Shown here: positions 1 to 64,000 of the stretch, piece after piece
How positions within the stretch are numbered: position 1 is the first letter of the stretch
Layout of the letters: every line of letters starts with the position of its first letter
NCBI RefSeq assembly: GCF_022899935.1
Contig: NZ_JALJCJ010000007.1
Location: forward strand, 124,001 to 188,000
Source: Shinella curvata
GTDB taxonomy: Bacteria; Pseudomonadota; Alphaproteobacteria; Rhizobiales; Rhizobiaceae
DNA: 64,000 nt
Direction: 5' to 3'
Made by a program: the position numbers and the translations under genes
Notes under the pieces: generated by a model
The model's input: the letters and a program-made list of their open reading frames with translations, nothing else
Told to the model about the DNA's origin: nothing
Databases searched by the model: none

Positions 1-1595
<1,595 letters not shown>

Positions 1596-1616
1596 TTCTT
1601 TTCAGCGCGAAACAAG

Positions 1617-1646
1617 AAATGCCGGGGCCCCAAACCCCGGCATTTT
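1617..1646. terminator. Intrinsic terminator after acnA
   Basis: Perfect 11-bp stem, AAATGCCGGGG (1617-1627) pairing with CCCCGGCATTT (1635-1645), with a 7-base loop and a short T run, 22 bases after the acnA stop. Confidence 0.85.
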
Positions 1647-1756
1647 CCATTCCTGAAGGAAAAAATCTCACTCCATCGTGACTTCCTGTTGAAGCGGCAA
1701 GCGCGTATGACGGCTTCAAAAGGCTGGCCTTTGCCGACGCTTCATTGGAAATGATC

Positions 1757-2512
1757 ATGCCGAGACTGTATAGACCGGAATGTCTGGCGATCCTGCTTGC
1801 GCTCGGGGCCAGCACCGCCGCCGCTGAGGAAGGCCTCAAGCCCAAGGGCGTCGTCGAGCTCTTCACCAGCCAGGGCTGCTCCTCCTGCCCGCCGGCCGAC
1901 AAGGCGCTGGAAACGCTGGCCCGCGAAGGCAAGGTCGTGGCGCTCTCCTATCACGTCGACTACTGGAACTATCTCGGCTGGGCCGATACGCTCGCCTCCA
2001 AGGACAATACCGACCGGCAATATGCCTATGCGCGCATGTTCGGCCGCAACGGTGTCTATACGCCCCAGGCCGTGCTGAACGGCCGCGAGCACATCAACGG
2101 CGCCGATATCAGCGGCATCCGCTCCCGCCTCGGCGCCATGCCGAACGAAGGCAAGGGGCTGAGCGTGCCTGTTGACGTCGAGGTGAAGAACGACGAGCTG
2201 CGCATCCGTGTCGGCCCCGGCGAAGGCAAAGCCAATATCGTCATCGCCTATTTCGAGCGCGAACGCACCATTAACATCGACAAGGGTGAGAATCTCGGCA
2301 AGACGATCAACTACTGGCATGCCGTCACCGATATGGAGACGATCGGCATGTGGGAGGGCAAGGAGACGAACCTCGTGCTTCCTGCCGATATGCTGAAGAA
2401 GAAAAAGAAAGCCGGCGGCTGCGCCATCCTGCTGCAACGCATGAAGACGGCCGATACGCCCGGCGCCATTCTGGGCGCGACGGTGCTGACCGGGGAAAAG
2501 GCGACCCGGTAA
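1757..2512 (+). CDS. DUF1223 family secreted thioredoxin-fold protein
   Basis: Exported protein of about 251 residues. The N-terminus (MPRLYRPECLAILLALGAS then TAAAEE) is a signal peptide likely cleaved after the Ala run. The mature part opens with VVELFTSQGCSSCPPAD, a CxxC pair in a thioredoxin-like context and the hallmark of DUF1223. HVDYWNYLGW and YTPQAVLNG further on are also typical. The physiological substrate is unknown for the family. A redox or periplasmic role is inferred from the CxxC and the export signal. Starts at 1745 (TTG), 1751 (ATG) and 1757 (ATG) are all in frame. 1757 is preferred because GGAA (1747-1750) lies 6 bases upstream and the signal peptide then starts cleanly. 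A poly-Lys run (KKKKKA) sits near residue 215. Confidence 0.85.
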   Translation: MPRLYRPECLAILLALGASTAAAEEGLKPKGVVELFTSQGCSSCPPADKALETLAREGKVVALSYHVDYWNYLGWADTLASKDNTDRQYAYARMFGRNGVYTPQAVLNGREHINGADISGIRSRLGAMPNEGKGLSVPVDVEVKNDELRIRVGPGEGKANIVIAYFERERTINIDKGENLGKTINYWHAVTDMETIGMWEGKETNLVLPADMLKKKKKAGGCAILLQRMKTADTPGAILGATVLTGEKATR

Positions 2513-2864
2513 CCTCCCCTCCCCCCGTTTGGGGGAGATCCGGTCCGGCTTCTTCGAGGGGCTGGGGCTTGAGGGTTCGAAGGAGACGGACCGGACCGGG
2601 ACGAAGCTGCCGGCAACGGAATACAGGGCAACCTCGACAGACGCTCGCCGGTTCGGCCAGAGTTCCGCGTGAGGCGGATGGCCGGGACAGGCGGCGACGG
2701 GCGGACTCTCTCTTTAAATTTGGGCGTCTGTTTGTCTGAAATGCGGCAGGACGGATTTTTGCGAAATCGCAAATCCGCTCCCCTGTCTTTCCCCTCAGCC
2801 TTGCATTTCATCTCCGGTCAGGCACACTGTCACCGTGCCGTCACAGAAAAGGTGCGGAGATTCG
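2513..2864. other. Intergenic region without a convincing gene
   Basis: About 350 bases. Immediately after the DUF1223 stop is a C/G hairpin (CTCCCCC 2519-2525 with GGGGGAG 2531-2537) that lacks a T tract. A second imperfect hairpin (CGGATTT...AAATCCG, about 2752-2778) lies upstream of the next gene. Short frames here have no recognisable protein features. The promoter of the DUF2794 gene probably lies in the AT-richer part after 2710, but I cannot assign boxes. Confidence 0.5.
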
Positions 2865-3239
2865 ATGACTGATCAGCCGGATTTGCAGGCGCCCGATGTC
2901 GTGATCGACCTCAGGGACTACCGGAGCAGCAAGAACCCGCTGCCCATAACCTTCCATCGACGCGAACTTGATGCGATTCTCTGGGTCTATGGCCGCATGG
3001 TCGGCGAGGGCGAATGGCGCGACTACGCCATCGACCATATGCGCGACAAGGCGGTGTTCTCCGTCTTCAAGCGTTCCGGCGAAATGCCGCTCTACCGCAT
3101 CGAGAAAGACCCCAAGCTCGCCGCCAAGCAGGGTGCCTACAGCGTCATCAACCAGCACGGCACGATTTTAAAGCGCGGCCACGAGCTGAAGCAAGTGCTG
3201 AAGGTCTTTGACAAGGTCTTGCGCCTCGTCGAGACGTGA
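2865..3239 (+). CDS. DUF2794 domain-containing protein
   Basis: Small cytoplasmic protein of 124 residues without signal peptide or membrane segment. The sequence (MTDQPDLQAP..., with VIDLRDYRSS, FHRRELDAILWVYGRMV and MPLYRIEKDP) matches the conserved alphaproteobacterial DUF2794 family of unknown function. The ATG at 2865 is chosen over an in-frame start at 2835 because GGAGA (2856-2860) sits 4 bases upstream and the extra N-terminal residues do not belong to the family. It is convergent with the acetyltransferase gene downstream; the two stop codons abut. Confidence 0.85.
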   Translation: MTDQPDLQAPDVVIDLRDYRSSKNPLPITFHRRELDAILWVYGRMVGEGEWRDYAIDHMRDKAVFSVFKRSGEMPLYRIEKDPKLAAKQGAYSVINQHGTILKRGHELKQVLKVFDKVLRLVET

Positions 3240-3791
3240 TCAGGCCATCGTGCCCGGATAATCCGTTGCCGACGGTTCGTTTTCGGCGCCGTCGCCCAGC
3301 GCGCGCTGCATGAACACCGTATCCAGCCAGCGCCCGTGCTTGAAACCCGTCGCGGTCATGCGGCCGGAGTGTTCGAAGCCGGCGGCGGTGTGGACGGCGA
3401 TCGAGGCCGGATGCGCGCCGCCGATGACCGCCACCATCTGGCGGAAGCCGAGGTCGGTCGCGCGGCGGATGAGCTCGGCGAGCAGTGCCTTGCCGACGCC
3501 CTTGCCGCGCGCTTCCGGCGCCAGATAGACCGAATCCTCGACGAGCCAGCGATAGGCCGGCCGCGTGCGGAAGGCGGACGCATAGGCGTAGCCAAGGATG
3601 AGGCCGGTCTGCTCGACGGCGACGATATAGGGATAACCCTTACCGGTGATCGTTGTGAAGCGCGTCTCCATCTCGTCGAGCGAGGGCGGATCGATCTCGT
3701 AGCTCGCGACCCCGTTGAGGACGGACTCACGATAGATTTCGGTAAAGGCGGCGATGTCGCCAAGGTCGGCAGTGCGGATGACGAAGCTCAT
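3240..3791 (-). CDS. GNAT N-acetyltransferase, phosphinothricin acetyltransferase-like
   Basis: Acetyl-CoA-dependent N-acyltransferase of about 183 residues. The GNAT acetyl-CoA loop is visible as YLAPEARGKGVGKALL (R-G-x-G-x-G/A type). ASYEIDPPSLDEM and the acceptor-side motifs IGGAHPASIAVHTAAGFEHSG and GFKHGRWLDTVFMQ are typical of the Pat/Bar branch, which acetylates small amino-acid-like substrates such as phosphinothricin or methionine sulfoximine. The true substrate is unknown. Two ATG starts are possible, 3803 and 3791. The later one gives MSFVIRTADLGD, matching the usual family start, but neither has a strong ribosome site. Confidence 0.85.
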   Translation of the reverse strand: MSFVIRTADLGDIAAFTEIYRESVLNGVASYEIDPPSLDEMETRFTTITGKGYPYIVAVEQTGLILGYAYASAFRTRPAYRWLVEDSVYLAPEARGKGVGKALLAELIRRATDLGFRQMVAVIGGAHPASIAVHTAAGFEHSGRMTATGFKHGRWLDTVFMQRALGDGAENEPSATDYPGTMA

Positions 3792-3855
3792 GGAAGCCAA
3801 CATTTGTTGAACAATTCCGGCGCGTTTTGCGTCCGCCCTTGCCGGAAAGCAAGGC

Positions 3856-3888
3856 GAAAAAGGGGATGAGGTTAATCCCCATCCCCTT
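3856..3888 (-). terminator. Intrinsic terminator of pyc
   Basis: Read on the minus strand: AAGGGGATG, an 11-base loop, CATCCCCTT, then a T-rich run. It lies 27 bases after the pyc stop codon. Confidence 0.75.
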
Positions 3889-3914
3889 CAGTCAGGCTTC
3901 GATATTTGCGACGC

Positions 3915-6900
3915 TCACGCGCCGTAAACGATCAGCAGGTCCTTGGCGTCGATCTGGTCGCCGGCGCGCACCAGCACTTCCGAGATCATGCCGTCCTTTT
4001 CGGCGTGCAGCGCCGTTTCCATCTTCATCGCCTCGATGGAGAGCAGCACGTCGCCGGCCTTGACCGCCTGTCCGGCAGAAACCGAGACCGTCGAGATGAC
4101 GCCCGGCATCGGCGCACCGAGATGGGCGGCATTGCCGTTGTCGGCCTTGCGGCGGACGGCCGAGGTTGCGGCGCGGTTGCGATCCGGCACCTTGATGAGG
4201 CGCGGCTGGCCGTTCAGCTCGAAGAACACCTTGACCATGCCCTGGGCATCCGGCTCGCTGGTCGCCTGGTGCAGGATGACGAGCGACTTGCCCTTCTCGA
4301 TTTCCGGCTGCAGCTCTTCGCCCGCCGCCAGACCGTAGAAATAGGCCGGCGTCGGCAGAACGCTGACGGGACCGTAGGTATCGACGGCCAGCGCATAGTC
4401 GGTGAAGACCTTCGGATACATCAGGTAGGAGGCAAACTCGAAGTCGTCGACCGGACGCTCCAGCTTGTCCTCGATCGCCTTGCGCTCGGCGTCGAGATCG
4501 GCCGGCGGCAGAAGCGAGCCGGGAACGGCGGTGTAGGCTTCCTCGCCCTTCAGCACCTTCTTCTGGAGGGCGGCCGGCCAGCCGCCCGGAGGCTGACCGA
4601 GATCGCCCTTGAGCATGGAGACGACCGAATCCGGGAAGGCGATGTCGCGCGCCGGATTTTCGACATCGGCGACGGTGAGATCCTGGCTCACCATCATCAG
4701 CGCCATGTCGCCGACCACCTTGGAGGACGGCGTCACCTTGACGATATCGCCGAACATCTGGTTGGCATCGGCATAGGCCTGGGCGACCTTGTGCCACTTG
4801 GTCTCCAGACCGAGTGAACGGGCCTGTTCCTTGAGATTGGTGAACTGGCCGCCCGGCATTTCATGCAGGTAGACTTCTGAAGCCGGTCCCTTGAGGTCAC
4901 TTTCGAAGGCGGCGTACTGGAAGCGCACGGCCTCCCAGTAGAAGGAGATGCGGCGGATCCATTCCGGGTCGAGACCCGGATCGCGCTCCGAACCGCGCAG
5001 CGCCTCGACGATCGAGCCGAGGCAGGGCTGCGACGTGTTGCCCGACAGCGCGTCCATTGCTGCATCCACCACATCAACGCCGGCATCGACGGCGGCAAGC
5101 ACGGTCGCGGCCGCGATACCCGACGTGTCATGCGTGTGGAAGTGGATCGGCAGATCGGTCGCCTCGCGCAGCGCCTTGAACAGCACGCGGGCGGCGGCGG
5201 GCTTCAGCAGGCCCGCCATGTCCTTCAGCGCGATCATGTGCGCGCCGGCCTTTTCCAGCTCGCCGGCAAGATTGGTGTAGTATTTCAGATCGTATTTCGG
5301 GCGGGCGGAATTCAGGAGATCGCCGGTATAGCAGATCGTCGCCTCGCAGATGCGGTTCTCCTCGGCAATCGCGTCCATCGAGACGCGCATGTTGTCGACC
5401 CAGTTCAGGCAGTCGAAGACGCGGAAGACATCTATGCCGCCCTTGGCCGCCTGGCGGACAAAATACTTCACGACATTGTCGGGATAATTCTTGTAGCCGA
5501 CGCCGTTGGCGCCGCGCAGCAGCATCTGGAGCAGCAGGTTCGGCGCATCCTCGCGGATGCGGGCGAGACGCTCCCACGGATCTTCCGTCAGGAAGCGCAT
5601 GGAAACGTCGAAGGTCGCACCGCCCCAGCACTCGAGCGAGAAGAGCTGCGGCAGCGCGCGGGCATAGGTGCCGGCCACGCGCGCGATGTCATTCGTGCGC
5701 ATGCGGGTCGCCAAGAGCGACTGGTGCGCGTCACGCATCGTCGTGTCGGTCAGCAGAACCTGCTTTTGACCGCGCAGCCATTCGCCGAATTTCGTCGGGC
5801 CGAGTTCATCGAGCTTCTGCTTGGTGCCGTCGGGGATATCGCCGTTGATATAGGGCACGACGGGCTTGGCGACATCCGACGGCGGCTTCGGACGGCCCTT
5901 GGCCTCCGGATGGCCGTTGACGGTGACGTCGGCGATGTAGGTCAGGAGCTTCGTCGCACGGTCCTGACGCTTCACCTGCTGGAAGAGTTCCGGCGTCGTG
6001 TCGATGAAGCGGGTCGTGTAGCTGTTGTCGCGGAAGGCCTCATGGCCGATGATCGCCTCGAGGAAGGTGAGGTTGGTCGCGACACCGCGGATACGGAATT
6101 CGCGCAATGCGCGGTCCATGCGGGTGATGGCTTCCGCCGCCGTGCTGCCCGAGGCGGTGACCTTGACGAGCAGTGGATCGTAATAGCGGGTGATATAGGC
6201 GCCCGTATAAGCCGTGCCGCCGTCGAGGCGGATGCCGAAGCCTGCCGCCGAGCGGTAGCCGGTGATGCGGCCATAGTCGGGGATGAAGTTCTGCTCCGGG
6301 TCTTCCGTGGTGATGCGGCACTGCAGCGCGTGGCCGTTGAGACGGATGTTCTCCTGTGCAGGAACGCCCGATTCCGGCGTGCCGATCGCCTCACCGTCGA
6401 GAATGTGGATCTGCGCCTTGACGATATCGATGCCGGTCACGACTTCCGTGACGGTGTGCTCGACCTGAATGCGCGGGTTCACCTCGATGAAGTAGAACTT
6501 GCCGCTCTCGACATCCATCAGATACTCGACCGTGCCGGCGCCGATATAGTTGGTGGCCTGGCCGATCTTGAGCGAATAGTTGGCCAGTTCCTGGCGCTGC
6601 ACTTCCGTCAGATAGGGGGCCGGTGCGCGCTCGACGACCTTCTGGTTGCGGCGCTGGATGGAGCAGTCACGCTCGAAGAGATGCACGACATTGCCGTGGG
6701 TATCGCCAAGAATCTGGCTTTCGACGTGACGGGCGCGCTCGACGAGCTTTTCGAGATAGACCTCGTCCTTGCCGAAGGCGGCCTTGGCCTCGCGCTTGGC
6801 TTCCGTCACCTCGCGGATCAGGTCCTTCGGGTCGCGGATGGCGCGCATGCCGCGCCCGCCGCCGCCCCAGGAGGCCTTGAGCATGACGGGATAGCCGATC

Positions 6901-7373
6901 TCGGCAGCGAGACGGTGGATTTCGGCTTCATCATCCGGCAGCGGGTCAGTGGCCGGCACGACCGGCACGCCGACGGAAATGGCGAGGTTGCGCGCGGCAA
7001 CCTTGTTGCCGAGCTGGCGCATGGTGGCCGGGCGCGGACCGATGAAGGTGATGCCGGCGGCATCGCAGGCATCGACGAATTCCGGGCTTTCCGAGAGCAG
7101 GCCGTAACCAGGATGGATGGCATCGGCGCCGGAAAGCCTGGCGACGCGGATGACCTCCTCGATCGACAGATAGCTCTCGATCGGGCCGAGATCGCGCGCC
7201 AGATGCGGGCCGCGGCCGATCTGGTAGCTCTCGTCCGCCTTGAACCGGTGCAGCGCCAGTTTGTCCTCTTCCGCCCATATCGCAACTGTTTTCAGACCGA
7301 GTTCATTGGCCGCGCGGAACACACGGATGGCAATTTCGGATCGGTTGGCGACAAGGATCTTGGAAATGGGCAA
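3915..7373 (-). CDS. pyc: Pyruvate carboxylase
   Basis: Biotin-dependent anaplerotic enzyme (pyruvate + bicarbonate + ATP to oxaloacetate). The 1152 residues are full length for the single-chain type. Order: biotin carboxylase with ATP-grasp loop KASWGGGGRGMR (about 165-180) and RDCSIQRRNQKVVERAP; carboxyltransferase (about 540-810) with TTMRDAHQSLLATR and metal-site HFHTHDTSG; conserved PYC domain; C-terminal biotinyl domain with AMKMET, biotinylated Lys about residue 1117. The start is TTG at 7373, supported by GAGGAG 6 bases upstream on the minus strand and by an N-terminus (SKILVANRSEIAIR) that matches the family. A monocistronic unit is likely, since it has its own terminator and a 200-base gap upstream. 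Confidence 0.97.
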   Translation of the reverse strand: MPISKILVANRSEIAIRVFRAANELGLKTVAIWAEEDKLALHRFKADESYQIGRGPHLARDLGPIESYLSIEEVIRVARLSGADAIHPGYGLLSESPEFVDACDAAGITFIGPRPATMRQLGNKVAARNLAISVGVPVVPATDPLPDDEAEIHRLAAEIGYPVMLKASWGGGGRGMRAIRDPKDLIREVTEAKREAKAAFGKDEVYLEKLVERARHVESQILGDTHGNVVHLFERDCSIQRRNQKVVERAPAPYLTEVQRQELANYSLKIGQATNYIGAGTVEYLMDVESGKFYFIEVNPRIQVEHTVTEVVTGIDIVKAQIHILDGEAIGTPESGVPAQENIRLNGHALQCRITTEDPEQNFIPDYGRITGYRSAAGFGIRLDGGTAYTGAYITRYYDPLLVKVTASGSTAAEAITRMDRALREFRIRGVATNLTFLEAIIGHEAFRDNSYTTRFIDTTPELFQQVKRQDRATKLLTYIADVTVNGHPEAKGRPKPPSDVAKPVVPYINGDIPDGTKQKLDELGPTKFGEWLRGQKQVLLTDTTMRDAHQSLLATRMRTNDIARVAGTYARALPQLFSLECWGGATFDVSMRFLTEDPWERLARIREDAPNLLLQMLLRGANGVGYKNYPDNVVKYFVRQAAKGGIDVFRVFDCLNWVDNMRVSMDAIAEENRICEATICYTGDLLNSARPKYDLKYYTNLAGELEKAGAHMIALKDMAGLLKPAAARVLFKALREATDLPIHFHTHDTSGIAAATVLAAVDAGVDVVDAAMDALSGNTSQPCLGSIVEALRGSERDPGLDPEWIRRISFYWEAVRFQYAAFESDLKGPASEVYLHEMPGGQFTNLKEQARSLGLETKWHKVAQAYADANQMFGDIVKVTPSSKVVGDMALMMVSQDLTVADVENPARDIAFPDSVVSMLKGDLGQPPGGWPAALQKKVLKGEEAYTAVPGSLLPPADLDAERKAIEDKLERPVDDFEFASYLMYPKVFTDYALAVDTYGPVSVLPTPAYFYGLAAGEELQPEIEKGKSLVILHQATSEPDAQGMVKVFFELNGQPRLIKVPDRNRAATSAVRRKADNGNAAHLGAPMPGVISTVSVSAGQAVKAGDVLLSIEAMKMETALHAEKDGMISEVLVRAGDQIDAKDLLIVYGA

Positions 7374-7581
7374 GTCGAACTCCTCAAGACTTGGAAAAAC
7401 GGGAAATGCTGCACCCGCGAAGAGAATTATTAGCGGCTAATTTCCAAAGTGCAATTTTGGAGTCGTCACGGAACAGAAGATTTGCGTCGCTGGAAACAAT
7501 CGAATGGCCAATCCACGACGATTTTCCGCCATAGATTGTTTTAAAACAAGCAGTTGCTGTCCAGAGGCGAAAAACTGGCCT

Positions 7582-8322
7582 CTATGAGACGAGCCCGAGC
7601 CGGAAGGCGATGGCGACGGCGTGGTGGCGATTGCGCGCGCCGAGCTTTTCCTGGATGCCGTTCATGTACCAGTCGACCGTATGGCTGGAGATGCCGAGTA
7701 CCCGGCCGATGTCAGGCGATGTCATGCCTTCCGCCAGCAGGCTCAGCGCCTCCATTTCGCGGCGCGTCAATTCGACGTCGACGATCGACGAAAGCCGCGC
7801 CGCCATGTCGGGATCGGCGATATGGATCAGCTTCCAGTAGAGCCGCCGGGCAATGCTGTCGAAAATACCGAGTTCGACGCTTTCAAGCTCGACCGGCTTG
7901 CCACCCAAACTGAGACTCCCGACAAGGCCGCGCCGGCCGTGCACGGGAAAGATATAGCCATCCTCCAGCCCGTTCTGCCGCGCATCCACCATCATGCGTT
8001 CCATGCGCTTGCGATGCGGACTGGTGCGGAAGGCGCTCAGCGTATCGCGCCAGCGGAAGCCGGTCTGCGCATGGCCGAGATAGCGCACGGTCGGATCGAC
8101 CTGCATGTAGCGTTTCTGAAGGTAGGTTTCCAGCCAGTCCTGCGGCCAGCGCCCGGCAAGAATGAGACCGGAAAGGGTTTCTACCGGCTTCGGCGCCTGA
8201 TTGAGCCAGTAGTAGTCGAAACCGTACAGCGCCAGCAGACGCTCGAATTCGGCTGTCGTCTCGTCACGACCGCGCAACTCGTCGATCAGTGCAAGAAACT
8301 GCACCAGCAAGTTGATCTTCAT
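7582..8322 (-). CDS. LuxR-family regulator with AHL-binding domain (orphan, no luxI nearby)
   Basis: Transcription factor of 246 residues: N-terminal autoinducer-binding domain (about 15-165) and C-terminal LuxR HTH (about 180-246, with LTRREMEALSLLAEGMTSPDIG and SSHTVDWYMNGIQEKLGARN). By alignment of spacing, W63, Y67, D76-P77 and W91 fall exactly where TraR has W57, Y61, D70-P71 and W85, and a Gly is present near 118-122. The pocket signature for acyl-homoserine lactone is therefore retained. No LuxI-type synthase occurs in the window, so it is a candidate LuxR solo. It is divergent from ndvA across a 300-base spacer. The target genes cannot be deduced from the sequence. Confidence 0.88.
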   Translation of the reverse strand: MKINLLVQFLALIDELRGRDETTAEFERLLALYGFDYYWLNQAPKPVETLSGLILAGRWPQDWLETYLQKRYMQVDPTVRYLGHAQTGFRWRDTLSAFRTSPHRKRMERMMVDARQNGLEDGYIFPVHGRRGLVGSLSLGGKPVELESVELGIFDSIARRLYWKLIHIADPDMAARLSSIVDVELTRREMEALSLLAEGMTSPDIGRVLGISSHTVDWYMNGIQEKLGARNRHHAVAIAFRLGLVS

Positions 8323-8623
8323 ATGCCCTGCGCTGGAAGCGCCCCAATCCGAATTCCGAGATATAACCCGCCTTGCTTCGGCCAGTCATGTCCCATTCAT
8401 GTTACCCCGCTTACACTTGGCAGGATCGAATGATGAAAATCAATCGGATAAGGACGTCCCGGCGCGCAAATCTCAAGACATCACGCAACATTTCACACGA
8501 GTCATGAAATTTGCGCGGCCGTGGAGAACTTTCGCCCCTTGCGCTGCTTAATGCCTGTAGCGAAGGGATCGAGGGTGCGTGTATCGCACCGCACAAAAGG
8601 TTTTGCCCGGAAAGGCCGCATTC
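8323..8623. promoter_or_regulatory. Divergent intergenic region luxR-type regulator / ndvA
   Basis: About 300 bases that must hold both promoters. I see no convincing -35/-10 pair, lux-box palindrome or riboswitch. An in-frame GTG at 8579 with a weak GAGGG could extend NdvA by 15 residues, but the GTG at 8624 fits the family better. Confidence 0.4.
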
Positions 8624-10381
8624 GTGTCTTTGTTTCAGGTCTATGCACGGGCGCTCAGCTATCTGAGCGTCTACAAGCTCAGGGTTGGCTCGGTCGTTGC
8701 CGCCAACGTCGTGCTCGCCGTGATCGCCATTGCCGAACCGATCCTGTTCGGTCGTATCATCGATGCCATCTCCTCCCAGGGCAATGTCACGCCGATGTTG
8801 CTGATGTGGGCAGGCTTCGGCCTGTTTAACACCATCGCCTTCGTGCTCGTCGCCCGCGAGGCCGACCGGCTGGCCCATGGCCGCCGCGCCAGCCTGCTGA
8901 CGGAAGCCTTCGGCCGCATTATTTCCATGCCGCTCGCCTGGCATAGCCAGCGCGGCACCTCCAACGCCCTGCATACGCTGCTGCGCGCCTGCGAGACGCT
9001 GTTCGGCCTCTGGCTCGAATTCATGCGCACACATCTGGCGACCGCCGTGGCACTCGTCCTGCTCGTGCCCACCGCCTTCGTGATGGACTACCGTCTCTCG
9101 CTGGTTCTGGTCGTGCTCGGCGCGCTCTACGTGCTGATCGGCAAGGTGGTGATGAACCGCACCCGCGAGGGCCAGGCCTCGGTCGAGAACCACTATCACA
9201 CCGTGTTCTCGCATGTGTCGGACTCCATCAGCAACGTTTCGGTCGTGCACAGCTACAACCGCATCGAGGCGGAGACGCGCGAGCTGAAGCGCTTTGCCGA
9301 GCGGCTGATCAATGCCCAGTATCCCGTGCTCGACTGGTGGGCGCTGGCCAGTGCGCTGAACCGCATTGCCTCTACCATTTCCATGATGACTATCCTCGTC
9401 ATCGGCACGGTTCTGGTGCAACGCGGCGAGATCAAGGTGGGTGACGTCATCGCTTTCATCGGCTTCGCCGGCCTGCTCATCGGCCGCCTCGACCAGATGA
9501 AGGCCTTCGTCACGCAGATCTTCGAGGCCCGGTCGAAGCTCGAGGACTTCTTCACGCTGGAAGACGCCGTCAAGGAACGCGAGGAGCCGGCCGGTGCGAG
9601 CGATCTCGGCGAGGTCAAGGGCCGAGTCGAGTTCCGCAATATCAGCTTCGACTTCGCCAATGCCACCCAGGGCGTGCGCGACGTGTCGTTCACCGCCGAA
9701 GCCGGCCAGACGGTCGCCATCGTCGGCCCGACCGGTGCCGGTAAGACGACGCTGGTCAATCTCTTGCAGCGCGTCTACGAGCCGCAGTCCGGCCAGATTC
9801 TCATCGATGGCGTCGATATTTCGACGGTGACGCGCAAGTCGCTGCGCCGCTCGATCGCCACCGTCTTCCAGGATGCTGGCCTGCTCAACCGCTCGATATC
9901 AGACAATATCCGTCTCGGCCGCGAGGGTGCGACGGAGGAGGAGATCATGGCGGCGGCGGAAGCAGCGGCGGCGAACGACTTTATCGTCTCGCGCCAGAGC
10001 GGCTACGACACCCATGTCGGCGAACGCGGCAACCGCCTGTCGGGCGGCGAGCGCCAGCGTATCGCGATTGCCCGCGCCATCCTCAAGAACGCACCGATCC
10101 TGGTGCTCGACGAGGCGACCAGCGCACTCGACGTGGAGACGGAAGCCCGCGTGAAGGCGGCAATCGACCAGCTACGTCGCAACCGCACGACCTTCATCAT
10201 CGCGCACCGCCTGTCGACGGTCCGCGAAGCCGATCTCGTGGTCTTTATGGATCACGGCAAGATCGCCGAGATGGGCACATTCAACGATCTCAGCCAGAGC
10301 AACGGCCGCTTCGCCGCCCTGCTGCGCGCCAGCGGCATTCTGACGGATGACGACGTGCGCAAGAGCCACACGGCGGCCTGA
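8624..10381 (+). CDS. ndvA: Cyclic beta-1,2-glucan exporter, ABC permease/ATPase (NdvA/ChvA)
   Basis: Inner-membrane half-transporter that exports cyclic beta-1,2-glucan made by NdvB into the periplasm; needed for osmoadaptation and plant or host interaction in rhizobia, Agrobacterium and Brucella. It has 585 residues. The N-terminal six-helix ABC membrane domain contains VSLFQVYARALSYL and EPILFGRIIDAISS. The C-terminal ATPase has Walker A GPTGAGKTT, signature LSGGERQR, Walker B ILVLDEATSALD and the switch His in IIAHRLSTV. The start is GTG at 8624, with GGAAAGG (8609-8615) 8 bases upstream and length agreeing with ChvA. The C-terminus ASGILTDDDVRKSHTAA is diagnostic of NdvA. It is convergent with the opgC-like gene. 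Confidence 0.96.
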   Translation: MSLFQVYARALSYLSVYKLRVGSVVAANVVLAVIAIAEPILFGRIIDAISSQGNVTPMLLMWAGFGLFNTIAFVLVAREADRLAHGRRASLLTEAFGRIISMPLAWHSQRGTSNALHTLLRACETLFGLWLEFMRTHLATAVALVLLVPTAFVMDYRLSLVLVVLGALYVLIGKVVMNRTREGQASVENHYHTVFSHVSDSISNVSVVHSYNRIEAETRELKRFAERLINAQYPVLDWWALASALNRIASTISMMTILVIGTVLVQRGEIKVGDVIAFIGFAGLLIGRLDQMKAFVTQIFEARSKLEDFFTLEDAVKEREEPAGASDLGEVKGRVEFRNISFDFANATQGVRDVSFTAEAGQTVAIVGPTGAGKTTLVNLLQRVYEPQSGQILIDGVDISTVTRKSLRRSIATVFQDAGLLNRSISDNIRLGREGATEEEIMAAAEAAAANDFIVSRQSGYDTHVGERGNRLSGGERQRIAIARAILKNAPILVLDEATSALDVETEARVKAAIDQLRRNRTTFIIAHRLSTVREADLVVFMDHGKIAEMGTFNDLSQSNGRFAALLRASGILTDDDVRKSHTAA

Positions 10382-10415
10382 GCGTCAGGCCCCGTACTTC
10401 GGGCTAACGCCCCTT

Positions 10416-11567
10416 CTAACCGGCAGGGCCTCGCACGCCCTGCCGTTTTGCATTGGTGCTGGCGATCACGGCGGCCTGCCAGTCGAGATAGCGCGCATAG
10501 ACGAAATGCAGCGCGATGCCGGCCAGCGCATAGAGCGTGCCCAGGACGGGGTTCTTGCCCGTGACGAACATCATCACCTGCCCGACCATGGCGAGGATCG
10601 TGCCGAAGATGAAAACGGCAAGCGAATGCCGGCCGACGGCCACCAGGGGATGCGAAAGCGGCAACGCCGCCCAGTTCGACAGAACCGGGATCGTCGCCAC
10701 CAGATAGGCACCGGCCAGCACATGCAGGAGGCGTGTGGTCGAGAGAAAAGTCTTGTCGAAGCCGGTCAGCACGGCGGGCAGGCCATAGGAGAAATCGATG
10801 TTCCACCAGGAGAACACGACCCACAGCATCGAGACGAAGATATAGGCGGCCGACAGCAAAGTGAGCATGCTGTTGCGGGGGATGCCCGTCCGTTTCGCCC
10901 TGAGCACGCCGACGAAGCCGATGACGAAGAGGAACTGCCAGGACAGCGGGTTTAGGAACCACTTGCCATCATCGAGGAAGTTCGACGGCGCGATCTGCCA
11001 GATGCCGGCGCAGAGCCAGAGCGTGCCGGAGACGGCGAGCAGCAGCAGCGCGCTTTGCCGATAGAGCCAGAGGAAGACCGGTAGCATCAGGAACAGCACG
11101 GCATACATCGAGAGGATGTTGTTGTAGCCGAACTGGTGGCCGAGCAGCACCATGCTGACGACGCCCTGTTCCGTGCGGTCGACGACGGCGCGCAGGTTGA
11201 TTTCCGAGATCAGATCCGGCCGCTCGAACCACAGGGCGCCGCCCGCGAAGATCGCGAAGGTCAGGATGCTCGTCATGATATGGGCTACATAGAGCGTCAG
11301 CGCCCGCCGCAGGATGCGCAGCGTCACCGCCAGCCGCTCCCCGACGGCAAAGCGGGAACCATAGGCAAGGCCCACCGACATGCCGGAGATCAGCACGAAG
11401 GCCTCAGCCGAATCGGAAAAACCGAAATTCTTGTGCGTCAGGTGTTCCAGATACTGGCCCGGAACGTGATTGACGAAGATCGTCAGGAGGGCGATGGCCC
11501 TGAAAACATCAAGGCGCGTGTCGCGTTGCCGCGGCACGGCGCCCGTCAGTCCGGTTTTGTCTGTCAT
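10416..11567 (-). CDS. opgC: OpgC-family acyltransferase, probable cyclic-glucan succinyl modifier
   Basis: Multi-span inner-membrane protein of about 383 residues related to OpgC, which adds succinyl groups to periplasmic glucans; Brucella Cgm is a homologue acting on cyclic beta-1,2-glucan. Visible signs are RDTRLDVFRAIALLTIFVNHVPG near the N-terminus (the family's R-D-x-R-x-D-x-R and N-H-x-P-G elements), LISGMSVGLAYG, and about ten hydrophobic segments up to the C-terminus. It starts 24 bases after the ndvB stop on the same strand, so substitution of the NdvB product is the natural inference. An in-frame GTG at 11582 would add five residues; neither start has a clear Shine-Dalgarno. The substituent (succinyl or other) is not proven. 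Confidence 0.85.
   Translation of the reverse strand: MTDKTGLTGAVPRQRDTRLDVFRAIALLTIFVNHVPGQYLEHLTHKNFGFSDSAEAFVLISGMSVGLAYGSRFAVGERLAVTLRILRRALTLYVAHIMTSILTFAIFAGGALWFERPDLISEINLRAVVDRTEQGVVSMVLLGHQFGYNNILSMYAVLFLMLPVFLWLYRQSALLLLAVSGTLWLCAGIWQIAPSNFLDDGKWFLNPLSWQFLFVIGFVGVLRAKRTGIPRNSMLTLLSAAYIFVSMLWVVFSWWNIDFSYGLPAVLTGFDKTFLSTTRLLHVLAGAYLVATIPVLSNWAALPLSHPLVAVGRHSLAVFIFGTILAMVGQVMMFVTGKNPVLGTLYALAGIALHFVYARYLDWQAAVIASTNAKRQGVRGPAG
10421..10449 (+). terminator. Terminator of ndvA lying inside the 3' end of opgC
   Basis: CGGCAGGGC (10421-10429), 7-base loop, GCCCTGCCG (10437-10445), TTTT. It lies 40 bases after the ndvA stop, and the same bases encode the last residues (AKRQGVRGPAG) of the opposing gene. 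Confidence 0.8.
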
Positions 11568-11573
11568 GTCAGT

Positions 11574-11595
11574 CTGATCCACATCTGTGGATCAG
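11574..11595 (-). promoter_or_regulatory. Perfect inverted repeat spanning ndvB stop and opgC start
   Basis: Ten-base arms CTGATCCACA (11574-11583) and TGTGGATCAG (11586-11595) with a 2-base centre. The ndvB stop TGA lies in one arm and the alternative GTG of opgC in the other. No T tract follows, so it is not a standard terminator. Confidence 0.6.
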
Positions 11596-14500
11596 AGCAA
11601 ATAACCCTCGTTTGAAGATTTGATGACATTGCCGTTCACATTTGCGAGCCATCCACCATCGTCACCACGATCGACGCGGATCGTGAGCTTCTTGCCGTCG
11701 ATGGTGAGCGTCGCGCCGTAGCCGTTCCAGGAGGAAGGCAGCACCGGATTGATGAAGAGGCGACCGCCTTCCTTGCGGATGCCGAGGATGCCCTCCACGG
11801 CCGCGCGGTAGAGCAGGCCGGCCGAGCCGGTGTACCAGCTCCAGCCACCCTGCCCGGTACGCTCGCCTTCGCCATAGACGTCGGCGGCGACCACATAGGG
11901 CTCGACGCGATAGCGTTCCGCCGCATCCGGATCGAGCGCATGCTTGACCGGATTGAGGATATCGAAGCAGGCAAAGGCGTCGTCCGCCCGGCCCTGACGC
12001 GCCAGAGCCAGCACGACCCAGGTTGCGGCATGGGTATATTGCCCGCCGTTTTCCCGGACACCCGGCGGATAGGCCTTGATATAGCCCGGATCCTGCGGGG
12101 TCTCGGCCAACGGCGGGGTGAACAGGCGGATGATGCCGTTTTCCCGGTCGACAAGGTTTTCGAGGACCGCATCCATGGCCTGACGCGAGCGTTCCGCATC
12201 ACCTTCACCGGATAGAACACTCCAGCTCTGCGCGATGGAATCGATCCGGCATTCGGCGCTCTCAGCGGAGCCCAGCGGCGTGCCGTCATCGAAATAGCCG
12301 CGGCGATAATAGCCGCCGTCCCAGCCCGCCGTTTCCAGCGCCTGCTTGAGACCGCCGAGATGGCCTTCCCAGGCTTCGGCGCGACCATTGTCACCGCGCT
12401 CGCGGGCGATGACGCTGAAGCCGCGCAGGGTGCCAGTGAGGAACCAGCCGAGCCAGACGCTGGTGCCGCGGCCGGCTTCGCCGACCCGGTTCATACCGTC
12501 GTTCCAGTCACCGCCTAGAATGAGTGGCAGGCCGTTTTCGCCGGTCCGCTGGATCGCAAGATCGAGCGCACGGGCGCAATGCTCGTAGAGCGAAGCCTCT
12601 TCGGAAGAACGGCCCGGCTTGTAGAAGGAATCGTGCTGCCCCTCGGCAAGCGGCTGGCCCTCGATGAAGGCGAGCTTTTCGTCAAGCACGGCACGGTCGC
12701 CCGAGGCGCGGCAGTAATATTCCACCGCATGAGCGAGCCAGACCACGTCGTCGGAGATCATGGTGCGTACGCCGGCGCCGCTGTCGGGCAGCCACCAATG
12801 CTGCACGTCACCCTCGACGAACTGGCGCGAGGCGGCGTTGAGGATCTGCCGGCGGGCAAGTTCCGGCCGGTGCAGCACGAAGGCGAGCGTGTCCTGCAAC
12901 TGGTCGCGGAAACCATAGGCGCCGCTTGCCTGATAGAAGGCCGAGCGCGCCATGATGCGGCAGCCGAGCGCCTGATAGGGCAGCCAGTCATTGACCATGC
13001 GGTCGAGCGCGGCATCCGGCGTCTTGACCTGCAGCGTGCCGGTGAAGTCTTCCCAAAAGGCCCGCACCGCCGCCATGACGGCGTCGAAATCGGCCGCGCG
13101 GCTTTTCTCGGCCAGCGCCTTGGCGCTGTCCGCATCCGCGGTATCGCCGAGCACGAAGATGAGCTCGCGCTTCTCGCCGGGCTTCAACACGATATCGACG
13201 GACAGTGCCGCGCAGGGATCCCCCATGCCGTCGGCCGCACCTGAAAGGGCAAGGCCCGTCACAACGGCCATAGGTGATGCAATATCGCCTTTGCCGATGA
13301 AATCGCGGCGCTTGGCCGTGAAGCCCGAAAGCGGCGCATCGACGGCAAAGAAGCTGGTCCGGCCGGCGAAATCGAAGCTGTAGGGATTGGTGGCGAAGAG
13401 CGCGCCGCTCTCCTCGTCATGACTGGTCAGGATAAAGGGCGCCGTCTTGGCGGGATTGTTGCCAAGCACCCATTCGACATAGCCGAAGACCGAAAGATTG
13501 CGTTCCGTGTCGCCGGTGTTCTTCACGACGAGGCGCGAATATTTGACCGGATCCTCGGGATCGACCGTCTGCACGAGATCGAGCTCGATACCGTCCTCCC
13601 AGCTGCGGAAGGCGGTGTAGCCGAGGCCGTGCCAGGTCTCGAACTTCACCGATGGACGCTGCGACAGCGCCGCAAACGGCGTGATCACGGTGCCACGATC
13701 GCGATCACGCACATAGAAGGCCTCGCCCGGACGGTTGATGACCGGGTCGTTGGTCCACGGTGTCAGCTGGAAATCGCGCGAATTGCGGCTCCAGGTGAAG
13801 CCCGCGCCCTCCGCCGAAACGTGGAAGCCGAAGTTCTTGTTGGCGATGACGTTGATCCACGGCTGGGGCGTCGCCGCTCCGCCGCATAGACGAACGGCAT
13901 ATTCGCGGCGATCGGCGTTGAAACCGCCGAAACCGTTCCAGAAGGTCAAGCCCTCGCCGTCGATTGTCACCGGCTCCGCGGCCGCAGGAGCCGGCAGCTT
14001 TGGAACGACGATCTCGGCCTTCACATCGTCCTCACCACGTGGCGTTGAGAAGAGCATCGCCATGCGGTTGATCTGGTCGGACAGCGTGCCGTTACGGGCG
14101 TGGAAAACGGCGCGGGCGGTGGCCAGCAGTGCTTGCCAGGTGGAGACCTCCATCAGGTCGCGGCGTACCGCGAAGATGTGCTGGCGCATGCCGTCGGACT
14201 GGCCGCGCAGGCGAAGGTTCTCGCACATCTGGTCGAGCGTGTGCTGCATGTCCTGCGCATAGGAGGACGCGCGCTCGTTGAGGATTACCAGATCGGCCGT
14301 CACGCCGCGATGGCGTAGATAATCCTGTGCACGCAGCGCGCCACGGGCAACCTCGAGGTCGATCTCGTCGTTGATGCGCAGGACGAAGATCGGGAAATCG
14401 CCCGAAATCGCCAGCGGCCACAGCGCCGACTGGGCCGTCAGCCCCGTCTGGATCGTGCCGGCATCGGCACGCAGGTGCATGTCGGGATAGGTCAGGTAGC

Positions 14501-17500
14501 GGCCGAGCGTCTGGAAGCTCGCCGCCTCCTGCGAGGTCACGCCGATATGGCGCATATGCACCTGCGAGCGCGTCCAGGCATGGATCATTTCCTGGTTGAA
14601 GCTCTCGGGATGACGGTAGAGGTCGATAGCGGCATCCACCTCTGCACGGCTGGGAGCCGCAATCGTCCAGAAGATGACCTTGACCTTCTTGCCGGCAGGC
14701 ACGCGCACTACACGACGCAATGCCAGAACCGGATCGAGCGTAAAGCCGTCTGTGCTGGACAGTTGCGCGCCCGGATCGAAGGCGGCGGCGGTGGCGAGCG
14801 TGCGGCCGCGGCCGATGAAGCGGCGGCGGTCGGTCTCGATCTCGGTGCGGCGCGACGGGCCGGCATTATCGACGATCAGATGGGCGATAGTCATGTCGGG
14901 CTCGTTCGGATTGCGCTTGTTGCGCACCGCGCGGATAACGTCGCCGCGCTTGCCGATCTCGGTGCGGACGAACATTTTCGAGAACAGCGGATGGGCGCTG
15001 TCGGCGTCGTCGGTGGAGATGACCGGCTCCATATAGGAGGTCACTTCGATGAAGCGGTCTTCCGTGCCGGTGTTGAGCAGCGTCAGGCGGCGGCCCTCGG
15101 CGTCATGCTCGGTAGCGACAATGACCTCGACCTCGCTGGTGAGCGAGCCGATCGTCTTGACGAATTCAGCCTTGTCGTCGCCGAACTGCGTCTTGGTCTT
15201 CTCACCCTCGACGCGCTTGGGTTCCGCCGTGGCGGACCACCATTCGCCCGAGACGGTATCGCGCAGGAAGAGGAAGGAACCCCAGCGGTCTTCTGTCGGA
15301 TCGGGCTTCCAGCGCGTGACGGACTGGCCGTTCCAGCGCGAATAGCCCGAGCCGTTCGCCGTCAGCATCACCGAATAATGGCCGTTCGACAGGAAGACGG
15401 TTTCCCGCTCCTTGGCGAAGGGGTTTTCGATGATGCGGATTTCCGGGCGCAACAAGTCCGCCTGCGTGCTGCCGACGGTTTCCGGCTCGCGCTTGGCATT
15501 GATGACCGGGATGTCGCGCGGTGCCTTTTCCTGCAAGAGCAGTTCGGCCGCCTCGATGACCGGATCGGCATGGAAGCGTTCGCGCAGCGCGCCGTTGAAG
15601 ACGACATTGGCGACGGCGGCAATCGACATGCCGTGATGGTGCGCCATGTAGTTCTTCACGACCGCGCAGGTCTTGCCTTCCGGCACGCGGGTCGGCGTGA
15701 AGTCGACGGCATCGTGGAAGCCGTAGACGCCGAGAGCGCCGAGCTTGCGCAGGCGCTCGAGGTTTTCGAGCGCTTCCTCCGGCGCGTACTGGGCGGCGAG
15801 CAGCGAAGCATAGGGCGCGATGACGGCGTTCTGGCCGAGGCCGCGCTTCAGGCCGAGCGTCGGCACGCCGAAATTGGTGTATTGGTAGGTCAGTTCATGG
15901 TCGCGGGCATTGAAGGCCGCCTCCGAAATGCCCCAGGGCGTGCCGAGACGGCGGCCGTGGTTCATCTGCTCCTTCACCACCAGATTGTTCGTCTGGTTCA
16001 GGATGCCGCCCTGGCGCTCCTGCATGACGAGCGGCGGCATCAGATATTCGAACATCGAGCCGGACCAGGAGACCAGCGCGCCGCGCGAGCCGACCGGCAC
16101 GACCGGGCGTCCGAGCTTGTACCAGTGCTCGGTGGGCAGGTCGCCCTTGGCGATGGCGAAGAGGCTGGTGAGACGGGCTTCCGACGCCAGAAGGTCGTAG
16201 CAGGCCTCGTCGAGTTCGTTGGTCTCGACGCGGTAGCCGATGGAGAGCAGGCGTCGTTCCGGGCGGAACAGGAAGCCGAAATCCATCGAGAAGGCGATGT
16301 CGCGGGCGCGATCGCGCAGCACGACAAGCCGGTCGCGCAGGCCTTCGATCGAGCCGAGGTCGAAAACGCTGTCGGCGATATGCGCCTCGCAGGTCGCGAC
16401 CAGCGCGCCCGCCCATTTGGCCAACTCGCCGCTGTCGGCCGACTTGATCTCATGGTCGAGATTGACGATCAGCTTGTTGACGTCGCGGGCCAGCACCGAG
16501 AGGTTGATGACGCGGATCGAGGCGAATTCGTGCTCGCGCTTGACGGCGGCAAGCGCGTTGTGGAAACCGACGATGCGCTCCTCGATGAGGCGGCGCAGCG
16601 GACGCACGGTCTTGCGGTCATCCGGCAGTTTCTTCAGCGTTTCGGAGAGGATGGAGGCAACGTCGCCGATACCGTCAAGGCTGCCCTGCAGATGCGCCGA
16701 GGGCGCTTCCGCCCATTCGCGGCACATGGAGGATACGGCGATGAGGTGACCGGCGAGGTTGCCGCTATCGACCGCCGAGACGTAACGCGGACCGAGCGTT
16801 TCCAGCGTGTTGGTGCGGTACCAGTTGTAGAGGTGGCCGCGATATTTCGGCATACCGTCGATGGTGGCGATGGTCTGTTCGAGGCGGCGAACCGTCTCCT
16901 CGAACGAGATCCAGCCGAAATCGCGGGCGGAGATGACCGAGAGCAGGTAGACGCCGACATTGGTCGGCGAGGTGCGCTCGGCGAGCACCGGCTGCGGCGT
17001 TTCCTGGAAATTGTCCGGCGGCAGGTAATGCTGCTCGGCGGTGACGAAATCCTCGAAATAGCGCCAGGTGCGGCGGGCATATTTGCGCAGTTCCGTCGCG
17101 ACATAGTCAGACACGACGAGCTGGTCTTCGGTCTCGGCCGTCTGGCTGACATACCAGGCAATGGCCGGCGAAAGCGCCCAGACGAGGGCGAAAGGCACGC
17201 CGATGAAGGGCAGGCCGGTATCGGAGATCATGGCGAGCGCCACGGAAAGCACGGCGAGCGCCGGCGCCTGCCACATCGCCTTGTAATGGTCGAGGATGCC
17301 GCCGCGTGCGGCGCTGTCGGCCTGGGCGGCCGTGCGCCATTCCAGCATCAGCTTGCGGCTGCCGAAGGTGCGGTAGACGGAGCGCAGGATGGCATCGGCC
17401 ATGAGTGCGGCCGAATGGGCGATGAAGGCGATGCGCAGCGCGACCTGGGCATTGGAGGCGCGGATATCGGAGATGACCCGGTGCACATGGGCACGCGCGA

Positions 17501-20078
17501 CGATATCACCGCGGCGCGGCATGATGCCGGAGATCAGCGACAGGGTCGGTGCGACGAAGAGCAGGAAGATCAGCACGAGCTGCCAGATCAGCGCCTGGCG
17601 CGGCTCCATATAGTACCAGCCCATGACGGAAGCGACGAGCCAGCCGATGGGAATAAGGCTGCGGCGCAGGTTGTCGTACATCTTCCAGCGACCGAGCATG
17701 GAAATGCCGTTTGCCGGGTTGAAGAGGTAGGGCAACAGCTGCCAGTCGCCACGCGCCCAGCGATGCTGGCGCGAGGTTTCCGTGCCGTAGCGGGTCGGGA
17801 AGTCTTCGATGAGCTCGACATCCGTCACCAGCGCGCAATGCGACAACGAGCCTTCGAGCAGGTCGTGGCTGAGCACTTCGTTTTCGCCGATGCGGCCCTT
17901 CACGGCGGCCTCGAAGGCATCGACGTGGTAGAGACCCTTGCCGGTAAACGTGCCTTCGCCGGCAAAATCCTGGTAGACGTCGGAGACGGTGAAGACGTAA
18001 GGGTCGACGCCGCGGTCGGCGGAGAAGATGCGCTGGAAGGTCGAGGCTTCCTTGCCCGTCGTCAGCGACGGCGTGACGCGCGGCTGGAGAATGCTGTAGC
18101 CGGCGGTGACCTTGCCCTTTTCGGCATCGATGACCGGACGGTTGATCGGGTGGTGCAGCTTGCCGACGAGCTTGGTCACGGCATCGCGCATCAGGCGCGT
18201 GTCGGAATCGAGCGTCATAACGTATTTGACGTCAGGCGGCACCATGTTGGCGCCTGGCAGGAAGGTCGTGTCGCCATCGCCGCGCAGCAGCAGGTTCAGC
18301 TCGTGCAGCTTGCCGCGCTTGCGCTCCCAGCCCATCCACGCGCCCTCTGAAGGGTTATAGAGGCGGCGGCGGTGCAGCAGGTAGAAGCGCGTACGGCCGT
18401 CATAGGCATAGCGCGCCGAAAGCGCCGCGATCTCGCGCTTGGCGTATTCGAGCACTTCGAGGTCGGCAGGGGTTTCCTCGACTTGGGCGTCCGTCCAGTC
18501 GCTGACCAGCGAGAAATAGATCTCGCCGCGCGGATTGGCGAGGTAGTGCACTTCGAGATTGCGCACCAGCTCATCGACATGGTCGCGCTTGGCGATCAGA
18601 CAGGGCACGACGACGAGCGTGCGCGCATCATCGGGAATGCCGTCCTTGAATTCGTAGCCGACAAGCCGCGAGGGCGTGACGAAGAAGGTAACGAGCGTGT
18701 TGAACAGGCCCGACGCGCCTTCAGACGCCGGCAGCGCGAAGAGCACCAGCATGATCAGCCAGGCGCCATTCGGAATATCGAGCTGATCGAGGAAATAGAA
18801 GACCGCGATCATCGCAAGCAGTGTCAGGAGGATGTTCGGTCCGGCAATGGCGAACCAGTCGAGCTTGCGGCCGAAGCGCACGACGCGCTGCACGATGGAG
18901 GGGCGGTAGTCGATGCGCTTTTCAAGCAGCTTGCGCTTCTTGCCGACGAGGAAGGCGGCGACATTGGCCTCGTAGTCGAGATCCTCGACATGGGCGGCGG
19001 CATCTTCCGCCGTCATGGCGAGCGCGGTTTCGGTGACCTCGAGCTCCGTCTTGCCGGAGCGGCGGGCGAAACGCTCGATCGTGTTGCGGTACTTGTTGCG
19101 CGAGCCGAAATCGAGGTCGGAATAGTCCGAGCCCTGGCGCAGCGCCTCGTCGAGGCGGCTGACGCTTTCGAACCAGACCGGCCATTCCGTGTCGTCAACG
19201 GTGCGCAGGCTCTTGATGAGCGAGCTCATCGTGGCGTTGCCGGAGGACAGGCGGTTGTTTTCCGAGACGATCAGCTCTTCGAGATCGCTGCCGCGGCTTT
19301 CGATCCTGCGCTCCAGCCACTGGATGACGGCACCCGAGGCCTGCAGGCCGTCACGCAGCCGGTAGAGCAGCTGGGTGACGAAGGTGTTGTCCTCGGCGAA
19401 GCTTTCCATGGTGCGCAGATGCGCGATGGCCTTTTCGGGATCGTTGAGGCGGACCAGTTCGTCGGCCACCTCGTTCGCCTTGAAGCGCATTTTTCGCGAG
19501 CGCTCCACGCGGCTCGATATGCGCCGCAGGTTTTCCAGCAGCACGAAGCGGATGAACGAGGGCAGCGCCCAGAGTTCGCCGATCTTCAGCGCATCGACCC
19601 GCTGGAACCCCTGCACGAAGGCCGTCAGGCTTTCATGCGAGATGTTACTCTGGGTGTGGGCGACATAAAGCCAGGCGAGCACCAGCGTGCGCGGCACCGG
19701 CTTGCCGTCGATCTCGATGGTCAGGAGCTGGCGGTAGAAACGCCGCGGGAAGTCGCGGCGGACTTCCTGGATGGCCTCTTCGATGACGTAATAATTGTCG
19801 AGCAGCCATTCGGCGGCGGGCGTGATCTGCGCGCCGGCTTCGACGTCCTTGGCCGTCGCCTGATAGACGCGGAAAATTTCCTTTTCGTTTTCCTTGTGGC
19901 GCGGACGGAATTCGAAGGGCTGATAGCCCGGCAGCAGCGCGGTCTTGTCGCGCGCCAAAGCCTCGCCGCAATCGGCCAGCTCCTCCAGCGTCAGATAGGT
20001 GGCGCGGATCGAATCGTTATAGTCGATCTGCTTGGCGTCTGCGTCGCGGGCGGCGTGCGGCGTATTGTGAAGGGACAT
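11592..20078 (-). CDS. ndvB: Cyclic beta-1,2-glucan synthase (NdvB/ChvB)
   Basis: Giant inner-membrane enzyme that initiates, elongates, trims and cyclises beta-1,2-glucan from UDP-glucose. It has 2828 residues, the usual NdvB size. Order: N-terminal cytoplasmic region; membrane segments about 410-470; GT84 glycosyltransferase with MTLDSDTRL (about 620) and the RQHRWARGDWQ processivity motif (about 770); further membrane helices about 810-870 and 940-985; glycoamylase-like domain with the conserved AHHHGMS (about 1480); long beta-rich region; C-terminal GH94 phosphorylase-like module (GGDWNDGMNRVGEAGRG near 2520) that controls ring size. The ATG at 20078 (MSLHNTPHA) fits the family length, though in-frame starts exist up to 20276. 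It is followed by the opgC-like gene and faces ndvA. Confidence 0.97.
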   Translation of the reverse strand: MSLHNTPHAARDADAKQIDYNDSIRATYLTLEELADCGEALARDKTALLPGYQPFEFRPRHKENEKEIFRVYQATAKDVEAGAQITPAAEWLLDNYYVIEEAIQEVRRDFPRRFYRQLLTIEIDGKPVPRTLVLAWLYVAHTQSNISHESLTAFVQGFQRVDALKIGELWALPSFIRFVLLENLRRISSRVERSRKMRFKANEVADELVRLNDPEKAIAHLRTMESFAEDNTFVTQLLYRLRDGLQASGAVIQWLERRIESRGSDLEELIVSENNRLSSGNATMSSLIKSLRTVDDTEWPVWFESVSRLDEALRQGSDYSDLDFGSRNKYRNTIERFARRSGKTELEVTETALAMTAEDAAAHVEDLDYEANVAAFLVGKKRKLLEKRIDYRPSIVQRVVRFGRKLDWFAIAGPNILLTLLAMIAVFYFLDQLDIPNGAWLIMLVLFALPASEGASGLFNTLVTFFVTPSRLVGYEFKDGIPDDARTLVVVPCLIAKRDHVDELVRNLEVHYLANPRGEIYFSLVSDWTDAQVEETPADLEVLEYAKREIAALSARYAYDGRTRFYLLHRRRLYNPSEGAWMGWERKRGKLHELNLLLRGDGDTTFLPGANMVPPDVKYVMTLDSDTRLMRDAVTKLVGKLHHPINRPVIDAEKGKVTAGYSILQPRVTPSLTTGKEASTFQRIFSADRGVDPYVFTVSDVYQDFAGEGTFTGKGLYHVDAFEAAVKGRIGENEVLSHDLLEGSLSHCALVTDVELIEDFPTRYGTETSRQHRWARGDWQLLPYLFNPANGISMLGRWKMYDNLRRSLIPIGWLVASVMGWYYMEPRQALIWQLVLIFLLFVAPTLSLISGIMPRRGDIVARAHVHRVISDIRASNAQVALRIAFIAHSAALMADAILRSVYRTFGSRKLMLEWRTAAQADSAARGGILDHYKAMWQAPALAVLSVALAMISDTGLPFIGVPFALVWALSPAIAWYVSQTAETEDQLVVSDYVATELRKYARRTWRYFEDFVTAEQHYLPPDNFQETPQPVLAERTSPTNVGVYLLSVISARDFGWISFEETVRRLEQTIATIDGMPKYRGHLYNWYRTNTLETLGPRYVSAVDSGNLAGHLIAVSSMCREWAEAPSAHLQGSLDGIGDVASILSETLKKLPDDRKTVRPLRRLIEERIVGFHNALAAVKREHEFASIRVINLSVLARDVNKLIVNLDHEIKSADSGELAKWAGALVATCEAHIADSVFDLGSIEGLRDRLVVLRDRARDIAFSMDFGFLFRPERRLLSIGYRVETNELDEACYDLLASEARLTSLFAIAKGDLPTEHWYKLGRPVVPVGSRGALVSWSGSMFEYLMPPLVMQERQGGILNQTNNLVVKEQMNHGRRLGTPWGISEAAFNARDHELTYQYTNFGVPTLGLKRGLGQNAVIAPYASLLAAQYAPEEALENLERLRKLGALGVYGFHDAVDFTPTRVPEGKTCAVVKNYMAHHHGMSIAAVANVVFNGALRERFHADPVIEAAELLLQEKAPRDIPVINAKREPETVGSTQADLLRPEIRIIENPFAKERETVFLSNGHYSVMLTANGSGYSRWNGQSVTRWKPDPTEDRWGSFLFLRDTVSGEWWSATAEPKRVEGEKTKTQFGDDKAEFVKTIGSLTSEVEVIVATEHDAEGRRLTLLNTGTEDRFIEVTSYMEPVISTDDADSAHPLFSKMFVRTEIGKRGDVIRAVRNKRNPNEPDMTIAHLIVDNAGPSRRTEIETDRRRFIGRGRTLATAAAFDPGAQLSSTDGFTLDPVLALRRVVRVPAGKKVKVIFWTIAAPSRAEVDAAIDLYRHPESFNQEMIHAWTRSQVHMRHIGVTSQEAASFQTLGRYLTYPDMHLRADAGTIQTGLTAQSALWPLAISGDFPIFVLRINDEIDLEVARGALRAQDYLRHRGVTADLVILNERASSYAQDMQHTLDQMCENLRLRGQSDGMRQHIFAVRRDLMEVSTWQALLATARAVFHARNGTLSDQINRMAMLFSTPRGEDDVKAEIVVPKLPAPAAAEPVTIDGEGLTFWNGFGGFNADRREYAVRLCGGAATPQPWINVIANKNFGFHVSAEGAGFTWSRNSRDFQLTPWTNDPVINRPGEAFYVRDRDRGTVITPFAALSQRPSVKFETWHGLGYTAFRSWEDGIELDLVQTVDPEDPVKYSRLVVKNTGDTERNLSVFGYVEWVLGNNPAKTAPFILTSHDEESGALFATNPYSFDFAGRTSFFAVDAPLSGFTAKRRDFIGKGDIASPMAVVTGLALSGAADGMGDPCAALSVDIVLKPGEKRELIFVLGDTADADSAKALAEKSRAADFDAVMAAVRAFWEDFTGTLQVKTPDAALDRMVNDWLPYQALGCRIMARSAFYQASGAYGFRDQLQDTLAFVLHRPELARRQILNAASRQFVEGDVQHWWLPDSGAGVRTMISDDVVWLAHAVEYYCRASGDRAVLDEKLAFIEGQPLAEGQHDSFYKPGRSSEEASLYEHCARALDLAIQRTGENGLPLILGGDWNDGMNRVGEAGRGTSVWLGWFLTGTLRGFSVIARERGDNGRAEAWEGHLGGLKQALETAGWDGGYYRRGYFDDGTPLGSAESAECRIDSIAQSWSVLSGEGDAERSRQAMDAVLENLVDRENGIIRLFTPPLAETPQDPGYIKAYPPGVRENGGQYTHAATWVVLALARQGRADDAFACFDILNPVKHALDPDAAERYRVEPYVVAADVYGEGERTGQGGWSWYTGSAGLLYRAAVEGILGIRKEGGRLFINPVLPSSWNGYGATLTIDGKKLTIRVDRGDDGGWLANVNGNVIKSSNEGYLL

Positions 20079-20499
20079 ATTTCTTAATCTGGATCCGGCC
20101 ATGTTGAACCATCCGGCAAAGGCCTGTGCGCCGGAAGGGTTTTTGCGGGCAGGTTTCGTCTCTGTGCCGCGATCAGCCATGACACCATACGGCACCCGGA
20201 TGGCGCGAAGGGTGGGAACATGGCTCAAGCGACACGCTGATTGGCATCCTGGCCGCGTGGTGCATGAAAACGGCATTTTTTAGCCGTAAGGACAGAGACT
20301 TGCAACATCTGAGCGTGTCTGGATGGCTCGGCATCGGCCCTCATCTGCGGTTTTGGTGAATCACGCCCTCGCCGCGGGACGAGCGAGGAGCAGGAGGCAG
20401 GCGGAAGCCCAAATGCCCCGCGTCGAAAAAAGTTCCAGACCTGTGCACCATGATCCCTCACCATTGACTTGAGAGCCGCACCGAGCCAGTTTCGCCGCG
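20079..20499. other. ndvB upstream region / metH leader region
   Basis: About 420 bases between divergent ndvB and the B12 riboswitch. It must contain the ndvB promoter (minus strand) and the promoter of the riboswitch transcript (plus strand). A minor stem (ACGGC...GCCGT, about 20270-20289) is present. The frames here overlap the in-frame upstream extension of ndvB and show no independent coding signal. Confidence 0.4.
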
Positions 20500-20695
20500 T
20501 CAGGGTCTTCCGAGTCGAAAGCGGCTCGGAGGCTAAGAGGGAAGCCGGTGCGATGCTCCAGAAAGCATCAAGACCGGCGCTGCCCCCGCAACTGTGAACG
20601 GCGAGCCGATGTCGCTCCATGCCACTGGTGTGAACCACCGGGAAGGCGAGACAAAGGCAATGACCCGCAAGCCAGGAGACCTGCCCTGACGCGTC
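20500..20695 (+). promoter_or_regulatory. Cobalamin (B12) riboswitch
   Basis: The conserved pieces occur in order: GGGAAGCCGGTG (20539-20550), the hallmark CTGCCCCCGCAACTGTGA around 20580-20597, GCCACTG (20631-20637), CCGGGAAGGCGAG, then ATGACCCGCAAGCCAGGAGA and CCTGCC (20660-20686). It sits upstream of the 71-residue ORF and metH, which it should switch off when adenosyl- or methylcobalamin is plentiful. The 5' boundary is approximate. Confidence 0.93.
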
Positions 20696-20777
20696 TGTAA
20701 CGTCCATGGGCGGGGTGTCCCAAGGGTGCGCTTGTTGTCGCCTTCGGGCGAATTCCATGAGCGTGCGTCCGGTCATC

Positions 20778-20796
20778 CCCCAATTTTCGATTGGGG
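20778..20796 (+). promoter_or_regulatory. SD-sequestering hairpin downstream of the B12 riboswitch
   Basis: CCCCAAT (20778-20784), loop TTTCG, ATTGGGG (20790-20796). The 3' arm GGGG is the only Shine-Dalgarno-like run, 5 bases before the ATG at 20802. There is no T tract. It fits a translational expression platform. Confidence 0.6.
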
Positions 20797-20801
20797 AAAC
20801 A

Positions 20802-21017
20802 ATGTTTCAATTCACCGATATCCAGCCGTCCGGCACCGGCAAGCCGGAATCCGTCTTCATCTCCTGGCTGCTCTGGCAGCCGCGTGGCGCCGACCTCCCG
20901 GTCGAGGCGCTGAAGGAGGTGGACAAGCTTTCGCGCTGCGAGAGCGCCGACCCCGACATCATTCGCCTGCGGGAATTGTTCGCTTCGCTTGCGGGTGCCG
21001 ACGGGCCGAAGCATTAA
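20802..21017 (+). CDS. Small hypothetical protein between B12 riboswitch and metH
   Basis: Encodes 71 residues, from MFQFTDIQPSGTGKPESVF to GADGPKH, mixed hydrophobic and charged, with no signal peptide or transmembrane helix. I do not recognise the family. The start at 20802 is preferred over 20706 because GGGG lies at the right distance and the upstream extension would run through the end of the riboswitch leader. It lies directly downstream of the B12 riboswitch and ends 84 bases before metH. It could be a leader peptide or a real small protein of B12/methionine metabolism. Codon use (GC-rich third positions) looks like that of the neighbouring genes. Confidence 0.6.
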   Translation: MFQFTDIQPSGTGKPESVFISWLLWQPRGADLPVEALKEVDKLSRCESADPDIIRLRELFASLAGADGPKH

Positions 21018-21041
21018 ACCTATCCGCATAGAGATATATTG

Positions 21042-21061
21042 ACATAAAGATATCTTTATGT
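21042..21061. promoter_or_regulatory. 20-bp perfect palindrome upstream of metH, probable repressor operator
   Basis: ACATAAAGAT followed by its exact reverse complement. It is AT-rich in a GC-rich genome, 28 bases before the metH SD, and overlaps a TTGACA (21039-21044). The pattern resembles, from memory, the operator of SahR, the ArsR-type S-adenosylhomocysteine-responsive regulator of methionine genes in proteobacteria. No SahR gene lies in the window. Confidence 0.65.
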
Positions 21062-21101
21062 GAATTCCGATGCAGTCTTGCCTGCACCGGAGGGTTTTCC
21101 C

Positions 21102-24100
21102 ATGACCAAGTCCCATCTGGACGATCTGTTCGGCCCAAAACAGCCGACGCGGGACGGTCGCGAAATCCGCGCCGCCCTCGAAGCCGCCGCGCGCGAAAGA
21201 ATCCTCGTGCTCGACGGCGCCATGGGCACAGAGATCCAGACACTGAAGCTGGTCGAGGACGATTTCCGCGGCGACCGTTTCGGCGATTGCGCCTGCCACC
21301 AGCAGGGCAACAACGACCTCCTGACGCTGACCCAGCCCGGCGCAATCGAGGACATCCACTATCGTTACGCGCTCGCCGGCGCCGACATCCTCGAGACCAA
21401 CACCTTCTCCTCCACCACTATCGCCCAGGCCGATTACGGCATGGAGGACATGGTCTATGAGCTGAACCGCGACGGCGCGCGCCTTGCCCGCCGCGCCGGC
21501 CTGCGCGCCGAGCAGAAGGACGGCAAGCGCCGCTTCGTCGCCGGTGCGCTCGGCCCGACCAACCGCACCGCCTCCATCTCACCCGACGTCAACAATCCCG
21601 GCTACCGTGCCGTGACCTTCGACGATCTTCGCATCGCCTATGCCGAGCAGCTGCGCGGTCTCATCGACGGCGGCGCCGATATCATCCTGATCGAGACGAT
21701 CTTCGACACACTGAACGCCAAGGCGGCGATCTTCGCCACGCGCGAAATCTTCGAGGAAAAGGGCATCGAGCTGCCCGTCATGATCTCGGGCACCATCACC
21801 GACCTTTCCGGCCGCACACTCTCCGGCCAGACGCCCGAGGCGTTCTGGAATGCCGTGCGCCATGCCGATCCCTTCTCCATCGGCCTCAACTGCGCGCTCG
21901 GCGCCAATGCCATGCGTGCCCATCTCGCCGAGATTTCCTCGGTCGCGCAGACCTTCGTCTGCGCCTATCCTAATGCCGGCCTGCCGAACGCCTTCGGCCA
22001 GTATGACGAAACGCCGGACGAGATGGCCGCCCAGATCGAAGGTTTTATGCGCGATGGGCTGGTCAACGTGGTCGGCGGCTGCTGCGGCTCGACGCCGGAC
22101 CATATCCGCGCCATCGCCGCGGCCGCATCGCGCCACAAGCCGCGTGCCATCCCCGATATCCCGCGCCACATGCGCCTGTCCGGTCTCGAACCCTTCACGC
22201 TGACGGAGGCCATTCCCTTCGTGAATGTCGGCGAGCGCACCAACGTCACGGGCTCGGCGAAATTCCGCAAGCTGATCACGGCGGGCGACTATGCTGCCGC
22301 ACTCGACGTCGCCCGCGATCAGGTGGCGAACGGCGCGCAGATCATCGACATCAACATGGACGAAGGCCTGATCGATTCCGGCAAGGCGATGGTGGAATAT
22401 CTCAACCTCATCGCCGCCGAGCCCGATATCGCCCGTGTGCCCGTGATGATCGACTCGTCGAAATGGGAGGTGATCGAAGCCGGCCTGAAATGCGTTCAGG
22501 GCAAGCCGCTGGTCAATTCCATCTCGCTGAAGGAGGGCGAAGAGGCCTTCCTGCACCATGCGAAACTGGTGCGTGCCTATGGTGCGGCCGTCGTCGTGAT
22601 GGCCTTCGACGAGACAGGCCAGGCCGATACGAAGGCCCGCAAGGTGGAGATCTGCACCCGCGCCTACAAGCTGCTGACCGACGTCGCGAGCCTTGCGCCC
22701 GAGGATATCGTCTTCGACCCGAACATCTTCGCCGTGGCCACCGGCATCGAAGAGCATGACAATTACGGTGTCGACTTCATCGAGGCGACTGCCGAGATCA
22801 CCGCGACACTGCCGCATGCCCATATTTCCGGCGGCGTGTCGAACCTGTCCTTCTCGTTCCGCGGCAATGAGCCGGTGCGCGAGGCGATGCACGCCGTGTT
22901 CCTCTACCACGCCATCCAGGCGGGTATGGACATGGGCATCGTCAATGCCGGCCAGCTCGCCGTCTACGACACGATCGAGCCGGAGCTGCGCGAAGCCTGC
23001 GAGGACGTGGTGCTGAACCGCGTGCCGAAGGCCGGCGGCACCGCCACCGAACGCCTGCTCGACATCGCCGAGCGCTTCAAGGGCGCGGCCGGCAAGGAAG
23101 CCCGCGAGCGAGACCTCGCCTGGCGCGAATGGCCGGTGGAAAAGCGGCTGGAGCACGCACTCGTCAACGGCATCACCGAATTCGTCGAGCAAGACACGGA
23201 GGAGGCCCGGCAGAACGCCGAACGCCCGCTGCATGTCATCGAAGGCCCCTTGATGGCCGGCATGAACGTCGTCGGCGACCTTTTTGGCGCAGGAAGGATG
23301 TTTTTGCCGCAGGTGGTGAAATCTGCCCGCGTGATGAAGCAGGCGGTGGCCGTGCTGCTGCCTTACATGGAGGCGGAAAAGCTCGCCAATGGCGGCAGCG
23401 GCGAGCGACAGAGCGCCGGAAAAATCCTGATGGCGACCGTCAAGGGCGACGTGCACGATATCGGCAAGAACATCGTTGGGGTCGTGCTGGCCTGCAACAA
23501 TTACGAGATCATCGACCTCGGCGTCATGGTGCCGGCGACGAAGATTCTCGAGACCGCGAAGGCCGAGAAGGTCGATATCATCGGCCTCTCCGGCCTCATC
23601 ACTCCGTCACTCGACGAGATGGTACATGTTGCCACGGAGATGGAGCGCGAGGGTTTCGACATCCCGCTCCTGATCGGCGGCGCCACGACGAGCCGCGTCC
23701 ATACGGCGGTCAAAATCCATCCGCGCTACGACCGGGGCCAGGCCGTCTATGTGACCGACGCCAGCCGCGCCGTCGGCGTCGTCGGCAGCCTGCTGTCGCC
23801 GGAGATGAAGCCGGGTTATGTCGAAACGCTGAAGGCGGAATACCGAAAGGTGGCGGATGCCCATGCCAGGAGTGAGGCCGAAAAGCAGCGCCTGCCGCTC
23901 GCGAAAGCCCGCGACAACGCCTTCAAGGCCGACTGGTCCGCCTACCAGCCGAAGACGCCGTCCTTCCTCGGCACCCGCGTCTGGCAGGATTGGGATCTGG
24001 CCGACCTTGCCCGCTACATCGACTGGACACCCTTCTTCCAGACCTGGGAGCTGAAAGGCGTCTATCCGAAAATCCTCGACGACGAGAAACAGGGCGCCGC

Positions 24101-24893
24101 CGCCCGCCAGCTTTTTGCCGATGCGCAGGCCATGCTGGAAAAGATCATCGCGGAAAAATGGTTCACGCCCAAGGCCGTCGTCGGCTTCTGGCCGGCCGGC
24201 ACCGTCGGGGACGATATCAGGCTCTTCACCGACGAGGCGCGCGACACGGAGCTTGCGACCTTCTTCACGCTACGCCAGCAACTCTCCAAGCGTGATGGCC
24301 GACCGAATGTCGCGCTGTCCGATTTCGTTGCACCCGTCGACAGCGGCAAACACGACTATCTCGGCGGCTTCGTCGTGACGGCCGGCATCGGCGAGATCGC
24401 CATTGCCGAGCGTTTCGAGCGGGCGAACGACGACTACAACTCGATCCTCGTCAAGGCGCTGGCCGACCGCTTTGCCGAAACCTTTGCCGAGCGCATGCAC
24501 GAAGTTGTCCGCAAGGAACTCTGGGGCTATGCACCGGACGAGACCTTCGCCCCCACCGACCTCATCGGCGAGCCCTATGCCGGCATCCGCCCCGCGCCCG
24601 GCTATCCCGCCCAGCCGGACCATACGGAAAAGACGGCGCTCTTCCGGCTGCTCGATGCGGAAAAGGAAATTGGCGTGACGTTGACGGAAAGCTTTGCCAT
24701 GTGGCCGGGCTCCTCCGTTTCCGGCCTCTATATCGCTTCGCCCGAAAGCTACTATTTCGGCGTCGCCAAGGTGGAGCGCGACCAGGTGGAGGACTATGCG
24801 CGGCGCAAAGGCATGGCTGTCGGCGAAGTCGAGCGCTGGCTGGGCCCGGTACTCAACTACATACCGACGACCGCACGGGAAGCTGCCGCCTGA
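21102..24893 (+). CDS. metH: Cobalamin-dependent methionine synthase
   Basis: Transfers the methyl group of 5-methyltetrahydrofolate to homocysteine via methylcobalamin. The 1263 residues are full length with all four modules: homocysteine domain (about 20-330, zinc-site [11 protein letters not shown]); pterin-binding domain (about 360-620, with [16 protein letters not shown]); cap and B12 domain with the axial-ligand motif DVHDIGKNI (about 783-791) and [14 protein letters not shown]-terminal AdoMet reactivation domain ending near [13 protein letters not shown]. The ATG at 21102 is chosen because GGAGGG (21089-21094) sits 7 bases upstream. A GTG at 21060 lies in the palindrome. Expression looks doubly regulated: B12 riboswitch about 400 bases upstream and the operator directly upstream. 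Confidence 0.97.
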
Positions 24894-24897
24894 CGTT

Positions 24898-25980
24898 TCA
24901 GGCCGTCGCAAGGTTGAGCAGTAGCACCATGGCGTAGCTCGCGGCCACCAGCACGCCGAGCGACAGGATGACGGCAGCCGTCACCCGCGGCCCGGCGCGC
25001 ATCACCCGGCGCAGATCGATGCCAAGGCCGAGGGCCGCCATCGACAGGATCGTCAGCCCCGTCGCCAGCCCGTTCATGCGCGCGGCCAGGGTGGCATCGA
25101 CGAGACCGACGCTGCGGGCCATGAGCAGCGCGAGAAAGCCGAGGATGAACCAAGGCACCATCCGGTGCAGCGCCGGGCGCTCCCCCCGCGCCTTGCCCGA
25201 GACGAGCGACAGCAGGAAGATGACCGGGCCGAGCATCAGCACCCGCACCAGCTTGACGAAGGTCCCGATCTGGATGCTGAGCGCCGAGACCGGCGCGGTG
25301 GCGGCCAACACCTGCGGCACCGCATAGACCGTCATGCCCGCCATCACGCCATAACCCGTCGCCGACAGCCCGAGAAGCGGCACCAGCACCGGCAAGGCCA
25401 GCACGGTCAGCATGCCGAGAACCGCGGTGAAGGCGATGGAGGAGGCAACATCCTCCGCATCCGCCCGGATGACCGGCGCGGTCGCGGCGATCGCCGAATT
25501 GCCGCAGATCGAGTTGCCGCAGGCGACGAGCAGCGCGACGGGGCGGGAGAGCCCAAGCCCCCGGCCGATCGCATAGCTTGCGATGAGGGCGATGCCCACC
25601 ACAACCGCAATGGCCGCAATCAGCGGCAAGCCCATCTCCGTTACTGCCGCCGCACTCACGCTTGCACCGAGCAGCACGATGGCAATCTCCAGAAAATACT
25701 TTGCCGAAAAGGCGATGCCGGGATCGAAGGCCGCAGGCCGGCGCAGCGCGAGACGGCAGAGCGCACCGATCAGGATTGCCAGCACCAGCGCCTCGACCCA
25801 GGCACCTCCCGTCAGCCACCGCTCCAGCCGCTCGGCAACCAGCGCGACGCCAGAGACCACTGTCGAGAGCAGTATGCCCGGGAACAGGGCCGAAATCCGG
25901 GACCGAATTCCAAAATTCCTGCGATTCTTGACCAAATTTTCCATGCGCCAAAAATGCGCTTGAAAATCCGTTCGATCCAT
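24898..25980 (-). CDS. YeiH-family putative sulfate exporter (UPF0324)
   Basis: Integral membrane protein of about 360 residues with roughly ten hydrophobic helices. Family signatures include AFSAKYFLEIAIVLLGASVS and CGNSICGNSAIAATAPVI, the conserved Cys-Gly-Asn-Ser/Gly-Asn-Ser segment of the YeiH/PSE family. Transport substrate is generally unproven for the family; sulfate or sulfonate export is the usual suggestion. Start codons at 25980 (MDRTDF) and 25944 (MENLVKN) are possible; the upstream one leaves only 39 bases to the divergent LysR gene, so the downstream start may be real. The stop lies 4 bases from the metH stop (convergent). Confidence 0.85.
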   Translation of the reverse strand: MDRTDFQAHFWRMENLVKNRRNFGIRSRISALFPGILLSTVVSGVALVAERLERWLTGGAWVEALVLAILIGALCRLALRRPAAFDPGIAFSAKYFLEIAIVLLGASVSAAAVTEMGLPLIAAIAVVVGIALIASYAIGRGLGLSRPVALLVACGNSICGNSAIAATAPVIRADAEDVASSIAFTAVLGMLTVLALPVLVPLLGLSATGYGVMAGMTVYAVPQVLAATAPVSALSIQIGTFVKLVRVLMLGPVIFLLSLVSGKARGERPALHRMVPWFILGFLALLMARSVGLVDATLAARMNGLATGLTILSMAALGLGIDLRRVMRAGPRVTAAVILSLGVLVAASYAMVLLLNLATA

Positions 25981-26016
25981 CGGCAAATATTGGACATTTC
26001 ATTCGATTGGATCGAA
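25971..26016. promoter_or_regulatory. Putative LysR operator between yeiH-like gene and its regulator
   Basis: TTCGATCCA (25971-25979) and its reverse complement TGGATCGAA (26008-26016), with a nested TTCGAT-TGG-ATCGAA at 26002-26016. Three half-sites lie within 46 bases in the divergent promoter region, the arrangement expected for LysR recognition and activation sites. Confidence 0.5.
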
Positions 26017-26019
26017 CAG

Positions 26020-26895
26020 ATGATGACGCTCGAACAGCTCCGCATTTTCATTGCCGTGGCCGAGCGCGAGCATCTGACGCAAGCGGCCGAGGCGCTCAAC
26101 CTCACGCCCTCGGCCGTCAGCTCCGCGATCCGCGTGCTGGAGGAGCGCTACGGCATCGCGCTGTTTCACCGCACGGGGCGGCGCATCGAACTGACGCAGA
26201 CCGGGGCGGCCTTCCTGCCCGAGGCGAAGGCGACGCTGGCGCGCGCGGCGGGCGCGGATCTCTTCCTCACCGAGATCGGCGGCTTGAAGCGCGGCACGCT
26301 GACGCTGGCCGCCAGCCAGACCGTCGCCGGCTCCTGGCTGGCGCCGCGGCTGATGCGCTTCAAGGCGGACTATCCGGCGATCGATATCAGGCTCGGCGCC
26401 AGCAACACCGAGCAGGTGGCCGACGCCGTTCTCGAGGGGCAGGCGGAACTCGGTTTTGTCGAGGGTATCGTGGATCATCCCGCGCTCGCCCAGCGCGTCG
26501 TCGCCCATGACCGCGTGGTGATCGTCGCCCCTTCAGGCCATCCGTTCGCGGGCCGGCAGGCGGATGCGGCCATGCTGAGCGCAGCCCGCTGGGTGCTGCG
26601 TGAACCGGGCTCCGGCACGCGCAGCGCCCTGACCACGACGCTTGCCGATCATGGCGTGAGGGAGGACGCGCTGGATGTGGCGTTGTCGCTCCCCTCGAAC
26701 GAGGCGGTGCGCAGCGCGGTGCTGAGCGGCGGCGCGCTGACGGCGGTGTCCTTCGCCGTCGTGGAGGACGACATCGCCGCCGGCCGGCTCATGCCCGTCG
26801 GCTTCGACCTGCCGGAACGGGCCTTCCGCCTGCTGCGGCACAAGGAGCGCTACCGCTCCAAGGCCGCGCGTGCCTTCGAGGCGATGCTGCCTTAA
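26020..26895 (+). CDS. LysR-family transcriptional regulator, divergent from YeiH-like transporter
   Basis: About 291 residues. N-terminal HTH ([19 protein letters not shown], then [19 protein letters not shown]) and LysR effector domain ([22 protein letters not shown] onward). Start ATG at 26020 or 26023; a much longer in-frame extension upstream is only the shadow of yeiH on the other strand. The effector domain resembles the CbbR/YeiE branch, and E. coli YeiE lies next to yeiH, so autoregulation and control of the transporter are likely. Its TAA overlaps the cobM TAA on the opposite strand by two bases. Confidence 0.9.
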
Positions 26896-27656
26896 AACCC
26901 GTCGCGGCCGCGGAAGCGGCGCTGATAGGCGGGATCGTAGAGCGAGCTCTCGCGAAAATCCTCCGCCGCCAGCGAACGGCCGACGAAGATCAGCGCCGTG
27001 CGCTCGATCGGCTCTTCCGCCACCTTCGCCGCGATATCGGAGAGCGTGCCGCGCACCACGCGCTCATCCGGCCAGGACGCCTTGACGACGATCGCGACGG
27101 GGCAATCGACGCCATAAAGCGGCGTAAGTTCCGTCACGACCTGGTCGAGTGCATGGATGGCGAGATGGATGGCGAGCGTCGCCCCTGTCGCACCGAACCC
27201 CTTCAAGGTCTCGCGGTTCGGCATGGGCGAGGCGCGGCCGGACACGCGGGTGAGCACGAGGCTCTGCGCGACGGCGGGAATGGTGAGCTCGCGGCCGAGT
27301 GCCGAAGCCGCCGCCGCAAAAGAAGGCACACCCGGCGTCATCGTATAGGCGATGCCGTTCTTCTCGAGCCGGCGGATCTGCTCGGCGACGGCGCTCCACA
27401 CCGAGAGATCGCCGGAATGCAGCCGTGCCACATCCTCGCCCGCCGCAGCCGCCTTGACATATTCCGCCTCGATCTCGTCGAGCGACATCGGGGCCGTATC
27501 GATGATGCGCGCACCGGGCGGGCAATATTGCAGAAGCTCCGGCGAGACGATCGAGCCGGCATAGAGGCAGACGGGGCATTTGCCGATGAGATCGCGGCCG
27601 CGCACGGTGATAAGGTCGGCGGCGCCGGGGCCGGCGCCGATGAAGTGAACGGTCAT
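26892..27656 (-). CDS. cobM: Precorrin-4 C11-methyltransferase
   Basis: Aerobic corrin-ring synthesis: SAM-dependent methylation of precorrin-4 at C-11. It has 254 residues, normal length. SAM-binding loop [18 protein letters not shown] and the tetrapyrrole-methylase segments [13 protein letters not shown] and [14 protein letters not shown] are seen. The ATG at 27656 has GAGGAAC upstream and overlaps the cobL TGA by 4 bases (ATGA), so translation is coupled. It is the last gene of the cobL-cobM pair and ends against the LysR gene. Confidence 0.95.
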
Positions 27657-28927
27657 CTTTGTTCCTCGGATATGTCGGCCGGCTTGACCCAGCTCCATTG
27701 CGTGACCGGCATGGCCGGCCGCCAGCCCGTCATCTGCCCGACGGGCGATGCGCGGGCGATATCGATGCGAATAAGCGATCCGCCGAGCCGGGCATGGTGG
27801 GCAAGCAGCACTGCTTCCATCTCCGTCGTCACCGCATTGGCGACGAGCCGACCGCCGGGTTTCAGGCCGGCCAACACCGCCTCCATCACCCCAGCTTCGC
27901 TGCCGCCGCCACCGATGAAGATTGCGTCGGGAGCCACAAGGCCTTCGAGCGCACCGGGAGCGGTGCCTTCGACGACCACGAGACCGGGCACACCGAAATT
28001 CCGCGCATTGCGCCGCATACGGGCCCCGCGCTCGGTATGGCCTTCAATGGCAATGGCCCGGAGCGAGGAATCGGCCAGCATCCATTCGATGCCGATGGAA
28101 CCGGAGCCGCCGCCGACATCCCACAGAAGTTCGCCCCGCTTCGGCGCCAGCGCCGAAAGCGTCAACGCACGCACCTCGCGCTTGGTGATCTGCCCGTCAT
28201 GCTCGAAAAGCGCGTCGTCGAGACCCGGCGTGAAGGCGAGGACGCGCGCTGCCGTGCCGTCGGCCGAAACCTCCACGGCGCAGACATTCAGCATATCGGC
28301 ATCGGCAAGCGCAAAGCTTTGCGCCTGATGGCTGCTCACCCGCTCGCGCGCACCGCCGAGCGCTTCGAGAACCGTGAGCGCCGAGCCGCCGAAGCCGCTG
28401 TCGGACAAGAGCGCCGCCAGCGCTGCCGGGCCATCGCTGTCCGAGGTCAGCGCAAGGATGCGGCTACCGGGATGCAGATGCGGGCGGATGAGATCGAGCG
28501 GACGGCCATGCAGCGAGACGCAGACCGTTTCCTGCAAGGCCCAGCCCATACGCGAGGCCGCGAGACTGAAAGAAGAAGGTGCGGGGAAGACCCGCATTTC
28601 CGCCCGCGCGATGCTCCGCGACAGCGTCACGCCGACGCCGTAGAAAAAGGGATCGCCCGAGGCGAGCACCACCACCGGTCGCCCGCGCGCGGCAAGCACG
28701 GCCTCTACGGAGCGTTCGAAAGGGCTGAGCCAACCATGCTTCTCGCCGCGGATGGCCGCATCCGCCAGCTCCAGATGCCGCGCACCGCCGAAGACGATCT
28801 CGGCACGACTAATCGCGGCCTTGGCCTCGTCGCCGAGACCGGCTAGACCGTCCTCGCCGATCCCGATGATGGAAAGCCACGGGGCGGCGGAAACAAGGGA
28901 TCGATCAGGCGTGGACAAGCGACGCAT
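27653..28927 (-). CDS. cobL: Precorrin-6Y C5,15-methyltransferase (decarboxylating)
   Basis: Bifunctional enzyme of the aerobic B12 route. The N-terminal half (CbiE-like; [33 protein letters not shown]) methylates the ring. The C-terminal half (CbiT-like; [34 protein letters not shown]) methylates C-15 and decarboxylates. It has 424 residues, close to CobL of Pseudomonas denitrificans. Start choice is uncertain: ATG at 28927 or TTG at 28918. GAGG abuts the ATG but lies 9 bases from the TTG. Both starts place the 5' end over the first codons of cobK on the other strand, so its promoter must lie inside cobK. Confidence 0.94.
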
Positions 28928-29681
28928 CCTCATTCTGGGCGGCATGACGGAAGCGCGCGATCTGGCCGGCCGCCTTGCCGAGCGTGCCGATCTCGCCGTC
29001 ACGCTGTCGCTCGCCGGCCGCACGCTCGATCCCGCGCCGCAGCCCGTGCCGGTGCGCACCGGTGGTTTCGGCGGTGCCGAAGGGCTTGCCGCCTATCTTG
29101 GATCGCATGCGATCGATCTGCTGATCGATGCCACGCATCCCTTCGCCAAACAAATTTCCGTCAATGCCCGAGCAGCCAGCGCCGCGACCGGCATTCCGCT
29201 GCTGCGGCTGGAGCGGCTCGGCTGGGAAGAGGCTCCCGGCGATCGCTGGACGCGCGTCGCCTCGGTTTCCGATGCGATAACCGCGCTGGGCGAGACGCCG
29301 CGCCGTGTCTTCCTGACCATCGGCCGGCAGGAGGCGAAGGTTTTCGACGCGGCCCCGCAGCATCACTATCTCGTGCGCAGCGTCGATCCCGTCGATCCGC
29401 CGCTCGATGCACCCGATGTCGAATACCTGCTCTCCCGCGGCCCCTTCGCCGTCGAAGACGAGATCGCCTTGCTGCGCGCCCACGGGATCGATGTGATCGT
29501 CAGCAAAAATTCCGGTGGCGAGGCCACGCAGGGGAAAATCACCGCCGCACGCGCGCTCGGCCTGCCCGTCCTGCTCATCGAGCGGGCGGCGGTCGCGGAT
29601 GACCACCGCGCCGAAACGGTCGAGGATGCGGTGCGGCTCGCCGATCATTTGCTCGCGTCCTTCAGGAAACGCGGCGTATAG
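28911..29681 (+). CDS. cobK: Precorrin-6A reductase
   Basis: NADPH-dependent reduction of precorrin-6A to dihydro-precorrin-6 (precorrin-6B). It has 256 residues. Recognisable parts are [17 protein letters not shown] at the N-terminus, LLIDATHPFAKQISVNA, and IVSKNSGGEATQGKI near the C-terminus, all typical of CobK. The GTG at 28911 is the likely start (AAGGGA at 28894-28899). It is the only cob gene on the plus strand. Its 5' end overlaps cobL and its 3' end overlaps cobJ by 37 bases, so it is wedged between two minus-strand units without any spacer. Confidence 0.94.
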   Translation: MDKRRILILGGMTEARDLAGRLAERADLAVTLSLAGRTLDPAPQPVPVRTGGFGGAEGLAAYLGSHAIDLLIDATHPFAKQISVNARAASAATGIPLLRLERLGWEEAPGDRWTRVASVSDAITALGETPRRVFLTIGRQEAKVFDAAPQHHYLVRSVDPVDPPLDAPDVEYLLSRGPFAVEDEIALLRAHGIDVIVSKNSGGEATQGKITAARALGLPVLLIERAAVADDHRAETVEDAVRLADHLLASFRKRGV

Positions 29682-30409
29682 ACCAGGTCGGCCAAGCCGG
29701 GCCGGGCGATGATACGGGTTTCCGGCGAGCCGATGACGACGCAGGTCGCCATGTCCGCGCGCTCAGCTTCGGCCTCGCCCAGCGGCATGACCAGCATGCG
29801 CTCATCCGGCCGGCCGGCGGCGCGGCCGAAGATGACGGGCGTCGTGGCCGGCAAGGTCTCGCGCAGGATCTCGAAGGCCCGGCCGAGCTGCCAGGGCCTT
29901 GCCTTGCTGATCGGGTTGTAGAGCGCGATCACCAGGCCCGCCTCGGACACCAGACGCAGGCGCTTCTCGATGATATCCCAGGGCTTCAGATTGTCCGACA
30001 GCGAGATGGCGCAGAAATCATGCCCGAGCGGCGCGCCGATGCGGGCGGCGACGGCGAGCATGGCGGTCACACCCGGCACGACGGTCAGATCGACCGATTT
30101 CCATTCCTCCGGCCCGGCATCGATCGCCTCGCAGACGGCAGCCGCCATGGCGAAGACGCCGGGATCGCCGCCCGAGACGACACAGACATTCACACCCTCG
30201 GCCGCCCGCATCAGCGCGGCCTGCGCCCGGTTCAGCTCCTCACGGTTGTCGGAGGCGACCTTGATCTGGCCCGGCCGAAGATTCAGCCGGTCGATATAGG
30301 GAAAGTAGCCGAAGAATTCGGTCGATGCGGCAACGGCAGCAAGCGCTTCCGGCGTCAGCTGGTCTGGATTGCCGGGGCCGGTGCCGATGACGAAGAGTTT
30401 GCCGGTCAT
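29645..30409 (-). CDS. cobJ: Precorrin-3B C17-methyltransferase
   Basis: SAM-dependent methylation and ring contraction step. It has 254 residues, with GTGPGNPDQLTPEAL at the SAM loop and NVCVVSGGDPGVFAMA, LTVVPGVTAMLAVAARIGAP and LIALYNPISKARPWQ typical of CobJ/CbiH. Its ATG overlaps the cobI TGA (ATGA). The 3' end runs 37 bases into the convergent cobK. Confidence 0.95.
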   Translation of the reverse strand: MTGKLFVIGTGPGNPDQLTPEALAAVAASTEFFGYFPYIDRLNLRPGQIKVASDNREELNRAQAALMRAAEGVNVCVVSGGDPGVFAMAAAVCEAIDAGPEEWKSVDLTVVPGVTAMLAVAARIGAPLGHDFCAISLSDNLKPWDIIEKRLRLVSEAGLVIALYNPISKARPWQLGRAFEILRETLPATTPVIFGRAAGRPDERMLVMPLGEAEAERADMATCVVIGSPETRIIARPGLADLVYTPRFLKDASK

Positions 30410-31140
30410 GCCCGTTCGCTCCAGCCCGGCACGAGCACGAGCGAGAAATAGGGCGCGGTGTCATCGAGCTTTTCCGAAAGGCGCATGGATTTGCTCGTCG
30501 CCATGGTCCCGCGCTCGACATAGATGGCCTCACCGAGGCGGCCGGCGTCCGAAAGTGCCCGGCGGATTTTTGGCAGGTTACGGCCGACCTTCATGATGAC
30601 GGCCGCCTCGGTGTCGCCAAGCCGGCGCGACAGCTCTTCCTCGCGCATCGTGCCCGGCAGCACGGAGAGCACGTCGTCGCCCTGCACGATGGGCAGGCCC
30701 GACAGCGACCAGCAGCCGGACATCGCCGTGATGCCGGGAATGACCTCTGTCGGGAAACGATCGGCAAGCCGCACATGCAGATGCATGTAGGAGCCATAGA
30801 ACATCGGATCGCCCTCGGAGAGGATCGCGACCGTGCGGCCGGCCGCAAGATGCACCGCCACGGCAGCGGCGGAGGCATCGTAGAAGGCGGCGATCTGGTT
30901 CTTGTAGTCGTCGTGATCCCTGTCGATTTCCGTCGTCACGGGATAGTAGAGCGGCAGCTCCGCCATGCCGGGCTTCAGCAGGCCTTCGACGATCGCCCGG
31001 CCATTGCCCGAGCGGCCAGCCTTGGCGAAATAGGCAAGCACATCGGCCTCGCCGATCGCCCGCACCGCCTTGAGGGTCAGAAGCTCCGGATCGCCCGGCC
31101 CCGTGCCCACGCCGTAAAGTCGTCCTGTCGTCATCGTCAT
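30406..31140 (-). CDS. cobI: Precorrin-2 C20-methyltransferase
   Basis: Methylates precorrin-2 at C-20. It has 244 residues. GVGTGPGDPELLTLKAVRAI forms the SAM loop; VAILSEGDPMFYGSYMHLH and EVIPGITAMSGCWSLSGLP are typical of CobI. The ATG at 31140 overlaps the cobH stop by 4 bases; an in-frame ATG at 31134 is an alternative. Confidence 0.95.
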   Translation of the reverse strand: MTMTTGRLYGVGTGPGDPELLTLKAVRAIGEADVLAYFAKAGRSGNGRAIVEGLLKPGMAELPLYYPVTTEIDRDHDDYKNQIAAFYDASAAAVAVHLAAGRTVAILSEGDPMFYGSYMHLHVRLADRFPTEVIPGITAMSGCWSLSGLPIVQGDDVLSVLPGTMREEELSRRLGDTEAAVIMKVGRNLPKIRRALSDAGRLGEAIYVERGTMATSKSMRLSEKLDDTAPYFSLVLVPGWSERA

Positions 31141-31769
31141 ACTCCCGGCCGTGCGAGCGAATTGAGGGCGGCGGCCGTCATGGCGCTGCCGCCGAGGCGG
31201 CCACGCACGATGGCGAAGGGCACGCCGTAGGAATTGTCCGCCAGCGCATCCTTGGATTCCGCCGCGCCGACGAAACCGACGGGCATGCCGAGGATCGCCG
31301 CCGGTTTCGGCGCGCCGTCGCGCAGGAGTTCGAGCAGGTAGAACAGCGCAGTCGGCGCATTGCCGATGGCGACGACGGAGCCAGCCATGCGCTCGAGCCA
31401 CAGACGGATGGCGGCCGCCGAGCGCGTGTTGTCGATCTCCCTGGCGATGTCGGGCGTGCGCGGATCGCGCAGCGTGCAGATGACATCGTTGTTGGCCGGC
31501 AGGCGGGCGGCGGTGACGCCGCGCGACACCATTTCGGCATCGCAGAAGATCGGTGCGCCGGCCTGAAGGGCGCTGCGGGCCGAGGCGACGAAATCCGGCG
31601 AGAAGACGAAATGCGGCGCGGCCTCGACGAGACCGGCAGCATGGATCATGCGCACGGCGACATCCGCCTCTTCTTCGGAAAAGCGCGCAAGGTCGGCCTC
31701 GGCGCGGATGATCGCGAAGGATTTTTCATAGATGGCCGTGCCATCCTTGATGTAGTCGTAATCGGTCAT
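31137..31769 (-). CDS. cobH: Precorrin-8X methylmutase
   Basis: Moves the C-11 methyl to C-12, giving hydrogenobyrinate. It has 210 residues. Conserved parts: YEKSFAIIRAEADLARF, the catalytic-His region VRMIHAAGLVEAA, and GMPVGFVGAAESKDAL. The start overlaps the cobG stop by 4 bases. Confidence 0.96.
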   Translation of the reverse strand: MTDYDYIKDGTAIYEKSFAIIRAEADLARFSEEEADVAVRMIHAAGLVEAAPHFVFSPDFVASARSALQAGAPIFCDAEMVSRGVTAARLPANNDVICTLRDPRTPDIAREIDNTRSAAAIRLWLERMAGSVVAIGNAPTALFYLLELLRDGAPKPAAILGMPVGFVGAAESKDALADNSYGVPFAIVRGRLGGSAMTAAALNSLARPGV

Positions 31770-33103
31770 TGTTGGCCTTGATATGCGGAAACAAAAAGGG
31801 CGGGCGCGGTGCGGTCGATCAGGCTTTTCGCCGTTTCGTGGTCGCCACGGCGATTGCGCGAGAGGTTGCCGAGACGCTGGATCGCCGGCACGAGGCCGTC
31901 GGCGGGAATGGTGGACAGCGCCGGGTCGGACGCCTTGCCGTTGAGGACAAGGCCAACGCCCTCGGCCGTGCCGCACAGCGTGACGGCGGCGCGGGCCGGA
32001 TGGGCGCAGCCCTTGGGGCAACCGGAAACATGCACATCGGCGGAGCCGTCAAGCAATTCGGCTGCATGCGCGACAAGAGCATCGGCGGCGGCGTGGGTAT
32101 CGAAGCTGGCGGAGGCGCAACCGGCAGCGCCGGCACAGATCGAAACGGAGCGGCCGGGCGCCTTGTCCGTGCACCAGAAACCTTCGCGCTGCGCCGCATC
32201 CTGCGCGGCGGCAAGCGCAGGCTCGGACAGGCCGCGCACCAGCAGCGTGCGGTGTGGTGCAAGACGAAATTCCGTGGCACCGCAGGCCGAGAGGCTGTGC
32301 ACGAGGGCAGCAAGACGATCAGCATGCACCTGACCATAGGCCGGTGAGACACCGAGAACGAACTGGCCGCCGATGACGTGGACGCCGATCAGATGGGGCG
32401 GAATGGTGGCCGCAATGGGCAATGCCGGCGCGTTGAAGCACGCGACCAGCGCTGCGACATCGAGATCGCGTCCGCGTGTGCCCGCACCGGCCGCAGCCAG
32501 CGCCGCCACGACGGTCATCGCGCCTTCAACCACCGTTTCGGACGATAGCAAAGCGATAGGCTGCGCCGTTTCCCGGTCGCCGCCTACAGACAGGCGCCAG
32601 GCCACCGCCCCACCGACCTCGACAGCATCGAGCCTGATATCGGCGACCATATCGGCAAGCGACAGCACGCCGCCGCCATCGACGACGATAGCGAGTTTTG
32701 GCGCAAGCGTCAGCGCGGCGGCAGCGATAGCGTTGCGCAAGGCATCGGCAACCGGCGTGGCGTCGGTGATCTCGGAGGGATCGATGCCTGACAGCACAGG
32801 CGTTTCGATGGCGACGCCCGTCTGCGGCAGGATGCCGGCGGCCGCGAGCCCCTCGGCAAGACGCGGCACCATCTCCAGCGTAAGACCGCGCAGCTGGATA
32901 TTGCCGCGTGCCGTGATTTCGATGAGGCCATTGCCGGTTTCGCGGGCAAGGCTGGCAATTGCGAGAAGATCATTCGCCGTCAGGGCCGCCGCGACCGGGC
33001 GCAGGCGCACCAGAAAACCGTCGCCGGTCCGCATGGGCGCGGCAAGCGACGGGCAGGCGCCGCGCCGAAACGTACCGGGATCGCAGGCGAGCGCCGTCGT
33101 CAT
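31766..33103 (-). CDS. cobG: Precorrin-3B synthase (oxygen-dependent)
   Basis: Iron-sulfur monooxygenase that hydroxylates precorrin-3A at C-20 with O2, which marks this as the aerobic B12 route. It has 445 residues and is related to sulfite/nitrite reductases. The N-terminal ferredoxin-like half carries NGLIEITARGNIQLRG. The 4Fe-4S ligands appear as SICAGAAGCASASF and HVSGCPKGCAHP. The start overlaps the cobF stop by 4 bases. Many Ala residues but no frameshift. Confidence 0.94.
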   Translation of the reverse strand: MTTALACDPGTFRRGACPSLAAPMRTGDGFLVRLRPVAAALTANDLLAIASLARETGNGLIEITARGNIQLRGLTLEMVPRLAEGLAAAGILPQTGVAIETPVLSGIDPSEITDATPVADALRNAIAAAALTLAPKLAIVVDGGGVLSLADMVADIRLDAVEVGGAVAWRLSVGGDRETAQPIALLSSETVVEGAMTVVAALAAAGAGTRGRDLDVAALVACFNAPALPIAATIPPHLIGVHVIGGQFVLGVSPAYGQVHADRLAALVHSLSACGATEFRLAPHRTLLVRGLSEPALAAAQDAAQREGFWCTDKAPGRSVSICAGAAGCASASFDTHAAADALVAHAAELLDGSADVHVSGCPKGCAHPARAAVTLCGTAEGVGLVLNGKASDPALSTIPADGLVPAIQRLGNLSRNRRGDHETAKSLIDRTAPALFVSAYQGQQ

Positions 33104-33879
33104 GCCGCGCCCTCTTCGCTTTCGGACGCAGGGCGGCGGATCAGGTAGGTGTCCATGATCCAGCCGTGTTCCTCACGCGCCGTGCGGCGGGTCTCGGCAA
33201 TGGTTTCGGCCATTTCGGAAAGACGGCCGGAGAGCAGGATTTCGTGCGGCGTGCCGAGATAGGCGCCCCACCAGATCTCCGCTTCCGGATCCTCCACGGT
33301 GCGGAACGCCTGCACGCCATCAAGCATGACGAGCGCATCGCGCGCGCCCTCCGGCCAGCCCTCGGACAGCCGACGGCCTGTCGTGATCTCGACGGGAAGG
33401 CCGATGCGGTTGAGCGCAATACCATGGCCGGCGCAGAGCGCCTGCACGCTGGTGATGCCGGGAATGACCTCCATCTCGAAGGCCACGCGCCCGGCGGCGC
33501 GCACATGCTCGACGATGCGCAGCGTGCTGTCATAGAGCATCGGATCACCCCAGACGAGCAGACCCAGCGTCTGATCCTCACCCACCTCGTTTGCGAGCGT
33601 GCGCTCGTAGATCGCGGCGATGGCGTGGTGCCAGTCGTGAACGCCGTCCTCGTAGGACCCGTCGGCGCGGCGCACCGGCACGGCATAATCGAGGATACGG
33701 CAGGCGTCATTGCTGAGGAAACGATCGCAGATATCGCGACGCGCGTCGGCGAGAAAGGCCTTCTCAGCACCCTTGGTGGGGATCAGCAGCACATCCGCCC
33801 GGTTCAGTGCGTTGATCGCCTGAACGGTCATGTGCTCGGGATTGCCCGCGCCAATCCCGATGACCAGTATCTTTCTCAA
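33100..33879 (-). CDS. cobF: Precorrin-6A synthase (deacetylating)
   Basis: Methylates C-1 and removes the acetyl fragment of precorrin-5. It has 259 residues, matching CobF length. SAM loop KILVIGIGAGNPEHMTVQAI; LGLLVWGDPMLYDSTLR and MEVIPGITSVQALCAGHG follow. The start is TTG at 33879, supported by GGGAG 7 bases upstream; a longer frame to 33936 has no ribosome site and an atypical N-terminus. It is the first gene of the cobFGHIJ unit. No B12 riboswitch occurs in the 129 bases before the upstream araC-type gene. Confidence 0.94.
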   Translation of the reverse strand: MRKILVIGIGAGNPEHMTVQAINALNRADVLLIPTKGAEKAFLADARRDICDRFLSNDACRILDYAVPVRRADGSYEDGVHDWHHAIAAIYERTLANEVGEDQTLGLLVWGDPMLYDSTLRIVEHVRAAGRVAFEMEVIPGITSVQALCAGHGIALNRIGLPVEITTGRRLSEGWPEGARDALVMLDGVQAFRTVEDPEAEIWWGAYLGTPHEILLSGRLSEMAETIAETRRTAREEHGWIMDTYLIRRPASESEEGAA

Positions 33880-34008
33880 AATCCGTCTCCCGTGCGGCTC
33901 GCGCTCCCGGTTTGCGGCCCGGTGTGGGTCCCGCATCTCTTCCTAATCTCAAATGCGACAGGAAAACAGTCCCCGGATCGCGTCCTTTGCCGGTCTGTTT
34001 GAGACGCC

Positions 34009-34881
34009 TCACGCCGCTTTGCGGCTGGTGAGGTAGGCGCGCGGCGAGGTGCCGAGCATGCGCTTGAACATGGTGGTGAAGGCCGGCACGCTCTCATAGC
34101 CGGCGTCGAGCGCCACGCGCGTCACCGGTTCACCGGCGGCAAGCCGCGGCAGGCAGGCGAAAAGACAGGCCTGCTGACGCCAGGTGACGAAGCTGATGCC
34201 CATCTCCTCGCGGAAAAACCGCGTAAACGTTCGCCGGCTCATGTTGAGGCGCTTTGCCCAATCATCGATCTTCGCAGCCGGCGACGGCGTTTCGACGAAA
34301 TCGCGGCAAAGGCCGGCCAGCCGCCCGCTGGCCGGAAACGGCAGCCCCAGCCGGCGCTCCTCCAGACGCCCGATCTCGTCGAGCAACAGCGCCATGACCA
34401 GCTCCGTCCGTCCGTTATCATCGCCCTTCTTCAGAGCCTCCGCGATCAACTGGCGCGCCAGATCCGTCCGTCCGTTATCATCGCCCTTCTTCAGAGCCTC
34501 CGCGATCAACTGGCGCGCCAGATCCGTCACCTCAAGAACCGTCGGCTCCAGCGACGCCGCACGCCCTTCCGGCGAATAGATGTAGACCGATCGCATGCTG
34601 ACATCGCTCACCATGTCGACGGAATGTTCCAGGCCGCGCGGGATGAGCAGCGCATGGCCGGGCGGGATCATCCAACGCCCGCGATTGGTTTCCACCAGCA
34701 CCACGCCGGCGAAAACGCAAAGAAATTGCGTGCGGCGATGGCGATGCGGCGGCACCGTATACCCGCCCGGAATATCCGAACTGTGGACCAGCACGTCCTC
34801 GTTCGACTGTTCCATACGCGAAAGATTGCGGAGGTGGTCATCATCGAGCGCTTTCAGGCGCGCCGGCGTCAATTTTTCCAT
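34009..34881 (-). CDS. AraC-family regulator (cupin + HTH) with an internal 20-residue duplication
   Basis: Transcription regulator of 290 residues: N-terminal cupin (about 25-105, PPHRHRRTQFLCVFAGVV, HALLIPRGLEHSVDM) and C-terminal AraC HTH pair (NMSRRTFTRFFREEMGISF; VALDAGYESVPAFTTMFKRM). Between them a 20-residue unit beginning DLARQLIAEALKKGDD is present twice in exact tandem; the second copy is followed by TELVMALLLDEIGRLEERR, the normal family sequence. The frame is kept. It is divergent from an MFS transporter (112-base spacer), the NimR-like arrangement of a regulator beside its efflux gene. Ligand unknown. Confidence 0.9.
   Translation of the reverse strand: MEKLTPARLKALDDDHLRNLSRMEQSNEDVLVHSSDIPGGYTVPPHRHRRTQFLCVFAGVVLVETNRGRWMIPPGHALLIPRGLEHSVDMVSDVSMRSVYIYSPEGRAASLEPTVLEVTDLARQLIAEALKKGDDNGRTDLARQLIAEALKKGDDNGRTELVMALLLDEIGRLEERRLGLPFPASGRLAGLCRDFVETPSPAAKIDDWAKRLNMSRRTFTRFFREEMGISFVTWRQQACLFACLPRLAAGEPVTRVALDAGYESVPAFTTMFKRMLGTSPRAYLTSRKAA
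34403..34528. repeat. 60-bp perfect tandem duplication inside the araC-type gene
   Basis: Bases 34403-34462 are repeated without mismatch at 34463-34522, and the match continues 6 more bases to 34528. The period of 60 keeps the frame. Lack of any synonymous difference points to a very recent event, or to an assembly duplication. Confidence 0.95.
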
Positions 34882-34992
34882 CTTTGGCCCACTTGCGTAA
34901 GAAATGGACCTCAGCACAAAAGCAGGCCGCCCGCAACCCTTGTATGGAAACGACAAATCGCGCCGCTTGCGGCGAACATTTCGAGGCTCCCC

Positions 34993-36192
34993 ATGTCGAC
35001 AGTCGTCCCGGCCGCGCCGTCCCGCGCCGCCACCACCACCTATTCCATCATCGTCGCGGTCAGCGCCTGCCACATGCTGAACGACATCATGCAGTCGCTG
35101 CTGACGTCGCTCTATCCGCTGCTCAAGGAAAACTACGCGCTCGATTTCGTCCAGATCGGCCTCTTGACCATGGCCTTCCAGGTCACGGCATCGCTGCTGC
35201 AGCCGGCTGTCGGCCTCGTCACGGACCGTTGGCCAATGCCCTTCTCGCTGCCCGTCGGCATGGGCAGCACCTTTGTCGGCCTCATCATGCTGGCTTACGC
35301 GCATTCCTTCCCGGTTCTGGTCTTCGGTGCCTGCCTGATCGGCCTGGGTTCAGCGATCTTCCATCCGGAATCCTCGCGCGTCGCGCGCCTTGCCTCGGGC
35401 GGCCGCCATGGCCTTGCGCAGTCGCTGTTCCAGGTCGGCGGCAATGCCGGCTCGGCGCTCGGGCCGCTGCTCGCCGCCTTCATCGTGCTGCCCTTCGGCC
35501 AGACGAGCGTCGCGTGGTTCTCGGCGGTCGCTCTCGTCGGCATGGTCATCCTGACCTGGGTCGGCAACTGGTATGCCGGCGAGCGCCGCTCTTCGGCCGG
35601 TCGCCCCGCTGCCAGCCGCACGCTTCCCCTGCCGCGTGGAAAAGTCGCCTGGGCGCTGGCCGTGCTCGTGCTGCTGACCACCACCAAGAACGCCTATCTC
35701 GCCAGCATTTCGAGCTATTTCACCTTCTACACCATCGAGCGCTTCGGCCTCGACGTGCAGCAGGCGCAGCTGATGCTGTTCCTCTTCCTCGGTGCCTCGG
35801 CGGTCGGCGTCTTCCTCGGCGGCCCCATCGGCGACCGCTTCGGCACGCGCTTCGTCATCTGGTTCTCGATCCTCGGCGTCATTCCCTTCGCGCTAATGCT
35901 GCCCTATGCCAACCTGTTCTGGACAGGCGTGATGACGGTGATGATCGGCCTGATCTTCTCCTCGGCCTTTTCCAACATCGTCGTCTTCGCGCAGGAACTG
36001 GTACCGGGCCGCGTCGGCATGATCGCCGGCATCTTCTTCGGCTTCGCCTTCGGCGCCGGTGGCCTGGGTGCCGCTTTGCTTGGCGGCGTTGCCGACAGCC
36101 ACGGCATCGACTTCGTCTTCCAGGTCTGCTCGTACATGCCGCTGCTCGGCATCCTCACGATCTTCCTGCCGCGCCTGCCGGCCAAGCACTGA
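34993..36192 (+). CDS. MFS transporter, fosmidomycin-resistance (Fsr)-like
   Basis: Inner-membrane major-facilitator protein of 399 residues with about twelve helices. Similarity to the Fsr branch is seen in SACHMLNDIMQSLLTSLYPLL and in GSAIFHPESSRVARLASGG followed by AQSLFQVGGNAGSALGPLLA. The second half has GGPIGDRFGTRFVIWFSILG. The ATG at 34993 has GAGG (34983-34986) 6 bases upstream; the frame is open farther upstream but that part is antisense to the araC-type gene. Efflux of a small toxic compound is likely; the substrate is unknown. Probably controlled by the divergent AraC regulator. Confidence 0.9.
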   Translation: MSTVVPAAPSRAATTTYSIIVAVSACHMLNDIMQSLLTSLYPLLKENYALDFVQIGLLTMAFQVTASLLQPAVGLVTDRWPMPFSLPVGMGSTFVGLIMLAYAHSFPVLVFGACLIGLGSAIFHPESSRVARLASGGRHGLAQSLFQVGGNAGSALGPLLAAFIVLPFGQTSVAWFSAVALVGMVILTWVGNWYAGERRSSAGRPAASRTLPLPRGKVAWALAVLVLLTTTKNAYLASISSYFTFYTIERFGLDVQQAQLMLFLFLGASAVGVFLGGPIGDRFGTRFVIWFSILGVIPFALMLPYANLFWTGVMTVMIGLIFSSAFSNIVVFAQELVPGRVGMIAGIFFGFAFGAGGLGAALLGGVADSHGIDFVFQVCSYMPLLGILTIFLPRLPAKH

Positions 36193-36207
36193 GCCATTTG
36201 CCTCCAG

Positions 36208-36249
36208 CAAACGAAAACGCCCGGCAGCGATGCCGGGCGTTTTCGTTTG
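36208..36249. terminator. Bidirectional terminator, 19-bp perfect stem
   Basis: CAAACGAAAACGCCCGGCA (36208-36226), loop GCGA, and its exact complement (36231-36249). A-rich and T-rich flanks let it work both for the MFS gene and the convergent oxidase gene. Confidence 0.93.
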
Positions 36250-36264
36250 GAGCATTTTGCTTTT

Positions 36265-37548
36265 TTAAAGCCGCGCGCCCGCGAAATGGGCGATCTGGGC
36301 GCCGAGTTCGTAATAGCCTTCGCGCGCCGAGCGGAAGGACTGGGCCTCTGGGTCGGTGACCGGCAGCGGCAGGTCCTTTTCGGCGATTGCGCCGGAAATC
36401 AGTTCGGCCAGCGTGCGGCCGAAGACGGTGCCCGGCGCAATGCCGCGGCCGTTGTAGCCGGAAAAGCCGATGACGTTTTCGGCGAGGCGATGGAAGCGCG
36501 GCAGGTTGTCGGTGGTCATACCGATCTTGCCGTACCATTCCGCCTCGAAGGCGACATCGCCGATGGCGGGGAAAAGCTTCTTCAGCGCGCGACGTGCCCA
36601 GGCCTTGTGGATGCCGGTGCCGGTGCCGCGCAAGGCGCCGACGCTGCCGAACACGAGACGGCCACGCTTGTCGAAGCGGAAAGACGTCAGCACTTCCTTG
36701 GTATCCCAGGCGCCCTGCTTCTCGGGCAGGATCTTCGCCTGAAGCTCCGGCGAAAGCGGCACCGTGGCGAAGTTGAAATAGGGCAAGTGCACGAGCTCGG
36801 CGCGCACCTCGTTCCACGGCGCCACCGTATAGGCATTGGTCGCGACCACCACCCAGTTGGCCGTCACGGAACCGCGGGCGGTGTTGACCGTCCAGCGTTT
36901 GCCGTTGCGCTCCGCACCCGTCACCGGGCTTGCCGTGAAGACCTGTGCACCCGCCGCAATCGCCGCGCGGGCAAGGCCGCGCGCATAGGCGAGCGGCTGG
37001 ATCGTGCCGGCGCGCATGTCGAGAAGCGAACCGGCATAGGCATCCGTACCGACCTTGACCGCGGTTTCCGCCGCATCGAGCAAACGCACCGGCGCACCAC
37101 GGCGCGCCCACTGTTCGGCGCGCTGCTTCAGCTCGTCGAGACCGGACTGGCCGACGGCGCAATGCAGGGTGCCGACCGGGTTGATCTCACAATCGATGGC
37201 GTGTTTCGCGACAAGGTCGAACACGGCGCGGGGCGCATTGCCGAGCAGTTCGAGCAGGCGGCTGCCATGCAGGTCTCCCAGAACGCCCGGCAGCTCGTCC
37301 GGCATCACCCACATGCCCGCATTGACGAGACCGACATTGCGGCCTGAGCCGCCATAGCCGATTTCGGCGCCCTCCAGCAGGATGACGCGCGTGCCGCGCT
37401 CGGCGAGATGCAGCGCCGTCGAAAAACCGGTGTAGCCGCCGCCGACGATGACGACATCCGCCTCGGCCTTGCCCGAAAAGGCGACCGTTTCAGGGGCAGG
37501 CGGAGCGGTCATCTCCCAGAGGCCATGGGAGCGCGGGTCGTTGAGCAT
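36265..37548 (-). CDS. amaA: FAD-dependent amino-acid oxidase, probable L-pipecolate oxidase (AmaA-like)
   Basis: DAO-superfamily flavoprotein of 427 residues. Rossmann FAD motif ADVVIVGGGYTGFSTALHLAE (about 30-50), then GSGRNVGLVNAG and the C-terminal FAD-binding NVIGFSGYNGRGIAPGT. Its length and neighbourhood match Pseudomonas putida AmaA, which lies with amaB, a LysR gene and hglS; here a LysR gene, hglS and amaB follow in the same order of function. It would oxidise L-pipecolate to piperideine-6-carboxylate, in equilibrium with aminoadipate semialdehyde. Related OrdL/PuuB oxidases use gamma-glutamylputrescine or other amines, so the substrate rests on context. The ATG at 37548 has no clear Shine-Dalgarno. 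Confidence 0.75.
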   Translation of the reverse strand: MLNDPRSHGLWEMTAPPAPETVAFSGKAEADVVIVGGGYTGFSTALHLAERGTRVILLEGAEIGYGGSGRNVGLVNAGMWVMPDELPGVLGDLHGSRLLELLGNAPRAVFDLVAKHAIDCEINPVGTLHCAVGQSGLDELKQRAEQWARRGAPVRLLDAAETAVKVGTDAYAGSLLDMRAGTIQPLAYARGLARAAIAAGAQVFTASPVTGAERNGKRWTVNTARGSVTANWVVVATNAYTVAPWNEVRAELVHLPYFNFATVPLSPELQAKILPEKQGAWDTKEVLTSFRFDKRGRLVFGSVGALRGTGTGIHKAWARRALKKLFPAIGDVAFEAEWYGKIGMTTDNLPRFHRLAENVIGFSGYNGRGIAPGTVFGRTLAELISGAIAEKDLPLPVTDPEAQSFRSAREGYYELGAQIAHFAGARL

Positions 37549-37667
37549 GGTGGTCTGTCTTTTCGGAATAGGAGGAAAGTCGCCGCACAATCGGCCATGC
37601 GGCCCGCCGACTAAAGCAAAAAATCAGAACGGGGTCATGCCCCGTCCGCATGATCGGGCGCTCGACC

Positions 37668-38564
37668 CTACGCCGGAACCTGCTTGGCAATCCAGGCGCG
37701 GAACGCCTGGCTGAGCGGGTTTTCCAGCTTGCCCTCGGGCACGACGAGATAATAGCTGTTCTCCGTCTCCATCGGCCGGTCGAAGACCAGCGCAAGACGG
37801 CCACTCTCAAGCTCCTGCTCGATGAGATACTGCGGCAAGAGTGCGAAACCGAGGCCGGCAACCGCCGATTCGATAACCATGGAGAACTGGTCGAAGCGAT
37901 GGCCGCGATAGGCCGTATCCGCCGAAGCACCGTTCAGCTCGAACCACTGCGCCCACAATTTCGGGCGCGTCGCGAGATGGAGCAACGGCGCTTTTTCCAG
38001 ATCCTTGGGGTCGGTCAGATTCCAGGATTTCAGTAGGTCCGGGCTGGCCGCCGGCAGGATGATCTCGCTGCAGAGATAGGAGCAGGCCGCGCGCGCCCAG
38101 ACGGGCTGGCCATAGTGGATCGCGAGATCGAAATTCTCTTCGTCGAAATCGAACGGCGCGGAACGCGAGGCGATGTTGATGATCGTGCCGGGGTTTTCCG
38201 CGAGGAAGCCGGGAATGCGCGGCGTCAGCCAGCGGCTGCCGAAGGTCGGCAGCGTCGCGATGGCGAGGCTGTGCTCGGAGGAGGCGGACGCCATGGCCCG
38301 CAGCATGGTCTCTTCCGTTTGGTGCAGCAACTTGCGCACCTCCGGCAGAAAACGCCGGCCGTCGTCTGAGAGCACCACGCGCTGGCGCACGCGCTCGAAG
38401 AGCAGCACGCCGAGCTGCTCCTCAAGGTCTTTTATCTGGCGGCTGACAGCGCTCTGCGTGAGGTTCAGCTCATGCGCGGCCTGCGTGAAGGAGCCGTGGC
38501 GCGCGGCGCATTCGAACGCTTGCAGCGTGGTGACGTCAGGGATCAGCCTTCGACTGAGCTTCAT
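37668..38564 (-). CDS. LysR-family regulator (GcvA-like) of the lysine-degradation locus
   Basis: 298 residues. N-terminal HTH (LIPDVTTLQAFECAARHGSF, LNLTQSAVSRQIKDLEEQLG) and GcvA-type effector domain (TLPTFGSRWLTPRIPGFL, FDLAIHYG). It is divergent from hglS across 117 bases and on the same strand as the oxidase gene, the place expected for a local activator. P. putida has a LysR gene between amaB and hglS. A lysine-pathway intermediate as inducer is inferred only. Confidence 0.88.
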   Translation of the reverse strand: MKLSRRLIPDVTTLQAFECAARHGSFTQAAHELNLTQSAVSRQIKDLEEQLGVLLFERVRQRVVLSDDGRRFLPEVRKLLHQTEETMLRAMASASSEHSLAIATLPTFGSRWLTPRIPGFLAENPGTIINIASRSAPFDFDEENFDLAIHYGQPVWARAACSYLCSEIILPAASPDLLKSWNLTDPKDLEKAPLLHLATRPKLWAQWFELNGASADTAYRGHRFDQFSMVIESAVAGLGFALLPQYLIEQELESGRLALVFDRPMETENSYYLVVPEGKLENPLSQAFRAWIAKQVPA

Positions 38565-38681
38565 TCTTTCCTCGCATCAACATAGTCAGAACGGTCGCAA
38601 TCGCTTGGGGAAACGATCCAGTATGATCCGTTTTGAGAATGAACAGGGCCCTCCCACCCTTGTAAGATGAGACCGCTTCCC

Positions 38682-40079
38682 ATGAAAGCAAATTCGTACG
38701 TTTCCGCCGACAAGATCCGCTCGGATTTCTCCGCCGCCATGTCCGCCATGTATCGCGACGAGGTTCCGGCCTATGGCACGCTGATGGCGCTGGTCGCCAA
38801 GGTCAACGACGAGACGCTCGCCGCCGACCCGCACCTGAAGACGCGCCTCGAAGCCACCGATTCTCTCGATCGCATCTCGGAAGAGCGCCACGGCGCCATC
38901 CGCCTCGGCACGCCCGAAGAACTCTCCATGATGCGTCGCGCCTTCGCCGTCATGGGCATGTTTCCGGTCGGCTATTACGATCTCTCGACGGCCGGCGTTC
39001 CAGTTCATTCGACCGCCTTCCGTCCGGTCGGCGCCGCAAGCCTCAGCCACAACCCCTTCCGCGTTTTCACCTCGCTGCTGCGTCTCGACCTGATCGCCGA
39101 CGAAGCGCTGCGTGAAGAGGCAGCGGAAGTGCTGGCCGCCCGCAAGATTTTCACCGATGAAGCCGTCCGGCTGGTCGAGAAGGCCGAGCGTGACGGCGGC
39201 CTCGATGTCGCCGATGCCGCCCGTTTCGTGACCGAAGTGCTCGAAACCTTCCGCTGGCACGACCATGCCATCGTCAGCACGGACATGTACAAGCGCCTGC
39301 ACGATGCGCATCGCCTGATCGCCGACGTCGTCTCCTTCAAGGGCCCGCACATCAACCACCTGACGCCGCGCACGCTCGATATCGACAAGGTGCAGGCCCG
39401 CATGCCGGAAGAAGGCATCGCGCCCAAGGCCATCGTCGAGGGGCCGCCGACCCGCAACTGCCCGATCCTGCTGCGCCAGACCTCGTTCAAGGCGCTGGAA
39501 GAGGCCGTGTCCTTCGTAGGCAGCGACGGCAGCTGGCAGAAGGGTTCGCACACTGCCCGCTTCGGCGAAATCGAACAGCGCGGCGTGGCCGTGACGCCGA
39601 AGGGCCGCGCGCTCTACGACAAGCTCCTGAACGACACCCGCGCCCGTGTACGCCCGGCCGCCGACGGCTCCAATGCCGCCGAATACGAGGCTGCACTTGC
39701 CGATGTCTTCAAGACCTTCCCCGATACGTGGAACGGTATTCGCCAGGCCGGCCTCGGCTATTTCCGTTATTCGCTGACGGAAAAGGGCCAGTCCGTCACC
39801 GGCCGCAACGCCGATCTGGAAACCGCCATCGAAGCCGGCCTCATCCAGTTCGACCCGATCGTCTATGAAGACTTCCTGCCGGTCAGCGCCGCGGGTATCT
39901 TCCAGTCGAACCTCGGTGACGACGCGACGCAGGATTTCGTCGCCAGCCCCAACCAGGTGATGTTCGAGCGCGATCTGGGCGCGACGGTTCTGGATGAATT
40001 CGCCCATTATGCCGGCATCCAGCGCGCCTCGCTTGAAATGTGCCTCGGCATCGTCAACATGGCGGCCGCCGCGGAGTGA
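38682..40079 (+). CDS. hglS: 2-oxoadipate dioxygenase/decarboxylase (HglS, DUF1338/YdcJ)
   Basis: Fe(II)-dependent VOC-fold enzyme converting 2-oxoadipate to D-2-hydroxyglutarate in lysine catabolism. It has 465 residues, full length. Metal ligands fit the characterised family: His in GVPVHSTAFRP, His in FKGPHINHLTPRTLDID, and Glu in ARFGEIEQRGVA. The substrate Arg lies in STAFRP. The C-terminal YEDFLPVSAAGIFQSNLG is also diagnostic. The ATG at 38682 gives MKANSYVSADKIRSDF, matching the YdcJ start; an ATG at 38667 would add five residues. First gene of a plus-strand run with the next three genes. Confidence 0.93.
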   Translation: MKANSYVSADKIRSDFSAAMSAMYRDEVPAYGTLMALVAKVNDETLAADPHLKTRLEATDSLDRISEERHGAIRLGTPEELSMMRRAFAVMGMFPVGYYDLSTAGVPVHSTAFRPVGAASLSHNPFRVFTSLLRLDLIADEALREEAAEVLAARKIFTDEAVRLVEKAERDGGLDVADAARFVTEVLETFRWHDHAIVSTDMYKRLHDAHRLIADVVSFKGPHINHLTPRTLDIDKVQARMPEEGIAPKAIVEGPPTRNCPILLRQTSFKALEEAVSFVGSDGSWQKGSHTARFGEIEQRGVAVTPKGRALYDKLLNDTRARVRPAADGSNAAEYEAALADVFKTFPDTWNGIRQAGLGYFRYSLTEKGQSVTGRNADLETAIEAGLIQFDPIVYEDFLPVSAAGIFQSNLGDDATQDFVASPNQVMFERDLGATVLDEFAHYAGIQRASLEMCLGIVNMAAAAE

Positions 40080-40090
40080 CGGACGAAAGC

Positions 40091-41509
40091 ATGATCGAGG
40101 CAAGCCACATCGAGGTCTTGAAAAGCCTGCTCGGCGAGAAGGGTCTTCTCACCGAGCCTACCGATCTGGCCGCCTACGAGATCGGCGCGCGCTACGACAA
40201 GGGCCGCGCCGCCTTCGTCGCGCGTCCGGCAACGACCGCCGAGGCCTCTACTGTCGTCGCCTACTGCGTGAAGAACGGCATCGCGCTCATTCCCCAATCC
40301 GGTAATACCGGCCTCGTCTCCGGCTCGACGCCCGATGACAGCGGCAGCCAGGGCATTCTGAGCCTCGACCGCCTGACCGCCCCCTTCGCGCTCGACCGCG
40401 TCAACCGCACCATCAAGGCCGGCGCAGGCGTTCGCCTCTCCGACCTCAACGGCAAACTCGAGGACACCGGCCTGTTCTTCCCGATCGACCTCGGCGCCGA
40501 CCCGCGCCTCGGCGGCATGATCGCGACGAACACCGGTGGCTCACGCTTCCTGCGCTACGGCGACGTGCGCCGCAACACGCTGGGTCTTACGGTCGTCCTT
40601 GCCGACGAGACCGGCACCGTGCTCGACCTGTCCTCGGATTTGCGCAAGAACAATACCGGCGTCGACTGGAAGCAGCTGTTCATCGGCACGTCGGGCGCCT
40701 TCGGCATCGTCACCGAGTGCGTGCTGAATCTCGAGCCCGCGCCGAAACAGTCGGCGACCGCACTGCTCGTCCCCTCCTCGCCCGCTGAGGTCGCGACGCT
40801 GCTGGTTGCCATGGAAGATGCGCTCGGCAGCTATCTCTCGGCCTTCGAGGGCATGTCCGGCAATGCCATCAGCGCCGCGCTCGACCACGTTCCCTCGCTG
40901 CGCAATCCCTTCCAGGGCGGCATCGTGCCCGATTTCGTCATCCTCGCCGAAATCTCCCGCTCGACCCCGCCGCGTGAGGGCGAGCAGCCGCTCGATGCGG
41001 TGCTGGAAGAGGTTCTGGCCGCCATCTGGGAACGCGAGGATGCGCCGCTCGCCGACGCCTTCGTCGGCCCGCCGCACGAGATCTGGGCGCTGCGCCATGC
41101 ACTCTCCGAGGGCGTGAAACATAGCGGGCGATTGATCGCCTTCGATCTGTCCTTCCGCCGGGGTGACATCATGCCCTTCCTCGCCCATATGAAGGCGGAC
41201 ATGCCTGACCACTTCGAAGACGTGACGATCTGCGATTTCGGCCATATCGGCGATGGCGGCGTGCACTTCAATCTCGTCGTCGCCAAGGACGATCCGCGCC
41301 TGGCCGATCCCGATTTCGAGGCGGACCTGCGCGAATGGGTCTTCACCGTCGCGGTCGAAAACTTCGGCGGCAGCTTCAGCGCGGAACACGCCATCGGCCG
41401 CAAGAACCAGGCCTTCTACGACCAATACACCCCGGAAAAAATCCGCGAGCTGGCGGCCGGGCTGAAAACCATCACCTCGCCGGGTCCGCTCGGCACTATC
41501 ACCTTCTAA
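40091..41509 (+). CDS. FAD-linked D-2-hydroxyglutarate dehydrogenase
   Basis: Oxidises D-2-hydroxyglutarate, the HglS product, to 2-oxoglutarate. It has 472 residues. PCMH-type FAD-binding domain (about 30-215, LIPQSGNTGLVSGSTPD, DPRLGGMIATNTGGSRFLRYG) and FAD-oxidase C domain with metal-site GHIGDGGVHFN and FGGSFSAEHAIGRKNQ, as in human D2HGDH and related dehydrogenases. The ATG at 40091 lies 11 bases after the hglS stop; an in-frame GTG at 40076 overlaps that stop, so coupling is likely either way. Other members of this family use D-lactate; the hglS context supports 2-hydroxyglutarate. Confidence 0.9.
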   Translation: MIEASHIEVLKSLLGEKGLLTEPTDLAAYEIGARYDKGRAAFVARPATTAEASTVVAYCVKNGIALIPQSGNTGLVSGSTPDDSGSQGILSLDRLTAPFALDRVNRTIKAGAGVRLSDLNGKLEDTGLFFPIDLGADPRLGGMIATNTGGSRFLRYGDVRRNTLGLTVVLADETGTVLDLSSDLRKNNTGVDWKQLFIGTSGAFGIVTECVLNLEPAPKQSATALLVPSSPAEVATLLVAMEDALGSYLSAFEGMSGNAISAALDHVPSLRNPFQGGIVPDFVILAEISRSTPPREGEQPLDAVLEEVLAAIWEREDAPLADAFVGPPHEIWALRHALSEGVKHSGRLIAFDLSFRRGDIMPFLAHMKADMPDHFEDVTICDFGHIGDGGVHFNLVVAKDDPRLADPDFEADLREWVFTVAVENFGGSFSAEHAIGRKNQAFYDQYTPEKIRELAAGLKTITSPGPLGTITF

Positions 41510-41530
41510 TAAACATCAGGGAGATACCCC

Positions 41531-43054
41531 ATGACGAAAGTCGACGTGAAAAAGGAAACCGAGGCCCTTCTCGACAAGCTCGGCGTTGCCCGCGCCCTGT
41601 GGCAGGGTGGCGACATGGCCTCCTTCAGCCCGGTCAGCGGCGAAGAGATCGGCAAGCTGAAGACCGTTTCGGGTGCCGAGACCGACAAGGCCATCGATGC
41701 CGCCCATGAAGCCTTCAAGGCCTGGCGCCTCGTGCCGGCTCCCAAGCGCGGCGAACTCGTACGCCTGCTCGGCGAAGAGCTGCGTGCTTCCAAGGCCGAT
41801 CTCGGCCGTCTCGTGTCCATTGAAGCCGGCAAGATCACGTCCGAAGGCCTCGGCGAAGTGCAGGAAATGATCGACATCTGCGATTTCGCCGTCGGTCTCT
41901 CCCGCCAGCTCTACGGCCTCACCATCGCCACCGAGCGTCCCGGCCACCGCATGATGGAAACCTGGCATCCGCTCGGCGTCGTCGGCATCATCTCCGCCTT
42001 CAACTTCCCGGTCGCCGTCTGGTCGTGGAACGCAGCGCTCGCGCTCGTCGCCGGCAACTCCATCGTCTGGAAGCCCTCTGAAAAGACCCCGCTGACCGGC
42101 CTCGCCTGCCAGGCGATCCTCGATCGCGCGCTCGCCCGCTTCGGCGACGCTCCGGCAAACCTCAGCCAGGTCCTCATCGGTGACCGCACCATCGGCGAAG
42201 CCCTCGTCGACAACCACAAAGTCGCACTCGTCTCGGCCACCGGCTCCACCCGCATGGGCAAGGAAGTCGGCCCGCGTCTGGCCAAGCGTTTCGCCCGCTC
42301 GATCCTCGAGCTCGGCGGCAACAATGCCGGCATCGTCTGCCCCTCGGCCGATCTCGACATGGCGCTGCGCGCCATTGCCTTCGGCGCCATGGGCACCGCC
42401 GGCCAGCGCTGCACGACGCTGCGCCGCCTCTTCGTGCATGACAGCGTCTACGACCAGCTCGTGCCGCGCCTGAAGAAGGCCTATACCAGCGTTTCCGTCG
42501 GCAACCCGCTGGAAACCTCGGCCCTCGTCGGCCCGCTCGTCGATAAGCAGGCCTTCGACGGCATGCAGAAGGCTCTGGCCGCAGCCAAGGCCGAAGGCGG
42601 TTCCGTCACCGGTGGTGACCGCGTTGCCGATGCCGGCAAGGATACGGCCTATTACGTCAAGCCGGCGATCGTCGAAATGCCGAAGCAGGCCGGCCCGGTT
42701 CTCGAAGAGACCTTCGCGCCGATCCTCTACGTCATGAAGTATTCCGACTTCGAAGCCGTTCTGGACGACCACAACGCCGTTTCGGCCGGTCTCTCCTCGT
42801 CGATCTTCACGCTCAACGTTCAGGAAGCCGAGCGCTTCCTGTCGGCCGACGGTTCGGACTGCGGTATCGCCAATGTCAACATCGGCACGTCCGGCGCTGA
42901 AATCGGCGGCGCGTTCGGCGGCGAAAAGGAAACCGGCGGCGGCCGCGAATCCGGCTCCGACGCCTGGAAGGCCTATATGCGCCGCGCCACCAACACGGTG
43001 AACTACTCGAAGGCCCTGCCGCTCGCCCAGGGCGTCTCGTTTGACATCGAATAA
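41531..43054 (+). CDS. amaB: Alpha-aminoadipate semialdehyde (piperideine-6-carboxylate) dehydrogenase, ALDH7 family
   Basis: NAD(P)-dependent oxidation of 2-aminoadipate 6-semialdehyde to 2-aminoadipate. It has 507 residues. Catalytic Cys in GQRCTTLRRLF, general-base Glu in ILELGGNNAGIV, and the antiquitin-type C-terminus GGAFGGEKETGGGRESGSD followed by TVNYSKALPLAQG. These features single out ALDH7 (human antiquitin, bacterial AmaB/Pcd) from other aldehyde dehydrogenases. AGGGAGA lies upstream of the ATG. It follows the dehydrogenase gene by 21 bases. Confidence 0.93.
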   Translation: MTKVDVKKETEALLDKLGVARALWQGGDMASFSPVSGEEIGKLKTVSGAETDKAIDAAHEAFKAWRLVPAPKRGELVRLLGEELRASKADLGRLVSIEAGKITSEGLGEVQEMIDICDFAVGLSRQLYGLTIATERPGHRMMETWHPLGVVGIISAFNFPVAVWSWNAALALVAGNSIVWKPSEKTPLTGLACQAILDRALARFGDAPANLSQVLIGDRTIGEALVDNHKVALVSATGSTRMGKEVGPRLAKRFARSILELGGNNAGIVCPSADLDMALRAIAFGAMGTAGQRCTTLRRLFVHDSVYDQLVPRLKKAYTSVSVGNPLETSALVGPLVDKQAFDGMQKALAAAKAEGGSVTGGDRVADAGKDTAYYVKPAIVEMPKQAGPVLEETFAPILYVMKYSDFEAVLDDHNAVSAGLSSSIFTLNVQEAERFLSADGSDCGIANVNIGTSGAEIGGAFGGEKETGGGRESGSDAWKAYMRRATNTVNYSKALPLAQGVSFDIE

Positions 43055-43070
43055 GGGCGATATCGAGTAA

Positions 43071-44309
<1,239 letters not shown>

Positions 44310-44340
44310 GCCCCGCAAAAGACAATCCGGCAAAAGAAAA

Positions 44341-44366
44341 GGGGCCTCGAAAGAGGCCCCATTTTT
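44341..44366 (+). terminator. Terminator of the hglS operon
   Basis: GGGGCCTC, GAAA tetraloop, GAGGCCCC, then ATTTTT (44341-44366). It lies 31 bases after the aminotransferase stop. Confidence 0.93.
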
Positions 44367-44421
44367 ATGTGTCCGCGCCTTCTGGCGTTCTCTGCTTCCC
44401 CGCAGCCTTGGGCCACAGATG

Positions 44422-44452
44422 CGAAAACGCCCCGGTCTTTTCAGCCGGGGCG
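44422..44452 (-). terminator. Terminator of the lysine 6-dehydrogenase-like gene
   Basis: Minus strand: ACGCCCCGG, 8-base loop, CCGGGGCGT, followed by a short T run. It lies 18 bases past the stop at 44471. Confidence 0.85.
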
Positions 44453-44470
44453 TCGAAGGTCTTTAAAGGA

Positions 44471-45571
44471 TCAGGCGGCGTGGGCGCCGCGGTTTTCCTG
44501 GGCGTAGTAGTGACCGAAGCGGTTCGCGAGGAAGGCGTCGAGGGCGATTTCTTCCTGGCGGACGAAACCTTCGGCGCGCAGCGAGCCATCGGCCAGCATG
44601 TCGAGCACGGCGCAGATCGAGCCTGCGGTGGTGATCTGGATGGCGGAATGCAGGGCGCCGGCGACCGGGGCGCTGTAGACCTTGTTGGCGTAGGTTTCCT
44701 GGATCAGTCGGCCGTTCTTGCGGCCCGAAACGGTCACAAAGATGATGACGACGTCCTGCGTGGTGGTCGGCAAGGCGTTTTCGAAGATGTCCTTGAGGAC
44801 TTCGCGGCGATGACGCAGGCCGAGGTCGTTCAGGAGCGCCTTCATGATGGCGGCGTGGCCGGGGTAGCGGATCGTGCGGTAGTTCAGCGTGCGAACCTTG
44901 CCTTTCAGCGTCTCGCAGAGCGTGCCAAGGCCGCCCGAAGTGTTGAAAGCCTCGTAGGTGACGCCGTCAAGCGAGAATTCCTCACGCTCTTCCAGCGCCG
45001 GAACCTCGATCAGCGCGCCTTCGACGATGGCTTCGCAGGGCTCGATATATTCGTTGATGACGCCGTCCGTGCTCCAGGTCAGGTTATAGTTCAGAGCGTT
45101 GGAGGGGTACTGCGGCAGGGCGCCGACGCGCATGCGCACGCTGTCGAGCGTGTCGAAGCGGCTGGCAAGGTCGTTGGCGACGATGGAGATGAAGCCCGGG
45201 GCTAGGCCGCACTGCGGAATGAACGCCGTCTTGGCCTTTTCGGCGATGCGCTTGACCTGGCGGGTGGATTCGACGTCTTCCGTAAGGTCGAGATAGTGCA
45301 CACCGGCGGCGGCGGCCGCTTCGGCAATCGCGACCGTCAGGTGGTAGGGCGCGGCCGAGAGAACGGCGAACTTGCCGGTCAGAAGGGCCTTCATGGCGGC
45401 GGCATCGGCGATATCGACGACTGCGGTGGTGACGGCAGCGTGGCTTTCGATGCCGGCAAGCTGATCCTCGGAACGGTCCGCGACGGTGACGCGGTAATCC
45501 CCGCTATGAGCCAGCATGCGTGCGATGGTCGAACCGATCTTGCCTGCGCCGATGACGACGATGTCCTTCAT
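44471..45571 (-). CDS. Saccharopine dehydrogenase-family protein, probable L-lysine 6-dehydrogenase
   Basis: NAD(P)-binding enzyme of 366 residues. Rossmann motif MKDIVVIGAGKIGSTIARML; then VHYLDLTEDVE, IPQCGLAPGFISIVANDLA, EAFNTSGGLGTLCETLKGK and YRTIRYPGHAAIM. The stretch from the APG motif to RYPGHA closely follows, from memory, the L-lysine 6-dehydrogenase of Geobacillus stearothermophilus (IPDLGVAPGM..., HTSGG..., TIRYRGHA), more than it does LYS9. L-lysine 6-dehydrogenase is also known from Agrobacterium. It would form aminoadipate semialdehyde, the AmaB substrate. The ATG at 45571 has GGAGGG upstream. It is divergent from an Lrp-type regulator. Generic tools will call it saccharopine dehydrogenase. 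Confidence 0.8.
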   Translation of the reverse strand: MKDIVVIGAGKIGSTIARMLAHSGDYRVTVADRSEDQLAGIESHAAVTTAVVDIADAAAMKALLTGKFAVLSAAPYHLTVAIAEAAAAAGVHYLDLTEDVESTRQVKRIAEKAKTAFIPQCGLAPGFISIVANDLASRFDTLDSVRMRVGALPQYPSNALNYNLTWSTDGVINEYIEPCEAIVEGALIEVPALEEREEFSLDGVTYEAFNTSGGLGTLCETLKGKVRTLNYRTIRYPGHAAIMKALLNDLGLRHRREVLKDIFENALPTTTQDVVIIFVTVSGRKNGRLIQETYANKVYSAPVAGALHSAIQITTAGSICAVLDMLADGSLRAEGFVRQEEIALDAFLANRFGHYYAQENRGAHAA

Positions 45572-45671
45572 GTGATTTCCCTCCGGCATGAATTGATGCG
45601 CTTATTTTGAGAGGGAAGACTGTCGATTTAAAGCGCCATATCTGGCATAATCAATCATCGATATCGGCAGA

Positions 45672-46124
45672 ATGACGGTAAAAATGAGCATTTCGACGCT
45701 AGGCCCCAAGGATCGCGAACTCCTCGCCATCCTCAGCGAGAACGCCCGCGAGCAGACCGCGACCATCGCCCGCAAGCTGGGGCTTTCCCGCACCACCGTG
45801 CAGGCGAAGATCGACCGGTTGGAACGGGACGGGGTGATCGCCGGTTACGGCGTCAAGCTTTCCGACGCTTATGAAAGCGGCATGGTGAAGGCCCATGTCC
45901 TCATCACCATCGCGCCGAAGACGCTGGCGCGCATCACCACGGAGCTGCACGCCATCTCAGCCGTGCGCACGCTGCACTCGGTGAGCGGCAGCTTCGACCT
46001 CATCGCCGTCGTCGAGGCAGCCTCCATCGCCGAGCTCGACCACCTGATCGACCGTATCGGCGCCATCGACGGCGTGGAACGCACGCTGTCGTCGATCATC
46101 CTGTCGACGCGGATAAGGCGATAG
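45672..46124 (+). CDS. Lrp/AsnC-family transcriptional regulator
   Basis: 150 residues. N-terminal HTH (LGPKDRELLAILSENAREQT, KLGLSRTTVQAKIDRLERDG) and C-terminal RAM ligand domain (VKAHVLITIAPKTLARITTE through GVERTLSSIILSTRIRR). It is divergent from the lysine dehydrogenase-like gene with a 100-base AT-richer spacer, so it is the likely amino-acid-responsive controller of that gene (lysine as effector is inferred). In-frame ATGs at 45672 and 45684. Confidence 0.9.
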   Translation: MTVKMSISTLGPKDRELLAILSENAREQTATIARKLGLSRTTVQAKIDRLERDGVIAGYGVKLSDAYESGMVKAHVLITIAPKTLARITTELHAISAVRTLHSVSGSFDLIAVVEAASIAELDHLIDRIGAIDGVERTLSSIILSTRIRR

Positions 46125-46196
46125 CGTTTTTTGCAAGCAAAAGACCTGGATGCAGGGGAACATCCGGGCCTTAGAGGAGGTCAGTGGCAGGGTCGC

Positions 46197-46373
46197 TTAG
46201 CGGCAGACCTTAATGCGTTTGATGACGATGTTGCCGTAGTAGTCGTAGGACTTGATCTTCTTGATGAAGCAGGTGGGCTGGTAGTCGTAGCTGTAATAGC
46301 CGGCCTGCGAGGGGGCCGCGAAGGAGACGGCGGCGACGAGGGCAACGGTGGCGGAAACGATGAACTTGCGCAT
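46197..46373 (-). CDS. Small secreted Tyr/Lys-rich protein
   Basis: 58 residues. Signal peptide MRKFIVSATVALVAAVSFAA with cleavage near SQA, leaving a mature peptide of about 34 residues that is rich in Tyr, Lys and Ile and has two Cys (YYSYDYQPTCFIKKIKSYDY... ending VCR). AGGAGAG lies 5 bases before the ATG at 46373. Function unknown. It could be a periplasmic or surface peptide, and the two Cys could form a disulfide. An imperfect hairpin at about 46145-46168 (GGATG/CATCC core) followed by T-rich sequence on the minus strand may end its transcript. Confidence 0.75.
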   Translation of the reverse strand: MRKFIVSATVALVAAVSFAAPSQAGYYSYDYQPTCFIKKIKSYDYYGNIVIKRIKVCR

Positions 46374-46539
46374 GGGGTCTCTCCTGATCTGTGGTGGGGG
46401 ATGAGCCTCTCTCATCCGGTGATCTGAAGATCTCATATCCCTGCGCATGCCGCTGTTTCCGATGGAACAGGGCAATCCGCCCGCCTGCACACCCTCCACC
46501 CCTTGCGCCGCGACGTTTCCGGGATTATGCCTTTTTTCG

Positions 46540-46632
46540 CTCTAACGGGGTGCCCGCAGATTTGCGGGCTGAGAGGCCTTGCCGCCAACCCGAAGAACCT
46601 GATCCGGTTTGTACCGGCGGAGGGATTAGACG
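46540..46632 (+). promoter_or_regulatory. TPP (THI-box) riboswitch
   Basis: Conserved parts in order: ACGGGGTGCCC (46545-46555), GGGCTGAGAGG (46566-46576), ACCCGAAGAACCTGATCCGG (46588-46607), and GTACCGGCGGAGGGATTAGA to about 46630. It precedes thiB by 50 bases and should repress thiBPQ when thiamine pyrophosphate is abundant. Confidence 0.96.
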
Positions 46633-46640
46633 GCACAATC

Positions 46641-46681
46641 CAGCGCCCTATTCCCGTTTTTGACGAAACAAGGAGGCGCTG
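46641..46681 (+). promoter_or_regulatory. Anti-SD stem following the TPP riboswitch
   Basis: CAGCGCC (46641-46647) is the exact complement of GGCGCTG (46675-46681). The latter overlaps the end of the AAGGAGG Shine-Dalgarno (46670-46676) and touches the thiB ATG. It fits translational control by the riboswitch. Confidence 0.6.
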
Positions 46682-47689
46682 ATGCGCAAGACCGTTCTTT
46701 CCTCCATCACGGCGCTCGCCGTTTCCTTCGCTTTGCCCGCCTTCGCGCAGGAAAAGACGCTGACCGTCTATACCTATGAAAGCTTCGTGTCCGACTGGGG
46801 CCCCGGTCCGAAGGTCAAGGAAGAATTCGAGAAGACCTGCGGCTGCAAGGTCGAGTGGGTCGGTGTTGCCGACGGCGTAGAGCTTCTGACGCGGCTGAAG
46901 CTTGAGGGTGAAGGCACCAAGGCCGATATCGTGCTCGGGCTCGACACCAACCTGATCACCGAGGCGAAGGCGACCGGCCTTTTCGAGGCGCACGGTCTTT
47001 CGCCGGAAGGCCTGACCGTACCGGGCGGTTTTTCCGACGATACGTTCCTGCCCTATGACTACGGCCACTTCGCCGTCGTCTACGACACCGAGACGGTAAA
47101 GACCCCGCCGACGAGCCTGAAGGAACTGGTCGAGGGTGATCCCGCGCAGAAGATCGTCATCGAGGACCCGCGCACCTCTACGCCGGGCCTCGGCCTGCTG
47201 CTCTGGGTGAAATCCGTTTATGGCGACAAGGCCGGCGAGGCCTGGGGCAAGCTGAAGAACCGCGTGCTGACGGTCACGCCCGGCTGGTCTGAGGCCTACG
47301 GCCTGTTCACCAAGGGCGAGGCGCCGATGGTGCTCTCCTACACGACGTCGCCGGCCTATCACGTGATTGCGGAAAAGACCGAGCGCTACAAGGCGGCCGC
47401 CTTCTCCGAGGGCCACTATGTGCAGATCGAGGTTGCCGGCCTGACGCGCACCTCTGACGACAAGGATCTTGCCCGCCAGTTCCTGACCTTCATGACCGGC
47501 CCGGATTTCCAGTCGATCATTCCGGAAACCAACTGGATGATGCCGGCCGCCAAGACGAAGGACCCGCTGCCCGCCGCCTTCGATACGCTGGTGAAGCCGG
47601 AAAAGACCTTCCTGGTGCCGTCGGACGAGGTCGCCGCCAACCGCAAGGCCTGGATCGACGAATGGCTGGCCGTGATGAGCGCCAAGTAA
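46682..47689 (+). CDS. thiB: Thiamine ABC transporter, periplasmic binding protein
   Basis: 335 residues; signal peptide to about residue 22 (cut after AFA). The mature protein starts [20 protein letters not shown], the standard ThiB/TbpA opening. [14 protein letters not shown] and [15 protein letters not shown] are also conserved. It binds thiamine, thiamine phosphate or TPP and delivers it to ThiP. It is preceded by a TPP riboswitch and AAGGAGG. First gene of thiBPQ. Confidence 0.96.
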
Positions 47690-47701
47690 GGAAGGCCTGA
47701 C

Positions 47702-49321
47702 ATGTTCGCCCGCGCGGAACGACGGACATTGCGTGTCGCCGGGGGGCTTGCCCTCGGCTTCGTGCTGGTCTTCGCGGGCGCTGCGACGGCGGTGCTGCTT
47801 GCCCATGCGGGCGGCAGCGGCGCCCCGCTCTTCGATGCCTATACCTGGCGGGTCGCGCAGTTCACGCTGATGCAGGCTACGCTCTCGACGCTCCTGTCGG
47901 TCGTGCTCGCCATTCCCGTCGCTCGCGCCTTGGCCCGCCAGCGGACCTTTCCGGGCCGTGTGTGGATCCTCAGGCTCTCCGTCGTGCCGCTCGGCCTGCC
48001 GGCGCTGGTGGCGGCGCTGGGCATCATCGAGATCTGGGGCCGGCAGGGCGTCGTCAACGATCTCCTGCGGCTCGGCGGGCTGGAAAGCCCGGTCAGCGTC
48101 TATGGTCTTGCCGGCATCCTGATCGCCCATGTCTTCTTCAACATGCCGCTTGCCGCGCGATTCCTGCTGGCGGCCCTCGACCGCATTCCGCCGGAATATT
48201 GGCTGACCTCGGCCAATCTCGGCATGGGCAGCGGCGCGACCTTCCGGCTTATCGAGTGGCCGGTGATAAGGCGCGTATTGCCGGGTATTGCCGGCCTGAT
48301 CTTCATGCTCTGCGCAGCAAGCTTCACCGTGGTGCTGACGCTCGGCGGCGGGCCGGCGGCGACCACCATCGAGGTGGCGATCTACCAGGCGCTGCGCTTC
48401 GATTTCGATCCGCAGCGCGCCGTGCTGCTGTCAGGCCTGCAGATCGCCGTCACGGGCGTGCTGATCTGGCTGCTCTCGCTGTTCGCCCGCCCGCCGGAAG
48501 AGGGCATGACGGCGGGGCGGGATATCCGGCGCTTCGACGGCCGGCGGCGTCGCCTGTCCGACGGCCTCATTCTGCTCGTCTTCACGCTTTTTACCGCCGC
48601 ACCGCTTGCCGCGACGCTCGTCTCCGGCCTTTCGGCCGATTTCGGCCGGCTGACGCTCGATCCGCTGCTGCATCGCGCACTTGCCACGAGCCTTGCCATC
48701 TCCTTCGCCTCCGGCTGCCTCAGCCTCGCCATCGCGCTGCCCATCGTGCTGGTGCCGCGCCTGGCGGAGATGGGCAATGCGGGGCTTGCCACGCGGCTGA
48801 TGGCGCGGGCGCTGCCGGCGACGGGGTCGCTGATCCTGCTGGTGCCGCCGGTCGTGGTGGCGACCGGCTGGTTCCTGATGCTGCGCACCTTCGGCGAGAC
48901 CGGGCGTTTCGCGCCCGTCATCATCACCGTCGTCAATGCGCTGATGGCGCTGCCCTTCGTGGTGCGCGTGCTGGAGCCGGCCTACAGCACGCACCTGACA
49001 CGCACCGCCCGGCTTGCGCTCAGCCTCGGCGTCACCGGTATGCATCGCCTGCGATGGATCGACTGGCCGGCGCTGAAAAAACCGTTCCTCACCGCCTTCG
49101 CCTTCGCCATGGCTCTGTCGCTCGGCGATTTGAGCGCCGTCGCGATTTTCGGCGCGGAAGGCTTTGCGACGCTGCCCTGGCTGCTGTTCTCGCGCATGGC
49201 GAGCTACCGCACGGCGGATGCGGCGGGCATCGCGCTTATTCTCGGCGTGATATGTCTTTTGCTGACGCTGCCCTCCACAGCCGCCGAGCGCCCAACCGAA
49301 AGCCCGTCCGCCGATGCCTGA
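47702..49321 (+). CDS. thiP: Thiamine ABC transporter, permease
   Basis: 539 residues, about twelve helices in two homologous halves, the fused-permease form usual for ThiP. EAA-type loops that contact the ATPase can be seen in both halves (IPPEYWLTSANLGMGSGATF; TARLALSLGVTGMHRLRWID). It starts 12 bases after thiB. The last 8 bases overlap the start of thiQ. Confidence 0.95.
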   Translation: MFARAERRTLRVAGGLALGFVLVFAGAATAVLLAHAGGSGAPLFDAYTWRVAQFTLMQATLSTLLSVVLAIPVARALARQRTFPGRVWILRLSVVPLGLPALVAALGIIEIWGRQGVVNDLLRLGGLESPVSVYGLAGILIAHVFFNMPLAARFLLAALDRIPPEYWLTSANLGMGSGATFRLIEWPVIRRVLPGIAGLIFMLCAASFTVVLTLGGGPAATTIEVAIYQALRFDFDPQRAVLLSGLQIAVTGVLIWLLSLFARPPEEGMTAGRDIRRFDGRRRRLSDGLILLVFTLFTAAPLAATLVSGLSADFGRLTLDPLLHRALATSLAISFASGCLSLAIALPIVLVPRLAEMGNAGLATRLMARALPATGSLILLVPPVVVATGWFLMLRTFGETGRFAPVIITVVNALMALPFVVRVLEPAYSTHLTRTARLALSLGVTGMHRLRWIDWPALKKPFLTAFAFAMALSLGDLSAVAIFGAEGFATLPWLLFSRMASYRTADAAGIALILGVICLLLTLPSTAAERPTESPSADA

Positions 49322-50033
49322 TGCCGCCATTCGCCTGACTGACGTGACCGTGCGTTTCGACGAGAAGCGGCTCGCCTTCGATTGCGCCATTCCGGCAGGT
49401 GCGGCCGGCGCGGTGGCAGGTCCCTCGGGCGCGGGCAAATCGACGCTGTTTAACGTCATCGCCGGTTTCCAGAAACCGACGTCGGGCAGCGTCACGCTGC
49501 TCGGCGAGGACATGGCCGGGCGCGATCCGGCCGAGCGGCCGGTCTCGATCATCTTCCAGGACAACAATCTCTTCGCCCATCTCACCATCGCCGACAATGT
49601 GGCGCTCGGCATCCATCCGGGGCTGAAGCTCGATGTTGCCCAGCGTCAAAGCGTGTTTGCAGCGCTTTCGCGCGTCGGGCTCGGCGGCTACGAGCGGCGC
49701 CTGCCCGGCTCGCTCTCCGGCGGCGAGCGGCAGCGCGTGGCGCTGGCCCGCGCGCTGGTGCGCCGCCGGCCGATCCTGTTGCTCGACGAACCCTTCGCCG
49801 CGCTCGATCCCGCCATGCGGGCGGATATGGCGCGTCTGCTGTCGGAGCTACGCGCGGAGACGAAGAGCACCATGCTGTTCATCACCCACCAGCCTGACGA
49901 TATCCGCCGGCTCGCCGAGCAGGTGATGTTCCTGGAAGCGGGCGTGATCCTGCTGGACGAACCGGCACGCGACTTCCTGTCCCGGCGCGAGCCGCCGGCA
50001 GTTGCAAAATTCCTCGGCCACACCACCATTTAG
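49314..50033 (+). CDS. thiQ: Thiamine ABC transporter, ATP-binding protein
   Basis: 239 residues. Walker A GPSGAGKST, Q-loop in SIIFQDNNLFAHLT, signature LSGGERQRVALARALV, Walker B ILLLDEPFAALDP, switch His in FITHQPDD. It overlaps thiP by 8 bases, so translation is probably coupled. It powers uptake of thiamine compounds. Confidence 0.95.
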   Translation: MPDAAIRLTDVTVRFDEKRLAFDCAIPAGAAGAVAGPSGAGKSTLFNVIAGFQKPTSGSVTLLGEDMAGRDPAERPVSIIFQDNNLFAHLTIADNVALGIHPGLKLDVAQRQSVFAALSRVGLGGYERRLPGSLSGGERQRVALARALVRRRPILLLDEPFAALDPAMRADMARLLSELRAETKSTMLFITHQPDDIRRLAEQVMFLEAGVILLDEPARDFLSRREPPAVAKFLGHTTI

Positions 50034-50247
50034 CCGGAAGAGTTGTCTTTCGACGGGATGTTGCGCCACAATTTGGACGCCCACCTGTGTCACCGGAGCC
50101 ACAAGGGAACCGTTTGTCGACCAGGGAGTTGCCGGCCGGGTGTGGTGCGTCTATCTCATCCCTATGAAGACGCGAATTTTTGCACCTGCGCTGCACCTTA
50201 GGGCTGCAAGGCGGGCGTGAACCCATCAAGGGGCGTGGGCAAGAGAG

Positions 50248-51753
50248 ATGGCGAAGGTAACGCAGGCAGCTGCAACGGTATCCGGGCGCGGGGTTTTGAG
50301 ACCCATCGCGGCGCTGATGCTTGCCGGCACGCTGCTGGCCGGCTGCCAGTCGATCATCGAGCAGACTTACGAGCCGACGATCTCGCCGTCCTCCAATCCG
50401 CAGATCGTCGACGAGGTGCAGAAGAACGATCCGCGCGCCCAGATGGGGGCCCGCGAGCATCCCCGCATCGTCGCGAGCTATGGCGGCGAATACAAGGATG
50501 CCAAGACGGAGAAGCTCGTCGCGCGCATCACCGGGGCGCTGACGCTCGTTTCGGAAAACCCGAACCAGTCCTACCGCATCACCATCCTGAATTCGCCCGC
50601 GATCAACGCCTTCGCGCTGCCGGGCGGCTATCTCTATGTGACGCGCGGCCTGCTGGCACTCGCCAATGATGCCTCGGAAGTCGCGGCCGTGCTGTCGCAC
50701 GAAATGGCGCACGTGACGGCCAATCACGGCATCGAGCGGCAGAAGAAGGAAGAGGCCGAGGTCATCGCCAGCCGCGTGGTGGCCGAAGTGCTCTCCAGCA
50801 ACATTGCCGGCAAGCAGGCGCTGGCGCGCGGAAAATTGCGGCTCGCCGCCTTCTCGCGCAACCAGGAACTCCAGGCCGACGTGATCGGCGTGCGCATGCT
50901 GGGCGAAGCCGGCTACGATCCCTATGCGGCCGCGCGCTTCCTCGATTCCATGGCGGCCTATGCCCGCTTCACGGCTGTTGATCCCGACAACGACCAGAGC
51001 CTCGACTTCCTGTCTAGCCACCCGAACGCGCCGCAGCGCGTGGAGCTGGCCCGTCTGCATGCCCGCGCCTTCGGGGCGGAAGGCACGATCGGCGATCGTG
51101 GCCGCGACTATTATCTCGCTGGAATCGACGGCCTGCTCTACGGCGATGCGCCGGAGGAAGGCTATGTCCGCGGCCAGACCTTCATGCACGGCAAGCTCGG
51201 CATCCGCTTCGACGTGCCCAACGGTTTCCAGATCGACAACAAGGCCGACGCGGTTCTGGCGACCGGTCCGGGCGATGTCGCCATCCGCTTCGACGGCGTG
51301 GCCGACAGCCGCGGGCAGGACCTCGTCAATTACATTTCTAGCGGCTGGGTGACCGGCCTGAAGCCGGAGACGATCCGCCCGATTTCGCTCAACGGCCTTG
51401 AGGCAGCGACAGCCAGGGCGGCTGCCGACCGCTGGGAATTCGACGTCACGGTCGTGCGCATCGACAAGCAGATCTACCGCTTCCTGACGGCCGTGCCGGC
51501 TGGCTCCAAGGCGCTGGAACCGACGGCTGCGATCCTCAAGAGCTCATTCCGCAAACTGACGCCGGCCGAAGTCACCTCGCTGAAGCCGTTGCGCGTCCGC
51601 GTCGTGACGGCCCGCGCCGGCGATACGGTCGCCTCGCTGGCTGGCCGCATGATGGGCACCGACCGCAAGCTCGATCTCTTCCGCCTCATCAATGCGATGA
51701 CGGCGACGAGTACGGTTCGTCCGGGCGAAAAATTCAAGATCATCAGCGAGTGA
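50248..51753 (+). CDS. M48-family periplasmic metalloprotease, lipoprotein, with LysM-like C-terminus
   Basis: 501 residues. Lipobox LLAGC with Cys33 suggests an outer-membrane lipoprotein. Zinc-protease motif HEMAH (151-155), with the third ligand Glu in RNQELQADVIG (about 207). The protease part resembles BepA/YfgC, which guards outer-membrane protein assembly. A further domain (about 310-440) is of unknown function. The final 50 residues (RVVTARAGDTVASLAGRMMG..., VRPGEKFKIISE) look like a LysM/peptidoglycan-binding module. It precedes, tail to tail, an RpoH-type sigma gene, which fits an envelope-stress role but does not prove it. Confidence 0.88.
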   Translation: MAKVTQAAATVSGRGVLRPIAALMLAGTLLAGCQSIIEQTYEPTISPSSNPQIVDEVQKNDPRAQMGAREHPRIVASYGGEYKDAKTEKLVARITGALTLVSENPNQSYRITILNSPAINAFALPGGYLYVTRGLLALANDASEVAAVLSHEMAHVTANHGIERQKKEEAEVIASRVVAEVLSSNIAGKQALARGKLRLAAFSRNQELQADVIGVRMLGEAGYDPYAAARFLDSMAAYARFTAVDPDNDQSLDFLSSHPNAPQRVELARLHARAFGAEGTIGDRGRDYYLAGIDGLLYGDAPEEGYVRGQTFMHGKLGIRFDVPNGFQIDNKADAVLATGPGDVAIRFDGVADSRGQDLVNYISSGWVTGLKPETIRPISLNGLEAATARAAADRWEFDVTVVRIDKQIYRFLTAVPAGSKALEPTAAILKSSFRKLTPAEVTSLKPLRVRVVTARAGDTVASLAGRMMGTDRKLDLFRLINAMTATSTVRPGEKFKIISE

Positions 51754-51783
51754 GGAACGTCCGTTAGGGTGTGTCGTGCCGCG

Positions 51784-51918
51784 TGGATCCTCGGGTCAAG
51801 CCCGAGGATGACGGAGGGTAGGAGACGGCTCCTACCTCTCTAACGATACAGACAATGGAAGCGGCGCTTTGGGCAGTAACCTCTCCCACGTCATCCTCGG
51901 GCTTGACCCGAGGATCCA
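51784..51918. repeat. Rhizobial palindromic intergenic element (RIME/REP-like)
   Basis: A 30-base arm (51784-51813, starting TGGATCCTCGGGTCAAGCC) is repeated as an exact inverted copy at 51889-51918. Each arm itself contains CCTCGGG-TCAAG-CCCGAGG. A third hairpin, GGTAGGAG-ACGG-CTCCTACC, lies between at 51817-51836. It fills the space between convergent M48 and rpoH2 genes and may terminate both. Confidence 0.85.
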
Positions 51919-51937
51919 TTCGCCGCCGTAAAATGCC

Positions 51938-52798
51938 TCAGGCGTAGGCGAAATCAGTCGTCTTGCTGACCAGCACGGCCTTCAGCTTTTCCAGCGCGCG
52001 GTTTTCGATCTGGCGCACGCGCTCCTTGGAAATTCCGAGCACGGTGCCCAGCTCCTCCAGCGTCGCGCCGTTCTCGGCAAGCCGGCGGGCGCGAATGATC
52101 TTCATTTCGCGTTCGTTGAGTTGCCCGAGAGCGGCGTGCAGCCAGTGGTGGCGGCGTTCGCCGTCGATGCTGTCCTGCGCCTGCTCGTCGGGCAGCGGTG
52201 CGTCGCTGGTCAGGAATTCCATGCGGCTCGACCCCTCGCCGTCACCGGCGGAAACAGGGGCTTGCAGGGAGATGTCCGACGAAGAGAGGCGCGCGTCCAT
52301 GGTGCGCACATCGGCGGTGCTGACGCCGATCGCGGCGGCGATCTCCTGATGCATCGCCTCGCTGGTGAGATAGCTATCGCCGCGGGCGAGGCGGGCACGA
52401 AGCCTGCGGAGATTGAAGAAGAGGGCTTTTTGCGCCGAACTCGTGCCGCCGCGAACGATCGACCAGTTGCGCAGCACGTAATCCTGAATGGAGGCGCGGA
52501 TCCACCAGCTGGCATAGGTCGAGAAGCGGACCTGCCGCTCCGGCTCGAAGCGGGCGGCGGCTTCCAAGAGGCCGATATAGCCTTCCTGCACGAGGTCGCC
52601 GAGAGGAAGGCCGAAGTTGCGGAACTTGCCCGCCATCGAGACGACCAGGCGCATATGGGCCATGGCGATGCGGTTGCGGGCTTCCTGATCCTTGTTGTCT
52701 TTCCAGGCCAGGGCCAGGGCCTGTTCCTCGTCGCGCTCCAGATAGGGCGCGGACATGGCAAGCTTGATCATGCGGCGGTCTGCGGTCGTCGTAGCCAT
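51938..52798 (-). CDS. rpoH2: RNA polymerase sigma-32 factor, RpoH2 type
   Basis: 286 residues. Sigma region 2 (MAHMRLVVSMAGKFRNFGLP, LVQEGYIGLLEAAARFEPER, RFSTYASWWIRASIQDYVLRNWS), the RpoH box (QKALFFNLRRLR), and region 4 (LNEREMKIIRARRLAENGAT, LGISKERVRQIENRALEKLK). Sequence and the neighbourhood (carD, fdxA, S4 protein, helicase) fit RpoH2 of Sinorhizobium rather than RpoH1. The ATG at 52798 has GGAGAG upstream. A candidate RpoE2-type promoter lies about 175 bases upstream, matching the known RpoE2 control of rpoH2 in S. meliloti. Confidence 0.88.
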   Translation of the reverse strand: MATTTADRRMIKLAMSAPYLERDEEQALALAWKDNKDQEARNRIAMAHMRLVVSMAGKFRNFGLPLGDLVQEGYIGLLEAAARFEPERQVRFSTYASWWIRASIQDYVLRNWSIVRGGTSSAQKALFFNLRRLRARLARGDSYLTSEAMHQEIAAAIGVSTADVRTMDARLSSSDISLQAPVSAGDGEGSSRMEFLTSDAPLPDEQAQDSIDGERRHHWLHAALGQLNEREMKIIRARRLAENGATLEELGTVLGISKERVRQIENRALEKLKAVLVSKTTDFAYA

Positions 52799-52971
52799 GG
52801 CGTCTCTCCACGTAAGCCGAACCGGCTCAGGGAGGCGCACGCCCGCCCTGTCGCCCTTGAGAGAAGACGTTTCAGGAAGGATGGCAAATGCCCAAAAACG
52901 GATTTCGGGCAAAATTCGTGGCGGCACCAAGGTGCCGCCCCCCTCTCGGAAGCGGTCGTTCTCGGCACCAC

Positions 52972-52996
52972 AACGGGGAAGATGCAAAAAAGTTCC
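52972..52996 (-). promoter_or_regulatory. Candidate RpoE2 (EcfG)-dependent promoter of rpoH2
   Basis: Minus strand: GGAAC (52996-52992), exactly 18 bases, then TT (52973-52972). GGAAC-N18/19-TT is the general-stress consensus of alphaproteobacterial EcfG sigma factors. It lies directly downstream of the carD terminator, so transcription would begin after upstream read-through is stopped. Confidence 0.7.
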
Positions 52997-52999
52997 AAT

Positions 53000-53030
53000 A
53001 AAAAACCCGGCTGTTGCCAGCCGGGCTTTA
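53000..53030 (-). terminator. Terminator of carD
   Basis: Minus strand: CCCGGCTG, loop GCAA, CAGCCGGG, then T6. Stem bases 53006-53025. It lies 28 bases after the carD stop. Confidence 0.92.
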
Positions 53031-53052
53031 AAAGTTTGGACGCCGCCCTAGA

Positions 53053-53622
53053 TCAGGCCGCCTCGTCCTGGCTATCGTCTTCTTCGATGGCCTTGCCGCG
53101 CTTCGGACCCTTTGCAAGGTTCGTCTCGACGAGGCGGACAGCTTCGGTTTCCGACATCTTGTTCACAGCGGCGATTTCACGGGCCATGCGGTCGAGGGCG
53201 GCTTCATAGAGCTGGCGCTCGGAATAGGACTGCTCCGGCTGGTTTTCAGCGCGGTAAAGGTCACGGACCACTTCGGCGATCGAGATCAGGTCGCCGGAAT
53301 TGATCTTGGCATCGTATTCCTGCGCGCGGCGCGACCACATGGTGCGCTTCACGCGGGCCTTGCCCTGGACAACCTTCAGCGCACGCTCAACGAAATCGGT
53401 CTCCGACAGTTTGCGCATGCCGATGGAAACGGCTTTGGCAACCGGCACCTTGAGGCGCATCTTGTCCTTTTCGAAATCGATGACAAAAAGCTCGAGCTTC
53501 ATGCCCGCGACTTCCTGCTCTTCGATGGCGACGATCTGGCCAACGCCGTGAGCGGGATAGACGATCGACTCGCCGGTCTTGAAGCCATGGCGCGTGGAGG
53601 ATTTCTTCTGCTGGGTCGTCAT
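53053..53622 (-). CDS. carD: CarD-family transcriptional regulator (CdnL-like)
   Basis: 189 residues. The N-terminal RNA-polymerase-interacting Tudor-like domain (FKTGESIVYPAHGVGQIVAI through FVIDFEKDKMRLKVPV) is followed by a helical DNA-binding domain (RRAQEYDAKINSGDLISIAE..., SYSERQLYEAALDRMAREIA). CarD/CdnL proteins stabilise open complexes, notably at rRNA promoters. The ATG at 53622 (MTTQQKKSST) fits family length; GGGAG lies 12 bases upstream, a little far. Acidic tail IEEDDSQDEAA. Confidence 0.93.
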   Translation of the reverse strand: MTTQQKKSSTRHGFKTGESIVYPAHGVGQIVAIEEQEVAGMKLELFVIDFEKDKMRLKVPVAKAVSIGMRKLSETDFVERALKVVQGKARVKRTMWSRRAQEYDAKINSGDLISIAEVVRDLYRAENQPEQSYSERQLYEAALDRMAREIAAVNKMSETEAVRLVETNLAKGPKRGKAIEEDDSQDEAA

Positions 53623-53991
53623 TCTGTTCAAATACTCCCTGTTACGCTCCCGGCGGGGGCCGGGTGGGTCCGAGGACCCGGGAAAGACGGGGGGCACCGT
53701 TGCGGTGTCACCACTCTGGTCCACCCTCCATGCGCAAAAAAGGTCCCCGGCGACGCGTTCACATTTGAGCAACCGAAGTTGCCTATGGGAGGTGAGCGAC
53801 GTTGAGGGATCGTTTGCTTTCGTGGTGGTGTTCGGGCACGCAAAATGCCGCGATTTGGATCAGTATCCGGACCCTACCACAAAAAAGTGCCGAAATCAAT
53901 AATTTGCTTCGCATGGGTCATCAAGCCTGTCCCATCGCCTTTTGACGAGGACAGGCTTTTTTCCCCAGATCGCTGTCGCCGGTGGCGAAGC
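53623..53991. other. Intergenic region carD / fdxA
   Basis: 369 bases, partly AT-richer than the coding DNA. It holds the carD promoter (minus strand; boxes not assignable) and a plus-strand terminator-like hairpin. No protein-coding frame with believable features was seen. Confidence 0.5.
53923..53962 (+). terminator. Terminator-like hairpin with no plus-strand gene upstream
   Basis: AAGCCTGTCC (53923-53932), 16-base loop, GGACAGGCTT (53949-53958), with a six-T run (53957-53962) on the plus strand. It can also end fdxA on the minus strand, but that side lacks a T run. Confidence 0.6.
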
Positions 53992-54330
53992 TCAGTCGCC
54001 CTTGCCGGGGTTCGGCGAGAAGAACTGCTCGTACTTGTTCTCGACGCCGTCCATTTCCTTGGCCTCGGGCATAGCATCCCGCTTGACCGTGATATTGGGC
54101 CAGATCGCCGCGAATTCCGTGTTGATCTTCAGCCACTTGTCGAGGCCCGGCTCGGTGTCCGGCTTGATCGCCTCGGCGGGACATTCCGGCTCGCAGACAC
54201 CGCAATCGATGCATTCGTCGGGATGGATGACGAGCGTGTTCTCGCCCTCATAGAAACAGTCGACGGGGCACACTTCCACGCAGTCCGTGTACTTGCAGCG
54301 GATGCAGTTGTCGGTCACGACATATGTCAT
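53992..54330 (-). CDS. fdxA: 7Fe-8S ferredoxin FdxA
   Basis: 112-residue soluble electron carrier. Cluster Cys are seen in [23 protein letters not shown] and [20 protein letters not shown], the arrangement for one 3Fe-4S and one 4Fe-4S cluster in the Azotobacter FdI/FdxA family. The ATG at 54330 (MTYVVTDNC) has GGAG 6 bases upstream and matches the family start; an upstream start at 54351 adds only seven residues. Confidence 0.95.
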
Positions 54331-54502
54331 GAGGAACTCCAGAAACGTCACGAAGCGGGCGGTTGCTCACGGTCGCCTGGGTGGCCGACCGGAACGAAAA
54401 ACCTCACCCGCGCAAGGCCTATCCGGTGGTGGAGGTAAAGGCTTTGCAGGCGCTTGGCAAGCGCAATAGATGCGCCTTTATGTCCTCGCGAGGTATAGAA
54501 TT

Positions 54503-54916
54503 CTAATCCTCGTCGTCGCCGGGGCCGCCATGCAGCCGATCAATCTCGCGGCGCTCGCGTTTTGTCGGTCGCCCGGTGCCACGTTCGCGCGTCGCCTGCG
54601 CAAAAATAGTGCGCTCCTCGCGTGGAGGCTGAGGCGGCGTCATGTCGTGATAGAGCAGGCGGGCTTCCTCATAGGGGCCGCGCCGTTCACCCGGCAACAG
54701 CACCTTCACCACCATGTCATGACGGTCGAGCGACAGCACGATCACGTCGCCCGGCCGCACCATATGCGAGGGCTGGCGGATGGCAAGATCGTTGATCCTT
54801 ACATCGCCCGCTTCGACGGACTTTGCCGCAAGCGAGCGGGATTTGCGCAGGCGCGCGAAGAACAGCCACTTGTCGATGCGCTGGCGCGCGGCGGGCTGTT
54901 CTTCGTGTCGCGTCAT
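54503..54916 (-). CDS. S4-domain RNA-binding protein (HslR/Hsp15-like)
   Basis: 137 residues. S4 domain RIDKWLFFARLRKSRSLAAK with EAGDVRINDLAIRQPSHMVRPGD (about 13-60), then a basic tail (RERGTGRPTKRERREIDR). E. coli Hsp15 binds free 50S subunits carrying nascent chains; a similar ribosome-rescue role is inferred. It starts 3 bases after the helicase stop on the same strand, so the two RNA-related genes form an operon. Confidence 0.9.
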   Translation of the reverse strand: MTRHEEQPAARQRIDKWLFFARLRKSRSLAAKSVEAGDVRINDLAIRQPSHMVRPGDVIVLSLDRHDMVVKVLLPGERRGPYEEARLLYHDMTPPQPPREERTIFAQATRERGTGRPTKRERREIDRLHGGPGDDED

Positions 54917-54919
54917 GCC

Positions 54920-57900
54920 TTACTTCTTCAGCTGCTCCTTGAGCGCTGCGAGCTTTGCGAAGGGTGAATCCGGATCGATCGGCTTTTCCTTGCGGGGCGG
55001 CCGGGCCTCGAACTTGGCCTGCTGCGGCTTGGCCGAACGGTCGTTGCGCTCACCGCGATTATCGCCACGGTCCGGGCGGTTACCGCCCTGCGGCTTTCCG
55101 TCGCGGCCACCCTTGCCCTGATCCGGACGGCCACCACGGCCGCCATCACGGCGCTCACCACGCTCGCCCCGTTCACCGGCCTGCTGGCCACGGTTGCGGT
55201 CGCCGCCACGGCGTTCGCCCCGATCCTGACGTTCACCCTGGCGTTCGCCACCTTGGTGACGCTCGCCGCCGTGGCGATGACCGCCCTGGCGCTGGTTGTC
55301 GTGACGCGAGCCCGGACGCCAGAGCAGCACGGGCTTGGCTTCGACCGCTTCGCCTTCGGCGACGGCTTCCACCGCTGCCGGGGCGTCCACGGTTTCAGCA
55401 GCGGGCGCATCGGCGGGTGCGGCCGAGGCTTCGCTTTCGTCCGATGCGTCGGCATCGTGTTCGTCGGAGGTTTCCGCAGCGGCTTCCGCCGGGGTTTCCG
55501 TAGCGGCGGCGGCCGGAGCCTGCGCGGCGAGGAAGGCGGCTGCCTCTTCCGGCTTCACGCTGTCGGCACGGTAGCCGAGACCCTTGAGGATCTCTTCCAT
55601 GTCGTCGGGCGTTGCGCCGAGGATGGAGAGCATGGCGGTCGTCGCGGTGAAGCGGCGGCCATCATAGGCGCCGTCCGGGCGCGTCGTGCCCGGCTTCCAC
55701 TGAAGAAGCGGACGGATGAGGTCGGCGAGGCGCTCGAGGATATCGATGCGCACGGCGCGTTTGCCGAGGAACCGGAAGCCGGCGAGCTTGTAGAAGGCGC
55801 GCTCGAAGCTCGGATCCGTGACGACGGAGGTGCGGCCGGCGGCAAGCACCGGGATCAGGTCGCCATAACCCGGCTTGTCGAGGCCGTCATTCTTCAGCGC
55901 CCAGAGCAGCGTGATGAGTTCGGCCGGAGCCGGCTTCAGGAGTGCCAGCATGAAGATGTGGTAGGCGCCGAAGCGGATGCCGTGCTTGCGCATGGAGGCG
56001 CGGGCATCCTGGTCGAGCGTCTTGACGTCATCGGCGACATCACGGCGGAACAGCACGCCGAGATTTTCGACCAGCTGGAAGGCGAGGCCCTTGGCGAGGC
56101 CCTGCAGGTCTTCCGCGCGCGAAAGGTCGTCGAGCGGCTTGAGGACCGTCGCGATGTGATGGTTCACGAAACGCTCGATGCGGGCGGCGACGTGGTCGCG
56201 CGCATTGCCTGTCAGCTGCTCATCGGAGAGCAGGATGACGCGCGGACGCATGATGTGATCGGACGCGGCAAGACGGGCGACGGGATCGCCGAGCCAGCGC
56301 ACGGTGCCGTCGGAGCCCAGCGCGAGATCGCCGTTGCCAGCCGCATGCAGGCGCGCAGCGCGGGCTTCGAACTCCAGCGCGAGCGCCTTCTGCGCGGCAG
56401 CCTGCACGGCCTTCGCGTCGGGACCTTCCGTTCCGGAGACGAGCGTGAACCGGAAACCGGCCAACTGCCCGACATGATGTCCTTCCACGAAGACATCGCC
56501 ATTCACACTGATTTCAGCTTCCAACATTGCATTCTCTCTCAGGCGCTTCATGAGCACAGATGTCCTGCGATCAACAAAGCGTTTCGTCAACCGTTCATGT
56601 AACGCATCGGACAATCGGTCTTCGATTTCCCGCGTCTTTTCCTGCCAGTGTGTCGGATCGGCAAGCCAACCGGGCCGATTCGACACATAGGTCCAGGTCC
56701 TTATCTGCGCGATTCGCGCCGAAAGCGTGTCGATTTCGCCATCGGTACGATCCGCGCGGCGGACCTGATCTCCCATAAAATCCTCGTTAACCGTGCCACG
56801 CTTTACGAGATCCGCATAGAGCGTCGAAATAAGATCGGCGTGCTGGGCGGGCGTGATGCGGCGGTAATCGGGAAGCGCGCAAGCCTCCCAGAGTTTTTGC
56901 ACGCGCTCCGGCGTCGTCGCAAGGTCGCGGACATCGGGATAGCGCGAAAGGTGTTCGAGCGCCTGCTGGTCGACGGCCGGCAGGGCGCGCGTCAGGCCGG
57001 CAATCGGCGGGGCGGCTTCGAGCGACAGGCGCAGCGATTGCAGCGAGGAATAGTCGAAGCGGGTCGTGCGCCATTGCAGCACCTTCACCGGATCGAACTG
57101 GTGCGTCTCGATGCGCCTGACCAGCTCGTCGTCGAAGGGATCGACACGGCCCGTCACGCCGAAGGTGCCGTCGCGCAGGTGGCGGCCGGCGCGGCCGGCG
57201 ATCTGGGCAAGTTCGGCGGGGTTCAGGTTGCGGAACTGATAGCCGTCGAATTTGCGGTCCTGCGCGAAGGCGACATGGTCGACGTCGAGGTTGAGGCCCA
57301 TGCCGATCGCGTCAGTGGCGACGAGATATTCGACATCGCCCTCCTGGTAGAGCGCGACTTGGGCATTGCGGGTCCGCGGCGAGAGCGCCCCAAGCACCAC
57401 CGCGGCCCCGCCGCGCTGGCGGCGGATGAGCTCGGCGATGGCATAGACCTCGTCGGCGGAAAAGGCGACGATGGCGGTACGCTGCGGCAGGCGGGTGATT
57501 TTCTTCGAGCCGGCATAGAACAGCTGCGAGAGACGCGGGCGCTCGATGACGTGGATACCGGGCAGCATTTGCTCGAGGATCGGCTTCATCGTGCCCGCAC
57601 CGAGCAGCAGCGTCTCGTCGCGGCCCCTCAGGTGCAGCACCCGGTCGGTGAAGATATGGCCGCGTTCGAGATCGCCGGCGAGCTGCACCTCGTCGATGGC
57701 GACGAAGGAGGCGCGCGTTTCGCGCGGCATCGCCTCCACCGTGCAGACCGAGAAGCGCGCCATATGCGGCGTGATCTTCTCCTCGCCGGTGATGAGCGCC
57801 ACATTGTGCTGCCCGACCTTGTCGACGAGCCGCGTGTAGACCTCGCGCGCAAGAAGGCGCAGAGGCAGGCCGATAATGCCCGTCTCATGTGCCACCATGC

Positions 57901-58012
57901 GCTCGATTGCGTAGTGGGTCTTGCCCGTATTGGTCGGGCCGAGCACCGCGGTGACCCCGCGGCCGCTCAAGATCATGGGTGCTTGCGACAAGTCACGCCC
58001 CGGCTGTTTCAA
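54920..58012 (-). CDS. SUV3-like DExH RNA helicase with low-complexity Gly/Arg-rich tail
   Basis: 1030 residues. Helicase core: motif I VLGPTNTGKTHYAIERM (about 22-40), motif II AIDEVQLAGD (Walker B DEVQ, about 107-116), and motif VI QIAGRAGRHL. This order and the DEVQ box are those of the Suv3/mitochondrial-type helicases. The core is followed by a long alphaproteobacterial extension, then an Ala/Glu-rich acidic stretch (about 820-890), then about 100 residues rich in Gly, Arg, Asp, Gln and His (about 900-997), and a conserved end (DPDSPFAKLAALKEQLKK). The start is TTG at 58012 or ATG at 57976. RNA unwinding or decay is inferred. Confidence 0.88.
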   Translation of the reverse strand: MKQPGRDLSQAPMILSGRGVTAVLGPTNTGKTHYAIERMVAHETGIIGLPLRLLAREVYTRLVDKVGQHNVALITGEEKITPHMARFSVCTVEAMPRETRASFVAIDEVQLAGDLERGHIFTDRVLHLRGRDETLLLGAGTMKPILEQMLPGIHVIERPRLSQLFYAGSKKITRLPQRTAIVAFSADEVYAIAELIRRQRGGAAVVLGALSPRTRNAQVALYQEGDVEYLVATDAIGMGLNLDVDHVAFAQDRKFDGYQFRNLNPAELAQIAGRAGRHLRDGTFGVTGRVDPFDDELVRRIETHQFDPVKVLQWRTTRFDYSSLQSLRLSLEAAPPIAGLTRALPAVDQQALEHLSRYPDVRDLATTPERVQKLWEACALPDYRRITPAQHADLISTLYADLVKRGTVNEDFMGDQVRRADRTDGEIDTLSARIAQIRTWTYVSNRPGWLADPTHWQEKTREIEDRLSDALHERLTKRFVDRRTSVLMKRLRENAMLEAEISVNGDVFVEGHHVGQLAGFRFTLVSGTEGPDAKAVQAAAQKALALEFEARAARLHAAGNGDLALGSDGTVRWLGDPVARLAASDHIMRPRVILLSDEQLTGNARDHVAARIERFVNHHIATVLKPLDDLSRAEDLQGLAKGLAFQLVENLGVLFRRDVADDVKTLDQDARASMRKHGIRFGAYHIFMLALLKPAPAELITLLWALKNDGLDKPGYGDLIPVLAAGRTSVVTDPSFERAFYKLAGFRFLGKRAVRIDILERLADLIRPLLQWKPGTTRPDGAYDGRRFTATTAMLSILGATPDDMEEILKGLGYRADSVKPEEAAAFLAAQAPAAAATETPAEAAAETSDEHDADASDESEASAAPADAPAAETVDAPAAVEAVAEGEAVEAKPVLLWRPGSRHDNQRQGGHRHGGERHQGGERQGERQDRGERRGGDRNRGQQAGERGERGERRDGGRGGRPDQGKGGRDGKPQGGNRPDRGDNRGERNDRSAKPQQAKFEARPPRKEKPIDPDSPFAKLAALKEQLKK

Positions 58013-58286
58013 CGCTTACCGAACACGTTCGGCAGGCAACAGATGCCCATCGAGGCAGGGAATGGCAAGGGGGGATGGCGACGAAACGCCGATTGGAGCT
58101 GCTCCTGTCCTCTGCGTTTCTATTGTCCTGCGTTCTCCGGCCTCTCTTTTGAAAACCTTCTTCGCCCGGCCCCTTTCTCTGGAGCTTTTGATATTCCTTA
58201 AACTCCAGGTGGTAGTTCTGAGTCTCAGCGAGCCTATCAGCAGGTCTTGTGTTTCTTATCGCTCTTATTTGGAAATCGGGGTGGCG
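58013..58286. other. Intergenic region between helicase and CBS-HEPN gene
   Basis: About 270 bases becoming AT-richer toward the next gene. Divergent promoters must lie here. TTGATA near 58185 is a possible -35, but no good -10 follows. No terminal repeats or att-like duplication were found flanking the next gene. Confidence 0.4.
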
Positions 58287-59333
58287 ATGTCTTCGAACAG
58301 TGAGCTGAATACAGTCTTGAAGGACCTGAAAAGCGGCAGGACAGCAACACCCGTTACGATAAGAACATTTCTATCCTGGTTCGGAATGCAGCGTCGTACC
58401 GCCTCGAATGTGGATTATATAAACAATCAACTGAAGCTAACGGGAATTCGCACAGTACCCAGTTACCTCGATATCTGGGTCGATACGCCCATTACGTTCG
58501 AATTGATTTCTCAACACAAAAACGAAAACAAACCAGTTAGCGCTTCCGAGAATTCCGTCGATGCAATCGACGCTCCGGCTGAAAATAAATCGCCCGACGA
58601 TCCGTCTTTCCGTATCGGCAAGATCGAATCGGCGAGAAATTTGCCCGTTAGCGTCAAGCCCAATGCGACCTTGCAAGAAGCCATCACCATCATGCTTGCA
58701 AGAAACTTCTCACAATTGCCGGTTATGACGACCGATCGCGAGGTTAAAGGCGTCATAAGTTGGGAATCGATTGGCAGGCGCTATGTGACGAGCGGGAGCG
58801 GGAGCGAGGTTCAGCATCATATGGACGAGGCGCATGAGATTTCGGCGACGGCATCTCTATTCGCAGGCATCAAAATCATCATGGATCATGGGTATGTGCT
58901 GATACGGTCGCCAGATAAGAAGATATCGGGAATCGTGACCTCAACGGACATAACGCGGCAGTTCGAGGAAACGAGCACACCATTTCTGTTGCTGGCGGAG
59001 ATAGAGAACAATCTTCGGGCTTTGATAAGCAACAAGATAACCATAGACGATATGAAGGCCTCGTGCGCAGAGGAGTTTCTTCCAAAAAACCTGAAAAGCG
59101 CAAACGATCTCAGTTTCGGCAATTATGTAAGGATTCTTGAGAACGAGAAAAACTGGATTAGCCTCAACCTAAAGCTCGACAGAGTAACTTTTTGCGAAGA
59201 GCTGTCGAGAGTGAACGCTATAAGAAACGACGTCATGCACTTCGATCCTGACCCTCTCACGGAAGAAAATCTCTCGACATTGAGAAATGTCGCAAAAATG
59301 CTCGATCTGTTCCGAACGCTGAAAGCCTTTTAG
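58287..59333 (+). CDS. CBS-pair protein with C-terminal HEPN-type RNase motif
   Basis: 348 residues in three parts. Residues 1-75 form a small domain (TPVTIRTFLSWFGMQRRTAS, IWVDTPITFEL) often seen before CBS pairs. Residues about 110-228 are two CBS motifs (LPVMTTDREVKGVISWESIG; YVLIRSPDKKISGIVTSTDI), expected to bind adenine nucleotides. Residues about 232-348 are a helical domain with R-N-D-V-M-H at 313-318, the R-x4-H motif of HEPN ribonucleases. The gene is AT-richer than its surroundings (two sampled 60-base lines are 47-48% GC; a line inside the neighbouring helicase is 68%) and sits alone between core genes, suggesting transfer. The ATG at 58287 has GGGG 5 bases upstream. Defence or stress role is inference. 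Confidence 0.75.
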   Translation: MSSNSELNTVLKDLKSGRTATPVTIRTFLSWFGMQRRTASNVDYINNQLKLTGIRTVPSYLDIWVDTPITFELISQHKNENKPVSASENSVDAIDAPAENKSPDDPSFRIGKIESARNLPVSVKPNATLQEAITIMLARNFSQLPVMTTDREVKGVISWESIGRRYVTSGSGSEVQHHMDEAHEISATASLFAGIKIIMDHGYVLIRSPDKKISGIVTSTDITRQFEETSTPFLLLAEIENNLRALISNKITIDDMKASCAEEFLPKNLKSANDLSFGNYVRILENEKNWISLNLKLDRVTFCEELSRVNAIRNDVMHFDPDPLTEENLSTLRNVAKMLDLFRTLKAF

Positions 59334-59354
59334 CCGACCTGGATGCCAGATCGA

Positions 59355-59936
59355 TTAGACCGGATGGTCATGCAAATCCGCGCCATCCCAGCTCGCGCCC
59401 GATTCGTAAAGCGGGAAAACTTCCTCGGTGACATAAGGCCCGCCGCCGACCGATTCCTTCGAAGACATCAGCACGAAGCGGTTCACCGTGAAGGGGTTGG
59501 TGTAGAAATTGCCGCGGCCGGTGAGGTAGTGGGCGACATCCTCGGGGCGGACGTTGCGCAGGCGCGCCAGCGTGACGTGCGGCGTGAACTTGCGTGGATC
59601 GGCCGGCAGGCCAAGGCGCTGGCAGATGCGCTCGATTTCCGCCTGGAGGGCATACATGTCCGGCGCCGGCGTCACGCCGGCATAGATGGAATGCGGCTTC
59701 TTGGAGCCGAAGGAGCCCATGACCTGGAGCGTGAGCTGGAACTCAGGGCGCTCGATGCGATCGAGCTTGTCGACCACCTCGTCGGCGGTGCGGCCGTCGA
59801 TATCGCCGATGAAGCGCAGCGTGATGTGGAAATTCTCGACGTCGATCCAGCGGGCTCCGGGAAGACCGCCCCTCAGAAGCGAGAGGCTCATCGCCGCGTT
59901 GCGCGGCACTTCGAGGGCAACGAAAAGTCTCGGCAT
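59355..59936 (-). CDS. thpR: RNA 2',3'-cyclic phosphodiesterase (2'-5' RNA ligase family)
   Basis: 193 residues. The two catalytic HxTx motifs are present: HITLRFIGD (about 37-45) and HVTLARLRN (about 119-127). The family (LigT/ThpR) opens 2',3'-cyclic phosphates and can join or split 2'-5' linkages in RNA. The ATG at 59936 gives MPRLFVALEVP, the standard start. Its stop lies 21 bases from the stop of the convergent CBS-HEPN gene. Confidence 0.93.
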   Translation of the reverse strand: MPRLFVALEVPRNAAMSLSLLRGGLPGARWIDVENFHITLRFIGDIDGRTADEVVDKLDRIERPEFQLTLQVMGSFGSKKPHSIYAGVTPAPDMYALQAEIERICQRLGLPADPRKFTPHVTLARLRNVRPEDVAHYLTGRGNFYTNPFTVNRFVLMSSKESVGGGPYVTEEVFPLYESGASWDGADLHDHPV

Positions 59937-60017
59937 GGCGACTTCTCCCGACTGGAATTACTGTCAGCGAATCATGCGACGCCTTTTTAGGCAACCCTTA
60001 TTTCGCACCCGCAAAAA

Positions 60018-60662
60018 CTATTCCCCGGCCATGACGGATTTGAGAAAGGCTTCCGCGGTCGGCAAAATCCTTGCGACCATCACGTCCACGCCGGCCGGAT
60101 TGGGGTGCATGCCGTCATCGATCTGCAGGTCGGCCTGGGCGGCGACGCCATCCAGAAAGAACGGATAGAGCGCAACGCCGTGCTTTTCGGCCATGCGCTG
60201 GTAGATGCCGTTGAAGCGCTTTTCGTAGTCCGCACCCATATTGGGCGGCGCGAGCATGCCGGCGAGCAGCACGGCAATGCCGCGCGCCTTCAGCCGCGTC
60301 AGCATGGCGTCGATGTTCTTTTCCGTCTCCTCCGGCGCGATGCCGCGCAGCGCATCGTTGGCACCGAGTTCGAGAATCACGCCCTTCGTACCGTCAGGCA
60401 CCGACCAGTCGAGCCGGGCAAGGCCGCCGGAGCTGGTATCGCCGGAGACACCGGCATTGGCGATCTCGACGTCATATCCCCTGGCCTTCAGCGCGGCCTC
60501 CAGCTTCACCGGAAAGGCATCGGAGGCGGGCAGCTGGTAGCCGGCCATCAGGCTGTCGCCGAAACCGACGAGCTTGATCGGTTCGGCCCAGGCCGCACCT
60601 GCGGATAACAAAGCTGTGATTGCAAGTGAGACGAAAAAGCCGAGCGCCGCTTTAAACGACAT
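60018..60662 (-). CDS. tesA: GDSL/SGNH arylesterase, TesA-like, periplasmic
   Basis: 214 residues with signal peptide (hydrophobic core ALGFFVSLAITALLSAGAAW, cut after AWA). SGNH blocks: GFGDSLMAGYQLPA (Ser), NAGVSGDTSSGG (Gly), LGANDALRG (Asn), DGMHPNPAG (Asp/His). It hydrolyses esters or thioesters in the periplasm. The start at 60662 (MSFKAAL) gives a clean signal peptide. It is divergent from ybbA, the same pairing as tesA-ybbAP in E. coli. Confidence 0.93.
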   Translation of the reverse strand: MSFKAALGFFVSLAITALLSAGAAWAEPIKLVGFGDSLMAGYQLPASDAFPVKLEAALKARGYDVEIANAGVSGDTSSGGLARLDWSVPDGTKGVILELGANDALRGIAPEETEKNIDAMLTRLKARGIAVLLAGMLAPPNMGADYEKRFNGIYQRMAEKHGVALYPFFLDGVAAQADLQIDDGMHPNPAGVDVMVARILPTAEAFLKSVMAGE

Positions 60663-60721
60663 GATGCTGATCCTAGATTGCGGGTATTCCAGTGTTTCCA
60701 GCATATATAGGGCAGAATTCC

Positions 60722-61435
60722 TTGGCCAAAACCATCATCGACCTGAAAAAAGCCGATCTCACTCTCGGACAGGCCGCCGCCTCCGTCCATGTGCTGAAGG
60801 GGATCGACCTTGTCATCGATGCGGGTGAATCGGTCGGCATCGTCGGCCCCTCGGGTTCCGGCAAGTCGACGTTGCTGATGGTGCTGGCGGGTCTGGAGCG
60901 GCTGGACAGCGGCGAGATCCATATCGACGGCGCGGGCCTGCACGGCATGAACGAGGACCAGGTGGCGGATTTCCGCGGCCGCAACATCGGCATCGTCTTC
61001 CAGTCCTTCCATCTCATTCCCAACATGACGGCGCTGGAAAACGTCGCCGTGCCGCTGGAACTCGCCAATGTGCCCGATGCCTTCGAGATCGCAAGGCGCG
61101 AGCTGACGGCTGTCGGGCTCGGCGAGCGGCTGTCGCATTATCCCGGCCAGCTCTCGGGTGGCGAGCAGCAGCGCGTGGCGATCGCACGGGCTCTCGCGCC
61201 CGCGCCAAAACTGCTGATCGCCGACGAACCGACCGGCAATCTCGACACCGAGACCGGACGGCAGATCGCCGACCTCCTCTTTTCCAAGCAGGCCGAGCGC
61301 GGCACGACACTGGTGCTGGTGACGCATGATCCAGCACTTGCCGCGCGTTGCGGCCGGCAGGTCGCAATGCGCTCCGGTGAGATCGTTTCCGGTGCGGCTC
61401 CCGTACGCGTTACGGCACAGGCGGTGCCGGCATGA
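60722..61435 (+). CDS. ybbA: ABC transporter ATPase, YbbA (LolD/MacB-like family)
   Basis: 237 residues. Walker A GPSGSGKST, Q-loop IVFQSFHLIP, signature LSGGEQQRVAIARAL, Walker B LLIADEPTGNLD, switch His VTHDP. This is the type that works with FtsX-fold permeases. Start TTG at 60722 is preferred; a GTG at 60692 would add ten residues. It overlaps the permease gene by 4 bases (ATGA). The role of YbbAP is not settled; in E. coli it has been linked to envelope or lipid handling. Confidence 0.9.
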   Translation: MAKTIIDLKKADLTLGQAAASVHVLKGIDLVIDAGESVGIVGPSGSGKSTLLMVLAGLERLDSGEIHIDGAGLHGMNEDQVADFRGRNIGIVFQSFHLIPNMTALENVAVPLELANVPDAFEIARRELTAVGLGERLSHYPGQLSGGEQQRVAIARALAPAPKLLIADEPTGNLDTETGRQIADLLFSKQAERGTTLVLVTHDPALAARCGRQVAMRSGEIVSGAAPVRVTAQAVPA

Positions 61436-63984
61436 GGATCGGCGCGATCCTGCGACAGTTTCCGCTGGCCCTTCGCCTGGCGCTGCGCGAGATGCGCGGC
61501 GGGCTGAAGGGTTTTTACATTTTCCTCGCCTGTATCGCGCTCGGCACGGCGGCGATCGCCGGGGTCAATTCAGTCTCGAGCGCCATCACCCAGGCCATTG
61601 CCTCGCAGGGCCAGTCGCTGCTGGCGGGCGATGTGCGCTTCGAGTTCAACAACCGCTTTGCGACGCCGGACGAGCTGAAACATTTCCGGTCGCTGGGCGA
61701 TGTCTCCCTGTCCTCCGGCCTGCGCTCCATGGCGCGCCTGCCGGATGGGTCCGACCAGACGCTGGTCGAGGCCAAGGGCGTCGATGGCGACTATCCGCTC
61801 TACGGCACGCTGGAGACCGCGCCGCAGCAGCCGAGCGCCGAGCTCTTCGCCAAGCAGGGTGACGCCTATGGCGCGGTCGTAGCACCTCTGCTGCTCGACC
61901 GGCTCGGCGTCGCCATCGGCGATGAGGTGCTGCTCGGTACGGTGAAGCTGAAGATCACCGCCACGCTGGTGCGCGAGCCGGATGCCGTTTCGGAAGGCTT
62001 TGGCTTTGCCCCGCGCCTGATGCTCTCGGAAGACGCGCTGACGGCAAGCGGCCTGGTGCAGACCGGCAGCCTCGTCGAAAACGCCTATCGCGTGCGGCTT
62101 ACCGACCAGAGCCTCTCGCTCTCCAAGGTCCGCGCCGATGCCAACAAGGCGTTTCCGAAAGCCGGCTGGTCGATCCGCACCTCGAACAGCGCCGCACCCT
62201 CGCTGACGGCCAACATCACCCGTTTCTCGCAGTTCCTGACGCTGGTCGGCCTCACCGCGCTGATCGTCGGCGGCGTCGGCGTGGCCAATGCCGTGCGCGC
62301 CTATCTCGATTCCAAGCGTTCGGTCATCGCGACCTTCAAGTGCCTGGGGGCGCCCGCCTCGCTGGTGGCACTGATCTATCTCACGCAGATCGCCCTGATC
62401 GCCGCCGTCGGCATCGCCATCGGCCTCGTTGCCGGTGCACTGATGCCCATGGTCGCCATGCGCTTCCTCGACGGCGTGCTGCCGGTGCCGGCGGAAACCA
62501 CGCTCTACCCGTCGGCGCTGCTGCTCGCGGCCGTCTTCGGCCTGCTGACGGCGCTCGCCTTCGCCATCCTGCCGCTCGGCCATGCCCGCGAAGTGCCGGC
62601 GACAGCGCTGTTCCGCGAACAAGGTTTCCAGAAGAGCCGCCTGCCGAGCTGGCCCTATCTGCTCAGCGCGGCGGTGTTTCTCGCAGCGCTTGCCGGCCTT
62701 GCCATCGTCACGGCCTATGACCGCTACATCGCCATGGTCTTCCTCGGCGCGATCGCCTTTGCCTTCGTCGTGCTGCGCGTCGTCGCCATGCTGATCACGA
62801 TGCTGGCCAGGCGCAGCCCGCGCGTCAATTCGCCATCGCTGCGGCTTGCCATCGGCAATATCCACCGGCCTGGCGCACTCACCGCCTCCGTCGTGCTGTC
62901 GCTCGGCCTCGGCCTTGCGCTGCTGGTCACGCTGACGCTGATCGACGGAAACCTGCGCCGCGAACTCACCGGCAACCTGCCGGAACGGGCGCCGAACTTC
63001 TTCTTCGTCGATATCCAGGGCAGCGAGCTCGACGGGTTCCGCGACGTGCTGAAGAGCAACATGCCCGACGGCAAGATCATCGAGGTGCCGATGCTGCGCG
63101 GCCGGGTGATGGAACTGAACGGTGTCGATGTCGCCAAGGTCAAGGTCCCCCAGGGCGGGCAATGGGTGCTGCGCGGCGATCGCGGCATCACCTATGCCAA
63201 GCGCGTGCCGGAGAATTCAACGCTCGTGGAGGGGCAATGGTGGCCGGAGGATTATACCGGCGAGCCGCTCGTCTCCTTCGCCGCCGAAGAGGGCAAGGAA
63301 CTGGGCCTGAAGATCGGTGACACCGTCACGGTCAACGTGCTCGGCCGCAACATCACCGCGCGCATCGCCAATTTCCGCACGGTCGAATGGGAATCGCTGT
63401 CGATCAACTTCGTCATGGTCTTCTCGCCCAACACCTTTGCCGGTGCGCCGCATGCCTGGCTGGCGACGATGATCGATCCGAAAGCGAGCGCCGAGCAGGA
63501 AGCCGCGACGCTGAAAGCCGTCACCAACGCCTTTCCGACGATCACCACGGTGCGCGTCAAGGACGCGCTCGACGTGGTCAACGAACTGGTCGGGCAGCTT
63601 GCGACCGCCATCCGTGCGGCGGCAGCCGTGGCGCTCATCGCCTCGGTGCTGGTATTGGCCGGCGCGCTTGCGGCCGGCAACCGGGCGCGCGTGCATGATG
63701 CCGTCGTGCTCAAGACACTGGGCGCGACGCGGGCGACACTCATCCGGGCCTTCAGCTACGAATATCTGATGCTCGGGCTGGCGACCGCCGTCTTCGCGCT
63801 TCTGGCCGGCGGCGTGGCGGCCTGGTTCGTGGTCAGCACCATCATGAAGCTGCCGTCGAGCTTCCTGCCCGATGTCGCCGTGATGACGGTGGTCACGGCG
63901 CTCGTCATGACCGTCGGCATCGGCCTTGCCGGCACCTGGCGCATTCTGGGACAGAAGGCGGCACCGGTGCTGCGCGAACTCTAG
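61432..63984 (+). CDS. ybbP: FtsX-family ABC permease, YbbP-like
   Basis: 850 residues with ten predicted helices: one near the N-terminus (FYIFLACIALGTAAIAGVNSV), then two FtsX units (about 265-390 and 740-850) and a central helix group, with two large periplasmic MacB-like domains. This is the layout of YbbP, a mechanotransmission-type ABC permease that does not form a through-channel. It is complete, ending in TAG at 63982-63984, and translationally coupled to ybbA. Confidence 0.92.
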   Translation: MRIGAILRQFPLALRLALREMRGGLKGFYIFLACIALGTAAIAGVNSVSSAITQAIASQGQSLLAGDVRFEFNNRFATPDELKHFRSLGDVSLSSGLRSMARLPDGSDQTLVEAKGVDGDYPLYGTLETAPQQPSAELFAKQGDAYGAVVAPLLLDRLGVAIGDEVLLGTVKLKITATLVREPDAVSEGFGFAPRLMLSEDALTASGLVQTGSLVENAYRVRLTDQSLSLSKVRADANKAFPKAGWSIRTSNSAAPSLTANITRFSQFLTLVGLTALIVGGVGVANAVRAYLDSKRSVIATFKCLGAPASLVALIYLTQIALIAAVGIAIGLVAGALMPMVAMRFLDGVLPVPAETTLYPSALLLAAVFGLLTALAFAILPLGHAREVPATALFREQGFQKSRLPSWPYLLSAAVFLAALAGLAIVTAYDRYIAMVFLGAIAFAFVVLRVVAMLITMLARRSPRVNSPSLRLAIGNIHRPGALTASVVLSLGLGLALLVTLTLIDGNLRRELTGNLPERAPNFFFVDIQGSELDGFRDVLKSNMPDGKIIEVPMLRGRVMELNGVDVAKVKVPQGGQWVLRGDRGITYAKRVPENSTLVEGQWWPEDYTGEPLVSFAAEEGKELGLKIGDTVTVNVLGRNITARIANFRTVEWESLSINFVMVFSPNTFAGAPHAWLATMIDPKASAEQEAATLKAVTNAFPTITTVRVKDALDVVNELVGQLATAIRAAAAVALIASVLVLAGALAAGNRARVHDAVVLKTLGATRATLIRAFSYEYLMLGLATAVFALLAGGVAAWFVVSTIMKLPSSFLPDVAVMTVVTALVMTVGIGLAGTWRILGQKAAPVLREL

Positions 63985-64000
63985 AATCATGCGCCTGCGG
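63985..64000 (+). other. Window end; possible start of a further plus-strand gene
   Basis: An ATG at 63989 is followed in frame by CGCCTGCGG to the end of the window. Too little is present to call a gene. Confidence 0.2.

Follow-up and report, generated by a model that had tools for sequence, protein, structure and literature searches.

A DS-11 family gene in a variable slot of a probable Rhizobiaceae chromosome

What is a lone gene of low GC content, encoding a CBS pair followed by a domain with an RNDVMH motif, doing between two core genes? The question is raised by a DNA stretch of 64,000 nucleotides (the window), in which the gene runs from 58287 to 59333 on the plus strand. The original prediction read its 348-residue product as a HEPN ribonuclease gated by nucleotide level through its CBS pair, for example during phage infection or starvation, and held that it may act alone. 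DS-11, as published (DeWeirdt, Mahoney and Laub, Science 2026, DefensePredictor; PMC13092281), is a one-protein CBS plus HEPN system whose anti-phage defence was validated in E. coli. The NCBIfam equivalog model for this family, NF053863.1 (DS11_antiphage, "CBS domain-containing anti-phage protein"), has a cut-off of 260 bits, and the window protein matched the full 305-position model with its residues 26-339 at 373.4 bits. The earlier reading is supported because the published system has the same design and the window protein lies well above the equivalog cut-off. Judged from its sequence, the window gene is thus a member of the DS-11 family, a kind of system already known and described in 2026.

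A low-GC gene between core genes

The reading frame was intact, with all 348 codons open from the ATG. Alternative in-frame starts occur 5' of this ATG (GTG at 58281 and TTG at 57921), so the exact start is unproven. On the left lies a Suv3-type DEXQ helicase gene (54920..58012, minus strand; PF22527, E 2.1e-26), and on the right the thpR gene for RNA 2',3'-cyclic phosphodiesterase (59355..59936, minus strand; TIGR02258, 150.6 bits against a cut-off of 65.7). Both flanks, the helicase through its upstream part, occur in every one of the 20 genus relatives, bearing out the claim that the gene interrupts a core neighbourhood. It had also been described as a lone gene, and this holds; no partner gene was seen, both adjoining genes being encoded on the opposite strand and present in all 20 relatives.

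The predicted difference in base composition was clear. The gene has a GC content of 0.478 and a GC3 of 0.579, against 0.589-0.666 and 0.754-0.861 for ten neighbours, and across the window, GC in 1-kb stretches is lowest on this gene. Counting the window's own genome, the NF053863 cut-off was exceeded in 1 of 21 genomes in the genus, 2 of 394 in the family, 3 of 385 in the class and 7 of 398 in the phylum; the gene is therefore neither universal in the genus nor of normal composition there. None of the 20 genus relatives had a match over the cut-off. Partial matches below it, at about model positions 61-193, occurred in 19 of these 20 genomes and were taken as other CBS proteins, and some match to the model was seen in 13 of 14 control genomes.

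In G010, the closest genus relative by flank identity (92-93%), only 25 bp occupy the place of about 1.28 kb in the window (58075..59356). The gap between helicase and thpR (58012-59355 in the window) could be read in 19 of the 20 relatives (L113-L131), the two flanks of G001 lying on different contigs. It measured 25-244 bp in five relatives and 440-2551 bp in the other 14, where the longer slots held several differing open frames, some of them common to several relatives. Four of these frames were scanned, revealing a MauJ domain (G004), a Glyoxalase_8 domain (G020) and, in two, no match. We regard the gap as a variable slot because both its size and its frames differ among the relatives. 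No 9-bp direct repeat joined the flank stretches 57961-58290 and 59321-59450, and one inverted 9-mer was found.

In a tree of 78 rows the phyla were patchily distributed, and the window protein grouped with two Rhizobium or Rhizobiales rows (100/97). Such a tree cannot prove transfer. A phage-borne origin, as it might be seen in phage records, was set aside; 50,697 records gave no match at E 1e-5, in a search that lay outside the IMG/VR viral contigs. PHROGs gave one weak match to the window protein (E 0.036).

Domains and conserved residues

The predicted CBS pair was recovered by Pfam as two stretches of PF00571 (E 6.6e-13), and together with alignments this placed the pair at residues 106-228 (58602..58970, plus strand). 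To judge conservation we used 119 of the 120 homologues listed among 1255 found, leaving out P0002, the longer reading of the window protein itself. Position 141 was Phe in 102, Tyr in 16 and Leu in one, so that an aromatic residue was present in 118 of 119. W159 was Trp in 118 and Ser in one, and D221 was Asp in all 119. Position 141 was also mostly aromatic in 78 genome-derived sequences (Phe in 51, Tyr in 25, Cys in one and Leu in one). These 78 comprise 76 of 80 homologous loci, the window and the E. coli homologue, the short loci L040, L059, L063 and L092 having been dropped.

The C-terminal domain (residues 229-348; 58971..59330, plus strand) carries RNDVMH at residues 313-318 (59223..59240, plus strand), as foreseen, both in the translation and in the alignment with the E. 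coli homologue. A bare R-x4-H pattern counts for nothing, because 583 of 2000 shuffles of the window protein carried one by chance; its conservation does count. Conservation of R313 and H318 had been set as a point for checking, and each was present in 114 of the 119 homologues, with gaps in the other five. N314 was Asn in 114, Gln in one and a gap in four, while F319 was Phe in 114 and a gap in five. All four residues were invariant in the 78 genome-derived sequences. This count, however, is biased and was rejected as independent proof; it is partly by construction, because RN[DEA]VMHF[DN] was one of the two patterns used in the locus scan and is carried by 69 of the 80 loci. Among the 11 loci that had the other pattern alone, ten keep R-x4-H-F, and the frame of L040 stops before the motif.

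Matches of the domain to known HEPN models were weak. PF18730 matched the window protein below threshold (E 0.15, 12.5 bits against a cut-off of 27.1). When 38 family members were scanned, HEPN_Swt1 was found at E<=1 in 15, all weak, with a best E of 0.012, and other HEPN models matched single members with a best E of 0.0061. A profile of the C-terminal domain, compared with nine Swt1-type HEPN domains, brought the R and the H into register at a local P of 4.3e-4 and a global P of 3.2e-5, though the probability was only 34% and 46%, respectively. Control profiles, compared locally only, gave 0.29 for the N-terminal region and 0.099 for the CBS region. Beyond the CBS region, searches of solved structures turned up nothing convincing, the hits to secretagogin (E 0.68) and trimethylamine methyltransferase (E 1.2) being at chance level. 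The HEPN-type assignment, weak for the window protein by itself, draws on the family model, the motif, the weak profile match and the published DS-11 work. Conservation of R-x4-H suggests that the window protein would act as an RNase, and in the available part of the DS-11 report (PMC13092281) both the RNase activity and the ligand are likewise deduced.

That part of the report states that defence was lost on the CBS mutation Y157A or on mutation of the HEPN catalytic site, and its authors put forward an as yet undiscovered adenine derivative as the regulator of the nuclease (PMC13092281). A search of a plasmid collection by tblastn revealed an E. coli homologue of 39% identity in NZ_CP141089.1, a chromosome-sized record labelled as a plasmid. 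Its 365-residue frame scored 404.9 bits for NF053863. Pairwise alignment with the window protein showed 141 of 346 aligned residues to be identical (41%), placed Tyr157 opposite F141, and aligned RNDVMH at 330-335 one to one with RNDVMH at 313-318. This is presumably the very protein tested, and the Tyr at residue 157 fits the Y157 given in the part of the paper available (PMC13092281). When 5426 complete E. coli genomes were searched for near-identical DNA, 127 carried the gene at 99% identity or more, in each case on a chromosome. The name "CBS domain-containing anti-phage protein" stood on two of the 15 E. coli rows listed.

N-terminal to the CBS pair, residues 7-76 (58305..58514, plus strand) had no Pfam match. 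Within a chosen set of 35 DS-11 members (34 of 68 eligible loci plus the window), R26, R37, T56 and P58 were invariant. In the wider set of 78 rows, which includes rows lacking this domain, position 26 was Arg in 69 and position 37 was Arg in 71. The available part of PMC13092281 does not mention a conserved N-terminal domain for DS-11. The idea that the domain is a module common to many other proteins was rejected, since it was found in just six of 249 phylum genomes. These were the window's own, four with DS-11 matches and one with a weak match (G419, E 6.6e-4), whose frame we judged by eye to be unrelated. In a homologue from Salmonella diarizonae (L099:10001-10933), most of the N-terminal domain lies ahead of the start of the longest frame; in the tree this homologue adjoins the E. 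coli one on very short branches.

Neighbours of homologues and a short form

Neighbouring genes were surveyed with custom gene calling, three on each side, wherever a locus extended at least 5 kb both ways, which was so for 52 of 80. This gave 239 neighbour proteins of 110-800 aa, and PADLOC models were then scanned against 207 of them, from 46 loci, near-copies being left out and counts taken per family. Among the matches listed at E<=1e-8, which cover the first 25 of 35 and the first 25 of 234 matching families, were AbiU, AriA, MADS, HEC-01/04, GajA, PD-T4-2 and type I restriction. Taken as raw counts, these defence-type neighbours fit a defence family. The window locus itself shows no defence island, its flanks being core genes, and no PADLOC 2023 model matched the window protein.

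Shared neighbours were few. Outside one Geobacterales-type clade of six, the largest common neighbour families linked four and three of the 52 loci. The copy in Rhizobium leguminosarum WSM1325 (71%), the closest of three from the plasmid collection, adjoins genes annotated as PIN-like and NYN-domain. Next to two close Rhizobiales homologues (L133:9501-13017 and L034:11500-15013), genes for a PIN-like and an ATP-binding protein come after on the same strand and may form another defence pair. In L034 the ATP-binding protein is HATPase_c_3 by Pfam.

The clade of six (L095, L096, L102, L103, L106 and L108, at about 9900-10840) represents a short form of 265-291 residues without the N-terminal domain but with R-x4-H kept. 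Five of these loci are named as Geobacter, Geobacteraceae or Geomonas, and one as a deltaproteobacterial bin. The two short forms that were scored exceeded the NF053863 cut-off with 347 and 339 bits. Their synteny was conserved, two neighbour families occurring in all six loci and one in five. In L095 an upstream gene was identified as MlaA. Directly downstream, at a distance of 15-42 bp and on the same strand, four of the six loci carry PPK2, identified by Pfam in L095 and by tblastn in the other three (84-88% identity). No match to PPK2 at E<=1e-10 was seen in the other 76 loci, many of which are short. PPK2 moves phosphate between polyphosphate and nucleotides. Because it acts on these compounds and adjoins the short form, it hints at the nature of the CBS ligand.

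From these observations one could picture DS-11 as having three working parts. The N-terminal domain (residues 7-76) might sense phage, and the CBS pair might serve as an energy gate responsive to an adenine nucleotide; the Geobacterales-type short form might then be a stress version whose ligand is ADP/ATP or a polyphosphate-linked nucleotide. We hold this picture only tentatively and would sooner doubt it than expect it to be right.

Explanations and relation to known systems

The window gene is very probably a horizontally acquired member of DS-11, working as a single-gene anti-phage system in which an adenine-type nucleotide bound by the CBS pair controls a dimeric HEPN RNase. The nucleotide would be bound in a cleft lined by F141. 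Phage infection would change the level or the identity of this nucleotide, and the change would gate the dimeric HEPN domain. The R313/H318 site would then cut RNA, and phage production would stop, probably by cell arrest. We infer rather than observe the RNase activity and its RNA target, the nature of the ligand, what the N-terminal domain does, and that the window copy works in its host. Counting against the DS-11 explanation are the low identity (41%) shared with the E. coli homologue, the Phe in place of Tyr, the lack of a PADLOC 2023 match and of an island at the locus, and the modest Swt1 profile probability of 34-46%. The short form also counts against it, since a protein over the DS-11 cut-off in conserved synteny is not typical of defence genes.

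That same short form is one reason to consider a nucleotide-gated stress ribonuclease, which would serve starvation or growth control in the host and protect from phage only as a side effect. Its conserved synteny, with PPK2 in four of the six loci, is housekeeping-like, and CBS pairs sense the energy state of the cell. Anantharaman et al. proposed in 2013 that CBS-HEPN fusions let nucleotides control the stability of RNA (PMC3710099, in the part available), which points the same way. However, E. coli DS-11 defends against phage (PMC13092281), and the window gene does not follow a housekeeping pattern, because it is sporadic (1 of 21 genomes in the genus, 2 of 394 in the family) and is replaced by 25 bp at its site in G010. 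We consider a primary role in stress very unlikely. Very unlikely too, in our view, is a C-terminal domain that is no RNase at all, for instance a non-catalytic or nucleotide-handling HEPN-like domain. Some HEPN domains are indeed non-catalytic or act with nucleotidyltransferases. The available part of the DS-11 paper reports no RNase activity, but there a mutation of the catalytic residues abolished defence (PMC13092281), and R313, N314, H318 and F319 are nearly strict in the family, each present in 114 of 119 homologues with gaps and a single Gln at N314 otherwise.

The low GC content and the lone position might instead mark a decaying or silent relic of a past transfer, and the lack of a 9-bp direct repeat between the flank stretches examined, though one inverted 9-mer occurs, would agree with this. 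Yet 348 codons are open, and the family-conserved residues that were checked are all intact, leaving only a very slight chance for a relic.

With an active DS-11 member as the preferred explanation, the locus shows a newly validated defence system occupying a lone and variable chromosomal slot in what is probably a Rhizobiaceae genome. At 41% identity the window protein retains the residues on which defence in E. coli depends, with Phe for Tyr at the 157 position. Towards the identity of the adenine derivative sensed by the CBS pair, a question raised by the published work (PMC13092281, in the part available), two direct ways lead from the PPK2 gene beside the short form and from the N-terminal domain. 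It is these two leads, together with the empty site, that make the locus interesting, rather than a new kind of system.

Among known systems, Swt1-type HEPN domains (PF18731) align with the C-terminal domain, R and H being in register; the match is weak, however, and their domain companions are different. RnlA, Cas13 and other HEPN RNase effectors have an R-x4-6-H catalytic motif and a dimeric RNase logic, with a gating different from that of DS-11. The window protein shares this motif with them, and none of them is among the family matches listed for it. The CBS-HEPN fusions of Anantharaman et al. (2013), such as alr3009 and a Pelobacter example, combine the same two domains with the same proposed ligand-regulated RNA decay, but they are a prediction only, and some carry HD domains (PMC3710099, from the part available). 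The closest relation is to DS-11 itself. The window protein differs from the E. coli homologue in 41% identity and in Phe rather than Tyr at the ligand position, and its gene is flanked by core genes in what is probably a Rhizobiaceae chromosome, where it would presumably protect from phage. In common, the two have a CBS pair and a HEPN-type domain in one protein, membership of one family by the equivalog cut-off, an aromatic residue at the Y157 position, the R-x4-H motif and a gene with no adjoining partner.
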